This document shows, piece by piece, positions 1 to 64,000 of a stretch of 64,000 bases of DNA. Every line of letters begins with the position of its first letter. The stretch's first letter is position 1. A program made the translations under genes and the position numbers. Location of the stretch: contig NZ_QMHQ01000001.1 in NCBI RefSeq assembly GCF_003313325.1, forward strand, positions 620,001 through 684,000, read 5' to 3'. The DNA is from Pedobacter namyangjuensis (GTDB lineage: Bacteria; Bacteroidota; Bacteroidia; Sphingobacteriales; Sphingobacteriaceae). The notes beneath the pieces were generated by a model that saw only the letters and a program-made list of their open reading frames with translations, was not told the origin of the DNA and made no database searches.

Positions 1-186
1 TACCCGAATGCAGATTTTATGATTTTTTCGAGAAACGGAACTCAAGTATTTCAATCAAAAGGTTATGCTAAACCATTCGATGGGAAATTTAATGGCAAGT
101 TTTTGCCAACTGGTGTATATTATTACGTAATAGATCTAAAATCAGCGTGTGGTAAATTGACGGGTAGCTTAACAATTATAAGGTAA
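1..186 (+). CDS. C-terminal end of a T9SS type B-sorted secreted protein (partial)
   Basis: An open frame enters from the left edge and ends in TAA at 184-186. The visible 61 residues match the gliding-motility-associated (CHU_C-type) C-terminal sorting domain: an FSRNGTQVF strand, then FDGKFNGK, then LPTGVYYYVIDLK, and a final basic GSLTIIR end. The same pattern (FNRLGQIVY, FNGNRKGK, LPVGTYYYIIEL, GTINIIR) closes the complete protein at 8110-9438, so the two are paralogous at least in this domain. Type IX secretion would carry the protein across the outer membrane. The rest of the protein is outside the window, so its function cannot be stated. Confidence 0.8.
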   Translation, partial: YPNADFMIFSRNGTQVFQSKGYAKPFDGKFNGKFLPTGVYYYVIDLKSACGKLTGSLTIIR

Positions 187-217
187 GTGTTTCGTTTTTA
201 TACTCCAGCATTTTTTA

Positions 218-225
218 TACTTTTG
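218..225 (+). promoter_or_regulatory. Candidate promoter -7 box (TACTTTTG)
   Basis: TACTTTTG fits the Bacteroidota sigma-ABfr -7 consensus TAnnTTTG and lies 18 bp before the ATG at 243. A weak TTTC sequence about 25 bp upstream could be the -33 element. Inferred from sequence only. Confidence 0.45.
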
Positions 226-242
226 TAAACAATTATTTAGCT

Positions 243-458
243 ATGGCAAGTTTTACATTAACAGCAGAAAGTTGGGAGCGAGTAAAAATCAAATTCCTAA
301 GAAAATATCGCGACCTTACACAAGAGCAACTTTCTTTTTCTCCTGGCCAAGAAGACCAATTGGTGCAACAGCTAATGGGTTTGGTTAAACGTGATCAAAC
401 TTATATAGAATTTACTATTCGCAAGGCCTTAGCAGATCCCGCAGGTAACAGGCTTTAG
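243..458 (+). CDS. Small CsbD-like protein
   Basis: A 71-residue protein with no signal peptide or membrane segment. The pattern WERVKIKFLRKYRDLTQEQL, then FSPGQEDQL and a helical stretch with basic residues, resembles the CsbD-like stress-protein fold (W-x2-K-x-K-x4-Y-x2-LT-x2-DL, then G-x-E-D-x-L). The family is known for general-stress induction, but its biochemical role is unknown. It has its own candidate promoter and is followed 56 bp later by the S41 protease gene on the same strand. The family call rests on the motif pattern alone and could be wrong. Confidence 0.55.
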   Translation: MASFTLTAESWERVKIKFLRKYRDLTQEQLSFSPGQEDQLVQQLMGLVKRDQTYIEFTIRKALADPAGNRL

Positions 459-514
459 TATCGTTTTTAACTTTTAGCTATTTTTTGTAGTTTTACCTAT
501 TAATATCTGGGTAA

Positions 515-2206
515 ATGAGAAAGCTAAAAATTATCGTCCTGTTTTTTTCTATTGGTTTAGTTTCAGTTACGCTAGCCTTTAAAGAAGACTTATTTCAGGT
601 ATCCAAAAACCTAGATATTTTTGCTTCCTTATATAAAGAAGTAAGCATCAACTATGTTGATGAAACAAATCCGGCAGGTTTGATGAAGAGCAGCATCGAT
701 GCGATGTTATCAAATCTAGATCCTTATACAGAATACATTCCCGAGTCGGAGATTGAAGACTATAAACTCAAATACGTAAGCACGCAATACGGGGGTATTG
801 GTATTGGCACTCTATTTATCGATGGCAAACTTTTCGTAAACGAAGTAAGCGCCGGCAACCCCGCAAACAAACAAGATGTTAGGCCAGGCGATGAAATTGT
901 AAAGGTAAACGATATTGTGGTGCAGGGTAAGGATAGAAATCAAGTAAGTCAGCTTTTACGGGGTCCTAAAGGCAGTGCATTAAGTTTGGTAATTTTAAGA
1001 GATGGCGCCACAGTTAGTAAATCAATTGTAAGAGAAGAGATAAAACAGCCAAATGTTTCTTATTCTGGTTTGATAGATGGAAATATTGGCTACATCAAGT
1101 TAGATAAGTTTTTGGAAAATTCTGGTGCTGAGGTTAAACAAGCACTCGAAACAATAAACAAGGACAAGCCAAAAGGATTAATATTGGATTTGCGTAATAA
1201 TGGAGGCGGGATTTTGCAGGAGGCGGTTAAGATTGTGAATCTCTTTGTAGACAAGAATATTATGGTGGTTGTTCAAAAGGGAAGAAATCCTGAAAAAACA
1301 GTCACTTACAAAACCACAAATCAGCCAATAGCGGCACAGTTGCCACTCGTTGTTCTCGTTAATGCTTCATCAGCATCGGCATCAGAAATTGTTGCGGGTT
1401 CATTGCAGGATTTAGATAGGGCAGTGGTTGTTGGTCAGCGTAGTTTTGGTAAAGGATTGGTGCAACAAACATTTAACTTGCCCTACAATAGTTTAGTAAA
1501 AGTAACCGTAGCCAAATATTTTACCCCATCGGGGCGATGTATACAAGCGTTAGACTATGCGCATAAAGATGAAAATGGCATAGCCGAAAAATTTTCTGAC
1601 ACCGCAAAAACTGCATACGGAACAAAAGCCGGAAGAAAAGTTTATAATGGAAATGGCGTATATCCAGATGTATTTATAGAAGCAACTAAAGTTAGCCCTG
1701 TGGTTACCTCTATTATGAATAAAAGCCTATTTTTTAACTACGTTAATGCTTACAGGCGTACTCACCAGCAAATTGCCGATGTGAATAAATTTCAGCTAAA
1801 AGATGCAGACTATAATCAATTTGTAGCCTCTTTAAATGGCAAGGATTATTCCTATTCTTCTAAAACCGAAAAAGCATTAGAAGATTTAAGAAAAGAAGCA
1901 GAAAAGGAAAACAAAATAACGGCTATAAGTCAAGAGCTTGATAATTTGAAGTCGAAAATGCTATCTTCTAAAAAAAATGACCTAATTGCACATAAAGAGG
2001 AGCTTAAAAGAGTACTTGAGACACAAATTATTAGCAGATATTATTACGAAAGAGGAAAAGTAGAGCAGTCTTTTCAATACGATAAAGAAATAGCCCAAGC
2101 AAAATCTCTTTTTTCTAATCAAAATCAGATGTTAGCCATACTTCGAGGAGATGGAGACTTTAAAACTATAGGTAATCCGATAAAATCAAACAGTTTTAAT
2201 AATTAA
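515..2206 (+). CDS. S41 family C-terminal processing peptidase (Ctp/Prc type)
   Basis: A 563-residue periplasmic serine protease. An N-terminal hydrophobic segment (residues about 5-21) is a signal peptide or anchor. A PDZ domain follows (about 92-165, with YGGIGIG and RPGDEIVKVN), then the S41 catalytic core. The catalytic Ser288 (in SSASASE) and Lys313 (in SFGKG) are 25 residues apart, as in CtpA-type enzymes. LDLRNNGGG at about 225-233 is the conserved oxyanion-side loop. The C-terminal 150 residues are charged and helical, as in Bacteroidota homologues. Such enzymes trim or degrade periplasmic and lipoprotein substrates from the C terminus. It appears to be monocistronic, and the following 234 bp hold the susC promoter. 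Confidence 0.93.
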   Translation: MRKLKIIVLFFSIGLVSVTLAFKEDLFQVSKNLDIFASLYKEVSINYVDETNPAGLMKSSIDAMLSNLDPYTEYIPESEIEDYKLKYVSTQYGGIGIGTLFIDGKLFVNEVSAGNPANKQDVRPGDEIVKVNDIVVQGKDRNQVSQLLRGPKGSALSLVILRDGATVSKSIVREEIKQPNVSYSGLIDGNIGYIKLDKFLENSGAEVKQALETINKDKPKGLILDLRNNGGGILQEAVKIVNLFVDKNIMVVVQKGRNPEKTVTYKTTNQPIAAQLPLVVLVNASSASASEIVAGSLQDLDRAVVVGQRSFGKGLVQQTFNLPYNSLVKVTVAKYFTPSGRCIQALDYAHKDENGIAEKFSDTAKTAYGTKAGRKVYNGNGVYPDVFIEATKVSPVVTSIMNKSLFFNYVNAYRRTHQQIADVNKFQLKDADYNQFVASLNGKDYSYSSKTEKALEDLRKEAEKENKITAISQELDNLKSKMLSSKKNDLIAHKEELKRVLETQIISRYYYERGKVEQSFQYDKEIAQAKSLFSNQNQMLAILRGDGDFKTIGNPIKSNSFNN

Positions 2207-2440
2207 AACGGTCATTGTTAACTAAGTTTTAAGTTAACGAGTTCATTTTAACCGAATTGAAAACGTTACATTTCATGTTAAACAATAAAGTGTTAAAAAG
2301 TGTTAAAAATTAAACTATTGGTTTACAGTTGTTTACGTGTTGTTTTTAATATTTTAACACATTGATATTTTGATATTGGTATAGGAATCCTCATATTTAG
2401 AGATTAAATAACTATTAACTAACCTAAATTTTATTAATTT

Positions 2441-5400
2441 ATGAAAAAACTTGTACTAAGTTTATTCATCTTGTGTACACTAACTGTTGCTGCATTCGCT
2501 CAAGAACGCACCATAACAGGTACTGTAAAAGCAAGTGAAGACGGACTACCTATCCCAGGTGCATCCGTTAAAGTAAAAGAAGCGCCAACCGTTGGTACAA
2601 CAACAAGCGCTGATGGTAAGTTTTCATTAAAAGTTCCTGCAAATGCAAAAACTTTAACGATTTCTTATTTAGGATATAACACTCAAGAGGTGGCTATATC
2701 AGGTAATACTATTAATGCGTCTTTAGTTTTAGATTCTAAGACTTTAGATCAGGTTGTAATTACAGCGGGTGGTGTTACCATCAAACGTCGTGAGCAAGGT
2801 AACCAAGCTACTACAATTAGATCTCAAGAGTTAACTCAAGCAAAAGCATTTAACGTTGCTAGTGCTTTAACTGGTAAAGTTGCTGGTTTGCAAGTTAACG
2901 CTGTAAGTTCTGGTGTTAACCCTAACGTTCGTTTGGTATTGCGTGGTAACCGTTCGTTACTTGGTAACAACCAAGCTTTAGTTGTTGTGGATAACGTTAT
3001 CGTTCCTAACAACATTTTAGGTAACTTGAACCCAGAGGATATTGAGAACGTAGAGGTGTTAAACGGTGCTGGTGCAGCTTCTCTTTACGGTTCAGATGCA
3101 TCTAACGGTGCGTTAATCATCACTACTAAAACTGGTAAAAGAGGTGTAACTGCTATCTCTGTAGGTCAAACTATTAACGTAGAAGAAGTAAGTTTCTTGC
3201 CTCAATTACAGTATGAATTCGGTTCGGGTACAGGTAACGACGATGTTCCAACTTATACTCCTTACGAAAACCAACAGTACGGTCCAAGATTTGACGGTTC
3301 AATGAGAGTGATTGGTAAGCCATTAGTAGATGGATCAATCCAAACTGTACAATATTCTCCTTCTTCTCAAAACAAAGATGCTTTCTGGGAAACTGGTTTG
3401 TCTAGCCAAACAGATTTTAGTATCCAATCTGGTGATGATAAAGGTTCTTATTATTTATCTTCTCAGTATTTTGATCAAGTTGGTACACTTAAAAATGATG
3501 ACTACAATCGTTTTACAATTAGATTAAACGGTAAAAAAGATTTGGGTAACGGTGTAGAATTTACTTTCAACACTAACTATATCCAAAATAGATACGATTT
3601 AACTACTGCAACTTCTGCAGTTTTTGATAACGTGTTACAATCTCCTGGTCAAATTCCATTGACTTCTTATCAAGATTGGAGAAATGATAAATTTGCAAAT
3701 CCAAACGGATATTACAACGAATATTATCAAAACCCATATTTCGCTATTGATAATAGCAGAAGCCAAACTAGAAATGATTATTTAACTGGTAACGTACAGG
3801 TTAAATGGTATCCAATTAAACCATTATCTTTCTTGTTCCGCGTTAGTTTAAATACGCAAAACTATTCTAACAAAGCATGGACTAACCAATTCACTTATTC
3901 TGCGTACAGAAAAGCGTTAACATCAAACTTTAACAATATTCAAGGTAACGTAAGTGATGGTTCTGGTTTCAGTACTCAAATTAACCCGGAGTTCCAGGCG
4001 CAGTACATCGAAAAAATTACTAAAGATTTATCTTTAAATGTAATTTTGGGTGCAAGTGCTAGAAGCAACACTGCAAAGGGCGTTAACGTTAGTGCAGGAA
4101 GTTTAGTACAACCAGATTTGTTTAACGTTAGCAACACGGTAGTAAATCCTGGAGCAAGCGAAAGTAACTCAACAGTACGCCAAATGGGTGTATATGCGGA
4201 TGCTCGTTTAGGTTTCAGAGATTATTTATACTTACACGTTACTGGTAGAAATGACTGGAGATCAGTATTGGCGAAAGAAAACAGATCGTTCTTCTATCCA
4301 TCAGCAGATATTGCGTTTATTGCAACTGATGCATTAGATTTCTTAAAAAATTCAAAAGTAATCAACTCTTTAAAGTTAAGAGCTGGTGTATCTAAAGTAG
4401 GTTTGGTTAACATTGGTGCTTATGCATTATTGCCAACTTACGGTCAGGCTTTTGGATATCCTTATAATGGTGTTGCTGGTTATACATTAGGTAACCGTAT
4501 CGTTGCACCTAACATTAACCCAGAGATTACAACTTCATTAGAAGGTGGTATCGATTTCGAGTTGTTACAATCAAGAATCACGGGTAGTGTAACTGCTTAT
4601 AAATCTAATACAACAGATCAAACTGTGCCAATCAACATTCCTTCTTCTACAGGTTTTACTTCATACTTAACTAACACTGGTGAAGTTGAAAACATTGGTT
4701 TAGAAACTGCAGTTAGAGGTGTAGTTGTTAGAAACCAAACTACTGGTTTAGAAGTAACTGTTGGAGCTAACTATACTTACAATCAAAACGAGGTTCTTTC
4801 AATTAGTAATGATTTGCCTCAGTTAGGTTTAGGTAGTTTTGGTACTGCACAAATTGTTGCAATGCCGAACAATCCTTTCCCTTTCTTAAAAGGTACTACT
4901 TATGTGAGAGACGATCAAGGTAGAATTATTGTTGATAGAGTTACAGGTTTCCCTGCTGCAACTACAACAATATCAGACTTTGGCAATACAGAACCAAAAC
5001 ACCGTTTAGGTTTAGATGCAACAGCTGCATACAAAGGTTTCAGATTAGCAGCATTGTTTGAATATAGAGGTGGTTTTGTAATGTACAACGGTGCTTCTAG
5101 TTTCGATTTCTCTGGAGCTGGTATCAGAACAACTTACTTCAATCGTGAGCGTTTTGTAGTTCCAAATTCATCTTATTTAGATCCAGTAACTAACACTTAT
5201 GTTGCTAATACTAGCATCACGACTAGAACTGGTGGTGTAGATTTCTGGACTAACGGACCTACAAATACAGGGGTTGATGAGAATTATTTATATTCTGCTG
5301 CATTCTGGAAATTACGTGAGGTTTCTTTAAGTTACGATTTGCCAAAATCTATATTAGGTAACATCAAGTATATCAAAGGTGCACGTATTAGTGTTCAAGG

Positions 5401-5554
5401 TAGAAACTTGTTCTTGTGGACTCCTAAAACGAACATCTATACAGATCCAGAATATAGTGCTTTAGGTTCTGACAGTAATGCAATTGGTTTTACCAGTTTA
5501 GGTCAAACTCCTCCTTCTAGATTCTTTGGTGCAACGCTTTCATTAACATTATAA
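2441..5554 (+). CDS. SusC/RagA family TonB-linked outer-membrane transporter
   Basis: A 1037-residue protein with a signal peptide ending at AFAQ (residue 21). A carboxypeptidase-regulatory-like domain (about 23-97) is followed by a TonB plug (about 115-230, with LRGNRSLLGNN, NPEDIENVEVL, ASLYGSDASNGALIITTK) and a long beta-barrel rich in aromatic and alternating residues, ending in a short hydrophobic strand (ATLSLTL). SusC proteins import ligands too large for porins, working under a SusD lid and energised by TonB. The susD partner begins 11 bp downstream. No glycosidase, sigma/anti-sigma pair or hybrid kinase accompanies it, so the substrate is unknown. Uniform codon choice (AAC, GGT, TTA) suggests high expression (inference). 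The 234-bp leader holds the direct repeat GTGTTAAAAA at 2290-2310. Confidence 0.95.
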   Translation: MKKLVLSLFILCTLTVAAFAQERTITGTVKASEDGLPIPGASVKVKEAPTVGTTTSADGKFSLKVPANAKTLTISYLGYNTQEVAISGNTINASLVLDSKTLDQVVITAGGVTIKRREQGNQATTIRSQELTQAKAFNVASALTGKVAGLQVNAVSSGVNPNVRLVLRGNRSLLGNNQALVVVDNVIVPNNILGNLNPEDIENVEVLNGAGAASLYGSDASNGALIITTKTGKRGVTAISVGQTINVEEVSFLPQLQYEFGSGTGNDDVPTYTPYENQQYGPRFDGSMRVIGKPLVDGSIQTVQYSPSSQNKDAFWETGLSSQTDFSIQSGDDKGSYYLSSQYFDQVGTLKNDDYNRFTIRLNGKKDLGNGVEFTFNTNYIQNRYDLTTATSAVFDNVLQSPGQIPLTSYQDWRNDKFANPNGYYNEYYQNPYFAIDNSRSQTRNDYLTGNVQVKWYPIKPLSFLFRVSLNTQNYSNKAWTNQFTYSAYRKALTSNFNNIQGNVSDGSGFSTQINPEFQAQYIEKITKDLSLNVILGASARSNTAKGVNVSAGSLVQPDLFNVSNTVVNPGASESNSTVRQMGVYADARLGFRDYLYLHVTGRNDWRSVLAKENRSFFYPSADIAFIATDALDFLKNSKVINSLKLRAGVSKVGLVNIGAYALLPTYGQAFGYPYNGVAGYTLGNRIVAPNINPEITTSLEGGIDFELLQSRITGSVTAYKSNTTDQTVPINIPSSTGFTSYLTNTGEVENIGLETAVRGVVVRNQTTGLEVTVGANYTYNQNEVLSISNDLPQLGLGSFGTAQIVAMPNNPFPFLKGTTYVRDDQGRIIVDRVTGFPAATTTISDFGNTEPKHRLGLDATAAYKGFRLAALFEYRGGFVMYNGASSFDFSGAGIRTTYFNRERFVVPNSSYLDPVTNTYVANTSITTRTGGVDFWTNGPTNTGVDENYLYSAAFWKLREVSLSYDLPKSILGNIKYIKGARISVQGRNLFLWTPKTNIYTDPEYSALGSDSNAIGFTSLGQTPPSRFFGATLSLTL

Positions 5555-5565
5555 TTAGAAGAAAT

Positions 5566-7167
5566 ATGAAAAAGATAATTAATGGTTTATTAATAGGTGC
5601 GATTGCTGTAGGATTTTCTTCTTGCGAAAAGTACCTTGATGTAAACACTAACCCAAATAACCCAACTTCAGTTACTGCAGATTTAATTTTGCCTCAAGCT
5701 ATAGTTGGTTCGGCTTCGGTAACAAATACTTTTAGCCAAAACTTGAACTTTGTAAGCGGATCTTTCGCTAACGTTGGTGGAGTTGGTGGTTATGGTGCAA
5801 CTCTAACACAAGCATACACAACCAGCAGTTTTAACGGTATGTGGACTTCAAGTTACGACAACTTGCAGGATTATAAAAATGTATTGGATGCTAATGCTGG
5901 CGATGGTACTAGAGTTTTTACCACTTCAATCGCTAGAATTATGACAGCTTACGGGTTCGCTCGTTTAGTTGATCAGTACAATGATATTCCTTATAGCGAC
6001 GCTTTAAAAGGTAGACTTTCATTAGCTCCTAAATATGATAAAGCTGCAGATATCTACAAAGCTTTAATTAAGGAAATCGATGAATCTATTGCTGCAATTA
6101 CCGCTGGACAAGCAGCTCCTGCTACTGCAGAGATCAAAGTTGTTCCTACTACTATAGACCCTTTGTTTAAAGGTGATATGAACAAATGGAAACGTTTTGC
6201 GAATACTTTAAAATTACGTATGTTGGTTAAAATGGCTGGCGTTCCTGATTTGAATTCTTACGCACTTCCATTATTTAGTACTTTAGGTGCTATTGGTTAC
6301 ATCCAAGATGATGCTTTGGTAAATCCAGGTTATTTAAAAGAACCAGGTAGACAAAATCCTAACTTCGCGTCATTAGCATCAAATGCTACTAACGTACGTA
6401 GCCAAGGTCAAGCTACTACTACTAAATGGATGTTAACGTTTTATAATGGTAACAAAATTAACGATAATGGTAGAGGTTCAGTAATTTTCAGAAGTTTCCC
6501 TAATACGCCATCTAACCAATTAGGTGATGAAACATCTGCAGCGGTTGCAGCTATTGCAACTTATACTGCTTGGTTTACAGGTACAGATTTTAATACGCCA
6601 GGTTTAGGTGTTGCTAAATACTCTACTCAAGGTCAGCCAGTGTTCTTAAAAGCAGAAGCAGATTTGTTATTAGCAGAGGCAGAAGCCAGAGGTTATTTAA
6701 CGTCTGCAGATTTTGGTGCTACTTCATTTGCTAATGGTGTTAAAGCCTCATACAATTATTTGTATAAAAACGCTTCTGATGCCCCTACAAAAACAACTGC
6801 AGAAGTTAACACTTGGTTTGCTTCTTATATAACTGCAAACCCGGGTAATGCATTAGTAGATTATTCATTAGCCACAACTACACTTGCAAGAGTAGAGGCT
6901 ATTAGCACGCAAAAATATATCGCTTTAGCTAACATTATGAATGACGAAGCTTTTAATGAATATAGACGTACTGGTTTCCCTCGTACCGTAACAGCTGGAG
7001 CAGCATCGCCGACGTTAACTTTTGCTTCTAGATCTTCTGTAGCAACTTCTCCAGATAGAATTATTACTAGAGTATTGTATCCACAACAAGAATTTAACTT
7101 GAATCCAAGTAATGTTCCTACTGGAATTAGCTTATATACTTCTAAAATATTTTGGGACGTAAATTAA
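5566..7167 (+). CDS. SusD/RagB family nutrient-binding lipoprotein (SusD-like_2 type)
   Basis: A 533-residue lipoprotein. The lipobox is GFSSC with Cys20 and is followed by EKYLDVNTNPNNPT, the usual start of SusD-like_2 proteins. The body is helical with TPR-like segments: GMWTSSYDNLQDYKNVLD, then LARIMTAYGF-like and NDIPYSDAL, then FLKAEADLLLAEAEARGYL late in the chain, and a C-terminal NEYRRTGFPR. SusD proteins sit on the cell surface as the lid of the SusC channel and bind the ligand. It is co-transcribed with susC (11-bp gap) and with the downstream DUF1735 lipoprotein (5 bp to the first ATG). The ligand cannot be inferred. Confidence 0.93.
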   Translation: MKKIINGLLIGAIAVGFSSCEKYLDVNTNPNNPTSVTADLILPQAIVGSASVTNTFSQNLNFVSGSFANVGGVGGYGATLTQAYTTSSFNGMWTSSYDNLQDYKNVLDANAGDGTRVFTTSIARIMTAYGFARLVDQYNDIPYSDALKGRLSLAPKYDKAADIYKALIKEIDESIAAITAGQAAPATAEIKVVPTTIDPLFKGDMNKWKRFANTLKLRMLVKMAGVPDLNSYALPLFSTLGAIGYIQDDALVNPGYLKEPGRQNPNFASLASNATNVRSQGQATTTKWMLTFYNGNKINDNGRGSVIFRSFPNTPSNQLGDETSAAVAAIATYTAWFTGTDFNTPGLGVAKYSTQGQPVFLKAEADLLLAEAEARGYLTSADFGATSFANGVKASYNYLYKNASDAPTKTTAEVNTWFASYITANPGNALVDYSLATTTLARVEAISTQKYIALANIMNDEAFNEYRRTGFPRTVTAGAASPTLTFASRSSVATSPDRIITRVLYPQQEFNLNPSNVPTGISLYTSKIFWDVN

Positions 7168-7172
7168 TTTTA

Positions 7173-8039
7173 ATGAAAATCATGAAAAAATATTTTTATA
7201 AATCTGTTGCCGCACTAATCGCGGTTGCAACGCTATCATCTTGTTTGAAAGATGATAGATTGGTTCTTGATCCCGAAAAAGGTACAAACGTTATTGAGTT
7301 TGTTAACCCGGCTCAAATTAACCACGTAGGTAGTACTACAGCATTATACGTAATGAGCTATCCAGTTTCTAGTACTTTACAGGTAATTCCTTTAGAGGTT
7401 AGTTACTCAGGTCCTGCTGATGGCGCTCCTGAAGACATTGTTGTTAACTTAGCAGTAGGTGGTCAAGCAATAATTGATCAGTACAACAATGAGCAAGGTG
7501 AAAGCTATACTTTGATGCCAACATCTTGGTACTCATTAGGTGCTACTTCTGTAACTATTCCAAAAGGGCAGAAAAGAGCTAGTTTTAATGTTAGTATTAA
7601 TACAAGTTTATTTGATTTAACTAAACCCTATGTAGTGCCATTAACAATCAGCAGTGTTTCTTCTGGTACAATTAGCACTAACTTCAGTAAAATCTTAATA
7701 AACTTTGGTGCTAAAAATGCGGTAGATGGTTTATACAACTATAAAACTTCTGCTACAACTTCATTAGTTGCGAATGCTAATTTTAATAATGTACCTTTGG
7801 TAACAGCTGGTCCTAATACAGTTAGAACTAACTTGTTAGATACTTATTCTAACATTATTACTTATAACATCGACTTCACTACAAATAAAGCTACTGTTGT
7901 AAGTGTGGTTAGCTCAATTGGTACACCGATTACAGATCCGGTTAGTAATTGGAACCCTGCTACTAAAGTTTTGTACGTAAAATGGACGGCTGGTGCACGT
8001 CAATTCGAAGAAACTTATACTTATACAGGTGTAAGATAG
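7173..8039 (+). CDS. DUF1735 (BT_3987-like) surface lipoprotein
   Basis: The preferred start is the ATG at 7173 (or 7182), giving about 288 residues beginning MKIMKKYFYKSVAAL. Starting farther upstream would run into the susD coding end. The lipobox LSSC is followed by LKDD, an acidic/lysine tail resembling the lipoprotein export signal that sends Bacteroidota lipoproteins to the cell surface. The mature part has an early beta domain (GSTTALYVMSYPVS, VIPLEVSYSGP, ITIPKGQKRASFNV-like, YVVPLTISSV) typical of DUF1735, followed by a C-terminal domain ending FEETYTYTGVR. It is the third gene of the susCD operon and probably an accessory binding protein. A strong terminator follows at 8056. Confidence 0.85.
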   Translation: MKIMKKYFYKSVAALIAVATLSSCLKDDRLVLDPEKGTNVIEFVNPAQINHVGSTTALYVMSYPVSSTLQVIPLEVSYSGPADGAPEDIVVNLAVGGQAIIDQYNNEQGESYTLMPTSWYSLGATSVTIPKGQKRASFNVSINTSLFDLTKPYVVPLTISSVSSGTISTNFSKILINFGAKNAVDGLYNYKTSATTSLVANANFNNVPLVTAGPNTVRTNLLDTYSNIITYNIDFTTNKATVVSVVSSIGTPITDPVSNWNPATKVLYVKWTAGARQFEETYTYTGVR

Positions 8040-8055
8040 TATTAGATTTTATTTT

Positions 8056-8088
8056 AAAAAGGCCACCTATCAGGTGGCCTTTTTTTTT
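8056..8088 (+). terminator. Rho-independent terminator of the susCD operon
   Basis: A perfect 8-bp stem GGCCACCT/AGGTGGCC (8061-8068 with 8072-8079) has a 3-nt loop, is extended by A-T pairs, and is followed by nine T. It begins 16 bp after the DUF1735 stop. Confidence 0.93.
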
Positions 8089-8109
8089 ATATTTAGTTTT
8101 TTAGTTTCA

Positions 8110-9438
8110 ATGCAGAGCGTACCAAGATTTTTTCTTTCGGTTATTTTAGTGCTTTTGGTTAGTCAAAATTGCATTGCACAAAACTGTGTGCTTTTTAACT
8201 TAACCAATGTAGTGCTTACCAAACCAGATTGTAAGGATAATAGAGGTTCTATTACAGGTATAACTGCAACCGGTGCAGTATCTTACCGCTGGATAGATGA
8301 TTTTGGGAATGTTGTTTCTACAAGCTTAAATTTGGTAAATGCCAGTGCTGGAACATACCAGTTAGTGGGTATAACAGCAGATGGTTGCGAAAACTCAACA
8401 CTGGTTACATTGCCACCCGGCGGTACACCTATAAACGGTTATCTGGTATATGGCATAAATACGTCGTGTGGAGCCAATAATGGGAGTTTTCATATTGTCA
8501 CAGCAAATTCAAGTATTCCGGAGGGTATAAGATGGGTGGATGCGCAGAACAATACGGTTGGCACTGATGTAAATGTTTATGGGCTTTCTAATGGTATTTA
8601 TAGATTATATTTGAAGAATAAAGAAGGTTGCGAGGTGATTCATACTACAGCTTCCTTAACAAGCAGAGGTAAATTAGATGTTTCTTTTGGTGACGCGTTT
8701 ATAAAAAACGATACCTGCAACAGGAGTATTGGTGCAGTAAACGGTCTAAAGATAATAAGTGGCGTTAATCCAATACTAGTAAAATGGTTTGATGAACAAC
8801 AAAATGTGGTAAGTACTAACCTTAATTTAAACAATGTGTCTGCTGGCAAATACAAGGTTTTGATAACCGATAGTTGCGGAGTTGATCCATTTGAAGAGTC
8901 TTTTGAAATAATAAACAGCGACATAAGTTTGGCAAAGCCAAATGTTGCTGATATAAAGCTTTGTAGTCCAGGTTTGGCAAATATTGAGGTTATTAACCCG
9001 CAGATTGGTAGATATAGAATTTACGATTCGCAGCAATCTCCCTATCCAATCCATGAAGGTGTATCTGGTAGTTTCGAATTCCAGGCTAATATAGATAGAA
9101 AGGTGTATGTGTCGTTTGCAAGCGGAGATTGTGAAAGTGAGCGTACCGAAGTTGATATAGCAATTGGTGTTTCTGCCAAAAAACTGCCAAATGCTATCAG
9201 CCCCAATGGTGATGGCGTGAATGATGAATGGAATTTAAGTTGGTTGACTTATTATCCAGCTGCTTCGGCAAAAATTTTTAATCGACTTGGACAGATTGTA
9301 TATAGCTATAATAACCAAGAAATGTTTTTCAATGGAAACAGAAAAGGCAAAGCTTTACCAGTTGGCACGTACTATTATATTATCGAATTAGGTAAAGACT
9401 GCAGCTTAATTAGGGGAACGATTAATATAATTAGGTAA
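8110..9438 (+). CDS. T9SS type B-sorted repeat surface protein
   Basis: The start is set at ATG 8110, which gives a clean signal peptide (MQSVPRFFLSVILVLLVSQN, cleavage after CIAQ). A longer frame from 8074 would begin inside the terminator. The 443-residue product has three diverged repeats of about 85 residues, each with a Cys-x-N-x-GSI-like start, a W-x-D strand and a closing NLNNVSAGxYxxxITD-type segment. It ends with the type IX type B sorting domain (LPNAISPNGDGVNDEW, FNRLGQIVY, LPVGTYYYII, GTINIIR). It is exported through the type IX system and is probably an adhesin or cell-surface scaffold (inference). It converges on the ferredoxin gene with a 5-bp gap and no separate terminator. 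Confidence 0.88.
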   Translation: MQSVPRFFLSVILVLLVSQNCIAQNCVLFNLTNVVLTKPDCKDNRGSITGITATGAVSYRWIDDFGNVVSTSLNLVNASAGTYQLVGITADGCENSTLVTLPPGGTPINGYLVYGINTSCGANNGSFHIVTANSSIPEGIRWVDAQNNTVGTDVNVYGLSNGIYRLYLKNKEGCEVIHTTASLTSRGKLDVSFGDAFIKNDTCNRSIGAVNGLKIISGVNPILVKWFDEQQNVVSTNLNLNNVSAGKYKVLITDSCGVDPFEESFEIINSDISLAKPNVADIKLCSPGLANIEVINPQIGRYRIYDSQQSPYPIHEGVSGSFEFQANIDRKVYVSFASGDCESERTEVDIAIGVSAKKLPNAISPNGDGVNDEWNLSWLTYYPAASAKIFNRLGQIVYSYNNQEMFFNGNRKGKALPVGTYYYIIELGKDCSLIRGTINIIR

Positions 9439-9443
9439 GTGCA

Positions 9444-9767
9444 TTAATCCATCGCATGCAACCTTACTTTTAAGCCATCCATTTTGGGGCTTAGTTGCAA
9501 TTGGCATGCAAGCCTAGAGTTTGGCAGAAGGTCTGGTAATGTATCTAACATTGCGTATTCGTCGTCTGTCATTTCGTTAAGCTTTTCTTCACCTTCCATT
9601 ACGTCAACGCAACAAGTGGCGCATAAAGCCATGCCACCACAAGTTGCTAAAATATCGTATTCGCTAGCCTTTAGAAATTCCATTAAACTTAGGCCCATAT
9701 CTGTTGGAGCTACAAGTTCCGAAGTATTTCCTTCTCTATCTTCTACAACAATATTAATATCACTCAT
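9444..9767 (-). CDS. 2Fe-2S ferredoxin
   Basis: A 107-residue soluble ferredoxin of the adrenodoxin/plant-type fold. The cluster ligands are Cys43, Cys49, Cys52 (in CGGMALCATC) and Cys88 (RLACQL), the C-x5-C-x2-C-x35-C spacing of vertebrate/bacterial-type 2Fe-2S ferredoxins. It lies 35 bp downstream of the flavoprotein reductase gene on the same strand, so the pair probably passes electrons from NADPH to the ferredoxin. The final acceptor is unknown: no P450 or Fe-S assembly gene is adjacent. Confidence 0.92.
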   Translation of the reverse strand: MSDINIVVEDREGNTSELVAPTDMGLSLMEFLKASEYDILATCGGMALCATCCVDVMEGEEKLNEMTDDEYAMLDTLPDLLPNSRLACQLQLSPKMDGLKVRLHAMD

Positions 9768-9802
9768 TATAAATATTTTCTTTCCCTTTAGGGGCTGGGG
9801 GT

Positions 9803-10813
9803 TTAAAATTCAGCTACGCCGTTCACGGTAGTATATTTCATGGTGTATTTTACACCTGGGTTCATATACTGGTAAGCACTATGACTCATCAATGCTGCTT
9901 CGTGAAATCCGCACAAAATTAACTTTAATTTATTAGTATAGGTATTAATATCTCCAATTGCGTAAATACCCGGGATATTAGTGCTATAATCGTCTGTATT
10001 GACCTCGATAGCACTCTTGCTAATGTTTAAGTTCCATTGCTCTATAGGGCCTAATTTAGGGCTTAAACCAAATAAAGGAATTAAGTGGTCTGCTTCGAAA
10101 ACAGATTTTTCCATGGTACGGTTGTGAATCACTTCCACACGCTCTAATTTTCCTTCGCCAGATACAGAATTTAAATTGCTGTTTAACACTAGGTTAATTT
10201 TTCCAGCTTCTGCCAACTCCATTACTTTGTTAACCGAATCAGGTGCACCGCGGAAGCTTTCGCTACGGTGAATTAAAGTTAATTCAGATACTACATCAGC
10301 CAAGAAAATGGTCCAGTCTAAGGCAGAGTCGCCACCGCCGGCTATTACCATTTTCTGACCACGGTATTTCTCAGGATCTAAAATCATATAATTTACACCG
10401 CGACCATTTTCAAAGTCTTCTAAACCAGCAACAGCAGGTTTACGAGGTTCGAAACAGCCCAAACCACCAGCAATTACTACAACTTTAGCTTCAATAATAG
10501 TTCCCATGTTTGTGGTAAGCACAAAATCAGCTTCGCCACGTTTTTCTAAACCTTCAATTCTTTCACCTAAAGTATAGCCTGGGTGAAATGGTTTTGCTTG
10601 CTCTACCAAGTTATCAATTAACTCTTGAGCTAAAACCGTAGGATAACCAGGGATGTCGTATATAGGTTTTTTAGGATATATTTCAGACAACTGACCACCA
10701 ACTTGCGGAAGGTAATCAATTAGATGGCAACGCATTTTTAACAAACCTGCTTCGAAAATTGCAAAAAGGCCCACTGGACCAGCGCCAATAATGGCTATAT
10801 CAGTAGAGATCAT
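9803..10813 (-). CDS. Ferredoxin--NADP reductase-like FAD oxidoreductase (thioredoxin-reductase fold)
   Basis: A 336-residue flavoprotein. The FAD-binding GAGPVG is at residues 10-15, the NAD(P)-binding AGGGDSALDW at 158-167 and the second FAD motif YAIGDINTY near 285. The redox CxxC of thioredoxin reductase is missing (a single Cys120 lies nearby), so it belongs with the YumC-type ferredoxin/flavodoxin--NADP reductases. It is the first gene of a two-gene unit with the 2Fe-2S ferredoxin, which supports the call. The start ATG is at 10813. Confidence 0.88.
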   Translation of the reverse strand: MISTDIAIIGAGPVGLFAIFEAGLLKMRCHLIDYLPQVGGQLSEIYPKKPIYDIPGYPTVLAQELIDNLVEQAKPFHPGYTLGERIEGLEKRGEADFVLTTNMGTIIEAKVVVIAGGLGCFEPRKPAVAGLEDFENGRGVNYMILDPEKYRGQKMVIAGGGDSALDWTIFLADVVSELTLIHRSESFRGAPDSVNKVMELAEAGKINLVLNSNLNSVSGEGKLERVEVIHNRTMEKSVFEADHLIPLFGLSPKLGPIEQWNLNISKSAIEVNTDDYSTNIPGIYAIGDINTYTNKLKLILCGFHEAALMSHSAYQYMNPGVKYTMKYTTVNGVAEF

Positions 10814-10976
10814 GGTTTAAAATTTGTGCGAATTTACGAAATTAAAATGTAATCCTTTTCTTATTTAGATGTATTCTATATAAACTGAGGCGGAGTTGAC
10901 AAACTTATTTCAATATATTCGTGTTAGTGATAGGAATTATTAGCTGTTGACGGTTATTTTTACTATTTTATTGTTG

Positions 10977-11657
10977 ATGCCCGAATTAGAATACTTGATT
11001 TTATTTATGCTCTTCTTTGCTGTTTGGGCATCTTGTTTCATTATTGGTGGCAGGTCTTGGCAAATGACAGCTGCATTTATTCCGATGTCTATAGCGTCGT
11101 TTTTTTATTATGATACAAACACACAGTGGAATTGGTTGCTTTTAATTCCTATGCTTCCTGTAACCGTCCTAGACATTCATGTTGTTTTAAGCAAACCGAA
11201 ATTTAGGGGTTTTACTAGCTACTTAAATTACTTATTGATTATTCCGTTTTTGATTGTTTATTTTTATAACGCATCTAATTTTAAAGAATCTGAGACATGG
11301 CTGGGCATTGTTTTTGATCATTTTTTCTCTTGTTTAATTATCATTTTTGTGAGTAAGGTCTGGATTTCGAACATTGTACTTTTATTTGTGAATAGACTCT
11401 GGAGTGCGGATAAAAATGTAATGCGTACCAGATTAAATGACGTATATATAACTGGAACCGGAAGAACGAAGACTTTTAACGCATCAATATATCAGTTAGG
11501 TGCGGTTGAAATTTCTGGCTTTTTTTACCAATATGTTAGGTTTAAAAAGATTAGGCCAGACGAGGAAATTGAATTAACCATAAAAACGGGTTGGTTAGGT
11601 ACAGAATATATCGCAGGTTTTCCGAAAGTATTAAATCGAAGCAGGGTAAAATCTTAG
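10977..11657 (+). CDS. Conserved integral membrane protein of unknown function
   Basis: ATG 10977 gives 226 residues (MPELEYLILFMLFF...). An upstream TTG would add ten residues. Four or five hydrophobic segments occupy residues about 4-150, followed by a soluble C-terminal part of about 80 residues (TRLNDVYITGTG, YQLGAVEISGFFYQYVRF, EIELTIKTGWLGTEYIAGFP). No catalytic or transport motif was recognised. It lies in tandem upstream of the LpxH-type hydrolase, separated by 61 bp that contain that gene's own candidate promoter. The function is unknown. Confidence 0.7.
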   Translation: MPELEYLILFMLFFAVWASCFIIGGRSWQMTAAFIPMSIASFFYYDTNTQWNWLLLIPMLPVTVLDIHVVLSKPKFRGFTSYLNYLLIIPFLIVYFYNASNFKESETWLGIVFDHFFSCLIIIFVSKVWISNIVLLFVNRLWSADKNVMRTRLNDVYITGTGRTKTFNASIYQLGAVEISGFFYQYVRFKKIRPDEEIELTIKTGWLGTEYIAGFPKVLNRSRVKS

Positions 11658-11702
11658 TGTTGTGCTATTGTGCAAGCTAATGATTGGTTTAAGCTTTTTC
11701 CG

Positions 11703-11710
11703 TAACTTTG
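11703..11710 (+). promoter_or_regulatory. Candidate promoter -7 box (TAACTTTG)
   Basis: An exact match to TAnnTTTG, 8 bp before the lpxH start codon, implying a very short leader. No convincing -33 TTG is at the ideal spacing. Confidence 0.5.
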
Positions 11711-11718
11711 CTTAACAA

Positions 11719-12471
11719 ATGGCAAAAAACATTTATTTCGCATCAGATTTCCATTTAGGAGCGCCTACATATAATGAAAGTCGTTTACGTGAGGCACGTA
11801 TTGTAAATTGGTTAAATTTTATTACGCCGACGTGTAGTGAGCTTTTTTTAATGGGCGACGTGTTTGATTTCTGGTTTGAATACGGTAAAGTGATACCTAA
11901 AGGGTTTGTGCGATTGCAAGGTAAGCTGGCAGAAATGGCAGATGCAGGCATTAAAATCTATTTCTTTAAGGGCAACCACGATATGTGGGTAGATGACTAT
12001 TTTACCAAAGAAATTGGCTTGGAAATTATCAGCGACGAACTTGTAATTGAAAGAAACGGCAAGCGCTTTTTTCTTCACCACGGCGATGGCTTAGGCCCTG
12101 GAGATAGCAAATACAAATTTTTAAGAAAGGTTTTTAGGAATAAATTTTGCCAATGGCTGTTTTCTGTACTACCGCCACGAGTTGGGATGTTTGTAGCAAA
12201 CGGTTGGTCTAATAAAAGTAGAAAGATTGGATCTAAAAAAATTGTTTTTCTTGGCGATGAAAATGAATGGCTAGCAATTTTTGCCAAAGAGCAATTGCAA
12301 AGAGAACATTACGATTACTTTATTTTTGGACATAGACACTTGCCATTGGATATTAAGCTAAATGATAAAAGCAGGTATGTGAATATTGGCGAATGGTTAA
12401 ATTACCAGTCGTACGGGGTTTTTGACGGACAAGAATTAAGGTTGGAGTACTTTGAAAAAAGCATTAGCTAG
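11719..12471 (+). CDS. lpxH: UDP-2,3-diacylglucosamine diphosphatase (LpxH-type metallophosphoesterase)
   Basis: A 250-residue calcineurin-like phosphoesterase. The metal ligands are in order: Asp10 and His12 (ASDFHLG), Asp47 (MGDVFDFW), Asn86 and His87 (GNHDMW), then HHGDGLGPGD and FGHRHLP near the C terminus. The DVFDFWFEY and GDGL elements fit LpxH, which cleaves UDP-2,3-diacylglucosamine to lipid X in lipid A synthesis on the cytoplasmic membrane face. The length suits the family. A Bacteroidota LpxH paralogue of different specificity cannot be excluded from sequence alone. A heptamer-periodic tract begins directly after its stop codon. Confidence 0.8.
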   Translation: MAKNIYFASDFHLGAPTYNESRLREARIVNWLNFITPTCSELFLMGDVFDFWFEYGKVIPKGFVRLQGKLAEMADAGIKIYFFKGNHDMWVDDYFTKEIGLEIISDELVIERNGKRFFLHHGDGLGPGDSKYKFLRKVFRNKFCQWLFSVLPPRVGMFVANGWSNKSRKIGSKKIVFLGDENEWLAIFAKEQLQREHYDYFIFGHRHLPLDIKLNDKSRYVNIGEWLNYQSYGVFDGQELRLEYFEKSIS

Positions 12472-12499
12472 TTAGTGTTTAGTAGTTGGGCGTTGACTT
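12472..12499 (+). repeat. Weak 7-bp-periodic tract directly after the lpxH stop
   Basis: Four consecutive 7-bp units begin at the base after the stop codon. The first two (TTAGTGT, TTAGTAG) are nearly identical, and the next two keep TTG at the start. It is degenerate alone, but the position matches clearer tracts after prfA, sdhA and sdhB. Confidence 0.45.
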
Positions 12500-12522
12500 G
12501 CTAAAACTGAGATTTTTTTCGT

Positions 12523-12530
12523 TATTTTTG
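12523..12530 (+). promoter_or_regulatory. Candidate prfA promoter -7 box (TATTTTTG)
   Basis: An exact TAnnTTTG match with TTG at 12498-12500 as a possible -33 element (spacing 22, slightly long). It would give prfA a leader of about 150 nt that includes the dispersed repeat at 12559. Confidence 0.5.
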
Positions 12531-12558
12531 CAAGCTTTATTGCAATGGTGTTTGTTTT

Positions 12559-12671
12559 ATAAACCCGATTGCAGTGAAAGACGTAAATTTTTAATTAGCG
12601 TAGCGATTTAAAATTTACTTTGTAACGAAAAGCGGGGCTGAAGAAATAGAAAGCTGTAACGCTGATTTTCA
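12559..12671 (+). repeat. Dispersed intergenic repeat, copy 1
   Basis: The 5' block ATAAACCCGATTGC and 3' block GTAACGAAAAGCGGGGCTGA recur, with variable cores, at 23174-23263 (inverted), 40721-40850 and, degenerately, 36903-37008 (inverted). This copy occupies the apparent 5' leader of prfA. No open frame or recognisable transposase is linked to it. Confidence 0.6.
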
Positions 12672-12688
12672 AAAAAGATTTAGAGATT

Positions 12689-13762
12689 ATGTTAGAAAAA
12701 TTAGAAGCGATAAAATTGCGTTGGGAAGATGTAGAAGAGCAATTGAGTAATCCGGATACGGTTCAGGATATGAAACGTTTTGCCGCTTTAAACAAAGAAT
12801 ATAAAGACTTGGGCAAAATTGTGGATTCTTATAAAATCTACAAAAATGTGATGAGCAATATTGATGCGAACAAGGAGATATTGGCTACTGAAAAGGATGC
12901 TGAGATGCGTGAAATGGCTAAGGAAGAGCTTGATCTGTTGTTGGTGCAACAGGAGGAGTTGGAGGAAAGCGTTCGTTTAATGTTGATTCCGAAAGATCCT
13001 GAGGACTCGAAAAATGCTGTTTTTGAGATTAGGGGCGGTACCGGAGGTGATGAGGCTGCTTTATTTGCGGGCGATTTATACCGTATGTATACGCGTTATT
13101 TCGAAACCAAAGGCTGGCGTGTAGAAACTGTTGATGTAACGGAAGGTACTGCCGGCGGCTATAAAGAGGTTATTTTGAAAGTTAGTGGCGAGGATGTTTA
13201 CGGCTTGTTAAAATACGAGTCGGGCGTGCATCGTGTACAGCGTGTGCCTGATACGGAAACCCAAGGTCGTGTACATACTTCGGCAGCATCTGTTGCTGTT
13301 TTGCCAGAGGCTGAGGAAATCGATTTGTATATTAACCCAGCTGATATCGATTTACAAACATCTCGTTCTGGTGGTGCTGGAGGACAAAATGTAAACAAGG
13401 TTGAAACCAAGGTGCAGTTAACGCACAGGCCATCGGGTATCGTTGTTGTTTGTCAGCAAGAGCGTTCTCAATTGGGCAACCGTATTATTGCAATGGAGAT
13501 GTTGCGTAGTAAGTTGTACGATATAGAATTGCAGAAGAAAAATGGAGACATTGCGGCTAAACGTAAAACGATGGTATCAACAGGTGATAGATCGGCGAAG
13601 ATTAGAACTTATAATTATCCGCAGGGTAGGGTTACCGATCATCGAATTGGTTTAACACTTTATAACTTGAATAATGTTATGGACGGTAACGTACAGGAAT
13701 TGATTGATGCGCTTCAATTTGCTGAAAATGCGGAGAAAATGAAAGAAGGAGCGGTAATTTAG
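12689..13762 (+). CDS. prfA: Peptide chain release factor 1
   Basis: A 357-residue class I release factor. The universal GGQ is at residues 231-233 ([11 protein letters not shown]) and the stop-codon-recognising loop carries PDT in [14 protein letters not shown], the P-x-T type of RF1 (UAA/UAG) rather than the SPF of RF2. The N-terminal helical domain and GGTGGDEA segment are intact. It acts on the ribosome to hydrolyse peptidyl-tRNA. The gene is monocistronic with a long leader, ends in TAG (a codon RF1 itself reads), and is followed by a heptamer-periodic tract and tRNA-Asp. Confidence 0.97.
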
Positions 13763-13795
13763 GGGCAACGATTAAAGAATAAGGAGCAAAGATTG
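13761..13795 (+). repeat. Five 7-bp units starting in the prfA stop codon
   Basis: Five consecutive heptamers follow the pattern A-N-G-A/G-N-C/T-A/G (AGGGGCA, ACGATTA, AAGAATA, AGGAGCA, AAGATTG). Positions 1 and 3 are invariant. The tract starts in the last two bases of the TAG stop. It is not a hairpin terminator. Confidence 0.6.
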
Positions 13796-13866
13796 ATTTA
13801 CGGATTTGTTTCTTTTAAATTTTTCAGTCTGATAAACAATAGGTTGCAAAAATTTTAAAATAATTA

Positions 13867-13896
13867 TTGTAAATTTAATTTAAGTCGCTATATTTG
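13867..13896 (+). promoter_or_regulatory. Promoter of tRNA-Asp
   Basis: TTG at 13867-13869, a 19-bp spacer, and TATATTTG at 13889-13896 match the -33/-7 arrangement of Bacteroidota housekeeping promoters. The mature tRNA begins 39 bp downstream. Confidence 0.6.
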
Positions 13897-13934
13897 CAAT
13901 CCCGAAACGAAAGAGATTTTGTTTTAAGGAAAAC

Positions 13935-14008
13935 GGACCGGTAGTTCAGCTGGTTAGAATGCCGCCCTGTCACGGCGGAGGTCGCGGGTTCGAGTCCCGT
14001 CCGGTCCG
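13935..14008 (+). tRNA. tRNA-Asp (anticodon GTC)
   Basis: A full cloverleaf: acceptor stem GGACCGG/CCGGTCC, D-arm with AGTTCAGCTGGTTAGA, anticodon stem CCGCC/GGCGG around loop CTGTCAC (anticodon GTC), and T-arm GCGGG-TTCGAGT-CCCGT. The discriminator base is G. The full CCA is not encoded (only G then CA follow). A terminator-like hairpin begins at 14010. Confidence 0.97.
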
Positions 14009-14009
14009 C

Positions 14010-14041
14010 AAAAGCTTCAACAGAAATGTTGGAGCTTTTTT
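14010..14041 (+). terminator. Terminator of tRNA-Asp
   Basis: AAAAGCTTCAACA pairs with TGTTGGAGCTTTT (one mismatch) around a GAAA loop and is followed by a T-run. It starts directly after the tRNA 3' end. Confidence 0.85.
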
Positions 14042-14149
14042 GTTTCATAGCTTTGTCGTTTGATTATTATTGCCTAATTATTCGCAAATATTAACTCTAT
14101 AAAAATGGTTCGAAAAATTTGAACATATTTGTTTATCAATTTAACCATT

Positions 14150-15829
14150 ATGAAAGTTATTGCCAGACTAGTTTTTGTGTTGAGTGTTTTAGCATTAAGT
14201 AGCCAAGCGGGTGCTCAGACAGCAAATCAGCAAAAAAAATATTCGAAAGCTGAAATTTTACGTGGTACATTAACGCCAGAACGAACTTGGTGGGATGTGC
14301 AACGATATGAAATTGCATTTAAGCCTGATTTTAATGATAAAAGCCTCGCAGGCTCAAACGAGATTGCTTATAAGGTTATAAAAGCTAACGATGGCAAAAT
14401 TCAAATGCAGATCGATCTGCAAAATCCTTTGGTAATTGATAGTGTAATTTATAATGGTAAAAGGAAAATAGCTTTTGCTAAGAAGGAAAGCGTTTGGTAT
14501 TTAACGGTTCCAGCGCAAAAAGTTGGCGAAACAAATAAGGTTAATATTTTCTATCATGGAAAGGTGCATCAGGCTATTAGGGCACCTTGGGATGGTGGTT
14601 TTATTTTTGGCTTAGATTCTTTAGCTAGACCATGGATGACGGTTGCCTGCCAAGGTTTAGGTGCTTCTATCTGGTTTCCTAACAAAGACCATCAAAGTGA
14701 TGAGCCAGATAAAGGTGCGTCTTTAACCATGACCGTTCCGGATAGTTTGGTGGCGGTTGGTAACGGACGTCTGGTTTATAAAAAACCTGGTACCGATGGC
14801 ACAACTACTTACAAATACAATGTAAATAGTGCAATTAACAATTACTGCATCATTCCTTACATTGGTAAATACGTAAACTTTAACGAGGTTTATAAAGGAG
14901 AAAAAGGTCCGTTAGATGTAAACTACTGGGTTTTGGATTATAACCTGTCAAAGGCTAAAACCTATTTCCCAGACCAGGTGCACAAAATGTTCAAAGCTTT
15001 TGAGCATTGGTTTGGTCCTTATCCGTTTTACGAAGATGGCTACCAGCTTATAGATGCTTCACATACAGGTATGGAACACCAGTCGGCGGTTTCTTACGGC
15101 AATAATTACAAGTTTGGCTATCGTGGTAGAGATGCATCTGGTTATGGCTGGGGCATGAAATTCGATTTTATCATTATCCACGAAAGTGGTCATGAATGGT
15201 TTGGAAATAACATTACTACAAACGATTTAGCAGACATGTGGGTGCACGAAGGTTTTACCAATTACAGCGAAACACTTTTTGTAGATTATCATTTTGGCGA
15301 GCAAGCCGGTAACGAATATAATTATGGTATTAGAAAAGGCATTAGAAATGATAAGCCAATCATTACAGATTATAACGTAAATGCCCAAGGTAGTGGCGAT
15401 ATGTATCCAAAAGGTGGAAATATGTTGCATTCCATTAGGCACGGCTTAAATAATGATGTGCTTTTTAGAAATATTTTACGAGGACTAAACAAGAAATTTT
15501 ATCATAAAACGGTTACTTCCGCACAAGTTGAGGCTTACATTTCTGAAATGGCAAAATTCAACTACGTTAAAGTTTTTGATCAGTATTTACGCACTACACA
15601 AATACCTACATTTAACTTTTTGGTAGAAAACGGCAAGTTGACTTATCGTTATAGCAACAGCGTTGATGGATTTAATATGCCTTTAACTTTAAAGGATGGA
15701 GCTACAGTTATAAAATTATTGCCAACCACTGCAGCAAAAACTTTAGTGTTAAAACCTGGTGAGGAAAAACTTTTTACTGTTGATGCGATAGAGAAGACGT
15801 TTTATGTGAAAGCGGTTAATTCTAAATAA
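14150..15829 (+). CDS. M1 family metallopeptidase (aminopeptidase N-like), exported
   Basis: ATG 14150 gives 559 residues with a signal peptide (MKVIARLVFVLSVLALSSQA, cleavage near AGAQ). The zinc site is HESGH at 344-348 with Glu367 in WVHEGFTNYSE, the usual HEXXH-18-E of M1 enzymes. The substrate motif usually written GxMEN appears as GMEHQ. The N-terminal beta-saddle domain (about 40-210) is present, and the C-terminal helical domain is short, as in compact Bacteroidota M1 enzymes. It probably trims peptides in the periplasm. It is convergent with the next gene with no intergenic base: its TAA ends at 15829 and the opposing stop begins at 15830. Confidence 0.9.
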   Translation: MKVIARLVFVLSVLALSSQAGAQTANQQKKYSKAEILRGTLTPERTWWDVQRYEIAFKPDFNDKSLAGSNEIAYKVIKANDGKIQMQIDLQNPLVIDSVIYNGKRKIAFAKKESVWYLTVPAQKVGETNKVNIFYHGKVHQAIRAPWDGGFIFGLDSLARPWMTVACQGLGASIWFPNKDHQSDEPDKGASLTMTVPDSLVAVGNGRLVYKKPGTDGTTTYKYNVNSAINNYCIIPYIGKYVNFNEVYKGEKGPLDVNYWVLDYNLSKAKTYFPDQVHKMFKAFEHWFGPYPFYEDGYQLIDASHTGMEHQSAVSYGNNYKFGYRGRDASGYGWGMKFDFIIIHESGHEWFGNNITTNDLADMWVHEGFTNYSETLFVDYHFGEQAGNEYNYGIRKGIRNDKPIITDYNVNAQGSGDMYPKGGNMLHSIRHGLNNDVLFRNILRGLNKKFYHKTVTSAQVEAYISEMAKFNYVKVFDQYLRTTQIPTFNFLVENGKLTYRYSNSVDGFNMPLTLKDGATVIKLLPTTAAKTLVLKPGEEKLFTVDAIEKTFYVKAVNSK

Positions 15830-16258
15830 TTATTTCATCCTTTTAGGGAGGAAGGTTAAGATTAATCCTTTGAAGTTAGCTAGCATATCCCAAAATTTTC
15901 TGTTGCTATCTACATCGGCTTCGCCGCAGTCTATTGTATCGCTACGTGTGATGATGAAATCGGCGAAATTTTCGACTAGTTTTAGTTTAATAAGGTTTTT
16001 CATCGCCCTGGCAAAATAACTGGCATATACGTGGCCCCATATTTCTATTGCGAGCGAATCGGTAGAGATATCGAGCTCTTTGCTAAAAAGTGTTACATAG
16101 TCTGATTTTATTAAAGCTACTAAAGCATCGGATCGCTCTTCTATATTTTCAGATAAAAATTTTCGTAAGGCATGAGGTTTTTTAACCCTGATAAGTTTTT
16201 CATTAAATTCTACCAAAAGCTTATGCCCGTGTAGTTGATATGTTTTTTCCATTGGCAT
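15830..16258 (-). CDS. Conserved hypothetical protein downstream of a DUF5655 gene
   Basis: 142 residues from ATG 16258, or 140 from the ATG at 16252 (MEKTYQLHGHKLL). It has no signal peptide or membrane span and a mixed alpha/beta composition with a helical centre. Its 5' end overlaps the 3' end of the upstream gene by 32-38 bp, which implies translational coupling. No family was recognised. It is probably cytosolic and functions with the DUF5655 protein. Confidence 0.65.
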   Translation of the reverse strand: MPMEKTYQLHGHKLLVEFNEKLIRVKKPHALRKFLSENIEERSDALVALIKSDYVTLFSKELDISTDSLAIEIWGHVYASYFARAMKNLIKLKLVENFADFIITRSDTIDCGEADVDSNRKFWDMLANFKGLILTFLPKRMK

Positions 16259-16649
16259 AGGCTTTTCTAAAATATTCCGTTACTTCTTCATTAAAATCGC
16301 TAAGCGTCATTATTCTTAAATGATGGTTATATTGATTGCTCCCTGGTACTAAAGCTATCTTCCGAAAACACAAATTTTCGGCAAAAGGTTCGTTAAAGGG
16401 TAGAACAATATCTATAAAATTTTTGCCCAGTTTAATGATATATGCAAAAGCAGTATCCGATGCAATTACCATCATCGACTTTGTTTCCCTTAAAATTATT
16501 GGCCCAATCTTTTCAAGTGTTGATAACAACTCTCTATAAAGCGCTAAGGATACTTCTGTTTTTCCACTTAAAAAATTATTCGTGCTATCGCAAAAGTGAT
16601 TTTGATTTGTAATTTTAAAAGTACTATTGCAGTTTGGGCAGGTCCACAT
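16221..16649 (-). CDS. DUF5655 domain protein with N-terminal zinc-ribbon-like start
   Basis: 142 residues beginning MWTCPNCNSTF, with an incomplete zinc-knuckle-like pattern (CPNC, then C19 in NHFCDST). The remainder (LSTLEKIGPIILRETKSMM, AYIIKLGKNFIDIVLPF, HHLRIMTLSDFNEEVTEYF) fits DUF5655, a small fold of unknown activity related to transport/DNA-binding-like domains. It is transcribed leftward with the overlapping gene 15830-16258. Its start faces the divergent GH109-like gene across 126 bp. Confidence 0.7.
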   Translation of the reverse strand: MWTCPNCNSTFKITNQNHFCDSTNNFLSGKTEVSLALYRELLSTLEKIGPIILRETKSMMVIASDTAFAYIIKLGKNFIDIVLPFNEPFAENLCFRKIALVPGSNQYNHHLRIMTLSDFNEEVTEYFRKAYANGKNISTTRA

Positions 16650-16672
16650 TAGCTTTATTTTTAATGTTTTAA

Positions 16673-16686
16673 CAAACGTTTGCGCA
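16673..16686. promoter_or_regulatory. LacI-family operator candidate (CAAACGTTTGCGCA)
   Basis: A perfect 10-bp palindrome CAAACGTTTG extended by CGCA. The identical 14-mer occurs only once more in the regions examined, 64 bp upstream of the lacI-family gene at 18183-19196. It lies 90 bp upstream of the oxidoreductase ATG and 24 bp upstream of the divergent DUF5655 gene. Confidence 0.7.
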
Positions 16687-16775
16687 GTGTTTAATGACTT
16701 AAATTTATACTATCGGCGCTAAAAAAATTATATCTTCACAAACTAACCAAATAATTTACGATTTCATAACAACAG

Positions 16776-18122
16776 ATGGAAAGAAGAGATTTTATTAAAA
16801 ACAGTGCGCTAGCAACGGCAGCTTTTAACATTTTGCCAACAGGTTCGCTATTTGCCAAAGATAACGGTAAGGTAAGATTGGGTTACATAGGTGTTGGCGC
16901 TAGGGGAATGAACCACATTAGCGAGGGCATTTTAAGGGATGATGTAGAGGTTGTAGCCATTTGCGATACTCAAGAAAGTTCACTAAAAATCTGTAGGGAT
17001 TTTATTGCAAAATCAGGCAAGCCAGCAGCTAAGGAATATACAGGCGGTTTGGAAGCATTTAAAGCGTTGTTAGATAGAAAAGATATCGATGGTGTAATTA
17101 TATCAACGCCATGGCAATTTCACCATGAGCAAGCGCTTTATGCTATGAATGCTGGTAAATACGTTGGTTGCGAAGTAATAGCCGGTTTAACAGTTAAAGA
17201 GCATTGGGATATCGTAAATACATCTGAAAAAACAGGGATGCCTTATATGACTTTAGAAAACGTTTGTTACCGAAGAGATGTGATGGCAGCGTTAAATATG
17301 GTTAGGCAGGGTTTGTTTGGCGAAATGATTCACTTGGAAGGTGGTTACCAGCACGACTTACGCGAAGTGCTTTTTAACAACGGTAAGCAATATTATGGAG
17401 GAGGGGTAGAATATGGCCCAAAAGCTTTAAGTGAAGCGCAATGGCGTACACAATTTAATATAGACCAAGATGGCGATTTATATCCAACACATGGTGCGGG
17501 TCCGGTAATGCAATATGCTAACATAAATAGAGGCAATCGCTTTACAAATTTGGTTTCTTTTAGCTCTAAGGCCAAAGGTTTGGCAAACTACGTTGAAAGT
17601 AAATCTCCAGGACATCCAAATGCGAAGATAAATTACAAAAATGGCGATGTAACTACTACGTTGATTAACTGTGCAAACGGCGAAACAGTAATGTTGTCTC
17701 ATGATGTGCATTTGCCTCGCCCATATTCTTTAGGGTTTAGGGTGCAAGGCACAAATGGTTTATGGATGGATGTAAACAAATCTGTGCACATAGAAGGTAA
17801 GTCTAAGCCTCATGCTTGGGATCCTGCTAAGGAATGGTTTGATAAATACGATCATCCACTTTGGAAAAAATACCAAAAAGAAGCAGTTAGTGCTGGTCAC
17901 GGTGGTATGGATTGGTTTGTATTTAACGCATTTGTGATGGCTATTAAGCACAAAAAACAAACACCAATAGATGTTTACGATTCTGTAACCATGAGCGTTA
18001 TTACACCATTATCTACAAAGTCGCTAAAGGAAGGTAATAAAACTCAAGAATTTCCAGATTTTACAAGAGGTAAATGGAAAGACAGAAAAAATACCTTTGC
18101 ATTAGACGATAGCGGATTTTAA
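16776..18122 (+). CDS. Gfo/Idh/MocA oxidoreductase, GH109-like (NAD-dependent glycosidase family)
   Basis: 448 residues. The N terminus MERRDFIKNSALATAAF resembles a Tat-type signal (RRDFIK), followed by a Rossmann motif LGYIGVGARGMNH (about 33-45). The C-terminal part contains the segments YPTHGAGPVMQYANINRGNR, SHDVHLPRPYS, GHGGMDWFVF and DVYDSVTMSVITPLS, which match the layout of family GH109 alpha-N-acetylgalactosaminidases as I recall it. GH109 enzymes cleave by a NAD-assisted oxidation/elimination route. The actual sugar is uncertain. An identical operator lies in front of this gene and the downstream LacI regulator, suggesting carbohydrate-inducible control. Confidence 0.8.
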   Translation: MERRDFIKNSALATAAFNILPTGSLFAKDNGKVRLGYIGVGARGMNHISEGILRDDVEVVAICDTQESSLKICRDFIAKSGKPAAKEYTGGLEAFKALLDRKDIDGVIISTPWQFHHEQALYAMNAGKYVGCEVIAGLTVKEHWDIVNTSEKTGMPYMTLENVCYRRDVMAALNMVRQGLFGEMIHLEGGYQHDLREVLFNNGKQYYGGGVEYGPKALSEAQWRTQFNIDQDGDLYPTHGAGPVMQYANINRGNRFTNLVSFSSKAKGLANYVESKSPGHPNAKINYKNGDVTTTLINCANGETVMLSHDVHLPRPYSLGFRVQGTNGLWMDVNKSVHIEGKSKPHAWDPAKEWFDKYDHPLWKKYQKEAVSAGHGGMDWFVFNAFVMAIKHKKQTPIDVYDSVTMSVITPLSTKSLKEGNKTQEFPDFTRGKWKDRKNTFALDDSGF

Positions 18123-18144
18123 ATTACTTAACATAAATAAACTT

Positions 18145-18182
18145 GCCACAGTTGCCTCCCAAAGTAGCTGTGGCTTTTTATT
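18145..18182 (+). terminator. Terminator after the GH109-like gene
   Basis: An 11-bp stem with two G-T pairs (18145-18155 with 18164-18174, core GCCACAG/CTGTGGC), followed by TTTTTATTTTA. It separates two convergent genes. Confidence 0.8.
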
Positions 18183-19196
18183 TTAGTTGTTTTCTACAAG
18201 TTCGGCATCGACTGTAATTTTGTAGTAGGCCTGACTTTCGTTTTCCGAAGTATTAAATAAATCAAAGAGTACATCAACCGCTTTTTGCGCCTGTACAGAC
18301 GGAAATTGCTCAATTGATGCAACTGGCCCATTTTCCATGAAGTTTATCATGGGTGTGTTGGCATAACTTACAAATTCGAGTTCGTTTGTGGTAATTAGCC
18401 CGAGCTTACGTGCATGTTTTATGGCATAGGCCGATACATAATCGTTAAAAGTTACAATTGCCGATGGCTTCCGTTTATTTGCCATTAAAGTTTCCAATGC
18501 ATCCTTACTTCCGCTTTCGGTTAAATCACAATCTACTACCAAAGTCGGATCGAATTTTAACCTATTCTTTTGTAATGCTTTGATGTAGCCTTCTTTGCGT
18601 TGTCCTGTAGCAATTAAAGCGCTTGGCCCATTAATCAAACCAATTGTTCGATGGCCTCTCTTAACTAAAAAGTCGACTATGTCTGTACTTGCACTTTCTA
18701 TATTACAAGCCACATAGTGGATGTTTTTTAACGGCGGAATTCTGTCAAAAAACACTACCGGGATATTGTACTTTTTTAGATAATCAAAATGTTCAAAATT
18801 TGTAGTGGTTTTACCTACCGAAACGATTAATCCATCTACACGATGGTTTTTCATTTTTTCTACTAATAATTTTTCCCGCTCTTGGTCATCATGAGATTGT
18901 GCTAATAAAATAGTGTAGTTTTTTCTATAAGCTGCATCCTCAATGGCACTAATAGCAGTTGAAAAGAAGGCCTCTGCAAGTTGTGGTAAGATAACGCCAA
19001 TGGTAAATGTTTTGCCTTTCTGAAAGAGAATTGCCCTCTCGTTTGGCTCGTAATTAAGTTCCTTGGCAGTTTGTTTAACTTTATTACGGGTAGTTTCTCC
19101 TATACTCGGATGGTCATGCAAGGCCCTTGAAACCGTAGATGGCGAAATGCCCAATTTCTTTGCGATAACTTTTATGGTAGTAGGTTTTGCTGTCAA
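18183..19196 (-). CDS. LacI family transcriptional regulator
   Basis: 337 residues. The N-terminal LacI helix-turn-helix and hinge (TTIKVIAKKLGISPSTVSRA, then LHDHPSIGETTRNKV, LNYEPN) is followed by a periplasmic-binding-protein-like effector domain (IGVILPQLAEAFFSTAISAI, VVFFDRIPP, HRTIGLINGP, FNDYVSAYAI). Such regulators bind a palindrome and release it on binding a sugar. The CAAACGTTTGCGCA site in its own upstream region and the same site before the GH109-like gene make autoregulation plus control of that gene likely (inference). Confidence 0.93.
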   Translation of the reverse strand: MTAKPTTIKVIAKKLGISPSTVSRALHDHPSIGETTRNKVKQTAKELNYEPNERAILFQKGKTFTIGVILPQLAEAFFSTAISAIEDAAYRKNYTILLAQSHDDQEREKLLVEKMKNHRVDGLIVSVGKTTTNFEHFDYLKKYNIPVVFFDRIPPLKNIHYVACNIESASTDIVDFLVKRGHRTIGLINGPSALIATGQRKEGYIKALQKNRLKFDPTLVVDCDLTESGSKDALETLMANKRKPSAIVTFNDYVSAYAIKHARKLGLITTNELEFVSYANTPMINFMENGPVASIEQFPSVQAQKAVDVLFDLFNTSENESQAYYKITVDAELVENN

Positions 19197-19259
19197 CTTA
19201 ATTTAGGTAGGTTTAAATTAAAGGTAGAAAAAAATGAGAACAAGCAAAAACAGAAATAT

Positions 19260-19273
19260 CAAACGTTTGCGCA
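19260..19273. promoter_or_regulatory. LacI-family operator candidate, second copy
   Basis: CAAACGTTTGCGCA, identical to 16673-16686, 64 bp upstream of the LacI regulator start codon. The right arm extends with AAC. Confidence 0.7.
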
Positions 19274-19274
19274 A

Positions 19275-19314
19275 CAAAAAATAAAGGCGATTTAATTAAA
19301 TTTAAATCGCCTTT
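19275..19314 (-). terminator. Terminator of the 115-residue gene (minus strand)
   Basis: A 13-bp stem AAAGGCGATTTAA/TTAAATCGCCTTT (19283-19295 with 19302-19314) is followed on the minus strand by a T-rich tail. It lies 3 bp past the stop of the gene at 19318-19665. Confidence 0.8.
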
Positions 19315-19317
19315 GGT

Positions 19318-19665
19318 TTAGCAAAAAAGCTCTTGTTCGTCTCGATCTGCGGTGGGTATCTTTTTTAAAAAATCTGCAAATGCAGGTCCATCGTTATCAC
19401 TGTATGCGCCATAAGCATCTAGCATGTAGCCGATGTCGCCATCTTTATCTTCTACGAGATATAAAACTGAGCTATCTCCCGGGTCAGACATGCCTTCAAA
19501 GCGATAAGTTTTTACAATGGTTAAATCTTCTGGCTTATATATTTTATTAAGGTTAGCCGATTGCATTTTTCCATGATCTGACATCTTAATCTCGTTGTCT
19601 CTTCCTTTAAGTCTCAATTTTTCTAAAATCTGACTTACTGTATTCATTTCTCCTGGCTGTTCCAT
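19318..19665 (-). CDS. Conserved hypothetical protein
   Basis: 115 residues (MEQPGEMNTVSQILEKL...), or 109 from the second ATG at 19647. It is a soluble acidic protein with a helical N terminus and a beta-rich middle (IYKPEDLTIVKTYRFEGM, SSVLYLVEDKDGDIGYMLDA). The C terminus DRDEQELFC ends in cysteine. I do not recognise a domain, and the sequence gives no functional clue. It is monocistronic with its own terminator. Confidence 0.7.
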   Translation of the reverse strand: MEQPGEMNTVSQILEKLRLKGRDNEIKMSDHGKMQSANLNKIYKPEDLTIVKTYRFEGMSDPGDSSVLYLVEDKDGDIGYMLDAYGAYSDNDGPAFADFLKKIPTADRDEQELFC

Positions 19666-19796
19666 GATGTTATTTGTTGGTATAACTTAAAAACAAAGGG
19701 CGTTTGAATTGGTTTTGTTTTTCGCTATAATTATTAAGAATCAATTGCAAACCAAAGCATTATAAAATTGTTCTGTTTTAAACTAAAATAATAACG

Positions 19797-20330
19797 ATGA
19801 AAAAATACTTAACATTAGGGTTCGCTTGCGCAATGTTTGCGCTAAGTTCTTGTAGCAAAACAGAAAACAAAATAGGCGTAGCAAATTTGCTTTCTACTGC
19901 AGATAATAAAGCTATTGGTACTGCTAACTTCTTCAGCACGTCAGACGGTAAAATAAAAATGGATATCGAGATAAATATGCCAGAAAGAGCTGATAGTACT
20001 GTAGCTGTACATTTTCACGAACACGGCGATTGCGGTAACATGGGCGAAAACACACACGGACATTGGAACCCAACCAATGAAGCACATGGAAAGTGGGACA
20101 GTAGCGCTTATCATTCTGGCGATATCGGAAACATTAAGTTAGATGGCGAAGGAACTGCAAAGCTTAGTGTAAGTACAGACAGGTGGAGCGTTGACCAAAA
20201 CGATATTAAAAATATCATTGGAAAGGGTATCATTGTTCACGGTGGAACAGATGATTATACCACACAGCCAACTGGTAATTCTGGGCCAAGAGTGGGTTGC
20301 GGAATTATAGAGGCAGTAGCTGCAAAATAA
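19797..20330 (+). CDS. sodC: Copper/zinc superoxide dismutase lipoprotein
   Basis: 177 residues with lipobox ALSSC (Cys19), so anchored in the envelope. All metal ligands are present: copper His72, His74 (VHFHEHGDC), His89 and His148 (IIVHGGTDDY); zinc His89, His97, His106 and Asp109 (YHSGDIGN). The disulfide cysteines Cys79 and Cys168 and the electrostatic-guidance Arg165 (NSGPRVGCGI) are also conserved. It dismutates superoxide outside the cytoplasm. It is monocistronic with a terminator 8 bp after the stop. Confidence 0.95.
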   Translation: MKKYLTLGFACAMFALSSCSKTENKIGVANLLSTADNKAIGTANFFSTSDGKIKMDIEINMPERADSTVAVHFHEHGDCGNMGENTHGHWNPTNEAHGKWDSSAYHSGDIGNIKLDGEGTAKLSVSTDRWSVDQNDIKNIIGKGIIVHGGTDDYTTQPTGNSGPRVGCGIIEAVAAK

Positions 20331-20337
20331 AATTTAG

Positions 20338-20365
20338 AGGCGATAAATTATTTATCGCCTTTTTT
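20338..20365 (+). terminator. Terminator of sodC
   Basis: A 10-bp stem AGGCGATAAA/TTTATCGCCT with a 3-nt loop, followed by six T. Confidence 0.9.
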
Positions 20366-20411
20366 GTGCAATGTTTGGTAAGTGTGCATCATCTTAGAAA
20401 AACTAAACAAG

Positions 20412-20948
20412 ATGGCAACCTTAAACATTCCCGCAAACAGCAAGGCCGCAAAAGGACGAAGTAACAAAGCACTTCCTGGTGTAGACCTTACTGCAATGGT
20501 CGATTTGGCATTTTTACTCATCACTTTCTTTATGCTTACCACATCCTTAGCAAAAATGAGTGCAATGGATGTAGTTAAGCCTGTACCGATTGAAGATATT
20601 ACTAATGGAGCACAATATCCCGCTTCACGTACCATGACGATTTTAATGGGCAAAGACAATAAAGCAGTTTATTATGTAGGCGTAACCGAGCCAAAGGAGA
20701 TGGAGGTAATTAACGTTAACGAATTAAACAAATTTATCGCTCAAAGTAAGGATAAGGTAGCACAAGCAAATAATAACGATCCAAGCAAGCACCTTTTGGT
20801 AATTATAAAACCTACCAAAACATCAAACTACAAAAACTTTGTTGATGTAATTGATGAAATGAAAATCGCCAATATCAAAACGTATGCTATCGACGATAAA
20901 TATATCAACGAAAAAGAACAAGCTTTTATGGATGCTAAAGCACTTTAA
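20412..20948 (+). CDS. Orphan ExbD/TolR-type biopolymer transport protein
   Basis: The preferred start is ATG 20412 (MATLNIPANSKAAKG), giving 178 residues. One membrane segment (about 24-45, with the essential Asp in AMVDLAFLLITFFML) is followed by a periplasmic domain of about 130 residues. ExbD works with ExbB to use the proton gradient and energise TonB. No exbB or tonB lies beside it, so it must pair with subunits encoded elsewhere. A longer frame from an upstream GTG is less likely. Confidence 0.88.
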   Translation: MATLNIPANSKAAKGRSNKALPGVDLTAMVDLAFLLITFFMLTTSLAKMSAMDVVKPVPIEDITNGAQYPASRTMTILMGKDNKAVYYVGVTEPKEMEVINVNELNKFIAQSKDKVAQANNNDPSKHLLVIIKPTKTSNYKNFVDVIDEMKIANIKTYAIDDKYINEKEQAFMDAKAL

Positions 20949-21071
20949 TTTTTTAACTACAGAAAGAATTTGAAGCGCTTAAGTATTTTATATCTGTCTT
21001 TACCCTAAGTTTAACAGCTTAATGAGCTAATGTGCGCTATCGTTTTCGAAGGTGGTAAAAGCGTTAAAAAT

Positions 21072-21104
21072 AAAAAATCCCCGATTTGCGTCGGGGATTT
21101 TTAT
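21072..21104. terminator. Bidirectional terminator between exbD-like and pit genes
   Basis: A 12-bp stem AAAAATCCCCGA/TCGGGGATTTTT with loop TTTGCG and A- and T-runs on both sides. It lies between convergent genes. Confidence 0.92.
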
Positions 21105-21120
21105 ATAATTTGAATTAGAA

Positions 21121-22422
21121 CTAGCCTAACATCGGATTTAAAATCCAATAAATAATTGCTGCTAACAAGGCAGAAACTGGGATGGTTAATACCCAAGCCC
21201 AAATTAATTTAACAGTAACGCCCCATTTAACAGCAGATACGCCTTTAGTTAAACCAGAACCGATAATTGAACCGGTAATGGTGTGCGTAGTACTTACAGG
21301 AATTTTTAAATGCTCTGTAAAATATAAAGTTAATGCTCCGGCAGTTTCTGCTGTAACACCTTCAAAAGGGGTAACTTTAGTTATTTTAGAGCCCATTGTT
21401 TTCACAATCTTCCATCCTCCACTTAACGTACCAGCCGCAATTGCACTATAACATGCTAATGGTATCCATGCAGGCATAGCACCAGCAATTTCTTCGCCAT
21501 TGGCATCTTTAGAAGGCAAAATTACATGTAGCCATTCTGGTAAACTCTCCATAGAAACACCACTGGTATGTATGTAAACTACAACAGCAGCAGCAATAAT
21601 TCCCATTACTTTTTGCGAATCGTTACCACCGTGCCCTAAACTAAATGATGCAGAAGAAAGCAATTGCATTTTTCTTAACCACGCAGTTGATTGCGTTTGG
21701 TTTAAGCTGCTAAAAATAAGGCAGAAGAAACTAATTGAAAGGATTATAAAACCAACTAACAGCCATTTAATGTTATGCGATTCGAAGATTACGCTGTAAA
21801 ATTGAGATTCGAAACGTGGATGTTTAATTTCGTTATAAAAATGCATTTGGTCTGTTACAAACCAAACTGTGGCAATCATTAAACTTAAGGTAAATAACTT
21901 TGGCCAAATACTTTTTTTGCTCGAGTGCAGTAACCAAACAGAAATAAAATAAGAAACAATAGCACCCAAAAAAGGTGCAAGTACTATAAAGCCAACAATT
22001 ACCAAAACACCTGTAGGCATTTCTCCAGCTTTACCTTCTTTGTACCAGTTTACCACATTTATACCAGCATGCGCAATAGCTGCGCCTGCAAAACCACCAA
22101 TTAAAGTGTGCGATGAACTAGACGGAATACCGAACCACCAGGTAAATAGGTTCCAAATAATAGCAGCTATAACCCCGGCCAAAATAACCACCAGGTTTAT
22201 GTCCATTGTATTGGCAGTTTTCGCAACAGTATCGGCAACGCCAAAACCAAAAACCCAATAGGCTAAAAAGTTAAAAAAGGCAGCCCAAACCACGGCCTGG
22301 AAAGGTGTTAAAACTTTTGTAGCAACAATGGTTGCAATTGCATTTGCGGCATCATGAAAACCGTTGATATAATCAAATACCAAGGCCAATCCAATGATCA
22401 CCAAAAGTAGGGTTAAACTCAT
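21121..22422 (-). CDS. PiT family inorganic phosphate transporter
   Basis: 433 residues with about 10-11 membrane segments. The family signature appears in both halves: FDYINGFHDAANAIATIVAT near the N terminus and GGNDSQKVMGIIAAAV in the second half, plus KIPVSTTHTITGSIIGSGLT late in the protein. It carries phosphate (as metal phosphate) with protons or sodium across the inner membrane. It follows the DUF47 gene by 5 bp on the same strand, the usual Pit operon. Confidence 0.93.
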   Translation of the reverse strand: MSLTLLLVIIGLALVFDYINGFHDAANAIATIVATKVLTPFQAVVWAAFFNFLAYWVFGFGVADTVAKTANTMDINLVVILAGVIAAIIWNLFTWWFGIPSSSSHTLIGGFAGAAIAHAGINVVNWYKEGKAGEMPTGVLVIVGFIVLAPFLGAIVSYFISVWLLHSSKKSIWPKLFTLSLMIATVWFVTDQMHFYNEIKHPRFESQFYSVIFESHNIKWLLVGFIILSISFFCLIFSSLNQTQSTAWLRKMQLLSSASFSLGHGGNDSQKVMGIIAAAVVVYIHTSGVSMESLPEWLHVILPSKDANGEEIAGAMPAWIPLACYSAIAAGTLSGGWKIVKTMGSKITKVTPFEGVTAETAGALTLYFTEHLKIPVSTTHTITGSIIGSGLTKGVSAVKWGVTVKLIWAWVLTIPVSALLAAIIYWILNPMLG

Positions 22423-22427
22423 CTCTC

Positions 22428-23069
22428 TTAAGCGTTTTTAACCAAAATAGACTCCAATACGTTTGCTGCGTCCTCACATTTGTCGGTTGCAATTTCTAAC
22501 GTTTGTAAAATTTCTTTTTGCTTAATTAATTCAATAGCATTGGTTTCAAATTCAAACAAACGAGCTATTGCTAAATTACAAACGTGGTCTGCTTGGTTTT
22601 CTGCGCTGTTAATTCTCACGCAAGCATCAGCAATAACGCGTATGTTTTTAAAGCTTCTAAGTTCTTTAATTGCTTTCTCCAAATCGCCGCACATCTCCAC
22701 CAAAAGCTCAGCAAGTTTTACCATTGCGTCGCCAACATTTGTTAACTGGTAAAGCTCAATGTTTCCTGCAGAGGCGTGAATATAATCCGCAATATCATCA
22801 ATCGCACTCGCTAAAGTGTGAATATCCTCTCTATCAAAAGGAGTGATGAAATTTTTGCTTAGCTCAATAAAAATTGTGTGGGTAATATCATCACCAACGT
22901 GCTCTAAACGCTCAATTTCTTTGGTTGCCTCTTTTCTTTTCTCTAAATCGGTAGCAGTAACGGCTACTAATAAAGCCTCAGCAATTTTTAATACGTTGCT
23001 TCCAGCCTGTTCAAATAAAGGTTGAAATTTTTTGTCTTTAGGCGTAAAAAAGCTAAAAATACTATTCAT
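22428..23069 (-). CDS. DUF47 (PhoU-like) Pit accessory protein
   Basis: 213 residues, all helical, with the PhoU-like repeats of DUF47 (LEHVGDDITHTIFIELSKNF, FDREDIHTLASAIDDIADYI). Asp/Glu-rich helices of this kind bind metals in PhoU proteins. It is the promoter-proximal gene of the pit operon and is believed to modulate Pit activity. It starts at ATG 23069. Confidence 0.9.
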   Translation of the reverse strand: MNSIFSFFTPKDKKFQPLFEQAGSNVLKIAEALLVAVTATDLEKRKEATKEIERLEHVGDDITHTIFIELSKNFITPFDREDIHTLASAIDDIADYIHASAGNIELYQLTNVGDAMVKLAELLVEMCGDLEKAIKELRSFKNIRVIADACVRINSAENQADHVCNLAIARLFEFETNAIELIKQKEILQTLEIATDKCEDAANVLESILVKNA

Positions 23070-23173
23070 GTTAAATTTTAATATAGCGCAAAGCTACAAC
23101 GCCAATGTTAAGTTAATGTTAATTCGTTAATATTTAGCAATAGATTAATATTAAAATTTTCTCTAAAAGAAAC

Positions 23174-23263
23174 TGAAAATGAGCGGTTAACGCTTTTCGG
23201 TGGCATCAGCCCCGCTTTTTGCTACAAGTCCCTGCGGGCGCTTTCCGCGGCAATCGGGTTTAT
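23174..23263 (-). repeat. Dispersed intergenic repeat, copy 2 (inverted)
   Basis: On the minus strand it reads AAACCCGATTGCCGCGGAAA, a GC-rich core, then AGCAAAAAGCGGGGCTGA, and continues with an AAAGCG-TTAAC flank as copy 1 does. It is noticeably more GC-rich than its surroundings. It lies between the two-gene pit operon and the PhoR-like kinase. Confidence 0.65.
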
Positions 23264-23301
23264 TTAACTAAAAGCTAATGCTTTTTTGAGCCAGAACAAA
23301 G

Positions 23302-24327
23302 CTAGTTGCTTTTTTGTAAGGTAAATGCAAAAGTGGTACCTATGCTTGGCGTGCTACGTACCGAAATGGTTTGTTGGTGTGCTTCTAAAATATGTTTTAC
23401 AATTGCCAAGCCCAAACCAGTTCCGCCCTCAACCCTAGATCGGTGAGAATCTATTCGGTAAAAACGTTCGAAAAGCCTTACCAGATGTTTTTCTTCAATG
23501 CCTATTCCGTTATCTGTTACTTCAATCAAAAACTGGTCGTGCAGTTCAAAAATTTTAATGGCTGTCATCCCGTTAGGATTGCCATATTTTATAGAGTTTT
23601 GAATAAGATTGATAAGCACTTGCCTAATCTTTTCCCTATCGGCGTTTACAAAAGTTGGTGCGGTGTATTTATCTTTAAAAGCAAGTTTTATTTTATGACT
23701 TAATGCCCGATCTTCCAAGTTTTCCATTACCTCCTTAGCTAAAAATACAAAATCAAACTTTTGGTAGTTTATCGGAATTTCACCAGTTTCAAGTTTTGAG
23801 ATAGAATCTAAATCGTTAATCAAGTAACTCAATCGTTCTACATTGTTTTCTGCTTTTTTCAAAAATTTCAGTGCCATATCCGGATCGTCGGTAATGCAAT
23901 CCTGTAAAGTTTCAATATAGCCTTGTATAGCAAAAAGAGGCGTTTTAAACTCGTGCGATACATTGGAAAGAAACTCACGCCTAAATTGTTCTTGTTTCTT
24001 TAGTAAGTCAATTTCCCGCTTTTTTGCACCGGCCCATTCTTTCACCTCGGCTTCAACATCATTTATAGGGTCGGCACTTACATATTCTCCCAATGCTTCC
24101 TTTAAATCTTTTCCAAGTTTTAGGTTATGTATCAGCTTATAAATTAATTTTATTTTGGTATAAATGTACTTTTCAAACAAATAGTAAAAAACCAAAAAAC
24201 TGGTAGCAAAAGAAATTACGAATGATACACCTAGGTAATACCAGCTATGTTGAAAGTAGAAATTGACAATGCCAATTGAAAGCGCTACAGCTAAAGCTGT
24301 AATTAACACAAGAACACTAAGCTTCAT
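23302..24327 (-). CDS. PhoR-like sensor histidine kinase
   Basis: 341 residues. Two adjacent membrane segments occupy about 5-50, with only a very short external loop. A cytoplasmic linker follows, then HisKA with phosphoacceptor His125 (SNVSHEFKTPLFAIQGY) and a HATPase domain (NLIQNSIKYG, VTDNGIGI, GGTGLGLAIVKH). The YIETL context after the H-box resembles PhoR. It lies upstream of the pit operon on the same strand, which is suggestive of phosphate sensing, but no response regulator is adjacent, so the partner is unknown. Confidence 0.85.
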   Translation of the reverse strand: MKLSVLVLITALAVALSIGIVNFYFQHSWYYLGVSFVISFATSFLVFYYLFEKYIYTKIKLIYKLIHNLKLGKDLKEALGEYVSADPINDVEAEVKEWAGAKKREIDLLKKQEQFRREFLSNVSHEFKTPLFAIQGYIETLQDCITDDPDMALKFLKKAENNVERLSYLINDLDSISKLETGEIPINYQKFDFVFLAKEVMENLEDRALSHKIKLAFKDKYTAPTFVNADREKIRQVLINLIQNSIKYGNPNGMTAIKIFELHDQFLIEVTDNGIGIEEKHLVRLFERFYRIDSHRSRVEGGTGLGLAIVKHILEAHQQTISVRSTPSIGTTFAFTLQKSN

Positions 24328-24475
24328 GCCGGCTAAAATACATTTTATAAATTAATTGGATGTTAAGTTTGCTTATTTGACTTCGCTTTATCAATATGTT
24401 TCGTAATTTGGAGCTTTAATTAACCTAAATGGTTTATTTACTATTAAGTATAATTTTAATAATCAACTCGTAAAT

Positions 24476-25246
24476 ATGAAACGTTATTTGTTAATCGCCG
24501 TGTTAGGCGCAACACAGTTGGCAAATGTTATGGCCCAAGAAAAACCTAAACCTCAAGATACAGAATTTTATACGCCAGTTCCAGCTGTAGTTACGCCTGG
24601 TAAAACAATAGCAAATGTTCCTTCGGATGCTATTGTGCTTTTTGATGGCAAAAATTTAGACCAATGGGTTAGTACAAATGATAAGAGCCCGGCGAAGTGG
24701 ATAGTTAAAGATGGTGTTATAACCGTAGATAAAAGTAAGGGCAATATCGAAACCAAAAAGACTTTTAATAATTACCAACTGCACATAGAATGGTTAATTC
24801 CTGCAAATATTAATTTAGAAGGACAATCTAGGGGTAATTCTGGTTTGTTTTTGGCTTCTACTGGCCCTGGCGATGATGGTTACGAATTGCAAATTTTAGA
24901 CTCTTACAATAATAAAACCTATACCAATGGTCAAGCGGGAAGTATTTACAAGCAAACTGCTCCTTTGGTAAATGCTAATAAAAAGCCAGGCGAATGGCAA
25001 ACTTACGATGTAATTTGGACGGCTCCGGTATTTAACGAAGACGGAAGTTTAAAAAGTGCGGCGAGAGTTACCGTTCTTTTTAACGGTGTCTTAATTCAAA
25101 ATAATTTTGAGTTAGCTGGGCCAACACAGTACATCGGAAAGCCATTTTACAAAAAAGCACATGGCGCAACGCCAATCAAATTACAGTCGCATGGCGATAA
25201 AAGCGTGCCAATTAGCTTTAAAAATATTTGGGTTAGAGAGTTGTAG
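24476..25246 (+). CDS. DUF1080 (3-keto-disaccharide hydrolase-type) secreted protein
   Basis: 256 residues with a signal peptide ending near VMAQ (residue 21). The DUF1080 concanavalin-like fold shows IVLFDGKNLDQWVS, KWIVKDGVITV, LHIEWLIPANI, RGNSGLFLAS, YELQILDSYNN and GEWQTYDVIWTAP. Some members hydrolyse 3-keto-glycosides; others are only known as sugar-binding. It stands alone, with a small hairpin (TAAGTGA/TCACTTA, 25257-25275) 10 bp after the stop that lacks a T-run. Confidence 0.88.
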   Translation: MKRYLLIAVLGATQLANVMAQEKPKPQDTEFYTPVPAVVTPGKTIANVPSDAIVLFDGKNLDQWVSTNDKSPAKWIVKDGVITVDKSKGNIETKKTFNNYQLHIEWLIPANINLEGQSRGNSGLFLASTGPGDDGYELQILDSYNNKTYTNGQAGSIYKQTAPLVNANKKPGEWQTYDVIWTAPVFNEDGSLKSAARVTVLFNGVLIQNNFELAGPTQYIGKPFYKKAHGATPIKLQSHGDKSVPISFKNIWVREL

Positions 25247-25419
25247 TTAAAGAAAGTAAGTGATATCGTCACTTAATGGTTTAAAATATTTCGCGAAATT
25301 TATAACGTAATGTCAGTGCTTCGAACTTCAGCGAAAAGCATAAGCTGTGTTGGTGTATTTAGGAATCTAAGAAAATAAAAGGGAAATTTTTTTAATCTTC
25401 TATTTCCAACTCGCGAATT

Positions 25420-26184
25420 TTAAGAAAGCTGTTTTTCTGTTAAATATTTCCAATATCTTTTCGGAACGTGTTTTACGTGCAACTTTGTGTTTTTTCTAGA
25501 CACAATGTTTGTGCTTTTGAAATAATCTTTCCAAAGGTGTGTGTATAGCTCTTCCTTTTCATTTAGCTGTGCTGATGCTGGTTGCTTAAAGTTTTTTTCT
25601 TCGCCAAGTTCTACTGTAATTTCGGTTACTTTCTCGAGGTCGTAGAATAAACCGTAGTGACGTTTAAGGTCGTAAATTATCCATTGTTGGTCAGCATACC
25701 TATCTTTAAAATGTTTGGCGATTAGCGGAAGTACATTAAAATCGGGGTCTATCGCACAGTAATAAAAACCATCAGATGTTTGTTGGAAACGAATAAAAGC
25801 TTCCATTCTATGTTTTTCTCGTTCTACTTTAGTGGCAATTTGCGAGATGTCTAAAACGTCCTTATTTCCGAAATTTTTTTCGGCACCTACCGGATTTAGG
25901 AAAATGTAAGACATAAAATGAAAAAGCGAGTCGAAAGCCTCAGGCTTTTCTGATAAATAGGCGCAATAAACCCTCCTCATCCATTGCTTGCCGAGCTTCT
26001 TTTGTAAGCCATTCCAAACGCGATCTGACTTCTGTCTATCGCTAACGATTAAAAAAGATGAAGTAAAAGCATCAGGCTGGTAGGTTTTATCAACTTTCAA
26101 AGAGGTATAACCAGGTTTGCGTTCAAACCATTCGAAAACAGCGGTTAGCAGGCCTTCTAAACTTCCATCGAAAATATAAATCAT
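25420..26184 (-). CDS. TIGR03915/DUF4130-type putative DNA repair protein
   Basis: 254 residues. The pattern IYIFDGSLEGLLTAVFEWFE, VWNGLQKKLG, VEREKHRMEAFIRFQ, YCAIDPDFNVLPLIAKHFKDRY and WIIYDLKRHYGLFYD fits the family that always accompanies the radical-SAM protein encoded next door. In some species this domain is fused to a uracil-DNA-glycosylase domain, but here it stops before any such domain. It is the second gene of the operon, 13 bp after the radical-SAM gene. The function is predicted from association and is not demonstrated. Confidence 0.85.
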   Translation of the reverse strand: MIYIFDGSLEGLLTAVFEWFERKPGYTSLKVDKTYQPDAFTSSFLIVSDRQKSDRVWNGLQKKLGKQWMRRVYCAYLSEKPEAFDSLFHFMSYIFLNPVGAEKNFGNKDVLDISQIATKVEREKHRMEAFIRFQQTSDGFYYCAIDPDFNVLPLIAKHFKDRYADQQWIIYDLKRHYGLFYDLEKVTEITVELGEEKNFKQPASAQLNEKEELYTHLWKDYFKSTNIVSRKNTKLHVKHVPKRYWKYLTEKQLS

Positions 26185-26197
26185 GGCTTCCGTTTTA

Positions 26198-27454
26198 CTA
26201 AAACAAAATCAACTGTTGTGTATCTGTTTTTATGTACTTACTTTGGCTTTCAGCTAAAATAAAGCTTTTAATCTGCGTTGCTTGGTAATCTTTTAATTGA
26301 TAGGGAGAATCCGCACATCTGATAAAGTGTTTAGCTCGGTTGTAAGAAATCCCAATATTTTTTAACTGATGAATGTAAAGCTTACCAAACTTTCGAGCCT
26401 GAACAATTTTGTTTGCAGAGCCTACCCCAATTCCCGGAATTCTTAAAATCATTTTATAATCGGCAGTATTAATGTCAACCGGAAAATGCTGTAGATTTCT
26501 TAAAGCCCAGCTTAATTTTGGGTCGATATCCACATCTAAATTCGGATTTGCATCGTTTAAAAGCTCATGCACATTAAAACCGTAAAAACGCATCAGCCAA
26601 TCGGTTTGGTAAAGTCTATTTTCTCTGAGTAAAGGAGGCTGGGTTCCCAAGATTGGCATTCTGCTGTCGTTGCTAATCGGAATGTAGCCCGAATAATAAA
26701 CTCTGCGCAACGCAAAGTTTTTATAAAATGCATCAGCAGTATGCATAATTTCTTTATCCGTTTCTGGAGTAGCGCCAATTACCATCTGCGTACTTTGGCC
26801 TGCCGGCACAAATTTAGGTACGCTTTTAATTAACTTTTTTTCTTCCTTAAACTGTACAATTTGTTTTTGTACATAATCTAGAGGTTTTATAACATCGGTA
26901 TGGCTTTTTTCTGGCGCAAGTAATTTTAGTCCGCTTTCTGTAGGCATTTCCAAATTAATGCTCATCCGGTCGGCGTACAAACCGGCTTCCTTAATTAATT
27001 CGTCGCTAGCACCGGGAATAGTTTTTAAATGGATGTAGCCATTATATTTTTCTTCCAAACGCAATTTTTTAACCACACGGAGCAATCGTTCCATGGTAAA
27101 ATCTGCATTCTTAAAAATACCAGAACTCAAAAATAAACCTTCTATGTAGTTGCGACGATAAAAGCTCATGGTTAATTCCACTACTTCGTCTACAGTAAAA
27201 GCAGCTCGCTCTATATCATTGCTTTTTCTCGAAACGCAGTACGCACAATCGAAAATACAATGATTAGTTAAAAGAATTTTTAATAAAGAAACGCATCGAC
27301 CATCTTCTGTATAGGTATGGCAAATCCCCGATTTATGTCCGTTCCCCACGCCTTTATTGTCGTTTTTTCTATTGCTTCCGCTTGATGAACAAGACACGTC
27401 GTATTTTGCCGCATCAGCTAGAATATTTAATTTTTCCCTTAACCTATCAGACAT
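26198..27454 (-). CDS. Putative DNA modification/repair radical SAM protein
   Basis: The start is set at ATG 27454 (MSDRLREKL), 418 residues. A TTG at 27475 would add seven residues and fall inside the operator-like palindrome. The radical-SAM cluster motif is Cys66-x3-Cys70-x2-Cys73 (NHCIFDCAYC), with extra cysteines just before it (GICHTYTEDGRC). The C-terminal part has a helix-hairpin-helix DNA-binding motif (LRIPGIGVGSANKIV). The family co-occurs with the DUF4130 gene downstream. The reaction is unknown; a role on DNA is inferred from the helix-hairpin-helix motif and from glycosylase fusions in homologues. Confidence 0.88.
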   Translation of the reverse strand: MSDRLREKLNILADAAKYDVSCSSSGSNRKNDNKGVGNGHKSGICHTYTEDGRCVSLLKILLTNHCIFDCAYCVSRKSNDIERAAFTVDEVVELTMSFYRRNYIEGLFLSSGIFKNADFTMERLLRVVKKLRLEEKYNGYIHLKTIPGASDELIKEAGLYADRMSINLEMPTESGLKLLAPEKSHTDVIKPLDYVQKQIVQFKEEKKLIKSVPKFVPAGQSTQMVIGATPETDKEIMHTADAFYKNFALRRVYYSGYIPISNDSRMPILGTQPPLLRENRLYQTDWLMRFYGFNVHELLNDANPNLDVDIDPKLSWALRNLQHFPVDINTADYKMILRIPGIGVGSANKIVQARKFGKLYIHQLKNIGISYNRAKHFIRCADSPYQLKDYQATQIKSFILAESQSKYIKTDTQQLILF

Positions 27455-27464
27455 AACGATTTTA

Positions 27465-27504
27465 TTTACTAACAAAAATAGTAAATAAAACTAAAAATAT
27501 TAGT
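27465..27504. promoter_or_regulatory. Two palindromes upstream of the radical-SAM operon
   Basis: TTTACTA-N7-TAGTAAA (27465-27485) and ACTAA-AAATA-TTAGT (27490-27504) are perfect inverted repeats just upstream of the start codon. The second shares arms with sites in front of the BlaI operon and the TonB-receptor operon, though its spacer is 5 rather than 4. Confidence 0.5.
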
Positions 27505-27611
27505 TAAAAAGAAATTAGCTTAGCGCTATGCGGAATATATTGAGTGCTTTCTTTTAGAAATCGATAAAAATAGGATTTAATGGATGATTGAAAAATTTTA
27601 TTGCCTTTGAT

Positions 27612-28259
27612 TTATTTTAGTCCATCCCATTCTTGGTAAAACTGGTCAAGGTAGGCTAACATAAAATCATGTCGTTGCTGAGCCATTTGCTTTCCCGCTT
27701 CGGTTTTCATCAAATTTTTTAGCAAAAGCAATTTTTCGTAAAAATGATTAATGGTAGGAGCAGTGGTGTTTTTATATTCATCCTTACTCATATTTAGGTT
27801 TGCCTTTATAGCTGGATCGTATAAAACTCGGTTTTTGTAACCTCCATAGGTAAAAGCTCTAGCAATGCCTATGGCGCCAATAGCGTCTAATCTATCCGCA
27901 TCTTGCACTACATTTAACTCTTTGGAGTTAAACGTTACATTGCCTAAACTTGCCTTGTACGAAAGATTTAAGATGATTTCTTTTACATGAGTAATTGTTT
28001 CATCGTCAACACCAATACTTGCTAAAAACTCGCCAGCTTTTCGTGGGCCAATTTCCTCATCGCCATTATTAAACTTGCTATCGGCGATATCATGTAATAA
28101 CGCTGCCAATTCTACCACAAACGAATTGGCGCCTTCGATTGCATTAATAGTTTTCGCGGTTTTATAAACGCGTTCTATATGAAACCAATCGTGCCCAGTT
28201 TCGGCATTAGCAAGTGTTAGTTTAACAAAGTTTATGGTTTGATCGATAATTTGCTGCAT
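27612..28259 (-). CDS. HD domain phosphohydrolase
   Basis: 215 residues. HD metal-site residues appear in order: His in DWFHIERVYKTA, then His-Asp in LAALLHDIADSKF, and Asp in VVQDADRLDAIGAIGIARAF. This is the YedJ-like subgroup, small soluble HD hydrolases of unknown nucleotide specificity. It is monocistronic, and its neighbours are an XRE regulator and the radical-SAM operon. Confidence 0.9.
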   Translation of the reverse strand: MQQIIDQTINFVKLTLANAETGHDWFHIERVYKTAKTINAIEGANSFVVELAALLHDIADSKFNNGDEEIGPRKAGEFLASIGVDDETITHVKEIILNLSYKASLGNVTFNSKELNVVQDADRLDAIGAIGIARAFTYGGYKNRVLYDPAIKANLNMSKDEYKNTTAPTINHFYEKLLLLKNLMKTEAGKQMAQQRHDFMLAYLDQFYQEWDGLK

Positions 28260-28333
28260 GGAAGGAAAATTTCATGCAAGTTATCTCGAATTAATTAAGA
28301 AAGGCAACATTGTTGAAAAATGCTGCCTAGTCT

Positions 28334-28576
28334 TTATTTTTTTAAAACGTCTTTGTTGAAGTATAATAAGTGGGTTACCTCAACCTCTAAAATTATTGCA
28401 ATGTGAAAAAGTCTATCAAGCGTTATTTTGCTGTAGCCTAATTCAATTTTACTGTAGGCATTCTGCGATATCTCTAACTTCGCTGCCAAATAATCTTGTG
28501 TGTAGTTTCTAAACTCTCTAACTTTTCTGATGTTGCCCGCCACAACTTTCATCTCCGCTTTTAACTTATCTTTCAT
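28334..28576 (-). CDS. XRE family helix-turn-helix regulator
   Basis: An 80-residue single-domain protein. The Cro/C1-type helix-turn-helix is clear: VREFRNYTQDYLAAKLEISQ, NAYSKIELGYSKITLDRL, then IALEVEVTHLLYF-like. No sensor or peptidase domain. The target is unknown. It lies 74 bp upstream of the HD hydrolase on the same strand and might be co-transcribed with it. Confidence 0.88.
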   Translation of the reverse strand: MKDKLKAEMKVVAGNIRKVREFRNYTQDYLAAKLEISQNAYSKIELGYSKITLDRLFHIAIILEVEVTHLLYFNKDVLKK

Positions 28577-28685
28577 AGAATCATGGTTAGTATCAGACTC
28601 TATTAACGTAAAATAAAAATGGGCGGTTTTAAAAAAGAATTGATTTCTTTAAAAACAAGCTTTTTTATTTCGCAGTGCGATAAAA

Positions 28686-29879
28686 TTAAAGTTTTGGTTT
28701 AGGTCGCTCTTCATCTGGTCGGCGACTACCGTCATACAATTCGTATTCTAGTAACCTACAGTCAAGCTTACCATTATAAAATTCTATTTTTTTATCTGCC
28801 TTTAAGCCTATTTTTTTAGCCAAATCCGGATTTCCAGTGAAGATATAGCCGAAATAACCTTTGCATTTCTTTTTCATGAAATCGCCAATTCGTTTATAGG
28901 TTAATTCTAATTTGCTATGTACACCCAATCGTTCGCCATATTCTGGGTTAAAAACTACAACACCTCTGCCTCCTTCGGGTACTTCTGTTTCCTCGAAATC
29001 GCAAACCTCAAAAGTAATTAGCCCATCAACACCAGCAGTTTTTGCATTTTTTCGACTCACATCAACCGCATCTTCAGAAATATCCGTAGCAATAATTTTT
29101 AGGTCGATATTTTTGATAACCTGATCTTTTAAAACTCTTCGCTCTGCAAAAAATACCTCCTCGTCGTAACCTAAAATGTGCATAAAACCATAATTCATGC
29201 GGTATAATCCTGGTCGGCGGTTAGTGGCAATTAATGCCGCTTCAATAGCTAAAGTTCCAGATCCACACATTGGATTTATGAATGGAGATTTTTGATCCCA
29301 TTGGGTAGCAAGTACTGTGCTAGCGGCCAAAGCTTCTAGCATTGGGGCTTTGCCTGGGATTTTTCTATAACCGTGTTTAGCTAATGTTTCGCCGCTGGTA
29401 TCAATAAAAACATCAGCTTCATCGTCTTTCCAATATAAGTGTATAACTGTTTTATTATTGTCTGAACCAGAGTTAGGGCGTATATTTTTTTTCTCTCTAA
29501 ATCTGTCAACAATAGCATCCTTAACCTTTAAATTGGCAAAAAGAGGGGTGGTTATTGTTGGATTGTCTACATTGGATGTAACAGAGAAGTAACCAGCAAA
29601 ATCGATTATTTCCTCCCATTCCATCTGTATTAAATTGTTGTATAATTCTTCTGGGGTATTTGCCTTAAAACTATTAATGCAATACATAATCTGACTAGCG
29701 CACCTTAAATTTAAATTTAGTTTGATACACTCTGTTAAGGTAATATTCAGCTCAACGCCGGTAGAAAATTCTCTTACAATTTCGTACCCTAAAGCGGTAA
29801 CCTCATCTTGTAAATAGCTAGAAAGCCTTTTGTTGCAGGTAATAATTACCTTGCTTTTAGTTTGAAAAACTTGCATCAT
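28686..29879 (-). CDS. THUMP-domain class I SAM-dependent RNA methyltransferase (RlmL-type)
   Basis: 397 residues. An N-terminal THUMP region (about 50-160) binds RNA, followed by a Rossmann methyltransferase domain with INPMCGSGTLAIEAALIATN and catalytic motif IV as FNPEYGERLG, the Bacteroidota variant of NPPYG. The C terminus is basic (RRPDEERPKPKL). RlmL N-terminal-type enzymes methylate the 2-amino group of a 23S rRNA guanosine, but the exact site is inferred only from homology. The long 185-bp gap upstream holds no other gene. Confidence 0.9.
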   Translation of the reverse strand: MMQVFQTKSKVIITCNKRLSSYLQDEVTALGYEIVREFSTGVELNITLTECIKLNLNLRCASQIMYCINSFKANTPEELYNNLIQMEWEEIIDFAGYFSVTSNVDNPTITTPLFANLKVKDAIVDRFREKKNIRPNSGSDNNKTVIHLYWKDDEADVFIDTSGETLAKHGYRKIPGKAPMLEALAASTVLATQWDQKSPFINPMCGSGTLAIEAALIATNRRPGLYRMNYGFMHILGYDEEVFFAERRVLKDQVIKNIDLKIIATDISEDAVDVSRKNAKTAGVDGLITFEVCDFEETEVPEGGRGVVVFNPEYGERLGVHSKLELTYKRIGDFMKKKCKGYFGYIFTGNPDLAKKIGLKADKKIEFYNGKLDCRLLEYELYDGSRRPDEERPKPKL

Positions 29880-30063
29880 AGTGCTACAAAGTTATTAATA
29901 AAAACAGAGATATAGCTTTTGCCTTTACAAAGCCTAAATAACTGTGCAATTTAACTATTGGTTTATAAGCGTTGCACCACTAATGTGTGGAAAACTTGAT
30001 GCATAGATTTGCATAATTCTCGATAAAAATTTAGAGATTTGGTAGGTAAATTATAGTATTGAT

Positions 30064-30432
30064 ATGGAAATTAAAGGAAAGGTGCACGAAATCGGTGCAT
30101 TACAACAGGTAAGTGAGACGTTTAAAAAACGTGATTTAATTGTAGAATATGCAGAAAACCCAACTTATCCTGAATATATTAGATTTGAAGCTTTACAAGA
30201 TAAAACAGCTTTGTTTGATTCTTTAAAAGCAGGTGATGAGGTTGAAGTATCTTTTAATTTACGTGGTAGACCTTGGACAAACAAAGATGGTGTTACTTCA
30301 TACTTTAATAGTTTAGTAGTTTGGAGATTAACCCAATTAAGTAATACAGCAGGTGCTGCGGCAGCGCCACAATATGCAGCTCCGGTTGATTTGAATACGC
30401 CAGCTGGAGAGGAAGACGATCTTCCGTTCTAA
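30064..30432 (+). CDS. DUF3127 protein with an SSB-like acidic tail
   Basis: 122 residues. The body is a DUF3127 OB-like fold (EIKGKVHEIGALQQVSETF, KRDLIVEYAENPTYPEYIRF, VEVSFNLRGRPW, SYFNSLVVWRL), then an Ala/Pro linker and the tail EEDDLPF. That tail has the same form as the DDxPF tip with which single-stranded-DNA-binding proteins recruit repair partners. The family is largely uncharacterised. A strong terminator begins 30 bp after the stop. Confidence 0.85.
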   Translation: MEIKGKVHEIGALQQVSETFKKRDLIVEYAENPTYPEYIRFEALQDKTALFDSLKAGDEVEVSFNLRGRPWTNKDGVTSYFNSLVVWRLTQLSNTAGAAAAPQYAAPVDLNTPAGEEDDLPF

Positions 30433-30461
30433 GACCTTTTTTAGGAAACAAATTTGTAAGT

Positions 30462-30496
30462 AAGCCGTCCCGATATTTCGAGACGGCTTTTTTTAT
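30462..30496 (+). terminator. Terminator after the DUF3127 gene
   Basis: Stem AAGCCGTC/GACGGCTT (30462-30469 with 30482-30489) with inner pairing, followed by seven T. Confidence 0.9.
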
Positions 30497-30560
30497 GTTA
30501 TTAATAGATTTTGAGCGTGTTAAAAATTGTTAAAACAACATATAATCCTTATTACTTCGT

Positions 30561-30568
30561 TATTTTTG
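30561..30568 (+). promoter_or_regulatory. Candidate promoter -7 box (TATTTTTG) for the two-component operon
   Basis: An exact TAnnTTTG match ending 10 bp before the kinase ATG, so the transcript would be nearly leaderless. No TTG is at the ideal -33 spacing. Confidence 0.45.
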
Positions 30569-30578
30569 ACATACAGTA

Positions 30579-32426
30579 ATGAAAAGCAGAAGCCTTTGGT
30601 TAATAACCGCCCTAATGACGTTAGCTTTGCTAGGCGTTTTTGTAATGCAATTGTATTACCTGCGGGAGTCGTATAACCTTAATTCCAGGCTGTTTGAGCA
30701 AGATGTAAACCAGGCATTAACTGCGGTGGTAAACAAAGTGCAAAAAAGAAATATTGCTAGCCACATTACCCGAAAAGATTTTGAGGGAAAAGAACAACGT
30801 GAGGACGCATTAAGAAGTCATACCGATAGCATAGTTGCCTTCAAAGTTAGGTTTAGAGAGAGTGAGGCTATAAGAAAGTTTAAACAGCAACAACAAGTTA
30901 TAGATTATTTAAATGCGCAAGACAGCACTATTCGGTCTATGTACATGTCTCCGATAATTATTAGCGAAGAAGAGTTTAAGCTGTATAGCGGTAACTCGCC
31001 ATCGGGCAACGATTTAAAGATTCAGGTAGAAGACTTAACCGATAGAGTTTCTGGAGAGCGTATTGGCGTCAGGATCAAGCCGTTATTGCCAAAACCGAAA
31101 AGAAATTTGCAAATCGGCGGAAGACTTCCCGATACGATTAGATATGTTGCATTGAGTCCGGCTAACATGCTGCCAATTACTATTCATGTGCCTAGCAGCG
31201 ACCCGGATTTAGTGGCCAAGTTTAAGATTGAAGATGCCAAGGCGGAGAAAAAATATGAAATTGGCCTTAAGAGCTTGTATGCAGATACCGCGGTTTTATA
31301 CAACGATGCGAGTTTAGATTTGGTGCGAGATGTAGCGCAGGAGCTTACCAATAAAGATATTCCTTTAAGAAAAAGAATTCCCCGATTGGAGGCACTAGAC
31401 ACTTTAATTAGAGCCGAACTGTTAAGCAAAAACATAAATCTTAATTATGATTTTTGGTTAACGCCAGCTAGCAATCGCAAGAATATTATTTATCAAAAAG
31501 TGGTAAACGCAGATGAGTTAGCGGTAGATAAAAACACTTTTTCTCAGGTTATTTTTAGTAATGATGTTGCCATTAAAGATCCGGGGATGATTTACCTTAG
31601 GTTTCCAAGTGTTAACTCGCTAATCATGAGCAATATGTTTGTGAGCATGGGCTCTTCCATCGCTTTGCTTTTGGTGCTGATATTTATTTTTGCCTATACC
31701 ATTTACGCAATTATCCGCCAGAAAAAAATAACAGAAATGAAAACGGATTTTATTAACAATATGACCCATGAGTTTAAAACACCTGTAGCAACAATTATGA
31801 TTGCCAGCGAGGCGTTAAAAGACCCAGAGGTTGTAGAAGATAAAAGCAGAATTAGCAGATTGGCAGGTATTATTTACGATGAAAATATTCGATTGGGCAA
31901 CCATATTGAGCGTGTATTGAGCGTAGCCAGATTAGAGAAAAAAGAAATAAAATTAGAATCTAATCCCGTTGCGGTTAACGATTTGATTAATGCGGTAGTA
32001 GATAGTATGAGTTTACAGTTGCAAAAACGTAATGCACACGTTGCTTTAAGTTTAAATGCTGTTGATGACATTGTAATTGGTGACGAACTACACTTATCTA
32101 ACGTTATTTACAACTTGATAGATAACGCCAACAAATATAGTACAGCGGATCCACAGATTACCATTAGCACAAAAAGCAGTCTTCAGAAACTGATAATTGA
32201 AGTAGCTGATAAAGGTATCGGGATGACAAAAGATCAAACTAAACGCATTTTTGATCAGTTTTATAGAGTGCCAACAGGAAACCTTCATGATGTAAAGGGT
32301 TTTGGTTTGGGCTTAAACTACGTTCAGGATATTGTAACGCAAATGAACGGAACAATTAAAGTACATAGCGAAAAAGATAAAGGAACCACTTTCGAAGTAA
32401 TATTACCATTTAAACGCAACAATTAA
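30579..32426 (+). CDS. Two-component sensor histidine kinase (RprX-like)
   Basis: 615 residues. Membrane segments at about 7-28 and 350-373 enclose a large periplasmic sensor domain of about 320 residues without a recognised fold. HisKA carries His397 (NMTHEFKTPVATI), and the HATPase shows NLIDNANKYS, ADKGIGM and GFGLGLNYVQDI. It is co-transcribed with the OmpR-type regulator (3-bp gap). The architecture matches Bacteroidota RprX-type kinases. The signal is unknown. Confidence 0.9.
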   Translation: MKSRSLWLITALMTLALLGVFVMQLYYLRESYNLNSRLFEQDVNQALTAVVNKVQKRNIASHITRKDFEGKEQREDALRSHTDSIVAFKVRFRESEAIRKFKQQQQVIDYLNAQDSTIRSMYMSPIIISEEEFKLYSGNSPSGNDLKIQVEDLTDRVSGERIGVRIKPLLPKPKRNLQIGGRLPDTIRYVALSPANMLPITIHVPSSDPDLVAKFKIEDAKAEKKYEIGLKSLYADTAVLYNDASLDLVRDVAQELTNKDIPLRKRIPRLEALDTLIRAELLSKNINLNYDFWLTPASNRKNIIYQKVVNADELAVDKNTFSQVIFSNDVAIKDPGMIYLRFPSVNSLIMSNMFVSMGSSIALLLVLIFIFAYTIYAIIRQKKITEMKTDFINNMTHEFKTPVATIMIASEALKDPEVVEDKSRISRLAGIIYDENIRLGNHIERVLSVARLEKKEIKLESNPVAVNDLINAVVDSMSLQLQKRNAHVALSLNAVDDIVIGDELHLSNVIYNLIDNANKYSTADPQITISTKSSLQKLIIEVADKGIGMTKDQTKRIFDQFYRVPTGNLHDVKGFGLGLNYVQDIVTQMNGTIKVHSEKDKGTTFEVILPFKRNN

Positions 32427-32429
32427 ATT

Positions 32430-33125
32430 ATGAAGAAGATCTTATTAGTTGAAGATGACCCAAATTTAGGATTATTACTGCAGGACTATTTACAGTTAAA
32501 AGGGAAGTTTGATGTGGTGTTATGTACGGATGGTGAAGAAGGGTTAAAAGCATTTGGCAAACAAAATTTCGACTTGTGCATTTTGGATGTGATGATGCCG
32601 AAAAAAGATGGTTTTACACTAGGTAAAGAAATTAGAAAAGCAAACCAGCATGTGCCAATTATTTTTGCTACGGCAAAAGCAATGATGGAGGATAAAGCGT
32701 CTGCCTACGACTTAGGTGGCGATGACTACATTACCAAGCCTTTTAGGATAGAAGAATTGTTGTTGCGCATTAATGCCTTGTTAAAACGTGTGGCAAGCAA
32801 AGAAGCTAGTAGTAACGAACCAGCTCAAACTAATTTCCAAATTGGTAAATATACTTTTGATTATACTACGCAACTTATCCACTTCGATGGCCAACAACAA
32901 AAGCTTTCTACCAAAGAAGCCGAACTTTTGCAATTGTTATGCCTAAAGAAAAATACGGTTTTAACTAGGGAAGAAGCTTTGCTAAGCATTTGGCATGATG
33001 ATAACTACTTTAACGGAAGAAGTATGGATGTTTTCTTAAGCAAGTTACGTAAATACTTAAGAGACGATCCGAAAGTTGAAATTTTAAACGTACACGGTAA
33101 AGGATATAAGTTGATTGTGAACTAG
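32430..33125 (+). CDS. OmpR/PhoB family response regulator (RprY-like)
   Basis: 231 residues. The receiver domain has acidic pocket EDD at 8-10, phosphoacceptor Asp53 (ILDVMMPKKDGFTLG), Thr/Ala-type switch (FATAKA) and Lys in YITKPF. The C-terminal winged helix (about 130-230, with LSTKEAELLQLL, NGRSMDVFLSKLRKYL and VHGKGYKL) binds DNA. It partners the kinase three bases upstream. A bidirectional terminator follows. Confidence 0.95.
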   Translation: MKKILLVEDDPNLGLLLQDYLQLKGKFDVVLCTDGEEGLKAFGKQNFDLCILDVMMPKKDGFTLGKEIRKANQHVPIIFATAKAMMEDKASAYDLGGDDYITKPFRIEELLLRINALLKRVASKEASSNEPAQTNFQIGKYTFDYTTQLIHFDGQQQKLSTKEAELLQLLCLKKNTVLTREEALLSIWHDDNYFNGRSMDVFLSKLRKYLRDDPKVEILNVHGKGYKLIVN

Positions 33126-33152
33126 TCCCAGTAAAGTTTAAATCTAAAGGCA

Positions 33153-33190
33153 TAAAAAAATCCCTTGTAATTTTACAAGGGATTTTTGCA
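33153..33190. terminator. Bidirectional terminator
   Basis: A 12-bp stem AAATCCCTTGTA/TACAAGGGATTT with a 4-nt loop, flanked by A-run and T-run. It lies between convergent response-regulator and GLPGLI genes. Confidence 0.92.
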
Positions 33191-33191
33191 T

Positions 33192-33968
33192 TTATAACAA
33201 CGATGTTCGAACAATGTCGTTTCCACTGTCGCCCCAATCTTTTAGGGCTTTCTTTAAGATATCGGTTAAACTCTTCGTATCTACGGCTTTCCCTTTAGCC
33301 GGAATTTTTATTTTGTCTGCAGTAATTGGTTCGTCTGTAACTGCAGTTGCAAACCAAGTTGTATGTTCTCTAGGCAACGCTATACCCAAAATCATTCCGG
33401 GTAAACCGGTAAATGATTCTGGTCCGCCAGCAACCGGAATTTCATCCGTATAAAAAGCGACCACGTAAACAGAATCCATGATTACGGCATTTGCTCTTCT
33501 GCAATCATAACCGGCAATGTTTCTAAACTCATCTGTAATCTTCCAAGTAATTTTTCTTGTACTGTCTTTTAACAGGTAGGTTTCTTCAAAAACCTTTTTT
33601 TGTGTAACACTTGTAGCATTTTCTACATTGGTGTAAATAGTATTGTTTTGTTGTGCAGATGCCAAATTAAACCAACTATTTGGCGGTACGTTATCAGGCT
33701 CTGGTGTAAAAACAGTTTCGTTTTTGTTAAACGTTAACTTGCTTTTTAAGGTCTTAAATTGCGGATTATTTCGTTGATAATCCTCTAAGATTTTTGGCCC
33801 GAAATTATCATTTGGATAACGCTTTAATTGTTCTTTAATCAAAGCAATTACATTTACACGTTTTTCGTACTCTATAACGCCGCTTGTTGCAAAACGTGCG
33901 TTTTGAGCAAGTGCTGTCTGTCCAACCAAAAGTGTTAAACAAAGCATCAATAAGTTTTTAATCTTCAT
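33192..33968 (-). CDS. GLPGLI family exported protein
   Basis: ATG 33968 gives 258 residues with signal peptide MKIKNLLMLCLTLLVGQTAL, cleaved after ALAQ. This start lies 8 bp after the stop of the upstream receptor gene. The family signature is present as SFTGLPGMILGIALP. Family hallmarks YDCRRANAVIMD and VVAFYTDEIP precede it. GLPGLI proteins are Bacteroidota-specific, of unknown function, and typically encoded beside a TonB-receptor-like protein, as here. Confidence 0.9.
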   Translation of the reverse strand: MKIKNLLMLCLTLLVGQTALAQNARFATSGVIEYEKRVNVIALIKEQLKRYPNDNFGPKILEDYQRNNPQFKTLKSKLTFNKNETVFTPEPDNVPPNSWFNLASAQQNNTIYTNVENATSVTQKKVFEETYLLKDSTRKITWKITDEFRNIAGYDCRRANAVIMDSVYVVAFYTDEIPVAGGPESFTGLPGMILGIALPREHTTWFATAVTDEPITADKIKIPAKGKAVDTKSLTDILKKALKDWGDSGNDIVRTSLL

Positions 33969-33975
33969 TTTATTA

Positions 33976-36777
33976 TTATTTAGTTGTGCCACCCATTTTA
34001 TTAAAATCCCAAACTAAAGAGAACATGTAATACCTATTAATGTTGTTATAGCTGGTTTGCGTAATAGAGTTCGCAGATGCAAAACGTCTAAAACCACGAT
34101 TTTGGTTTAGTAAATCATTTCCTTTAAGTACCAATTTTAAATCATCCTTTTTAAAGAAGCTCTTTGTAATTGACGAGTTGATAATCATTTGCTCAAAACT
34201 GCTATCGAAAGAAGCAGATTTTGGTTGGTAGTTGTATTCTGCATCTGCTTGTATGGTTATCTTTTTAGGCAATATCACTTTAAAACTTCCGTATCCGCTC
34301 GTTCCCCATCCTTTATTGCTTAATGATTTATTGATAGATGCAACTTGCGAGTTATAGCTAGGCCCAAAACTTAAATCAAGTTCAAATTTATCTTTATATC
34401 TGCTAATGCTTGCCCTTGGGCTAATTGATGTACTCGTAGTTTTGTTTAGGTTGGTGTTAATGTAGTTAAAACTTTCGCTACCGTTGGCGCTTAAATTAAT
34501 ACCGGCATTAAAATCGGCAAGATCAATTTTTCTTCTAAAACCACCCCAAAGGCTATAATTCGAGGGCATTTTCTCTCTCAAGTTAATAGCTTGCCTAAGT
34601 GATCTTCCCTCGTCATCGGTTGTGGTGTTATTTACAATTTGATTACTAACTGTGCTGTAATAAGCGCTAAAGTATAACGATTGGTTAGCTAGCACTTTGT
34701 AAGAGTTGTAATTAATATTAATGCTGTTACTATAAGACGGTTTCAAATCCGGGTTACCCAACGGAATGTTTAAAGGGTCTGTATTTACTCTTACAGGTTG
34801 CAATTGCTCTACCGTTGGTTGGTTTGTATAACCATTATAGCTAACGCGAAGCGATTTTTGTGCAGAAAACCTATACTGATAACTTGCTTGAGGTATCCAG
34901 TTTAAGAAGCTTCTTTTGTAAGATTGGTTAGAAATAGCTTCGTACTGATCAAAATTTACCGCATTAATTTTTGTGCCGAAGTTTAACGTACTTTTAGGTT
35001 TTTTATAGTTAAAAACCACACCTGCTTGGTTTGAGTATTGCGTAGCCTTAAAATCGTTACTAAATTCTGTATCTAGCTGGTCGTAATTTCCAGGACTAGA
35101 AGCATTAAAAGATTTTTTATCAGCTCTGCTGTAATTAATGCCAAAACCATAGTTAAGTATTAAAGAGAAGGTTTTGGAAAGAGGCTCATTATAGGTAATG
35201 TTCGACGTAAAAACAGAATTTTTGGTATTGTTGGTCTTAAACTGATCAACTACTTCACTGCTGGTTTGCAGCTCATTAGGGTCAAAAAAACTGTTGGTAG
35301 ACTTTAAAAAGCCTTCGTTGTCGTTTTCACTTAATCGCTGGCTAACGTTAACGGTATAACTACGACCAGTTTTCTTAAGTTTTTTGGTCAAAAAAGCAGT
35401 CATGTTAAATACTTGATCCTTGCCATCGCTACTGTTGGTTCTTTCGGTGGTATTTAGCAAGGTGCCATCACCACGTAATCCCGTACTGTTATTGATGGAT
35501 TCGCTATCACTATTTTTCAAGGTTCCATCTACTGTAACCTTCAAATTTGTAGTGCTATCTATTTTAATCGTGTAAATTGCATCTAGTTTCTGTCTAAAAA
35601 TATAGCGGTCAGAGTTTTCATCGGTGTTGCTATTAATTACACCCGACGGATTATTTGTTGTGGCTGGTAGGTTGTTCTGGTTAATCGTATTCTTAGTTGC
35701 CTTAACACCCAAAGAACCAATTTTATAATTAGTATTTATGCTTTCCTTATCTCCATTCCATTTTGTGTCGTAATGCGCTCCGCCGTTATAAGCTCTAGGA
35801 ATGCCTTCGCCACCGTACTGGCCACCGTAGTTATCTATTTCATCGCCACTACCGCTAAAATAAAAGCCGCCATCAAACATTTCCATGTTGTTGTTGCCGG
35901 TATTGTACTTACTGGCATCATCCCAGCTTAAACCGGTTTTGCCGTTGTTGGCTGCGGTTCCGTATAAAGAGAATTTTTGCTTGGCTTTAAATCTGTTAAA
36001 CATTACCTGCGCATCATAAAAACCTTCGGTACCTGCTCCGGCATCAACTTTTCCGAAATAACCGCTTTTCTTATCTTCCTTTAAAATAACGTTTAGGGTG
36101 GTGGCTTTCTGGCCATCATCTACACCCGTAAAGGCTGCTTGTTCGCTGGCTTTGTCAAATAGTTGCACTTTATCAACCATATCGGCACGTAAATTTCGTG
36201 TAGCTAACGTTGGGTCATCGCCAAAAAATTCCTCTCCATCTACCAATACTTTGGTTACGGTTTTGCCTTGGGCAGTAATCTTTCCGTCTTTATCAATCTG
36301 CATCCCCGGAAACTTTTTCAGTAAATCTTCAACTTTATCGTTAGGTTGTATGGCGTATGCAGCAGCATTAAATTCGGTAGTATCTCCTTTAATTTTTATA
36401 GCTGCAGCTTGCCCCTTAATTAAAACCTCGTTAAGCAAAGTTGCTTTAAGCTTCATGTTAATTTGCTTAAAATCTAAACTGGTTTTGCTAGAGTCTAAAG
36501 TAAAACTAGAAACATAATCTGCATATTCAGGATAAGTTAATAGCAGAATAAAATTTCCCTTTTTCATTGGGCTAATCAGGAAGTCGCCTTTGGCATTTGC
36601 TCTTGTAAACTTGTAAAGTGTAGAGTCTTTCGCGTTTAAAACGCTAATAGATGCATTTTGCAACATACTTTTATTTGCCGAATCGGCAACAATACCTTTA
36701 ACCTGATAGGGGTTTTGGGCAAAGAGAGCGGTGCAAACGCATAAGGATAGCAATAATGCCAAGCTTATAGTTTTCAT
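33976..36777 (-). CDS. TonB-dependent receptor-like outer-membrane beta-barrel protein
   Basis: 933 residues with signal peptide ending ALFAQ (residue 21). An N-terminal carboxypeptidase-regulatory-like domain (about 23-115) precedes a plug-like domain (VEDLLKKFPGMQIDKDGK, VLVDGEEFFGDDPTLA, NVILKEDKKSGYFG), and a long Asn/Ser/Tyr-rich beta-barrel follows. It heads a two-gene operon with the GLPGLI protein. Two ACTAA-type palindromes lie 34-61 bp upstream of its start, suggesting BlaI-type repression. The substrate is unknown. Confidence 0.9.
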   Translation of the reverse strand: MKTISLALLLSLCVCTALFAQNPYQVKGIVADSANKSMLQNASISVLNAKDSTLYKFTRANAKGDFLISPMKKGNFILLLTYPEYADYVSSFTLDSSKTSLDFKQINMKLKATLLNEVLIKGQAAAIKIKGDTTEFNAAAYAIQPNDKVEDLLKKFPGMQIDKDGKITAQGKTVTKVLVDGEEFFGDDPTLATRNLRADMVDKVQLFDKASEQAAFTGVDDGQKATTLNVILKEDKKSGYFGKVDAGAGTEGFYDAQVMFNRFKAKQKFSLYGTAANNGKTGLSWDDASKYNTGNNNMEMFDGGFYFSGSGDEIDNYGGQYGGEGIPRAYNGGAHYDTKWNGDKESINTNYKIGSLGVKATKNTINQNNLPATTNNPSGVINSNTDENSDRYIFRQKLDAIYTIKIDSTTNLKVTVDGTLKNSDSESINNSTGLRGDGTLLNTTERTNSSDGKDQVFNMTAFLTKKLKKTGRSYTVNVSQRLSENDNEGFLKSTNSFFDPNELQTSSEVVDQFKTNNTKNSVFTSNITYNEPLSKTFSLILNYGFGINYSRADKKSFNASSPGNYDQLDTEFSNDFKATQYSNQAGVVFNYKKPKSTLNFGTKINAVNFDQYEAISNQSYKRSFLNWIPQASYQYRFSAQKSLRVSYNGYTNQPTVEQLQPVRVNTDPLNIPLGNPDLKPSYSNSININYNSYKVLANQSLYFSAYYSTVSNQIVNNTTTDDEGRSLRQAINLREKMPSNYSLWGGFRRKIDLADFNAGINLSANGSESFNYINTNLNKTTSTSISPRASISRYKDKFELDLSFGPSYNSQVASINKSLSNKGWGTSGYGSFKVILPKKITIQADAEYNYQPKSASFDSSFEQMIINSSITKSFFKKDDLKLVLKGNDLLNQNRGFRRFASANSITQTSYNNINRYYMFSLVWDFNKMGGTTK

Positions 36778-36810
36778 TCTTTTGGGTTTTGTTTGGTTCT
36801 TAAAAGTATA

Positions 36811-36838
36811 ACTAAAAATTTAATACTAAAAATTTAGT
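36811..36838. promoter_or_regulatory. Tandem ACTAA-N4-TTAGT-type palindromes
   Basis: ACTAAAAATTTAAT (36811-36824) and ACTAAAAATTTAGT (36825-36838) lie head to tail. The second is a perfect inverted repeat with 5-bp arms and a 4-bp spacer, the same layout as the site before the BlaI gene (51730-51743). Confidence 0.6.
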
Positions 36839-36902
36839 TGGAAGATTTTAACATTAAATAACATTATTTAACATTAGCAAAAACTAAGCGTAGCGGTTTT
36901 TT

Positions 36903-37008
36903 GAAAAGCAATGGCAGCAACATTTTTTAATATCAGTCCTTCTTTACGCTATAGCCCCGATAAATCCGATAACTCGGATCGGGGGCTGTCGCTTCAATAA
37001 GGTTTATT
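36903..37008 (-). repeat. Dispersed intergenic repeat, degenerate copy 4 (inverted), with hairpin
   Basis: The 36778-37086 gap (about 309 bp) has no gene. Beyond the operator palindromes it holds AT-rich TTAACATTA repeats (36846-36878) and this element. On the minus strand the element reads AATAAACC-TTATTG near one end and AAAGAAGGACTGAT near the other, matching the conserved ends of copies 1-3 loosely. Its core forms a strong hairpin (36953-36985, AGCCCC with GGGGCT). Confidence 0.4.
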
Positions 37009-37086
37009 TATGTTCTTTTTCTGCTAAAATTCACGTTAAAATTGCAAAAGCCGTATCTTCACACACCTTTGAAACAATGTAAGCTA

Positions 37087-39381
37087 ATGCAATCTACTGC
37101 CGAAGAAACCCAACCTGCCCAACTTGCCGCTAAATTTATTAATCAAACTTCGAGGCATATTTTTTTAACCGGAAAAGCAGGTACAGGCAAAACCACGTTT
37201 TTGCGCAACCTAATTTCCTTAACACACAAAAAGGCAGTTATTGTTGCTCCAACAGGTATTGCCGCCATTAACGCAAACGGTGTAACAATTCATTCTCTTT
37301 TTCAATTGCCATTTGGTACCTTTTTGCCAAAAACTGCCACGGGTAGCGAGTTAAAAGAATATCAGCATTATAATACGCCAAAATCCATCATCAGGCACTT
37401 AAACATGAATTCGGTAAAACGCAGAGTTTTGCTCGATTTAGAATTGCTGGTAATAGACGAGGTGAGTATGTTGCGTGCCGATTTGTTGGATGCAATTGAT
37501 ACGGTTTTACGTTACATTAGAAAAAACAATTCAAATTTTGGTGGTGTTCAGGTACTTTTCATCGGCGATTTGCACCAATTGCCACCGGTTGTAAAAAACG
37601 AAGAATGGAATTTACTGAGTCAGTTTTATAACAGCGCTTTCTTTTTTGATGCATTGGCTTTAGAGAAAAATCCACCGGTTTACATCGAATTGGAAAAAAT
37701 CTATCGCCAATCTGACGAAACTTTTATTTCCCTTTTAAATAACCTTCGCAATAATGTAGTTACAGATCAGGATATCGCTCTGCTTAAAACTTATTTTAAA
37801 GAAAATTATAAGCCTTTATTAACGGATAATTACATAACGCTTACCACGCACAATCATAAAGCAGATACGTTAAACAGAAATAGTTTAAAGGAGTTGCCGG
37901 GCAAATCTTTCTTTTATAATGCGGAGGTTGAAAAGGACTTTGCAGAAAGCGCTTTTCCGGCAGACAAGTCTCTTGAGCTAAAAGTTGGCGCACAGGTAAT
38001 GTTCATCAAAAATGATCCAACTGGCGAGCAACGGTTTTTTAATGGAAAACTAGCGGTGGTTAAAAAACTTACCGCCGATAGTATTGAACTTTTGCCAGAT
38101 GGAGCGACCTATTCGTTAACAGTAGAAAAATATACTTGGAAAAATATTAGATATAACACCAATAAAACCACCAACGAAATTGAAGAGGAAATTATCGGCA
38201 CCTTTACACAGTTTCCGCTAAAATTGGCCTGGGCAATTACGGTGCATAAAAGTCAGGGTTTAACTTTTGATAAAGCAATAATTGATATTGGAGATGCCTT
38301 TGCACCTGGGCAAATTTATGTGGCATTATCTAGGTTGCGATCACTTAATGGTTTAGTGCTTACCTCATTAATTTCTAACAAAGGCATAAGACAAGATCAG
38401 AATGTTACTTATTTTGCACGCACCAAAGATCAGCAGGAAGATTTAGCTGTTCAGATAAAAAAGGAAAGCGATGCGTTTTTAAGGTTTTCTTTATTGCAGG
38501 CTTTTAATTTCAGTAATTTAGATAATTATGTTTTTGAGCATGTTTTCAGTTATACTAAAGACGAAAAAAGATCTACAAAACAAACGCATTTGCCTTGGGC
38601 GGTTAAGTTGCAACAAGAACTAATCGCTTCCAGAAATCATGCTGATAAATTTCTGAAGCAGATTGAAAGACTGTTTGTTGTTGGCGATACGGAAAGTTTA
38701 AATATGCTTTTAGAGCGAACTACAGCCGCCGAAAATTATTTTATTCCACAGTTAACTGCTTTTAGCGAATCTATTTTTTCGCTAATGGAGGTGGCAAAAA
38801 CCCAAAAGCAAACCAAAGAATTTTTAGCGGAATTGGTAGAGATGGAAGCAATGTTTTTTGAGCAGTTTAAAAAAATAAAAAAGGCAAAGGCAATGTTAGC
38901 GAGTTCAATTTTAGGCCAAGAGCTAAGTAAGGAAGCCGTGTTGGCATTGTACCGTAGCGCAAAACGCGAAGAGTTGATAAAACAGGCTTACACTTTGCCA
39001 AATAAAGAAGAACTTAAACCAGGTTCTGCAGATTTTTACAGCAAGGCAAAACCTAAAAAAGTTAAAGAACCAAAAGAGCCTAAAGAAGATACGAAAGAGA
39101 TTACGTTAAAGCTTTTTAAAGATGGACAAACCATTATAGAAATAGCCGCAACCCGAAAAATGTCTACAGGAACCATAGAAGGTCATTTAGCATATTTTGT
39201 TGCTAGGCAAGAATTAGCAGCTAGCGAATTGGTGCCGAGTAGAAAGTTACAGGAAATTACCGCTACCATTGTAAAGCTTAAATCGGTAAAACTAAACGAG
39301 ATACGTGAACATTTAGGGAAGGCTTACGGTTTCGGTGAAATTAAAATCGCCATTGCAGCCTATTTAGTAGATGGAAATTAG
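37087..39381 (+). CDS. Pif1/RecD-like superfamily 1 DNA helicase with C-terminal HTH_40-like domain
   Basis: ATG 37087 (MQSTAEETQPAQLA) gives 764 residues. Walker A GKAGTGKT is at 29-36, Walker B LLVIDEVSMLRADLLDAID, motif III FIGDLHQLPPV, and the C-terminal helicase motif ITVHKSQGLTFDKAIID with VALSRLRS. The last 100 residues form a helix-turn-helix (TLKLFKDGQTIIEIA, STGTIEGHLAYFV) like the HTH_40 tail of RecQ-type helicases. The 5'-3' helicase fold suggests a role in genome maintenance. It is monocistronic. Confidence 0.9.
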   Translation: MQSTAEETQPAQLAAKFINQTSRHIFLTGKAGTGKTTFLRNLISLTHKKAVIVAPTGIAAINANGVTIHSLFQLPFGTFLPKTATGSELKEYQHYNTPKSIIRHLNMNSVKRRVLLDLELLVIDEVSMLRADLLDAIDTVLRYIRKNNSNFGGVQVLFIGDLHQLPPVVKNEEWNLLSQFYNSAFFFDALALEKNPPVYIELEKIYRQSDETFISLLNNLRNNVVTDQDIALLKTYFKENYKPLLTDNYITLTTHNHKADTLNRNSLKELPGKSFFYNAEVEKDFAESAFPADKSLELKVGAQVMFIKNDPTGEQRFFNGKLAVVKKLTADSIELLPDGATYSLTVEKYTWKNIRYNTNKTTNEIEEEIIGTFTQFPLKLAWAITVHKSQGLTFDKAIIDIGDAFAPGQIYVALSRLRSLNGLVLTSLISNKGIRQDQNVTYFARTKDQQEDLAVQIKKESDAFLRFSLLQAFNFSNLDNYVFEHVFSYTKDEKRSTKQTHLPWAVKLQQELIASRNHADKFLKQIERLFVVGDTESLNMLLERTTAAENYFIPQLTAFSESIFSLMEVAKTQKQTKEFLAELVEMEAMFFEQFKKIKKAKAMLASSILGQELSKEAVLALYRSAKREELIKQAYTLPNKEELKPGSADFYSKAKPKKVKEPKEPKEDTKEITLKLFKDGQTIIEIAATRKMSTGTIEGHLAYFVARQELAASELVPSRKLQEITATIVKLKSVKLNEIREHLGKAYGFGEIKIAIAAYLVDGN

Positions 39382-39391
39382 CATTAAATCT

Positions 39392-39420
39392 CGTCAATGC
39401 GAGCTTTGCGAAGCAATCTT
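39392..39420 (+). repeat. Fragment resembling a TCATTGCGAG-type intergenic element
   Basis: CGTCAATGCGAGCTTTGCGA followed by AGCAATCTT resembles the dispersed GTCATTGCGAG...GAAGCAATCT elements of many Bacteroidota. Only one end is visible here; it is related in style to the element at 63537-63611. Confidence 0.35.
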
Positions 39421-39510
39421 TTTTATAACCGTCATCCCTGAATTTATCTCAGTTAAAAGTAGAAAAGATGCTATTCCCAAACCTTCGGAACGTAACAATA
39501 AGTAAACCAA

Positions 39511-40464
39511 TTATTTTACTCCTTTTGACTTTCCAAATTGGGTTTCTAAATCTTTCTCTAAATTATTAAAAACGTATTCGTGCTCCTGCTCAATACCTAA
39601 TTTTTCCATCGGTTCCCAATAAAACCGTGGGGCTAATACAGATGTGTAGGTTGTTATTCGCGTTAGCTTACAGCTATTGATTCCAACAGGTTCGAAATAG
39701 TAAATAGCTTCCTTAAAACCTATCCACTTTCTGCCAACTAAATTATAATCAATTACGTCCATTTTTAGAACTTTGCCACGTTTTATATCCGTTACTCTTT
39801 CAGTTATCGTTCCGCCTCCAAAGTCTGCATTACTTAATCTACCAGCTTTAAAATAGCAAGTTCTTAAAGCTCCAACTTCTTCTTTTTCTAAAATACATTT
39901 TGTGGGTATGGGTAAATCAAGTTTAAGTAAAAAAGGTTTTTCTGCATCTAGCGTATCTACCGATTTAATGACGTCGAAAACTTGGTTGGGCGTGTAATTG
40001 AATACTTTTTCTGTTTTAACTTCGGTAATAGTTTCTTTTTCTTTTTTAAGAAAATGCTCTGTTGGCGCCATTAGTAAAAATGGGATAATCGGCAATACTA
40101 AAACAGAAAGGCGATTTGTTTCTTTAATTAATGAATATCTTTTTACTAGTCTAGCTATAACGTAACCTAAAAATATGAAAGGCACAATTAATCCAATGGC
40201 CATTACAATACAAATAACGCCAGAAAGACCCGGGATGTAAATTGCGATAAGCAAAATTACTGTGGTGATAATCGCTCCCCATAAAGCGTATTTCCTAACT
40301 TTCATGGTTCCTATTGCAATACCCAAAACAACAGGTAAAAGACCAAATAGTATCCAAGAATAATCTACTAAGCCCAGAAATAAAAATACAATTCCGGTAC
40401 CAATAAAAATTGTTGTTAAAATGATTGAGATTTGGAAACTCTTGTCTCTGAGAATTGCGTACAT
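39511..40464 (-). CDS. Membrane protein with C-terminal SRPBCC-like domain
   Basis: 317 residues. Four or five hydrophobic segments (about 10-145) precede a soluble C-terminal domain of about 165 residues with the sequence style of SRPBCC/polyketide-cyclase folds (VFNYTPNQVFDVIKSVDTL, ITERVTDIKRGKVLKMDVI, CKLTRITTYTSVLAPRFYWE). SRPBCC folds bind hydrophobic ligands. No catalytic residue was identified. It is monocistronic and the function is unknown. Confidence 0.7.
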   Translation of the reverse strand: MYAILRDKSFQISIILTTIFIGTGIVFLFLGLVDYSWILFGLLPVVLGIAIGTMKVRKYALWGAIITTVILLIAIYIPGLSGVICIVMAIGLIVPFIFLGYVIARLVKRYSLIKETNRLSVLVLPIIPFLLMAPTEHFLKKEKETITEVKTEKVFNYTPNQVFDVIKSVDTLDAEKPFLLKLDLPIPTKCILEKEEVGALRTCYFKAGRLSNADFGGGTITERVTDIKRGKVLKMDVIDYNLVGRKWIGFKEAIYYFEPVGINSCKLTRITTYTSVLAPRFYWEPMEKLGIEQEHEYVFNNLEKDLETQFGKSKGVK

Positions 40465-40720
40465 GATTGAGCGTAGGACGAATTATGTAGGTTTTTAATT
40501 CGGGTAAATATATTTACTGTTGTTAAAGATAAGTAAAAATGCCTTGTTAATAAATAACATAAAGATGCTGAAATAAATTTAGGATGACGGTCGAGTTCTA
40601 CGAATTTTACTTCGTAGCTTTCCGCTTATAATTCGGGGCTTTACCGTAGCAATTTTCTCGACTCAGATTGATAATTGTGCTGGTGTAGGGTTTGGTTTAT
40701 AGTATTGTAAAATGCCGTGA
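40465..40720. other. Non-coding gap upstream of the dispersed repeat
   Basis: The 40465-40883 gap (419 bp) has no credible gene. This first part is AT-rich and holds the small palindrome CTACGAA-N5-TTCGTAG (40598-40618) and, at 40612-40652, a TTTCCGC/GGGGCT segment similar in style to the dispersed repeat. Copy 3 of that repeat occupies 40721-40850. Confidence 0.4.
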
Positions 40721-40850
40721 TTTAAACCCGATTGTCGTGAAAATACTTTTTGCATCGCTGGCGTGAAGAATTGCTTCATCATGCTTTTGAGCAATGACGA
40801 ATTTTAGTAGAACAGCCACAAAAAGATTGTAACAGAAAGCGGGACTAACG
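40721..40850 (+). repeat. Dispersed intergenic repeat, copy 3
   Basis: It begins TTTAAACCCGATTG and ends GTAACAGAAAGCGGGACTAA, with a longer core than copies 1 and 2. It lies downstream of dapF (on the opposite strand) and holds no open frame. Confidence 0.55.
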
Positions 40851-40883
40851 TTTATTGAAACACAGGCTCTGCTTTTCGTAAAA

Positions 40884-41669
40884 TTAAATACTTAAAGCGC
40901 CTTCAAAAACCTTTTCTGCAGGGCCGCATAAAAATACCTGGGTAAAGGTTTTTCCATCGTAATCAAAGTTAATTTTCAGATCGCCGCCTAAAACTTTTAC
41001 AGGTGTTTGTACATGCCCAATTTGGTTGGCTTGTTTTGCCATTGCCATTGCAACTGCGGTTACGCCAGTTCCGCAAGCATAGGTCTCGTCTTCTACACCA
41101 CGTTCAAAAGTGCGTACAAAAAGATGATCACCTTTGTTTTCTACATAATTTACGTTAATCCCTTCAGTTTTATAAGTCTCATTATTTCTAATGGCGCTAC
41201 CTTCCGTAAAAACATCGAGCGAAGACAGGTTTGCTTTTTCCACAACGTAATGTGGCGAGCCAGTATTTAATACAAAAGCGTCGTTATCGCTATTTATGTT
41301 GTCAACATCAATCATTTGAAGCTCTACCCAATTGCCTTCGGCTGTAATTTTGGCATAATGAGGCCCGTCTACTGCCAAAAAATTAGTCTCACTGTCAATT
41401 ATACCAAGATGTTTAGCAAATGCAACAATACATCTTCCGCCATTGCCACACATACTCCCCACGTTGCCATCTGCATTGTAATACACCATTTCAAAATCAT
41501 AGTCCGAATGATCCAATAAAAGCATTAAGCCATCTCCTCCAATACCAAATCTGCGGTCGCAAAGTTGCGCCACAAGCTTATTATCGATGTTTTTTAGCGT
41601 ATTTCCGCGATGGTCGATTAACACAAAATCGTTGCCTGCACCTTGGTATTTTGAAAAGTTAATGTTCAT
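40884..41669 (-). CDS. dapF: Diaminopimelate epimerase
   Basis: 261 residues. The two catalytic cysteines are Cys74 (SMCGNGGRC) and Cys199 (YACGTGVTAV). The N-terminal KYQGAGNDFVLID is the family start. It converts LL- to meso-diaminopimelate for lysine and peptidoglycan synthesis in the cytosol. It is monocistronic and divergent from htrA across about 163 bp. Confidence 0.97.
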   Translation of the reverse strand: MNINFSKYQGAGNDFVLIDHRGNTLKNIDNKLVAQLCDRRFGIGGDGLMLLLDHSDYDFEMVYYNADGNVGSMCGNGGRCIVAFAKHLGIIDSETNFLAVDGPHYAKITAEGNWVELQMIDVDNINSDNDAFVLNTGSPHYVVEKANLSSLDVFTEGSAIRNNETYKTEGINVNYVENKGDHLFVRTFERGVEDETYACGTGVTAVAMAMAKQANQIGHVQTPVKVLGGDLKINFDYDGKTFTQVFLCGPAEKVFEGALSI

Positions 41670-41832
41670 CTGTATTTTGTAATTTTCTTATTGGAAAAAC
41701 TGGCCGTGTTAAATGCTGTATTTGTTTTAACATTTTTTAACACTAAAGCACGTGTGTTCTGCATACAAATATCGTTTATATGGTATTAAATTTGAACAAA
41801 ACATTTATAAAAAGAAGAATTTATATAAGGAT

Positions 41833-43383
41833 ATGAAAAAAATAGGATTAGTAGTGTTGGCTGCATTCTTAGGTGGTGCAGTTGCAATTGGCGCTTATAA
41901 ACTATTAGAGCGCAACAATGATGTGTATTCGCTAACAGAAAAGCAAAATATGATGTTTGCGAATAATCCATCAAAAATTTCTTCGGCGGGTAGTGTAGAT
42001 TTTGTACAAGCGGCGGCTGCGGTTTCGCCGGCGGTGGTGCATATTAAAACAACTTATAGTGCAACGCCATCTAACCCAAGAAGTGGTGGTGGTGGTAGCA
42101 TGGAAGATATGTTTGAAGAGTTTTTTAGAGGTGGCGGTGGCCGAAGACAAAGTATGCCTAGAGCAGCTTCTGGTTCTGGCGTTATTTTAACTGCCGATGG
42201 TTACATTGTAACTAATAACCACGTAGTAGATAATGCAGATAAAATTGAAGTGGTTTTAGCTAACAGAAGAAAAGTAACTGCTAAAGTTATTGGCAAGGAC
42301 CCAAATACGGATTTAGCTTTAATTAAAGTTGATGTGGATGGTTTGCCTTTTGTTAAAATGGGTAATTCTGATAATGTACAGGTAGGTGAGTGGGTACTGG
42401 CAGTTGGGTTCCCTTTAGATTTGCAAACAACCGTAACTGCGGGTATTGTGAGTGCTAAAGCTCGTAACATTGGTATTTTAAATAGAGAAAATGCGCAGCC
42501 GACTAGGGAAGAATATCAAGAATACCAAAGAACCGGAGTAATGCCAGAGCGCCCAGCAAATACCGCTATAGAATCTTTTATACAAACAGATGCTGCTATT
42601 AACAGAGGTAATAGTGGTGGTGCATTGGTAAATGCGAATGGCGAATTAATTGGTATTAACGCTGCCATTGCCTCGCAAACAGGTATGAATGAAGGTTATG
42701 GCTTTGCAATTCCGGTTAACTTAGCGAAAAAAATTCTTGAAGATTTTAAAGAATTTGGCGTTGTTAAGCGTGGTTATATTGGCGTTACGTTTGCAGCTTT
42801 AGATGCAGATGCTGCCGAAAAATTAAAAATTAAAGAGATCAACGGGTTGTACGTTAGCGGTGTTGTTCCAGGTGGTGCAGCAGCTGCGGCTGGAATTAAA
42901 GAAGGCGATATCATTAAAAAAGTGGAAGGCGTAGAAATTTACGATTCTCCAGATTTACAAGAAAAAATCGGTCGTATGCGCCCTGGCGATAAAGTTGCAT
43001 TAGCAGTTTTAAAAGCTGATGGTTCTACCAAAAACGTAAACGTTATTTTAAAACCAGAAAGTAGTATTGCGCCAAGCACAGCGGTTGCTTCTACAAAATC
43101 TACAAATACAACTGTAAGTAAATTAGGAGCTAGCTTTTCTCCGGCTTCCGCAGCTATTAAATCAAAGTATGGCATAACTAACGGTGTGGTTATTACTAAT
43201 GTAGAGCCAGGTAAATTATTCGATTATTACGATTTTTCGAAAGGTTCTGTAATTACAAAGATTAATGGCAAGCCTGTAAACAATGCAGAAGAGGTGGAAA
43301 AAGCTTTACAAACATCTCGTGACGGAAGAACCACCATTGCAGGATTAAGTGATAGAGGAACTTTTGCTATTACAATAGATTAA
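41833..43383 (+). CDS. degP: DegP/HtrA periplasmic serine protease
   Basis: ATG 41833 (MKKIGLVVLAAFLGGAVAIG) gives 516 residues with an N-terminal signal/anchor. The trypsin-like catalytic triad is His130 (TNNHVVD), Asp160 (NTDLALIKV) and Ser261 (NRGNSGGALV). A Gly/Arg-rich loop (NPRSGGGGSMEDMF, FFRGGGGRRQ) lies before the catalytic domain in the position of the regulatory LA loop. Two PDZ domains follow (about 325-420 and 435-515). It degrades or refolds damaged envelope proteins. It is monocistronic with a terminator. Confidence 0.95.
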   Translation: MKKIGLVVLAAFLGGAVAIGAYKLLERNNDVYSLTEKQNMMFANNPSKISSAGSVDFVQAAAAVSPAVVHIKTTYSATPSNPRSGGGGSMEDMFEEFFRGGGGRRQSMPRAASGSGVILTADGYIVTNNHVVDNADKIEVVLANRRKVTAKVIGKDPNTDLALIKVDVDGLPFVKMGNSDNVQVGEWVLAVGFPLDLQTTVTAGIVSAKARNIGILNRENAQPTREEYQEYQRTGVMPERPANTAIESFIQTDAAINRGNSGGALVNANGELIGINAAIASQTGMNEGYGFAIPVNLAKKILEDFKEFGVVKRGYIGVTFAALDADAAEKLKIKEINGLYVSGVVPGGAAAAAGIKEGDIIKKVEGVEIYDSPDLQEKIGRMRPGDKVALAVLKADGSTKNVNVILKPESSIAPSTAVASTKSTNTTVSKLGASFSPASAAIKSKYGITNGVVITNVEPGKLFDYYDFSKGSVITKINGKPVNNAEEVEKALQTSRDGRTTIAGLSDRGTFAITID

Positions 43384-43406
43384 GTACCTTAATCAAATTA
43401 AAGTGG

Positions 43407-43441
43407 AAAAGGATTAACAGTTTTGTTAATCCTTTTTTTTA
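43407..43441 (+). terminator. Terminator of degP
   Basis: A 12-bp stem AAAAGGATTAAC/GTTAATCCTTTT followed by eight T. Confidence 0.92.
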
Positions 43442-43576
43442 TTAATTGTGTCTTAAAATCAGTCGATTAATTAGGTTCATCTAAATGATATAAGGCTGTT
43501 TTTTTTAGAATGTTTCTAAATAGCTTCTTTATTATGTTTTTGTCCTTGGTATGTCTTATTTAAATCATATTTTAAA

Positions 43577-43584
43577 TACTTTTG
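43577..43584 (+). promoter_or_regulatory. Candidate sdhCAB promoter -7 box (TACTTTTG)
   Basis: An exact TAnnTTTG match, 30 bp before the sdhC ATG. The -33 element is not obvious. Confidence 0.5.
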
Positions 43585-43613
43585 CAGTAATCGAATAAAA
43601 ATTATAAAAGCTA

Positions 43614-44312
43614 ATGGGTAGTATCGCAAATGCTTTTTCCTCGTCAATAGGAAAAAAACTAATAATGGGTCTTACAGGCCTTTTTCTAATCTCCTTTTTG
43701 GTAGTTCACTGTTTCTTAAATGCCTTTGTGTTTTTTGATAAAACCGGAGCGCTATTTAATGAAGGTGCGCACTTTATGGCAACCAACTGGATTATACGTG
43801 CAATGGAAGTTGTTTTAATGGCTGGTTTATTACTGCACATTGTACAAGGTTTACGTTTAACGTTTCAAAACCAGGCAGCTAGGCCAGTAAAATATGCTTA
43901 TAACGATGGTAATGCAAACAGTAAATGGTATTCTCGTTCAATGGGTTTATTAGGAACTTTATTGCTAATGTTCTTAATCGTTCACTTATCAGATTTCTGG
44001 ATTGTTTCTCGTTTTACAGGTATCGAGCACTTTAACGGTAGCACACCTGCAGATTTAAACGGACATGAAGATATGTTTGCGGTAATGAAGGCTAAATTTA
44101 GTGAGCCTTGGAGAGTAGGATTATACGTTTTAGCAATGATTTCTCTTGCGTATCATTTGTTGCACGGTTTTGCATCGGCTTTTCAAACGATGGGCTGGAA
44201 CCATAAAAAATATACCCCAATTATTAAAGCAACCGGTGTTTGGTTTTCAATCATCATCTCTTTGCTTTTTGCAGCAATGCCAGTGGCCATCTATTTCGGC
44301 TGGGGTTTATAA
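43614..44312 (+). CDS. sdhC: Succinate dehydrogenase/fumarate reductase cytochrome b subunit
   Basis: 232 residues with five membrane segments and haem-ligand histidines in each (VVHCFLNAFVFF, LLHIVQGLRL, LIVHLSDFWIV, YHLLHGFASAF). This matches the single-polypeptide type B cytochrome b558 subunit found with menaquinone-using succinate:quinone oxidoreductases. It is the first gene of sdhCAB and anchors the complex in the inner membrane. The spacer to sdhA holds an 8-bp-periodic tract. Confidence 0.93.
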   Translation: MGSIANAFSSSIGKKLIMGLTGLFLISFLVVHCFLNAFVFFDKTGALFNEGAHFMATNWIIRAMEVVLMAGLLLHIVQGLRLTFQNQAARPVKYAYNDGNANSKWYSRSMGLLGTLLLMFLIVHLSDFWIVSRFTGIEHFNGSTPADLNGHEDMFAVMKAKFSEPWRVGLYVLAMISLAYHLLHGFASAFQTMGWNHKKYTPIIKATGVWFSIIISLLFAAMPVAIYFGWGL

Positions 44313-44318
44313 ACAAGG

Positions 44319-44357
44319 TTGAATGAGAAAATGATTGAATGACAGAATATTCAATCA
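44319..44357 (+). repeat. 8-bp-periodic tract and hairpin in the sdhC-sdhA spacer
   Basis: Four 8-bp units at 44319-44350 (TTGAATGA, GAAAATGA, TTGAATGA, CAGAATAT), then the reverse polarity TTCAATCA. TGATTGAAT (44332-44340) and ATTCAATCA (44349-44357) form a perfect 9-bp stem with an 8-nt loop. It begins 6 bp after the sdhC stop. Confidence 0.6.
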
Positions 44358-44394
44358 CTCAAAAATAATATTGAACGAATAAAGCTAAAATATA

Positions 44395-46374
44395 ATGTCA
44401 GCAATAAATTCAAATATACCAGAGGGAGATTTAACCACCAAGTGGACGAAATACAAATCGTCTGTGCCCTTGGTTAACCCTTCAAATAAAAGAAGTTTAG
44501 AAGTAATTGTAGTAGGTTCTGGTTTAGCAGGTGCTTCGGCAGCAGCTACATTAGCAGAAATGGGCTACAAAGTTAAGTGCTTCTGTTTTCAGGATTCGCC
44601 ACGTAGAGCGCACTCTATTGCAGCTCAGGGTGGTATTAATGCAGCAAAAAATTATCAAAACGATGGTGATAGTACCTATCGTTTATTTTATGATACCATT
44701 AAAGGTGGCGATTACCGTGCTCGCGAAGCAAACGTACACCGTTTAGCAGAAGTAAGTGCAAACATTATCGATCAGTGTGTGGCGCAAGGTGTGCCATTGG
44801 CTCGTGAATATGGTGGTTTGTTGGATAATCGTTCATTTGGTGGTACGCAAGTTCAACGTACTTTTTATGCAGCTGGTCAAACTGGTCAGCAATTGTTGCT
44901 AGGTGCATATTCTGCTTTAGAGCGCCAAATTGGTATGGGTAAAGTAGAAATGTTTACCCGCCATGAGATGCTTGAAGTTGTTAAAATAGATGGTAAAGCT
45001 CGTGGTATTATTGCTCGTAACTTATTAACTGGCGAGTTAGAACGTCATTTCGGCCATGCCGTAGTATTGGGTACAGGTGGTTACGGAAACGTATTTTATC
45101 TTTCTACCAATGCAATGGGAAGTAACGTAACCGCAGCTTGGAAAGCGAATAAACAAGGCGCATTTTTTGCAAACCCTTGCTACACGCAAATTCACCCAAC
45201 CTGTATTCCGGTTTCTGGAGATCACCAATCTAAATTAACCCTAATGTCTGAATCGTTACGTAACGATGGACGTATCTGGGTGCCTAAAAAGAAAGATGAT
45301 ACGCGTAAAGCATCGGATATTCCGGAAGGTGAAAGAGATTATTATTTAGAGCGTCGTTACCCTGCTTTTGGTAACTTAGTACCTCGTGATGTGGCTTCTC
45401 GTGCTGCAAAAGAAAGATGTGATGCGGGTTACGGTGTAGGTGCGTCTAAACTAGCGGTTTACCTGGATTTTAAAGCCAATACAGAACGTTACGGCAGAAT
45501 TGAAGCATCTAAAGCTGGTATCCACAATCCAGATAAAGAAACTTGTATGCGTTTAGGTACAGCCGTTGTTAAAGAAAAATATGGTAACCTGTTTGACATG
45601 TATGCGCAGATTACAGGAGAAAATCCTTACGAAACCCCAATGCGTATCTATCCAGCGGTACACTATACCATGGGTGGTTTATGGGTTGATTATAACTTGA
45701 TGACTTCTGTACCAGGTTTGTATTGTACAGGTGAGGCAAACTTCTCAGATCACGGTGCAAACCGTTTAGGTGCGTCTGCATTAATGCAAGGTTTGGCAGA
45801 TGGTTATTTTGTTCTTCCTTATACAATTGGAGCTTATCTATCTAAAGAAATTTCTGTAAAAGCAATTCCTACAGATCATCCGGCATTTGTTGAAGCTGAA
45901 GCTAGGGCAAAAGGAATTTTAGATCACTTTATCAATATTAAAGGAACTAAATCAGTAGACCATTTCCACAAAAAATTAGGTTTAATTATGTGGGAGAAAT
46001 GTGGTATGGCTCGTAATGCTGAAGGTCTAAAATCAGCAATTGCAGAAATACAACAATTAAAGAAAGATTTCTGGGCAGATGTTCGCGTACCAGGATCGGC
46101 AGATGAATATAACCCGGAGTTGGAAAAAGCTGGTCGCGTTGCGGATTTTATCGAGTTAGGCGAGTTGATGTGTATCGATGCGTTAAACCGTAACGAAAGC
46201 TGTGGCGGTCACTTCCGTGAAGAATACCAGACAGAAGAAGGTGAGGCTTTACGTGATGATGAAAACTATGCTTACGTAGCAGCTTGGGAAAACAAGGGTG
46301 ATGGAACTTTCGAACTTCACAAAGAAGAGTTGAAATTCGAGAATATTAAAATAGCACAAAGAAGTTATAAATAG
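44395..46374 (+). CDS. sdhA: Succinate dehydrogenase/fumarate reductase flavoprotein subunit
   Basis: 659 residues. FAD-binding [18 protein letters not shown] at about 42-59, the flavinylation-region motif [15 protein letters not shown], substrate-site segments HPTCIPVSG and the Arg/His-rich VPRDVASRA, and [12 protein letters not shown] near the late FAD site. It oxidises succinate to fumarate and covalently carries FAD. The length and motifs fit the Bacteroidota type B enzyme. It is co-transcribed with sdhC and sdhB. Confidence 0.96.
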
Positions 46375-46375
46375 A

Positions 46376-46490
46376 TGTGAGAGGGCAGATATGAGAAACT
46401 AGATTTGAGATACGAGGTAGGCAATCGCCTAAACTCTAAAGTCTCACATCTCACATCTCAGGTCTCAAATCTCAAGTCTCAAATCTCTAT
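46376..46490. repeat. Inverted heptamer arrays in the sdhA-sdhB spacer
   Basis: Left arm 46376-46417: six consecutive 7-bp units ending mostly in GAGA (TGTGAGA, TATGAGA and TTTGAGA are the clearest). Right arm 46442-46490: seven consecutive 7-bp units beginning TCTC (consensus TCTCAMR), the opposite polarity. Between them is the hairpin TAGGC-AATC-GCCTA (46418-46431). The arms can pair over about 40 bp with mismatches. The tract starts one base after the sdhA stop and ends four bases before the sdhB ATG. An upstream in-frame ATG at 46405 is only an extension through the repeat. Confidence 0.8.
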
Positions 46491-46494
46491 ACAA

Positions 46495-47265
46495 ATGAGT
46501 ACAGGAAATATGAACTTAACGCTAAAGGTTTGGCGTCAGAAAAATAGCAAAGACAGCGGTAAAATGGTAGACTATAAAGTGTCTGAAATTTCGCCTGATA
46601 TGTCTTTTTTAGAAATGTTCGATGTTTTAAACGAGGATTTGATTACCAAAGGCGATGACCCAATTGTATTTGACCACGACTGTAGAGAAGGTATCTGCGG
46701 TATGTGTTCGATGTTCATTAACGGTCGTCCGCATGGTCCTAAAGATGCGGTTACAACATGCCAATTGCATATGCGTTCTTTTAAAGATGGCGATACAATT
46801 GTAGTTGAACCTTGGAGAGCGAAAGCTTTTCCGGTAATTAAGGATTTAACAGTAGATAGATCGGCATTTGACCGTGTAATTGCTGCAGGTGGTTTCATCT
46901 CTGTAAATACAGGTAATGCGCAAGATGCAAATGCTTTGCCTATTCCAAAAGCACAAGCAGATGCTGCTTTCGAAGCGGCAGCTTGTATCGGCTGTGGTGC
47001 TTGTGTTGCAACTTGTAAAAATGCATCAGCTATGCTATTTGTATCGGCAAAAATTTCTCAGTTGGCTTTATTGCCACAAGGACAGCCGGAGCGTTACAAA
47101 CGTGTACAAAACATGGTAGCGCAAATGGATGCAGAAGGATTTGGTAACTGTACAAATACAGGTGCTTGCGAGGCAGAATGTCCTAAAGGGATTTCTTTAG
47201 AAAACATTGCTCGTATGAACAGAGACTTTGTAACCGCCAAATTCGTTAGCGAAGAGGAAGGATAA
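46495..47265 (+). CDS. sdhB: Succinate dehydrogenase/fumarate reductase iron-sulfur subunit
   Basis: ATG 46495 ([15 protein letters not shown]) gives 256 residues. A longer frame from 46405 would translate the heptamer array, which is not a protein. Cluster ligands: 2Fe-2S ([18 protein letters not shown]), 4Fe-4S ([11 protein letters not shown]) and 3Fe-4S ([15 protein letters not shown]). It passes electrons from the flavin to the quinone via haem b. It is the last gene of the operon. Confidence 0.95.
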
Positions 47266-47266
47266 T

Positions 47267-47294
47267 CAGTTTCCAGTTATCGGTTTTCAGTTTG
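47267..47294 (+). repeat. Heptamer tract after the sdhB stop
   Basis: Four consecutive 7-bp units, CAGTTTC, CAGTTAT, CGGTTTT and CAGTTTG, start one base after the TAA. The unit differs from those in the other sdh spacers. Confidence 0.65.
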
Positions 47295-47383
47295 AAAATT
47301 TAACTAGGAATTAAAAATTGATTTGTTTTTGTTCGATTAAATAATTAAATTTAGTTGTCCGAGACAAAGGAGAATACTAAAAA

Positions 47384-47420
47384 ACGAAAAACCCCAGCTA
47401 TTTAGCATGGGGTTTTTTGT
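47384..47420. terminator. Bidirectional terminator between sdhB and the TonB-domain gene
   Basis: Stem AAAAACCCCAGCTA with TAGC-A-TGGGGTTTTT (47387-47400, 47403-47417; one bulged A), with A- and T-runs on both sides. Confidence 0.88.
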
Positions 47421-47448
47421 TTGAGAGGCTTATATGTGTCTTGGTTTA

Positions 47449-48264
47449 TTAGCTTTTACTTACAGGCGCTTTGCCTTCTAATGCAAATTTAATTGGTATA
47501 GAATAAGTAACCCGAATCGGCATGCCATCTTGAGATCCTGGAATCCATTTAGGGCTAGTTTTAAGAACTCTTACGGCTTCTTCATCTATTCCGTAGCCCA
47601 CTTTTCTATCCACTTTGATGTCTGTAATGGATCCATCTTTTTCTACTGTAAAAGTGGCGAATACATTGCCCTGTACACCATTTTTTGCAGCTAACACTGG
47701 GTATTTTATGTTCTTTCCTAAAAATTGATACAAAGCCTTTATACCACCTGGAAACGTAGGTGGGTTTTCCAATGACGTAAAACTGTAGGTTCTGTTATCA
47801 TTATTTGTAATCGAACTGCTAGTAGGCTGTTTAGGTTTTGTTGATGCACCAGTTTTCTTGTTCAATGAAAATTTAACAGGTATGTTATATTTTGTTGCTA
47901 CCGGCTCTCCATTTATGGTTCCAGGATTCCAAATACCTGCTAATTTAATCACTCTAACAGCTTCCTCATCCGTTCCGTGCCCAAGCGCACGATCCACCTT
48001 GATATCGCTTACGGCGCCATTCTTTTCTACCGTAAAAGAGATAAACACATTTCCTTGAATATTATTTTTTACTGCGTCCGCAGGATATTTAATATTTTGA
48101 CCTAAAAATTTATAGAAGTTCGCTATTCCACCTGGATAATTTGGTGGGTTTTCTAATTCAGTAAACTTATAAACTTTGTTTTCTGTGTCTTGTGCCAACG
48201 TTATTTTTGGGCACAAGTTTAGCATGGTCACCGCAAATAGCGATGAGAAAATGAACTTTTTCAT
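47449..48264 (-). CDS. Exported protein with two TonB C-terminal domains
   Basis: 271 residues with a signal peptide ending near TLAQ (residue 25). Two TonB C-terminal domains, about 44-134 and 171-262, are related by a 128-residue offset: YPGGIANFYKFLGQNIKYP and FPGGIKALYQFLGKNIKYP, then QGNVFxSFTVEKxGxxxDIKVDR and GTDEEAVRVxK in each. There is no transmembrane N-terminal anchor or proline-rich spanner as in classical TonB, so it is free in the periplasm or membrane-attached by other means. It is the last gene of a leftward BlaI/M56 operon and resembles the second domain of the M56 protein upstream. Confidence 0.85.
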   Translation of the reverse strand: MKKFIFSSLFAVTMLNLCPKITLAQDTENKVYKFTELENPPNYPGGIANFYKFLGQNIKYPADAVKNNIQGNVFISFTVEKNGAVSDIKVDRALGHGTDEEAVRVIKLAGIWNPGTINGEPVATKYNIPVKFSLNKKTGASTKPKQPTSSSITNNDNRTYSFTSLENPPTFPGGIKALYQFLGKNIKYPVLAAKNGVQGNVFATFTVEKDGSITDIKVDRKVGYGIDEEAVRVLKTSPKWIPGSQDGMPIRVTYSIPIKFALEGKAPVSKS

Positions 48265-48290
48265 GAATAAAAATTTAAATTGTGGTTAGG

Positions 48291-49307
48291 TTAGTTTTTA
48301 GGCTTTTTGTCGTCGTTATTTTTAGTGGTAACTATAATTACACCATTAGCGCCACTTGTGCCATATTGTGCGGTTGAAGATGCATCCTTTAGTACCGAAA
48401 CACTTTCAATTGTATTTGAATCTAATTGTTTGAGCGTATCGTTATCGATAGTTTGCCCATTTAAAATAATTAGTGGTGCTTTTTCCTTATCCCAATTACC
48501 GTAACCCCTAATGGTTAAGCCAGACGATTCAGTTCCATTTAAAGGCTTAAAGCTCGTGCCCAAAATGTCACTTGCTTCGCCCGATTTTAGCTTTGAGGCA
48601 ATAACAATTACACCATTAACGCCTTCTTTACCATATATTGCCGTAGATGACGCATCTTTTAAAACAGTCATGCTTTCAATCATATTCGGATTTAATCCAT
48701 CCAAGGTGTTTTTGTCAATGTGCTTTCCGTCTAAAATAATTAAAGGAGCTTTGTCTGTGTTCCAGGTTCCGCTTCCTCTTAAAACAAGTCCTTTAGGTGC
48801 AGTTCCATCTATTGGTTTTATTGAAATACCCATTACATCGCCGCCACTTTTAGATTTCTGACCGAATCCACTAACACCAACGTCGCGTGTAGCAAATCCA
48901 ACAATAGTTAACTTTAGTTCCTGGTATCCTTGAGGAATATTAACAGTTTCATTTTTCTTAGCTGTAGTTGCGCCTTCAAGTTTAAACGTTGTTTTAAGCG
49001 CATATTTGCCGGGTTTAACTTCGTTGTAACCCTTAAAAGATAATAAGCGATTTACCACTTCACCATCACAATCGCCACCTAGTTCTGCTTCAACTTTAAT
49101 GTCGCTTATTTTTCCGTTAGCAACGCTAAAAAGGATTAAACTGTTGCCCTGTAAATGCTCCACAGAAGCCTTGTTTGGGTACTTTATAAAACTACCTAAG
49201 TGTTTATATAAAGCTTCTGGACTATCATTATAAACTGTTTCTGCTTTACTACTAAACGATACGAAAAGTAGTAGCGATAAAATGGATTTGACTAATAAAT
49301 TTTTCAT
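48291..49307 (-). CDS. Exported protein: TonB C-terminal-like domain plus two receptor-plug-like repeats
   Basis: ATG 49307 (MKNLLVKSILSLLLF) gives 338 residues; an ATG three codons earlier is also possible. Signal peptide ends near SKAE. Residues about 35-115 (numbering from the longer start) resemble a TonB C-terminal domain (LYKHLGSFIKYPNKA, LQGNSLILFSVANGKISDI). Two tandem repeats (about 162-243 and 252-333, 90 residues apart) look like TonB-receptor plug domains: KAPLIILDGKHID / KAPLIILNGQTID, then IESMTVLKDASSTAIYG and NGVIVIASK. No beta-barrel follows. It lies between the M56 gene and the two-domain TonB gene in the operon. Confidence 0.85.
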   Translation of the reverse strand: MKNLLVKSILSLLLFVSFSSKAETVYNDSPEALYKHLGSFIKYPNKASVEHLQGNSLILFSVANGKISDIKVEAELGGDCDGEVVNRLLSFKGYNEVKPGKYALKTTFKLEGATTAKKNETVNIPQGYQELKLTIVGFATRDVGVSGFGQKSKSGGDVMGISIKPIDGTAPKGLVLRGSGTWNTDKAPLIILDGKHIDKNTLDGLNPNMIESMTVLKDASSTAIYGKEGVNGVIVIASKLKSGEASDILGTSFKPLNGTESSGLTIRGYGNWDKEKAPLIILNGQTIDNDTLKQLDSNTIESVSVLKDASSTAQYGTSGANGVIIVTTKNNDDKKPKN

Positions 49308-49318
49308 ACTAAGCATTT

Positions 49319-51277
49319 TTAATTTCGGTTAACTAATGTAACGGCTGGTTTTGGTATTTTTTTAGAGGTAATAATTACTGCGCCATTTTCTGCACTTTTG
49401 CCATAAAGCGATGTTGATACAGGCGCTTTAAAGACGTTTACTGATTTTATATTGTTAGATTCGAGTTTGGCAATGGCACTCATATCTTTAACTTCGTTAT
49501 CTACCATAACTAAAGGATCATTACTGCCGGTTGATCTAATTGCGACACTTGCTAATTTGCGTTCTCTATCCATATTGCCCAAAGAGAATTTGATTGGAAT
49601 ATTATACTTTACCCTAACAGGCCTGCCGTTTTGCATTCCCGGATTCCATGATCTGCTCAACTTTAGTACACGTACTGCTTCTTCATCGGTTCCATACCCT
49701 AATTTCCTATCAATCTTAATATCGCTCAACGAGCCGTCTTTTTCAACCACAAACGACATGAAAACATTTCCTTGTATTTCATTATCCGCTGCTAAAACTG
49801 GATATTTAATCGTCTTGCCTAAAAATTCGTAGAATTTGGCTATTCCTCCCGGATATTCTGGAGGAACTTCCATAGAATGAAATGAGTAGACAGGTTCGCT
49901 AGCTTGTTCTTTAGGACTAAAGCCTACAATATTTATACTTTGTAAAGCTGTAAAGCCATCAGGTGATGAAATATTTTCATTTTTCGACGGAACGTTGGCA
50001 TCAAATAACTTAAAATTCACTTTCAAGCTATAGTTGCCATCTTTTTCTAAATATTCGTCGAACGAATTAACACGTCTTTTTATTTCTTCATCAAATCCAT
50101 CTCCTAATTCTTGAGGGATATTCAGGTTTGTGATATAGCCATTTTTTACAGAAAACGTAACAATGGTTGATCCCTGTAATTGTTTTTTTGCCGCTTCTTC
50201 GGGATACTTAATTAGGCTCCCTAAATGTTTATAAAAACCACTCCATTGCTCTTTAGCTTCTGGTTCGATATTTATAGAAGGATTATCAACTAGGGTTACA
50301 TTTGTAGTAGGGGCCGAGTTTGCAACGCTATCTTTAGGTGTCGGTGGTGGTGATAGATTTATTACACTTAAAGGTGCTTCCCAAGCTGTTTCTACAACCG
50401 TATTTACTTCGTTTAACGGAATTTTGTCAGCCATTGCCAATAAGCCATCATTTTTTCTGATAGTTGCAGAAGAAAGTGTTAAGGCAATTGCAAAAATCGG
50501 CACAAACAAGCCATACTTTAGCACCGCAGTTTTTTTAGAGCGTTCTTTGTGCAACATGTAAATCCGCTTTTTAATCATCGACTTTGTTAAAAAGCCATTG
50601 GTTAAATTGTTTGGTTTTACGCCAAAAGCATGGCTTAAAAGTAGTAGCGAGTATTGTTCCTTATCGCCCTGAAAATTAGCAGCGGCTTCATCAGCCAAGT
50701 ATTCGTGTATGTTTTTTATTGATTTTTTATAGAAATAAATCACTGGATTAAACCAGGTTATAATTCCTAAAATTTCGAAAAATATTACATCCACGGTGTG
50801 AAATTGCTTAATATGGATGTCTTCATGCAAATCTACTGTAGCATGCCCAGGCAAACCTGCCGAAACAGATTTTCTGTTAAAAAAAGAGAAGGCATTATTC
50901 TCATCAGCTTTGCTAAATAATTTATTAATTGCAAATAACTGATAAGCAAAATTTAGTAAAAAAAACAAAGAGCCGATAAGGTATATGATTACAATTAAAC
51001 GTCCCCAGTCGTACTGCTGTTGGGTTTGCGGTAAAATTGCATAATTGGTTACAACAGTATTTATCTCGCTTACGCTGACATATAAAGTATCGCTTACTAC
51101 TTTTTTGCTAAATAACTCAAAGCGCAAAAAGGGTATAGCTAAAGAGAATATTCCTGACGAAACCAAGTATAACCGGTTTAATACAAAATAAGTCTCCTTA
51201 TCTAACAGTAGTTTGTAGAAGCAATAAAAAATAATCAAGTAAATATTTACTTGTAAGAGATAATGTGCCCAACTCAT
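49319..51277 (-). CDS. BlaR1/MecR1-like M56 metallopeptidase fused to TonB and plug-like domains
   Basis: 652 residues. Membrane segments (about 8-22, 35-52, 92-118, 255-272) surround an M56 zinc peptidase: HEDIH at 151-155 (HEXXH) and EYLADE at 192-197. After the membrane part come a Pro/Ser linker, a TonB C-terminal-like domain (about 347-425), a second clear TonB C-terminal domain (about 475-567) and a plug-like end (about 585-640, VMVDNEVKDMS, SLYGKSAENGAVIITSKK). M56 sensors cleave a BlaI repressor on stimulus. The start overlaps the blaI stop by 4 bp, typical of this pair. Confidence 0.88.
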   Translation of the reverse strand: MSWAHYLLQVNIYLIIFYCFYKLLLDKETYFVLNRLYLVSSGIFSLAIPFLRFELFSKKVVSDTLYVSVSEINTVVTNYAILPQTQQQYDWGRLIVIIYLIGSLFFLLNFAYQLFAINKLFSKADENNAFSFFNRKSVSAGLPGHATVDLHEDIHIKQFHTVDVIFFEILGIITWFNPVIYFYKKSIKNIHEYLADEAAANFQGDKEQYSLLLLSHAFGVKPNNLTNGFLTKSMIKKRIYMLHKERSKKTAVLKYGLFVPIFAIALTLSSATIRKNDGLLAMADKIPLNEVNTVVETAWEAPLSVINLSPPPTPKDSVANSAPTTNVTLVDNPSINIEPEAKEQWSGFYKHLGSLIKYPEEAAKKQLQGSTIVTFSVKNGYITNLNIPQELGDGFDEEIKRRVNSFDEYLEKDGNYSLKVNFKLFDANVPSKNENISSPDGFTALQSINIVGFSPKEQASEPVYSFHSMEVPPEYPGGIAKFYEFLGKTIKYPVLAADNEIQGNVFMSFVVEKDGSLSDIKIDRKLGYGTDEEAVRVLKLSRSWNPGMQNGRPVRVKYNIPIKFSLGNMDRERKLASVAIRSTGSNDPLVMVDNEVKDMSAIAKLESNNIKSVNVFKAPVSTSLYGKSAENGAVIITSKKIPKPAVTLVNRN

Positions 51278-51651
51278 TTTGGTTTGTTTTTAAATTTGTT
51301 GATCATTTTTAAAATTTCATCCACATCACTTAAATCCAACTTTTCTTCTTTAACAAAAAACGAGAACATACTTTCTACACTATTCTCAAAATAGTTGCCA
51401 AGCAGTTTCTCTGTAGCATGTTTTTTGTACTCTTCTTTACTTATTAATGGGTAATATTTATGCGCCTTACCAAAAGCCTCGTGACCTATAAAACCTTTCA
51501 CTTCCAAAATTCTAATAATGGTAGAAACGGTATTGTAGGCCGGTTTTGGCTCGGGCAAATAATCCATCACTTCTTTAACAAATGATTTCTCCAATTGCCA
51601 CACAATTTGCATGATCTGTTCCTCTGCCTTTGTTAAATCTTTAATTTCCAT
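51274..51651 (-). CDS. BlaI/MecI/CopY family transcriptional repressor
   Basis: 125 residues. The winged helix EIKDLTKAEEQIMQIVWQLE, then PAYNTVSTIIRILEVKGFIGHE (recognition helix and wing) is followed by the C-terminal dimerisation helices. The length is normal for BlaI/MecI. It is cotranscribed with the M56 peptidase (4-bp overlap), which presumably cleaves it to lift repression. A palindrome AAACTAA-N4-TTAGTTT lies 77 bp upstream of its start and is its likely operator. Confidence 0.93.
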   Translation of the reverse strand: MEIKDLTKAEEQIMQIVWQLEKSFVKEVMDYLPEPKPAYNTVSTIIRILEVKGFIGHEAFGKAHKYYPLISKEEYKKHATEKLLGNYFENSVESMFSFFVKEEKLDLSDVDEILKMINKFKNKPK

Positions 51652-51727
51652 GGTTATTGTTTTTATAACTTTAGCTCTACTTTGCTGATATTCAATAAGC
51701 TTAAATGAATACCATATTATAAACTTA

Positions 51728-51745
51728 AAACTAATATTTTAGTTT
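51728..51745. promoter_or_regulatory. BlaI operator candidate (AAACTAA-N4-TTAGTTT)
   Basis: A perfect 7-bp inverted repeat with a TATT spacer, in the intergenic region between the leftward blaI gene and the rightward MBL nuclease gene. The inner ACTAA-N4-TTAGT recurs in the TonB-receptor operon promoter. Confidence 0.6.
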
Positions 51746-51800
51746 TCAAAACTTTTAGTAAATTATTTTCTTATCATTGGATAAATAAAAACCGAAATAA

Positions 51801-53201
51801 ATGAAAATAGCTTTTCATGGCGCAGCTAGGAACGTAACTGGCAGTAAACACCTAATTACCTTAAATAATGGCACAAAAATTTTGTTGGATTGTGGCTTGT
51901 TTCAAGGAATGGGGCAGGAAACAGACGATTTAAATGATGAATTTGGCTTCAACGCCGCAGAGGTAGATTTTTTAATCTTATCTCATGCGCATATAGACCA
52001 TAGTGGCTTGATACCTCGATTAATTGCCAAAGGTTTTAAAGGAGTTATTTACGGTACTACGGCTACTAAAAAACTGGCAAAAATTTTATTGCTAGATTCT
52101 GCTAGGATTCAAGCTGGCGATGTGCGGTATAAAAACAAGCGACTTGCTAAAAAAGGTTTGCCTTTAGAAAAAGCTTTATACGAGGAGGAAGACGTACTAC
52201 AAGCATTGGATTACTTTGTATCGGTAGATTATGATAACGAAACTAGATTAACTGACGATGTTTCGCTAAAATTTATAGATGCGGGCCATATTATCGGTAG
52301 TGCCTCAGTAAATCTAACTATTAATGAAGATGGAAAAACTACGCAGTTGTGCTTTAGTGGAGATGTTGGCCAATATGGAGATTTGATTTTAAAAGCACCA
52401 CAACCCTTTCCTCAGGCAGACTATATCTTGCTCGAATCTACCTACGGCGACAAATTGCATAAAGATGCGCAACCAACTGCCGAGGCGATATTGCAGGTTA
52501 TTTTAAAAACTTGCGTAGAGAAAAAGGGAAAAGTAATAATCCCGGCTTTTAGTGTTGGAAGAACCCAAGAGCTTTTATTTGTACTAAACAAACTAGATTT
52601 GGACGGCAAACTGCCAGATGTGAAAGTTTATGTAGATAGTCCATTGTCTGCCAAAGCCACCGAAATTGTTGAGGAGCACGATGAAAACTACAATAAAAAT
52701 GTAGAAGAAGTTTTAAAGGTGGACGATACCCCGTTTGATTTCAAAAACCTGCATTACGTAGAAGATGCAGAAGAATCAAAAGCTTTAAACAACAACCCTG
52801 CGCCTTGTGTAATCATTTCATCTTCTGGTATGGCCGAAGCCGGGCGTGTGAAACATCACATTAAAAATAACATCGGCGATAGCAAAAACACCATTTTAAT
52901 GGTGGGTTACTGCGAGCCTAATTCCTTAGGTGGAAGATTAAAAAATGGCGCTAAAGAAGTAAGCATTTACGGCGACCAGTTTGAGGTAATTGCAGAAGTG
53001 CAAAGCATACAGTCTATGAGTGCACACGGCGATTACGAGGATTTGTTAAACTTTGTATCCTGCCAGGACCCCGCAAAAGTTAAAAAGGTTTTTTTGGTAC
53101 ACGGCGAGTATGATGTACAACAGATTTTTGCAGCAAAGCTGAAAGAGAAAGGATTTAATCATATTGAAATTCCCGATAGGCACCAGGAATTTGAGGTGTA
53201 G
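51801..53201 (+). CDS. MBL-fold/beta-CASP RNA-processing-type hydrolase
   Basis: 466 residues. Metallo-beta-lactamase motif HAHIDH at 62-67 (His62, His64, Asp66, His67), FSGDVGQYG, then the beta-CASP insertion (PAFSVGRTQELLFVL, YVDSPLSAKATEIVE) and the RNA-specificity end (ISSSGMAEAGRVKHHI, SAHGDYEDLL). This is the CPSF73/YSH1-like bacterial group, probably a cytosolic RNA endonuclease. It is divergent from blaI with the shared palindrome between them. Confidence 0.9.
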   Translation: MKIAFHGAARNVTGSKHLITLNNGTKILLDCGLFQGMGQETDDLNDEFGFNAAEVDFLILSHAHIDHSGLIPRLIAKGFKGVIYGTTATKKLAKILLLDSARIQAGDVRYKNKRLAKKGLPLEKALYEEEDVLQALDYFVSVDYDNETRLTDDVSLKFIDAGHIIGSASVNLTINEDGKTTQLCFSGDVGQYGDLILKAPQPFPQADYILLESTYGDKLHKDAQPTAEAILQVILKTCVEKKGKVIIPAFSVGRTQELLFVLNKLDLDGKLPDVKVYVDSPLSAKATEIVEEHDENYNKNVEEVLKVDDTPFDFKNLHYVEDAEESKALNNNPAPCVIISSSGMAEAGRVKHHIKNNIGDSKNTILMVGYCEPNSLGGRLKNGAKEVSIYGDQFEVIAEVQSIQSMSAHGDYEDLLNFVSCQDPAKVKKVFLVHGEYDVQQIFAAKLKEKGFNHIEIPDRHQEFEV

Positions 53202-53388
53202 AACTTTTTTAACTTATGGTATTAAATAATAAGCGATTTAGCTTATTAAGCCTTCTTGCCAGATCTCCTATATTTTAATATATTATAAACTAAGGATTTT
53301 TTCCGTTATAAACAAAAAAATACACATAATTAGGTATTTTTTTTAACTGCTTTATGTTGTCTTTTTGCAATAGTTTAAAGCAAATATT

Positions 53389-55950
53389 TTGAAAAAGATC
53401 TCCTTATTAATCCTGCTTGGTGCATTTTCACTCAACTGCATTGCGCAATCAATTAAATTAACAAGTTCGTTTAACAAACGTAGCGCAACAGCTACTTCTA
53501 CGGTAGGCTATCGCTTTATACCGTATGATGGGAAACTGTTTTTAGCGCTTGCTGCCAGTACAAACGTAAACCCAGACAATGGCTACCAATATAAGGGTAA
53601 AATTTATAGAGCTACTCAGGTTGCCGGTCTGTTGCCTAAGCTTAATGTTTTAAGAGCTAGCTACCCCAACGTTACGCTCAAAGTATTTTATAGGTCTGTT
53701 TTTAAAGAAGAAATTAACACCACGATAGATGGATTTTCTTTGGGCATATTGGGTGACGGCCAATACCTTAAAAATGTTTCTAAAACAGAACTCGCCGATA
53801 TAGCCGGATGGAGGGTTGAAGGTGTATCGTTAAATTCTTATATACAAGAAAACTTAAACAAATGGTTTGAGGTAGATGAATTTTTAGCAAAACACGAAAC
53901 CGGGATACGAGAGAAGGCAGAATTTGATTTATTGCTAAGCGAGGGAAATAGTTTTTTTGCAATAAAAGATTATTTACAAGCTGAAGCTAGGTATAAGCAA
54001 GCATTACGCTACAAGCAGAACGAGTCATTTATTAACCAACAACTTAGCGTTATTAAAAAGGCAATGGAAAATGCCGATAAAAAAAGGCAGTATGATGCTT
54101 TTATGGCCCTGGCTGCCACCTCGAAAGCTCAGAAAGATTATACTAACGCACTAAGTAATTATAAAGGCGCACTTGCTACGGGCTTTAATGATAGCTACGC
54201 AAAACAACAAGTAGATTTAATGACAGTTGAAATTAAACGCTTAAAGGACGAGCAGGAGTTGGCTTTGAAAAAATCTAATGCAGATTTGGCTTTAGATAAA
54301 AAAAAGTTAGACCAATTGAAGGCCGATGTTAACAATTTTAAACTACAGAAAGAAGCTGAGCAAAGAGTATTGGAAAAGGTTGCAGCGGAGAATGAAGAGC
54401 GTGAGCTGGCCAGGTTAGCTGAAATCGACAGAAGCAGGCTAGAAGCGGAACGTGAAGAACAGCAAAAAAAGGAAAAAGAAGAAAGAGATCGAAAAGAGAG
54501 GAAAAAGGAGGAAGAACGTAAAGAGCGTAGGAAAGCAAAACGTAAGGCGTTGGATAATCGTATCGAGGCAATTGAAGAGGTCATGGAATTTAATCCCGAT
54601 AAACTTAAACAAAGTTTAGAGGCGGCTAATACCACCAAGGTTAAATCAGAAGCAATTAACCCTAACCAAGCCCTAGTTGTTAAAGCTGAGTGGTATGATT
54701 CAAACTCCTATATGGAGGAATTTAGGGATGGGCTTAATGAGCAAAAAAGAAGAAAGGCGAATGAAGATTATCTGCAATTGTTGTTGGTAAAAACGGATGT
54801 GGTAAATGATGCGATAAACCTTTACTTAAAAGCACTCGGCTACGCTGAATATGGCTCGGGCACGCATAAGTATATTCTACAACAAATTGATTTGCTTGCA
54901 TCGGAATCTGAATTTTTAGATACCAGCGTTGAGTTTAATGCCGAGCATGAACAGTTGCGTAGAACTTATCAAGAGTCGAATAGGGTAATGTTAAAAATTC
55001 AGAAAATGGAATTTAATGCACAGAGAACAGCAAATGCTTTTAGTACGATCAATTATATCAATTCGCTAAATCGCAACGATGGTGCAAATACATCTTTTCA
55101 GCAATACGATCTGAATAATAGGTTAAATCAAGCACAAGAAGCTAATAAAGTTAACAATTTAATTGCTGGTGCATCTACTGGTTTAGCGATGGGAGCTTTG
55201 TTAGACGATTCTATGCAAGCGTTAAAATATGGAAATAATAGCATGGGATTTAATGTTCGCATTTCAGGAGGCTACATGGGCATTCCGATTACTGTTAATA
55301 CAGATCCAGAAGGTTATGTGCCCTCAAGTACAGTTAAGTCACTTGATCCAGTTCACATTTTACCTGAGCTTGATTTCTGGGCACTTAGAAATAAATTTGT
55401 CGACATTGGGTTGACTGGTGGAGGCATACTGGGTGTAAATCCTATTACAGGCATAAAAAATACATTCTTTTCTTATTATGGAAAGGTAAAAATAAATGCA
55501 GGTGTAAAAAGAGTTAAACTGGCAATGGAAGGTGCTATGGGTGAGCGTTTTGGGAATCTTGAAATTGACAACGATGTTGCGGCAGTAGATGCTGGCTACG
55601 AACTAACTCCTGACGGAGCAAGGGGTGCAATTACCAAGGGTAAATTTAAGTATGGCTTTACCAAAGTAGGAGGTGGCTTACACATAGATATTTCGGATGA
55701 TTACAACGAAAAATACGTTAGGGCTTTAATATTCACTGAACAAATCTCCTTTCTGAAAAATTCATTCACTAAAAATCCTATCTATTCCTATGCTGTAGAA
55801 TTGTCGGTTGGGACAGGAATTACCATAAGTGGTGAGTACGCTGGTAATTATGTTTCTGGCGGTATCCCTCAGTATGATATGGAGAAAAAAAATAAAGCGC
55901 TATGGGCTTTTAGATTCGGTAAAATATTCACGCTAGTTAAAACTAAATAA
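53389..55950 (+). CDS. Unknown 853-residue exported protein with coiled coil (TTG start)
   Basis: The only start that gives a signal peptide (MKKISLLILLGAFSLNCIAQ) is TTG 53389. Order: a folded N-terminal domain of about 150 residues, a TPR-like helical part (about 170-280, with ARYKQALRYKQNESFINQQL and ALSNYKGALATGFNDSYAKQ), a highly charged Lys/Glu/Arg coiled coil (about 283-404), another helical part to about 580, then a Gly-rich beta-strand C-terminal domain (about 610-853) that may be a small membrane barrel. No family was recognised. It is followed after 1 bp by a small lipoprotein gene, so the two products probably act together in the envelope. Confidence 0.75.
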   Translation: MKKISLLILLGAFSLNCIAQSIKLTSSFNKRSATATSTVGYRFIPYDGKLFLALAASTNVNPDNGYQYKGKIYRATQVAGLLPKLNVLRASYPNVTLKVFYRSVFKEEINTTIDGFSLGILGDGQYLKNVSKTELADIAGWRVEGVSLNSYIQENLNKWFEVDEFLAKHETGIREKAEFDLLLSEGNSFFAIKDYLQAEARYKQALRYKQNESFINQQLSVIKKAMENADKKRQYDAFMALAATSKAQKDYTNALSNYKGALATGFNDSYAKQQVDLMTVEIKRLKDEQELALKKSNADLALDKKKLDQLKADVNNFKLQKEAEQRVLEKVAAENEERELARLAEIDRSRLEAEREEQQKKEKEERDRKERKKEEERKERRKAKRKALDNRIEAIEEVMEFNPDKLKQSLEAANTTKVKSEAINPNQALVVKAEWYDSNSYMEEFRDGLNEQKRRKANEDYLQLLLVKTDVVNDAINLYLKALGYAEYGSGTHKYILQQIDLLASESEFLDTSVEFNAEHEQLRRTYQESNRVMLKIQKMEFNAQRTANAFSTINYINSLNRNDGANTSFQQYDLNNRLNQAQEANKVNNLIAGASTGLAMGALLDDSMQALKYGNNSMGFNVRISGGYMGIPITVNTDPEGYVPSSTVKSLDPVHILPELDFWALRNKFVDIGLTGGGILGVNPITGIKNTFFSYYGKVKINAGVKRVKLAMEGAMGERFGNLEIDNDVAAVDAGYELTPDGARGAITKGKFKYGFTKVGGGLHIDISDDYNEKYVRALIFTEQISFLKNSFTKNPIYSYAVELSVGTGITISGEYAGNYVSGGIPQYDMEKKNKALWAFRFGKIFTLVKTK

Positions 55951-55951
55951 T

Positions 55952-56320
55952 ATGAAAATTAAGAAATTATATATCATTGTTGTAGCGCTATTTTTGTTAT
56001 TTCAAATTTCGTGCAACAAAGAAACACTAGTCGAATCAGGTACTAGTGGCTCAGAATTAGGCACACTAACCTTGTATTCTGATCGAACACTGTTTTGTGG
56101 GTCACTATCAGTTTATGTTGATGACCGCTTAGTCGGAAAATTAATGACTAACGTTAGTTCAACACCTAGCTGTGGAGCGCCAACCTCAGCTTCTGCAATA
56201 ACCATTAAAGTAAAAGAAGGATTTCAGTATGTAAAAACAACCGGTAGTAAAAGCGCTTGCGTTATGTCTAACAGGATATGGGTTGGTAAGGGACAATGTG
56301 TAGTGAGTCCAATCCAGTAA
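55952..56320 (+). CDS. Small Cys-rich lipoprotein
   Basis: 122 residues with lipobox FQISC (Cys21) and an NKET start, so surface or envelope-anchored. The mature part is beta-rich and has four further cysteines (LFCGSL, PSCGAP, SACVMS, GQCVVS) that could form two disulfides. It starts one base after the 853-residue gene and probably shares its transcript. I recognise no domain. Confidence 0.75.
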   Translation: MKIKKLYIIVVALFLLFQISCNKETLVESGTSGSELGTLTLYSDRTLFCGSLSVYVDDRLVGKLMTNVSSTPSCGAPTSASAITIKVKEGFQYVKTTGSKSACVMSNRIWVGKGQCVVSPIQ

Positions 56321-56380
56321 TCTTTTGCTTGTATTTAAACTATATGTATGCTACCTTACATAGCCATAAATACGCACTTA

Positions 56381-56417
56381 AAAAAAGCTCCTTAATTTCT
56401 TAAGGAGCTTTTTTTGT
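56381..56417. terminator. Bidirectional terminator
   Basis: A 15-bp stem AAAAAAGCTCCTTAA/TTAAGGAGCTTTTTT with a 4-nt loop, between the lipoprotein gene and the convergent M28 peptidase gene. Confidence 0.95.
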
Positions 56418-56425
56418 ACTAAATA

Positions 56426-58009
56426 TTATTGTCTCGGAGCTGCTGGTTTAGGCATCTCTTTACGAGGGATTTTAGCAGCACGTTCTGAAGTATGATAAAC
56501 GAAAGAAGCTACAATAGTTGCAGATTTTTTCAAATCATCTTCTACCAAACGATCAAAAGTATCTTGGTTAGAGTGGTGCGTACGCGTATTGTAATCCATT
56601 GGATCTTGAATAAACTGGAAACCTGGCAAGCCAACAGCATCATAAGCTTGGTGATCTGTACCACCTGTATTGCCAACAGTTACCGTTTTTGCCCCTAAGT
56701 CTTCAAACGGATTTAAATAAGCTTGGAAAATATCTTTAGCAGCTACGTTACCTTGTAAGTAAATACCACGGATAGTTCCTGTACCGTTATCTAAGTTATA
56801 ATAAGCGCTTAATTTTTCGTGCTCAGGTTTTGGTTTCATATCTGCTGGATCTGCAAAATGTTCTTTTACATAACCTCTAGAACCAAACAAACCTTGCTCC
56901 TCAGAACTCCATAATGCAATACGGATAGTACGTTTTGGTTTAAAGTCAATAGCTTTTAAAATACGCATAGCCTCAATCATTACGGTAGAACCTGCTGCAT
57001 TATCTGTAGCGCCAGTTCCTGCGTGCCATGAATCGTAGTGACCACCTAACATTACAATTTCGCTTTTTAATTTCGGGTCTGTTCCCGGAATTTCAGCAAT
57101 TACGTTGTAACCTTTAGGGTCTTTATCATAAAATGAAGTTTTAACTTCTGCTTCTAATTCTACTTTCTCGCCACCGCGTAACAAACGTAAAATGTGTAAG
57201 TAGTCTTCACTGCTAACTTCTAATTCTGGAGATACTGCTGGAGCATCTAACTTGTAAGAAGCGCCATTGCTGGTAAAGAAAGTACCATGGCTACCGCGAG
57301 CGTAAGTTAAGATTAAGCCAACTTGCTCTTCTAGTAACATTGTGTTAATAGCTGCTCTGGTTTCTCTCATTTTCATCATCATAGCCATTTGATTGTTAGC
57401 AGCACCTGGACGGTTGCCGCCACCCGGGCGACCAGCACCTGGAGCAGGTAGTTCTGCAGCTGCCATCTTGGCCAAATCCTCATCAGTATAACGTACTGCA
57501 TCAGCTTTATAAGAATTTTTTAATGGCTGGATAGTTACAGACTCAATCATAATGATTTTGCCTTTTAACTTGCCTTTGTATTTAGCCAAATCGGTAACGG
57601 TATCAGCTTTTATTAAAATAACTTCAGATTTTATTGGACCATTAGTGCCCGGTGTCCAAGCTTTTGGAGATGCAATAATTGGACGGTAAAAAGGTGCAGT
57701 GGTAGCAGCATAATATTTGTCTACCTGCCATCCTTTGCCGAAATCGCCCCAAGCCTCTAAATGCACATTCTTAAGCCCAATTTCATTGAAATATTTTACT
57801 GCCCAATCTTGTGCTCTTTTTAAACCTGGCGAGTTAGATAAACGTGGACCTGCCACATCGGTAATTTTATAAGCGATTTCTGAAGCTTTAGATTTCTCTA
57901 AACCTTCAGTTCTGATCTTTTGTATAACAGCCGAGTTTACTGGCTCTTGCGCAAAAGAAGAAAGACATAAGCATACGGCCAATGCACTAAAAGTAAATTT
58001 TTTCATCAT
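56426..58009 (-). CDS. M28 family metallopeptidase, exported (PA-domain type)
   Basis: 527 residues with a signal peptide ending SSFAQ (residue 21). The M28 core shows GGHYDSWHAGTGATDNAAG with His324 and Asp336, then SSEEQGLFGSRGY (Glu370/Glu371), and later NTGGTDHQAYDAVGLPGF and RTHHSNQDTFD. A PA-like insert lies at about 125-270. Within it is a Gly/Pro/Arg-rich low-complexity stretch (188-206, APGAGRPGGGNRPGAAN). Two-zinc aminopeptidase acting outside the cytoplasm. It is divergent from a second M28 gene. Confidence 0.92.
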   Translation of the reverse strand: MMKKFTFSALAVCLCLSSFAQEPVNSAVIQKIRTEGLEKSKASEIAYKITDVAGPRLSNSPGLKRAQDWAVKYFNEIGLKNVHLEAWGDFGKGWQVDKYYAATTAPFYRPIIASPKAWTPGTNGPIKSEVILIKADTVTDLAKYKGKLKGKIIMIESVTIQPLKNSYKADAVRYTDEDLAKMAAAELPAPGAGRPGGGNRPGAANNQMAMMMKMRETRAAINTMLLEEQVGLILTYARGSHGTFFTSNGASYKLDAPAVSPELEVSSEDYLHILRLLRGGEKVELEAEVKTSFYDKDPKGYNVIAEIPGTDPKLKSEIVMLGGHYDSWHAGTGATDNAAGSTVMIEAMRILKAIDFKPKRTIRIALWSSEEQGLFGSRGYVKEHFADPADMKPKPEHEKLSAYYNLDNGTGTIRGIYLQGNVAAKDIFQAYLNPFEDLGAKTVTVGNTGGTDHQAYDAVGLPGFQFIQDPMDYNTRTHHSNQDTFDRLVEDDLKKSATIVASFVYHTSERAAKIPRKEMPKPAAPRQ

Positions 58010-58177
58010 AGTTTATCGTTATTGTTAGTTGATTGAATTAACAGGTATGAATTTACAGCAAATGCCGATTACTTGTCGCATTCTATTCACAATTTTACAT
58101 GTTTTGATTCAACTTATTATTGGGCTGTGTGTAGCTGTAAGCAAAAAAGCTGTATCTTTCTTTCTAAATTTCATTAT

Positions 58178-59536
58178 ATGAAGATAAAATTTGTAAGCTT
58201 TTTTATAATTCTGACTTTAATTTTAGTCGAAAACTCATTTTCTCAGCAAACAGTGGTTGCAGATTCAAAGATTAGTGAAATGGTTAAAGAAGTTTCGCCA
58301 ACAAATTTGGAAAACATCATCAAAAAATTAGTTTCTTTTCATACTAGGCATACTTTAAGCGACACCTTAAGTAAAACCACCGGAATTGGTGCGGCAAGAA
58401 CTTGGATTAAAAGCGAGTTCGAAAAATATGGCAAGGAGAATAAAAGTACGTTGCAGGTTTCTTATGATACTTTTATCCAAGAGGCTGATGGAAGAAGAAT
58501 TACAGCACCAGTTGTGCTTAAAAATGTAATTGCAATTTTGCCCGGAACAGACCCTAATGATAAACGAATGTTAATGGTTTCGGGGCATTACGATTCTAGA
58601 GTTACCGACGTAATGAATGCAAAAGACTTTGCGCCGGGCGCCAACGACGATGCATCTGGCGTAGCCGCGGTGCTAGAGATGTGCAGAATAATGAGCAAGT
58701 ATAAATTTAGTTCGACAATTGTATTTGTGGCCATGGTTGGCGAAGAACAAGGTCTTTACGGTGCAACCAACTTGGCAAAAAGGGCTAAAACCGAAGGCTG
58801 GAATGTCCATCTCTTAATGAACAACGATATTGTTGGAAATTCTTACGGCATGGAAACAGATATTAAAGACAACAAAAGTGTTCGTGTTTTTAGCGAAGGG
58901 GTTTCTCCTCTTGAAACACCAGCTCAGGTTGCTGCCAGGCAATCTGCCGGAACAGATAATGACGGCAAGGCTAGGCAAGCCGCTAGATATATTAAAGAGG
59001 TTGCCGAACGTTATGTTGACCAATTAGAAGTAAAACTTATTTACAGAAGAGACCGTTTTTTAAGAGGTGGCGACCATACACCGTTTTCACAGCAAGGTTT
59101 TGCCGCAGTGCGGATTACCGAAATGAATGAAGATTTTAACAGACAACACCAAGATGTAAGAACAGAAAATGGATTTAAGTTCGGCGATTTACCAGAATAT
59201 GTAGATTATAACTATTTGCAAAAAGTAACACGTATGAATTTGGCCGTGATGGCTAATTTGGCTTTATCAAGTCAGGAACCGGAAAATGTTGTGGTTTTAA
59301 CTTCGGGCTTAACCAACAAAACGGCTTTAAAATGGGAGGCGCCAAAAGGGAAAACTCCAGCAGGTTATTATGTATTGATGCGTGAAACTACAAGTCCGTT
59401 TTGGGAGAAAAAGTTTTTTGTGAAGGAAAATTCTGCAACGCTAAACTATTCAAAAGACAACTTTTATTTCGGCGTTCAATCTGTTGACGAGAGTGGGCAT
59501 GAAAGTTTAGTTGTTACGCCAAAACCTGGCAGATAA
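58178..59536 (+). CDS. M28 family metallopeptidase, exported
   Basis: ATG 58178 gives 452 residues with signal MKIKFVSFFIILTLILVE, cleavage near SFSQ. The zinc site is GHYDSRVTDVMN, then APGANDDASGVAA, and MVGEEQGLYGATNLAKR. The C-terminal 100 residues (VVLTSGLTNKTALKWEAPKG, AGYYVLMRETTSPFWEKK, FGVQSVDESGHES) look like a fibronectin type III domain. Its orientation is divergent from the PA-type M28 gene. A secreted aminopeptidase or carboxypeptidase. Confidence 0.9.
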   Translation: MKIKFVSFFIILTLILVENSFSQQTVVADSKISEMVKEVSPTNLENIIKKLVSFHTRHTLSDTLSKTTGIGAARTWIKSEFEKYGKENKSTLQVSYDTFIQEADGRRITAPVVLKNVIAILPGTDPNDKRMLMVSGHYDSRVTDVMNAKDFAPGANDDASGVAAVLEMCRIMSKYKFSSTIVFVAMVGEEQGLYGATNLAKRAKTEGWNVHLLMNNDIVGNSYGMETDIKDNKSVRVFSEGVSPLETPAQVAARQSAGTDNDGKARQAARYIKEVAERYVDQLEVKLIYRRDRFLRGGDHTPFSQQGFAAVRITEMNEDFNRQHQDVRTENGFKFGDLPEYVDYNYLQKVTRMNLAVMANLALSSQEPENVVVLTSGLTNKTALKWEAPKGKTPAGYYVLMRETTSPFWEKKFFVKENSATLNYSKDNFYFGVQSVDESGHESLVVTPKPGR

Positions 59537-59552
59537 TCTAAAAGCTATATAA

Positions 59553-59580
59553 CAAAAAAGGGCGCTATAAAAGCGCCCTC
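59553..59580 (-). terminator. Terminator of the ABC exporter operon (minus strand)
   Basis: Stem GGGCGCT/AGCGCCC with a 5-nt loop. On the minus strand it is followed by TTTTTTGTT. It lies 24 bp past the permease stop. Confidence 0.85.
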
Positions 59581-59604
59581 TTCAACTAAACTAAAAACTA
59601 TTTT

Positions 59605-60399
59605 TTATTTGATGTTCTTTTTAGATAAAATAAAGTAACCTACAATAAACAACACTGCAGCGTAGGCTAAGCTTACCCAAATTTCTTGCGTAAAAATTGG
59701 AAACTCCTCCAATTTAGCATCCTTAACTCTTGTTACCCGTAAAGCTAGCGTTGGGTCGCTATATGGAATTAGGTAAGCGTGTTTCCAACCAACATTTGCC
59801 GTAATAATTCCTGCAATGATGCCTACAAAACCTATTCCCATTGGTTTTAAAAAATCAGACCAAATTAAACTCAGAACAAATTGTACAGATAAAATACCTA
59901 ACGAAGCTAAAAATAATTTACTGTAAAATTTAAATAGGAGTAAAGTAGGGTTGTAATCTTTAAAGGTAAGTTTTGGAACTAAAACCTGTAGCAAATAACC
60001 TGATGCAATTGTTAACAGCAAAAATAACGACAAACAGATTACCAGTAGCAAAACTGCGTAAAGGTATTTTGCTGCATAAATAGAAAATTTGTTTAAGGGT
60101 TGTGCGAAAAGCGTTTTCCAAGTGTCGTTTTTATGTTCGATGTTATTTACCGAAAATGCCATAAACATTACGTAAAAAGGCAAAATTAGCATGCCCATTA
60201 CGCCCAATGCAGCACCACTATATCTGCCCCATAAAATCAAGCCCGGGCTGTTAGCTTTTAATAACCTTTCCGTATCACTATAAAAACCAAAGGCTATTAA
60301 CCCGCAAATAACAACGGGCAAGATAATGGCAGCCCAAAAAGCAAGCGTTTTACGAGATTTGTAGAATTCTGAAGTTAATGAAATATATAAAGAGCGCAT
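59605..60399 (-). CDS. ABC-2 type transporter permease
   Basis: 264 residues with six membrane segments, typical of ABC-2 permeases paired with BcrA-like ATPases. It begins 1 bp after the ATPase stop. The long hydrophobic segments (AFWAAIILPVVICGLIAFGF, MLILPFYVMFMAFS, LLVICLSLFLLLTIASGYLL) are visible. The substrate is unknown; lipid, peptide or antibiotic export are the usual roles. Confidence 0.88.
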   Translation of the reverse strand: MRSLYISLTSEFYKSRKTLAFWAAIILPVVICGLIAFGFYSDTERLLKANSPGLILWGRYSGAALGVMGMLILPFYVMFMAFSVNNIEHKNDTWKTLFAQPLNKFSIYAAKYLYAVLLLVICLSLFLLLTIASGYLLQVLVPKLTFKDYNPTLLLFKFYSKLFLASLGILSVQFVLSLIWSDFLKPMGIGFVGIIAGIITANVGWKHAYLIPYSDPTLALRVTRVKDAKLEEFPIFTQEIWVSLAYAAVLFIVGYFILSKKNIK

Positions 60400-60400
60400 A

Positions 60401-61309
60401 TCAATTCTTTGAGGTAATGTCTAAAAATAAATTTTCTAGGTCTTTTCTTTCTTGAGCCAAACTATAAACGGTAACGCCGTTTTGCACCAGCGTACTGTTC
60501 AAAATGCCCATATCTTCCTTGCCTTTATAAACAATCGATATCGATTTCCCATCGTTTTGCAAAACCTCGGCACCGGCTGTTGCTAAAATATTTTGTGCTA
60601 ATGCCAAATCATCAGCCTCAATTTTAACAAGGGGTTTACTCAAGCTCTGTAAATCGCCTATGGTACCTTGAAAAAGTAACTGACCTTTATTAATAATGCC
60701 AACATGCGTTGCCGTTCTTTCTATTTCTGCTAATAAATGGCTAGATACTAAAATGGTTTTTCCATGTTTGGTAACCAACTCAATCATTAGGTTTCTTATT
60801 TCTATAATCCCGTTAGGGTCTAAGCCGTTTGTAGGTTCGTCTAACAACAACAATTCAGGATCGCCAATTAATGCCAATGCAATTCCTAAGCGTTGCTTCA
60901 TGCCTAAAGAATATTTGCCCGCTTTTTTATTGGCAGCTTCAACCAAGCCAACAAGGCTTAGCATTTCGTTACTTTTGTTCTTGTTAATGCCTAAAAGCAT
61001 GCAACGGTTAACCAAGTTTTCTTTGCCAGTTAGGTGCGCATAAATTGCAGGTTGTTCTACCAAAGCGCCCATTCTTTTTAAACTTGCAATGCGATTAGCA
61101 TTTAGCTCTTTGCCAAATACAAAAACTTGATCGGTAGGCGATTGCAAAAGGTTAAGCAAAATTTTAATTGTTGTGGTTTTACCCGCTCCATTCGGACCTA
61201 AAAAACCATATATACTACCTTTTGGCACTTGTAGCGATAAGTCTTTAACTACCGTTTGGTTACCAAAGTGGTAGTTAAGTCCAACAGTTTCTATTGCAAA
61301 ATTGCTCAT
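60401..61309 (-). CDS. ABC transporter ATP-binding protein (BcrA-like)
   Basis: 302 residues. Walker A GPNGAGKTT at 38-46, Q-loop region, signature YSLGMKQRLGIALALIG, Walker B LLLLDEPTNGLDPNG, H-loop SSHLLAEIERTATHVGI, and a C-terminal regulatory extension. Same operon as the permease (1-bp gap) and preceded by a 55-residue membrane protein gene (also a 1-bp gap). Confidence 0.95.
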   Translation of the reverse strand: MSNFAIETVGLNYHFGNQTVVKDLSLQVPKGSIYGFLGPNGAGKTTTIKILLNLLQSPTDQVFVFGKELNANRIASLKRMGALVEQPAIYAHLTGKENLVNRCMLLGINKNKSNEMLSLVGLVEAANKKAGKYSLGMKQRLGIALALIGDPELLLLDEPTNGLDPNGIIEIRNLMIELVTKHGKTILVSSHLLAEIERTATHVGIINKGQLLFQGTIGDLQSLSKPLVKIEADDLALAQNILATAGAEVLQNDGKSISIVYKGKEDMGILNSTLVQNGVTVYSLAQERKDLENLFLDITSKN

Positions 61310-61310
61310 C

Positions 61311-61478
61311 TTATTTTAAAAATGCTTTTACAATACTGTTTGTTGCAGTTGGTGTAGTTTTTAAAACAACTTCATCTTCTTGCGTTGCAGTAGTGCTTGT
61401 AGCAAAAGCGAACAACATCATTATAAATACTGGAAATAATAAAAGTAAGAATGGCGATACGTTGGTTAACTTTTTCAT
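61311..61478 (-). CDS. 55-residue membrane or exported protein leading the ABC exporter operon
   Basis: ATG 61478 to TAA at 61311-61313. The product starts MKKLTNVSPFLLLLFPVFIM, with a hydrophobic segment to about residue 27, then a polar tail (TSTTATQEDEVVLKTTPTAT, ending IVKAFLK). It reads as a signal peptide or single anchor with a short periplasmic tail. Its stop is 1 bp from the ATPase start, matching the tight packing of the operon, which is the main support for it being a gene. I know of no family for it. Confidence 0.65.
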   Translation of the reverse strand: MKKLTNVSPFLLLLFPVFIMMLFAFATSTTATQEDEVVLKTTPTATNSIVKAFLK

Positions 61479-61721
61479 GATTTCTATTTTTAGGTAATAG
61501 GTTTGTTTGTTTTGTTAACCAAAGAGAATGATTTTAAAAATACTGCTAAAATGTTTTAGACCAAGTGCAGATAATTATAGATAAACGGTTAAAATGAATA
61601 GTTTCGTGGCTTATTGCTAATTTTAGCCTTTTGGTAGAAAAAAATTGCCCGTTCGTCGAAAGTGGTGGCGTAAAACAAGAGATATATTTAATTTGTGGGA
61701 TAGAAATCTAATAACAATCTG

Positions 61722-62747
61722 ATGAAAAGTAAAGGCGCTATTGCGATGCATGTTATATTTTGGCTAATTATGTTAGCTATTGTGGTAATAGATATGCTCG
61801 TGTCTGAACATACGGTTAAAGACTACATTATTACCGATGGAATTTTTGGTTTGCTTAATGTCTCTATTTTTTATATCAATTATATAATACTTATCCCAGA
61901 GCTAATTCAGAAACGAAAAAAGTACTGGCTTTACATACTAGCGTTTTTACTTTTGGTGCTGGCCACTGCGGCTGTAAAAACGGTTTTTGCGGCTTTAAAT
62001 CCCGAAGATTTATTGCAGGGAAAAGATGCTAGGGGAAAAATACACCACATTTCACTAAACATGTATGCAGTGGTCGTGTCGTTTATTTCGGGTTTCTTTT
62101 TGGTGTCTAGCTGTATCATTAAGTTTTCTATAGACTGGTTTAGCAACGAAAGGGTGCAACGTAACCTAGAGAGCGAAAAAAAAGATATGGAACTTCAATT
62201 CCTCAAATCGCAGCTTAACCCACACTTTTTGTTCAACTCGTTAAACAATATCTATTCGTTGGCGTACCAAAAGTCTGATAAAACTGCCGATGCTATTTTA
62301 AAGCTTTCTGAAATTATGCGTTACATGATTTATGAAAGTAACGATAGTTGGGTTGCGCTTAGCAAAGAGGTAGAATATGTTCAAAGTTACATTGAACTAC
62401 ATAAATTGCGCTTTAAAGATGGCGCTGCGGTAGAAATTACGTTAAATGGCGAAATAGATGGGCAACAGATTGTACCTTTAATCTTAATATCGTTTGTAGA
62501 AAATGCTTTTAAACACGGGGTAGCAAACGATCCGGAAAACCCGATAAAGATTAATATTATTGCAAACCAAAAGATATTGCACTTTAGCGTAAGCAACAAG
62601 AAGAACAAAACTAATAAAGATGCAATGGGTGGCGTTGGCTTAAATAACGTAGAACGAAGGTTGCAGTTGCTTTATCCCGATAGGTATAAATTAAATATTG
62701 TAAATTCGGCTACCCATTATACAACAGAGTTGATGTTGGATTTGTAA
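61722..62747 (+). CDS. LytS-type sensor histidine kinase (His_kinase family)
   Basis: 341 residues. Four membrane segments (about 10-26, 43-62, 68-90, 115-134), then the His_kinase domain with His168 (LKSQLNPHFLFNSLNNIYSL) and a HATPase-like end (LISFVENAFKHG, GVGLNNVERRLQLLYPD). It is paired with the LytTR regulator 27 bp downstream. It is divergent from the ABC exporter operon across 243 bp, so the exporter may be a target (inference). Confidence 0.92.
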   Translation: MKSKGAIAMHVIFWLIMLAIVVIDMLVSEHTVKDYIITDGIFGLLNVSIFYINYIILIPELIQKRKKYWLYILAFLLLVLATAAVKTVFAALNPEDLLQGKDARGKIHHISLNMYAVVVSFISGFFLVSSCIIKFSIDWFSNERVQRNLESEKKDMELQFLKSQLNPHFLFNSLNNIYSLAYQKSDKTADAILKLSEIMRYMIYESNDSWVALSKEVEYVQSYIELHKLRFKDGAAVEITLNGEIDGQQIVPLILISFVENAFKHGVANDPENPIKINIIANQKILHFSVSNKKNKTNKDAMGGVGLNNVERRLQLLYPDRYKLNIVNSATHYTTELMLDL

Positions 62748-62774
62748 AAAATATAAAAACCAAAGGCAAATAAA

Positions 62775-63530
62775 ATGATGAAGTTAAAATGTATTGCTGT
62801 AGACGATGAGCCGCTAGCACTAGATATTATTGAAGATTACGTTTCGAAAGTACCTTTTTTAGAATTGGTTAAAAGAACCGAAAATGCAATAGAGGCTTTA
62901 CAGTTGGTGCAAGCCGGCGGTATTGATTTGGTTTTTCTAGACATCCAAATGCCAGATTTAACTGGGATACAATTTCTGAAAATTGCCAATGGAAAATCCA
63001 ACTATATTTTAACCACAGCTTATTCGCAGTATGCGCTGGAGAGTTACGACTTAAATGTATCTGATTACTTGCTTAAGCCAATTGCTTTCGATAGGTTTTA
63101 CAAAGCGGTAGAAAAAGTACATAATCAGCTGCAAAAGGCCGAACCTGTAGCGCCTGCTCCAGAACCACCACAAATACAAAGTTTTGTAAGTGCGCCGGCG
63201 CCACAGCAAGTACAGGATTTTATTTTTGTTAAAACCGAACATAAAATACAAAAAATACAGCTCGATGATATTCTGTACATAGAAGGCTTAAAAGATTACA
63301 TCTCTATTTTTACCAAAACGGAGCGTGTAATTACTTTGCAGAATATGAAAAAGATGGAAGAAACTTTGCCAAAAGGCGATTTTATTCGTGTGCATAAATC
63401 TTATATTATTGCTTTAGATAAAATTGAAAGTATAGAGCGGAGCAGAATTTCCATCGCATCTAAAATCATCCCGATAGGAGATACTTATAGAGACGAGTTC
63501 TTTAAGCGTATCGACGGAAAGAATATTTAG
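62775..63530 (+). CDS. LytTR family response regulator
   Basis: 251 residues. Receiver domain with Asp56 (LVFLDIQMPDLTGIQ) and the conserved Lys in YLLKPIAF. A Pro/Ala-rich linker (about 122-150) precedes a LytTR DNA-binding domain (about 150-250: VKTEHKIQKIQLDDILYIEG, LKDYISIFT, FIRVHKSYIIALDKI). Two start codons in tandem (62775, 62778). It receives phosphate from the LytS-type kinase. Confidence 0.95.
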   Translation: MMKLKCIAVDDEPLALDIIEDYVSKVPFLELVKRTENAIEALQLVQAGGIDLVFLDIQMPDLTGIQFLKIANGKSNYILTTAYSQYALESYDLNVSDYLLKPIAFDRFYKAVEKVHNQLQKAEPVAPAPEPPQIQSFVSAPAPQQVQDFIFVKTEHKIQKIQLDDILYIEGLKDYISIFTKTERVITLQNMKKMEETLPKGDFIRVHKSYIIALDKIESIERSRISIASKIIPIGDTYRDEFFKRIDGKNI

Positions 63531-63536
63531 TATAAT

Positions 63537-63611
63537 TTGTCATTCAGAGCGAAGCAAAGGATCTATTGAATTGGGCTGTCAGTTTAGATTCCTCCAAAGT
63601 CGGAATGACAA
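63537..63611. repeat. Palindromic intergenic element with TTGTCATTC ends
   Basis: Perfect 9-bp terminal inverted repeats TTGTCATTC (63537-63545) and GAATGACAA (63603-63611), and an internal pair AGGATCTA/TAGATTCCT with one inserted base. About 75 bp, no ORF. It resembles the GTCATTC...GAATGAC elements dispersed in Bacteroidota genomes. No target-site duplication is apparent. Confidence 0.65.
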
Positions 63612-63637
63612 TCTTTCTTATAGCATGACGCAAAAAC

Positions 63638-64000
63638 CTAATTTGTCGCCACCGGTTTAACCGAGTAACCTTTAGCCTGTAAACCTTTTATTAAACCATC
63701 CTTACCAAGTAAATGGCCAGCACCAACTGCGATAAATAAGTTCTCTTTTTGCATCATCGCAGGCAGTTTTTCCATCCATTTATCATTTCGGTTCTTCAGC
63801 AGTTTATCCATTTCTGCTTGAGTGGTATTATCGTCCACTTTGAATAGACTTTCCATTTTTGCTAAATCTTGCAAGATGTAATTTTGGTAAAGATCGTCTG
63901 CAGTTTTCTTGTTTTTAGCTTCTTCTTTAATGCTTTTTAGCAACAATTCTTTCTGGCGTTCTAGTGTGCTCCCGAAAAGAATTTCGCCTTGATCTTCTGC
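63638..64000 (-). CDS. TraB/GumN family protein, C-terminal part (partial)
   Basis: The frame is open from the right edge to TAG at 63638-63640, 120 residues. The end FIAVGAGHLLGKDGLIKGLQ followed by AKGYSVKPV is the typical TraB/GumN C-terminal motif. The visible remainder is helical and charged (DLAKMESLFKVDDNTTQAEM). The N-terminal part, including any signal and the GxLH-type motif, is off the window. The biochemical role of the family is unresolved. Confidence 0.85.
   Translation of the reverse strand, partial: AEDQGEILFGSTLERQKELLLKSIKEEAKNKKTADDLYQNYILQDLAKMESLFKVDDNTTQAEMDKLLKNRNDKWMEKLPAMMQKENLFIAVGAGHLLGKDGLIKGLQAKGYSVKPVATN

Follow-up and report, generated by a model that had tools for sequence, protein, structure and literature searches.

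The window analysed here, a stretch of 64,000 nucleotides from Pedobacter namyangjuensis, carries sdhC, sdhA and sdhB (assigned with NCBIfam), and a 115-nt tract containing two opposed arrays of 7-nt units lies between the last two genes (Table 1). The units of the 5' arm read, in order, TGTGAGA, GGGCAGA, TATGAGA, AACTAGA, TTTGAGA and TACGAGG. They are followed by a short hairpin formed by TAGGC (46418-46422) and GCCTA (46427-46431). The 3' arm consists of TCTCACA, TCTCACA, TCTCAGG, TCTCAAA, TCTCAAG, TCTCAAA and TCTCTAT, after which ACAA leads to the sdhB ATG. The coordinates, register and unit counts of this tract in the original prediction, together with its spacings to the sdhA stop and the sdhB start, were confirmed from the sequence. 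The description of the left units as ending in GAGA applies to three of the six, the remaining ones ending in AGA or AGG. On the right, all seven TCTC units are in register, with the last one to two overlapping a probable native leader. The seventh unit and some of the sixth probably belong to this sdhB leader and not to the array, since AAATCTCTATACA (46481-46493) also lies 5' of sdhB in a close relative (L013) that has no TCTCA array.

Table 1. Features of the sdhA-sdhB junction (positions within the window).
Feature	Coordinates	Strand	Basis and remarks
sdhA, upstream cistron	44395..46374	+	stop TAG 46372-46374; element begins one base past the stop
5' heptad arm, six diverged NNNTGAGA-like units	46376..46417	+	sequence; pairs with 3' arm in the fold
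TAGGC/GCCTA apical hairpin	46418..46431	+	sequence, RNA fold
3' heptad arm, seven TCTCNNN units in register (TCTCANN class)	46442..46490	+	sequence, repeat scores
Probable native leader AAATCTCTATACAA before the sdhB start	46481..46494	+	spacer comparison; nearly the same in L013
sdhB, downstream cistron	46495..47265	+	ATG at 46495

With up to three mismatches allowed, TCTCANATCTCANATCTCA has eight matches in the window, every one within the tract (0.15 expected), and none of 100 shuffles reached this number. Tandem Repeats Finder also assigned the two top scores of the window, 64 and 63, to the 3' array. In the predicted RNA fold, both arms pair into one long imperfect stem (-39.3 kcal/mol, z -4.64; none of 200 shuffles equally stable), which bears out the long imperfect hairpin that had been proposed. 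Hiding of the sdhB start by this hairpin, also suggested earlier, is not indicated, because the AUG lies outside the long stem, with its G alone in a weak 3-bp helix. An ordinary terminator was set aside, as a T run is absent 3' of the stem. No ORF of the S23 family was found within the 115-nt tract, and Rfam returned no match for the tract at the gathering threshold. Elsewhere in the window, Rfam matched one tRNA and a Flavo-1 RNA (RF01705, positions 40720-40850, 45.3 bits with a gathering cut-off of 42). Immediately 3' of the sdhB stop, four further heptads were observed (TCAGTTT, CCAGTTA, TCGGTTT and TCAGTTT, 47266-47293). Their reverse complement is TAACTGA-like, and by eye they have no clear 3' arm; they are perhaps half of an element or a decayed one.

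The same genome contains further tracts of this kind. Three in-phase TCTCANN units were identified at six junctions, all co-directional: sdhA-sdhB, fusA-rpsJ, atpA-atpG (with two hairpins), HlyD-AcrB, an ABC ATPase-permease pair and the region before an OsmC-like gene, where gene names other than sdh were read from translations. A scan blind to the heptamer, covering 464 kb (the window plus 400 kb sampled), detected nine period-7 inverted arrays, seven of them solo (without an ORF) and two around S23 genes, in a sample that is uneven, since the array was the reason for choosing the window and one arginine-operon stretch accounts for four of the nine hits; the remaining 380 kb held four arrays. 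Control periods 5, 6 and 8-13 gave 0, 3, 0, 4, 2, 3, 3 and 3 hits, respectively. By very rough extrapolation, the genome probably contains several dozen heptad hairpins. Five of the six solo hits examined outside the window lie between co-directional genes (for one, the left neighbour was not found), and the five sites are argB/argF-like, argE/proC-like, rpsB-tsf, trpE-trpG and before rpsH. The presence of like elements at fusA-rpsJ, atpA-atpG, HlyD-AcrB, rpsB-tsf and other unrelated junctions led us to reject regulation specific to the sdh genes, as originally proposed, as the main reading.

Among relatives, the TCTCANN pattern was present in 79 of 145 genus genomes with 1418 matches altogether, and the reversed pattern gave 13. 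To compare the sdh junction, 47 spacers with an SdhB identity of at least 88% and an ATG start were assembled; L078 alone failed the start rule, and 2 of 110 sdh loci lacked sdhA and were left out. As L077 and L084 are the same DNA as L041 and L019, respectively, the set comprises 45 distinct Pedobacter-like spacers, 20 shorter than 60 nt and 25 longer. In the 25 long spacers, lag-7 identity was 0.529 versus 0.279 in shuffles (z 25.8). Lags 14, 21 and 28 were also raised (z 19.2, 16.9 and 6.5), and all other lags between 1 and 30 stayed at or below z 2.3. The heptads themselves belong to the classes TCTCANN, TATCAAG/CTTGATA and TACTAAN or are CGCCAAA-like or unclear, and unit number varies within one class. 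The period is kept among relatives and the heptamer sequence is not, with both arms changing together as whole classes. A cis-acting intercistronic hairpin selected to set the sdhA:sdhB ratio or mRNA stability, the view taken in the original prediction, would account for the stable fold of the tract and for fold z-scores below -2 in 24 of the 25 long spacers. This is nevertheless very improbable, given that 20 of the 45 spacers are too short to hold a long tract and that the same kind of element occurs at many unrelated junctions.

The fusA-rpsJ and atpA-atpG junctions vary among relatives in the same way as sdhA-sdhB. Counted on a 30-genome atpA/atpG tree, with filled rows only and classes assigned by eye, the minimum number of class changes was 8 at sdh (16 genomes), 10 at rpsJ (19 genomes) and 9 at atpG (20 genomes); here length is the sole criterion for calling a junction filled (60 nt for sdh and atpG, 100 nt for rpsJ), and L082, L079 and L080 are counted as filled though their heptads look weak. 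Genomes G020 and G031 share 98.7% identity across the final 1000 nt of fusA and 95.6% on the rpsJ side, with the same right flank, and the element between these genes is TATCAAG in G020 and AAGGTNT in G031. At sdhA-sdhB, G020 carries a TATCAAG element and G011 a TCTCANN element, with sdhA 96.9% and sdhB 97.1% identical. From these alignments, whole elements look to have been exchanged between close relatives with their flanks intact. At fusA-rpsJ, no target-site duplication was seen by eye in the single comparison of G000 with G016. Pairing between the arms of one solo element was stronger than the mean with arms of other species in 24 of 25, 18 of 19 and 16 of 16 cases at the three junctions, the atpA-atpG test being confined to S23-positive genomes and to 16 spacers measuring 60-95 nt. 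The own 3' arm outranked every other partner in only 4, 6 and 5 cases, presumably because relatives share heptamer classes.

Genes of the S23 family (TIGR02436 / PF05635, 23S_rRNA_IVP) were detected in 90 of the 145 genus genomes, in none of 14 control genomes and in 223 of 296 genomes sampled from the phylum. In P. namyangjuensis, all six detected S23 genes lie between co-directional genes and inside inverted heptads, of six kinds as judged by eye. Two of these elements (L183 and L184, C1:175935-177821) occupy consecutive arginine-operon junctions, read as argC-argD and argD-argF, and have differing heptamers; several relatives carry S23 at like junctions. In another (L185, C23:571394-571714), the S23 gene lying between the heptad arms is interrupted by a stop codon and may be a copy in decay. 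Among 93 of 95 S23 loci that were parsed (L191 and L229 left out), which are the best-scoring part of a longer list and not a random sample and fall into nine neighbour-gene groups, the flanks had lag-7 z-scores of 16.7 upstream and 24.3 downstream, compared with -2.6 in 185 control stretches farther from S23 genes. In 72 of 88 S23 elements, the two arms paired more strongly with each other than the 5' arm did with 3' arms taken from other sites; in the remaining 16 they did not. The S23 coding sequences are under purifying selection, with a median pN/pS of 0.17 in 320 pairs and likewise in 68 different-site pairs. Across 29 S23 loci in the wider phylum, z-scores were 6.7 and 8.0 at lag 7, and 4.7 and 6.2 at lag 8. 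By eye, the S23 flanks of six loci from other Bacteroidota (L306, L308, L314, L327, L330 and L332) repeat with period 8, an octad variant. Period 7 as a universal feature is ruled out by the period 8 in part of these phylum-wide loci.

An S23 gene was also found at the sdh junction itself. In a Mucilaginibacter MAG (L135), the sdhA-sdhB spacer holds TCTCANN arms together with an S23 gene. The corresponding spacer of a Runella MAG (L113) contains an S23 gene with GTTANCN-like heptads, not TCTCANN, and its protein does not exceed 44% identity to any member of the Pedobacter S23 set. Beyond these two full ORFs, no decayed S23 was detected at E 0.01 in 91 spacers (51 sdh, 19 rpsJ and 21 atpG). In four elements with TCTCANN-type S23 (L220, L216, L221 and L222), a complete hairpin, not a single arm, was seen by eye on one side of the ORF, and L135 is alike.

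The relation between S23 protein and heptamer was analysed in 88 S23 elements from nine neighbour-gene groups, giving 3213 different-site pairs (5 of the 93 loci were dropped as too short). Sharing of arm 6-mers was 0.06-0.07 below 55% S23 identity, 0.086 at 55-65% and 0.20 above 65%. Pairs with marked sharing (at least 0.15) made up no more than 2.2% below 55% identity, 8% at 55-65% and 81-90% above 65%. The rank correlation between S23 identity and arm sharing is modest (0.127, reached by none of 1000 permutations), its low overall value reflecting that most S23 pairs are distant. These comparisons give good support to a coupling in which S23 clades have their own heptamers. The TCTCANN class of the tract corresponds to the arms of the MNNLKELKIWNK-like S23 clade. 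The S23 protein of L135 falls in the clade predicted from its own TCTCANN arms. Its identity to TCTCANN-armed Pedobacter S23 reaches 79%, with a median bit score of 188 against TCTCANN-armed proteins (n = 15, maximum 194) versus 102 against others (n = 73, maximum 158). When the term cognate is used for genomes whose S23 reaches 66% identity to a TCTCANN-armed query, the median number of TCTCANN matches is 27 in 21 cognate genomes, 7 in 69 other S23-positive genomes and 0 in 55 S23-negative genomes; these genomes are not independent, those with 66-69% identity are classed as cognate on the protein only, and two loci of the cognate set, L203 and L205 (G078 and G079), have weak TCTCA arms.

These patterns bear on a local origin of the tracts, in which slippage and palindrome-forming template switching would have produced them at each junction with no mobile element. 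In favour of it, slippage is common in tandem repeats, elements of one class differ in their number of units, and by eye the loops look site-specific. We nevertheless regard such an origin as quite improbable, given that a small set of heptamers turns up repeatedly, both at unrelated sites and beside S23 genes whose clade matches, and that whole elements appear exchanged with intact flanks in close relatives.

In the 145 genus genomes, S23 and TCTCANN arrays occur together in 78, the array alone in 1, S23 alone in 12 and neither in 54, so that 78 of the 79 TCTCANN-positive genomes have S23 (Fisher 9e-27). The sdh junction was filled in 17 of 19 S23-positive versus 0 of 11 S23-negative genomes, fusA-rpsJ in 19 of 21 versus 0 of 9, and atpA-atpG in 20 of 21 versus 1 of 9, the last being G026, where a heptad-like spacer was observed and S23 was not detected. 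Arrays without a detected S23 also occur in G112. The twelve S23-positive genomes without TCTCANN are expected if they hold other heptamer classes. On the 30-genome tree, genomes with and without S23 are separated by a single split. The correlation therefore counts as one contrast, and it was dropped as a main argument and as strong statistical proof.

Alternatively, the arrays could be part of a post-transcriptional regulon, kept as binding sites at which S23-family proteins act in trans on mRNA heptad hairpins and tune sdhB, rpsJ and atpG. The clade-specific heptamers, the position of arrays just 5' of start codons and the translational regulation proposed for TAACTGA repeats (PMC4679880) would agree with such a role. 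It appears unlikely, however, in view of the repeated change of heptamer class at one junction (at least the 8, 10 and 9 by-eye changes given above) and of the S23-negative genomes examined, which mostly have no such element at those junctions. Moreover, a cognate S23 was not found in P. namyangjuensis itself: no TCTCANN-type S23 was detected at E 1e-25 in the assembly, which is 97% complete, and none of the six S23 genes has TCTCANN arms.

We consider it likely that the tract is an ORF-less, or solo, member of a family of S23/IVS-like mobile hairpins in intercistronic mRNA. Its membership of the family is well supported by sequence comparison, through the dispersal of the elements, the conserved period with changing sequence, the exchange of whole elements, the S23 arms of the same class and the coupling of clade to heptamer. 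The arms of this putative family would be arrays of one heptamer and its reverse complement, intercistronic and dispersed. ORF-bearing members would carry an S23 gene (PF05635) between or beside such arms, and the family may represent the mRNA-operon counterpart of rRNA intervening sequences (IVS). The elements appear to settle directly behind a stop codon, ahead of the following start, and to be replaced as units. As to the manner of movement, and any effect on sdhB, we infer the following. The S23 protein would recognise its own heptad stem and help such hairpins to spread or be exchanged, perhaps in trans. Solo copies would be non-autonomous, mobilised in trans, or left after loss of the ORF, and the differing loops and absent S23 remnants do not decide between trans mobilisation and ORF loss. 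A hairpin placed just after a stop and just before a start may be nearly neutral, which would allow solo copies to persist. This low host cost is suggested by the 23S IVS, reported to be phenotypically silent and excised by RNase III (PMC4990558).

Several known systems resemble the tract in part. Pfam analysis of three S23 proteins returned only PF05635 and weak bAvd similarity, two of the three matching the bAvd-like family PF22296 (accessory to diversity-generating retroelements) below its cut-off. REP elements with RAYT transposases and MITEs are small palindromes that are believed to owe their mobility to a cognate protein acting in trans. Unlike these, the associated protein here is S23/IVP and no fixed interior sequence is apparent by eye; the loops of solo elements differ between sites, again by eye, unlike those of a simple MITE. 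A close counterpart is the 23S rRNA IVS with an S23p ORF in Coxiella burnetii and others, which has a hairpin, complementary ends, an S23-family ORF and, in some strains, ORF decay (PMC4990558). Two to three tandem heptamers lie just 5' of the S23p ORF in the Coxiella IVS (PMC4990558), an independent parallel. In contrast to the IVS, which lies in the 23S gene, usually at helix 9, 25 or 45, the tract lies between sdhA and sdhB, and elements of its kind occupy sites between protein genes, are often ORF-less and have many heptamer classes. Of the broader features of S23/IVS-type elements, the tract shows stem-forming inverted arms and the heptad class of an S23 clade and has no S23/IVP ORF inside; L135, from another genus, does have this ORF at the corresponding site, together with arms of the same class.

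The P6b stem of the Nostoc trnL intron is also made of paired heptads, Class I TDNGATT and Class II NNTGAGT, with the class replaced at a fixed site, and its Class II resembles NNTGAGA (PMC4476775). Unlike the tract, it lies in a group I intron, and the accessible part of that article does not mention an S23 gene (PMC4476775). TAACTGA direct repeats of Beggiatoaceae, Cyanobacteria and some Bacteroidetes likewise have period 7 and are intergenic, in one genome mostly just 5' of starts and in some cases before ribosomal protein genes (PMC4679880). They are described as direct repeats of one heptamer, in a text that lacks the terms S23 and four helix (PMC4679880). ORF-bearing and ORF-less rRNA insertions, together with scattered 23S_rRNA_IVP, are reported in CPR bacteria (PMC11270868), and the genes for guanylate kinase and a nicotinate-nucleotide adenylyltransferase of Flavobacterium columnare are separated by one for a 'four helix bundle protein' (PMC5524665). 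In published papers, mostly from outside subscription journals, we found no description of heptad hairpins linked to S23 and lying between mRNA cistrons.

More broadly, and only tentatively, S23/IVP four-helix proteins may be the recognition and mobility factors of phylum-wide, transposase-free mobile hairpins. Each clade would have its own 7-nt repeat (8-nt in some other Bacteroidota), core-operon junctions would be colonised and exchanged, and the 23S rRNA IVS would be merely the rRNA-inserted branch. The function and origin of rRNA IVS were still called unclear in 2016, more than 25 years after their discovery (PMC4990558). With the family described here, this question becomes directly testable, as it offers probably dozens of natural hairpin copies in the messenger operons of this genome, a predicted protein-to-heptamer code, and close genome pairs that differ by one swapped element. 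Intercistronic hairpins in Bacteroidota should be checked for membership of the S23/heptad family before they are read as gene-specific regulators.
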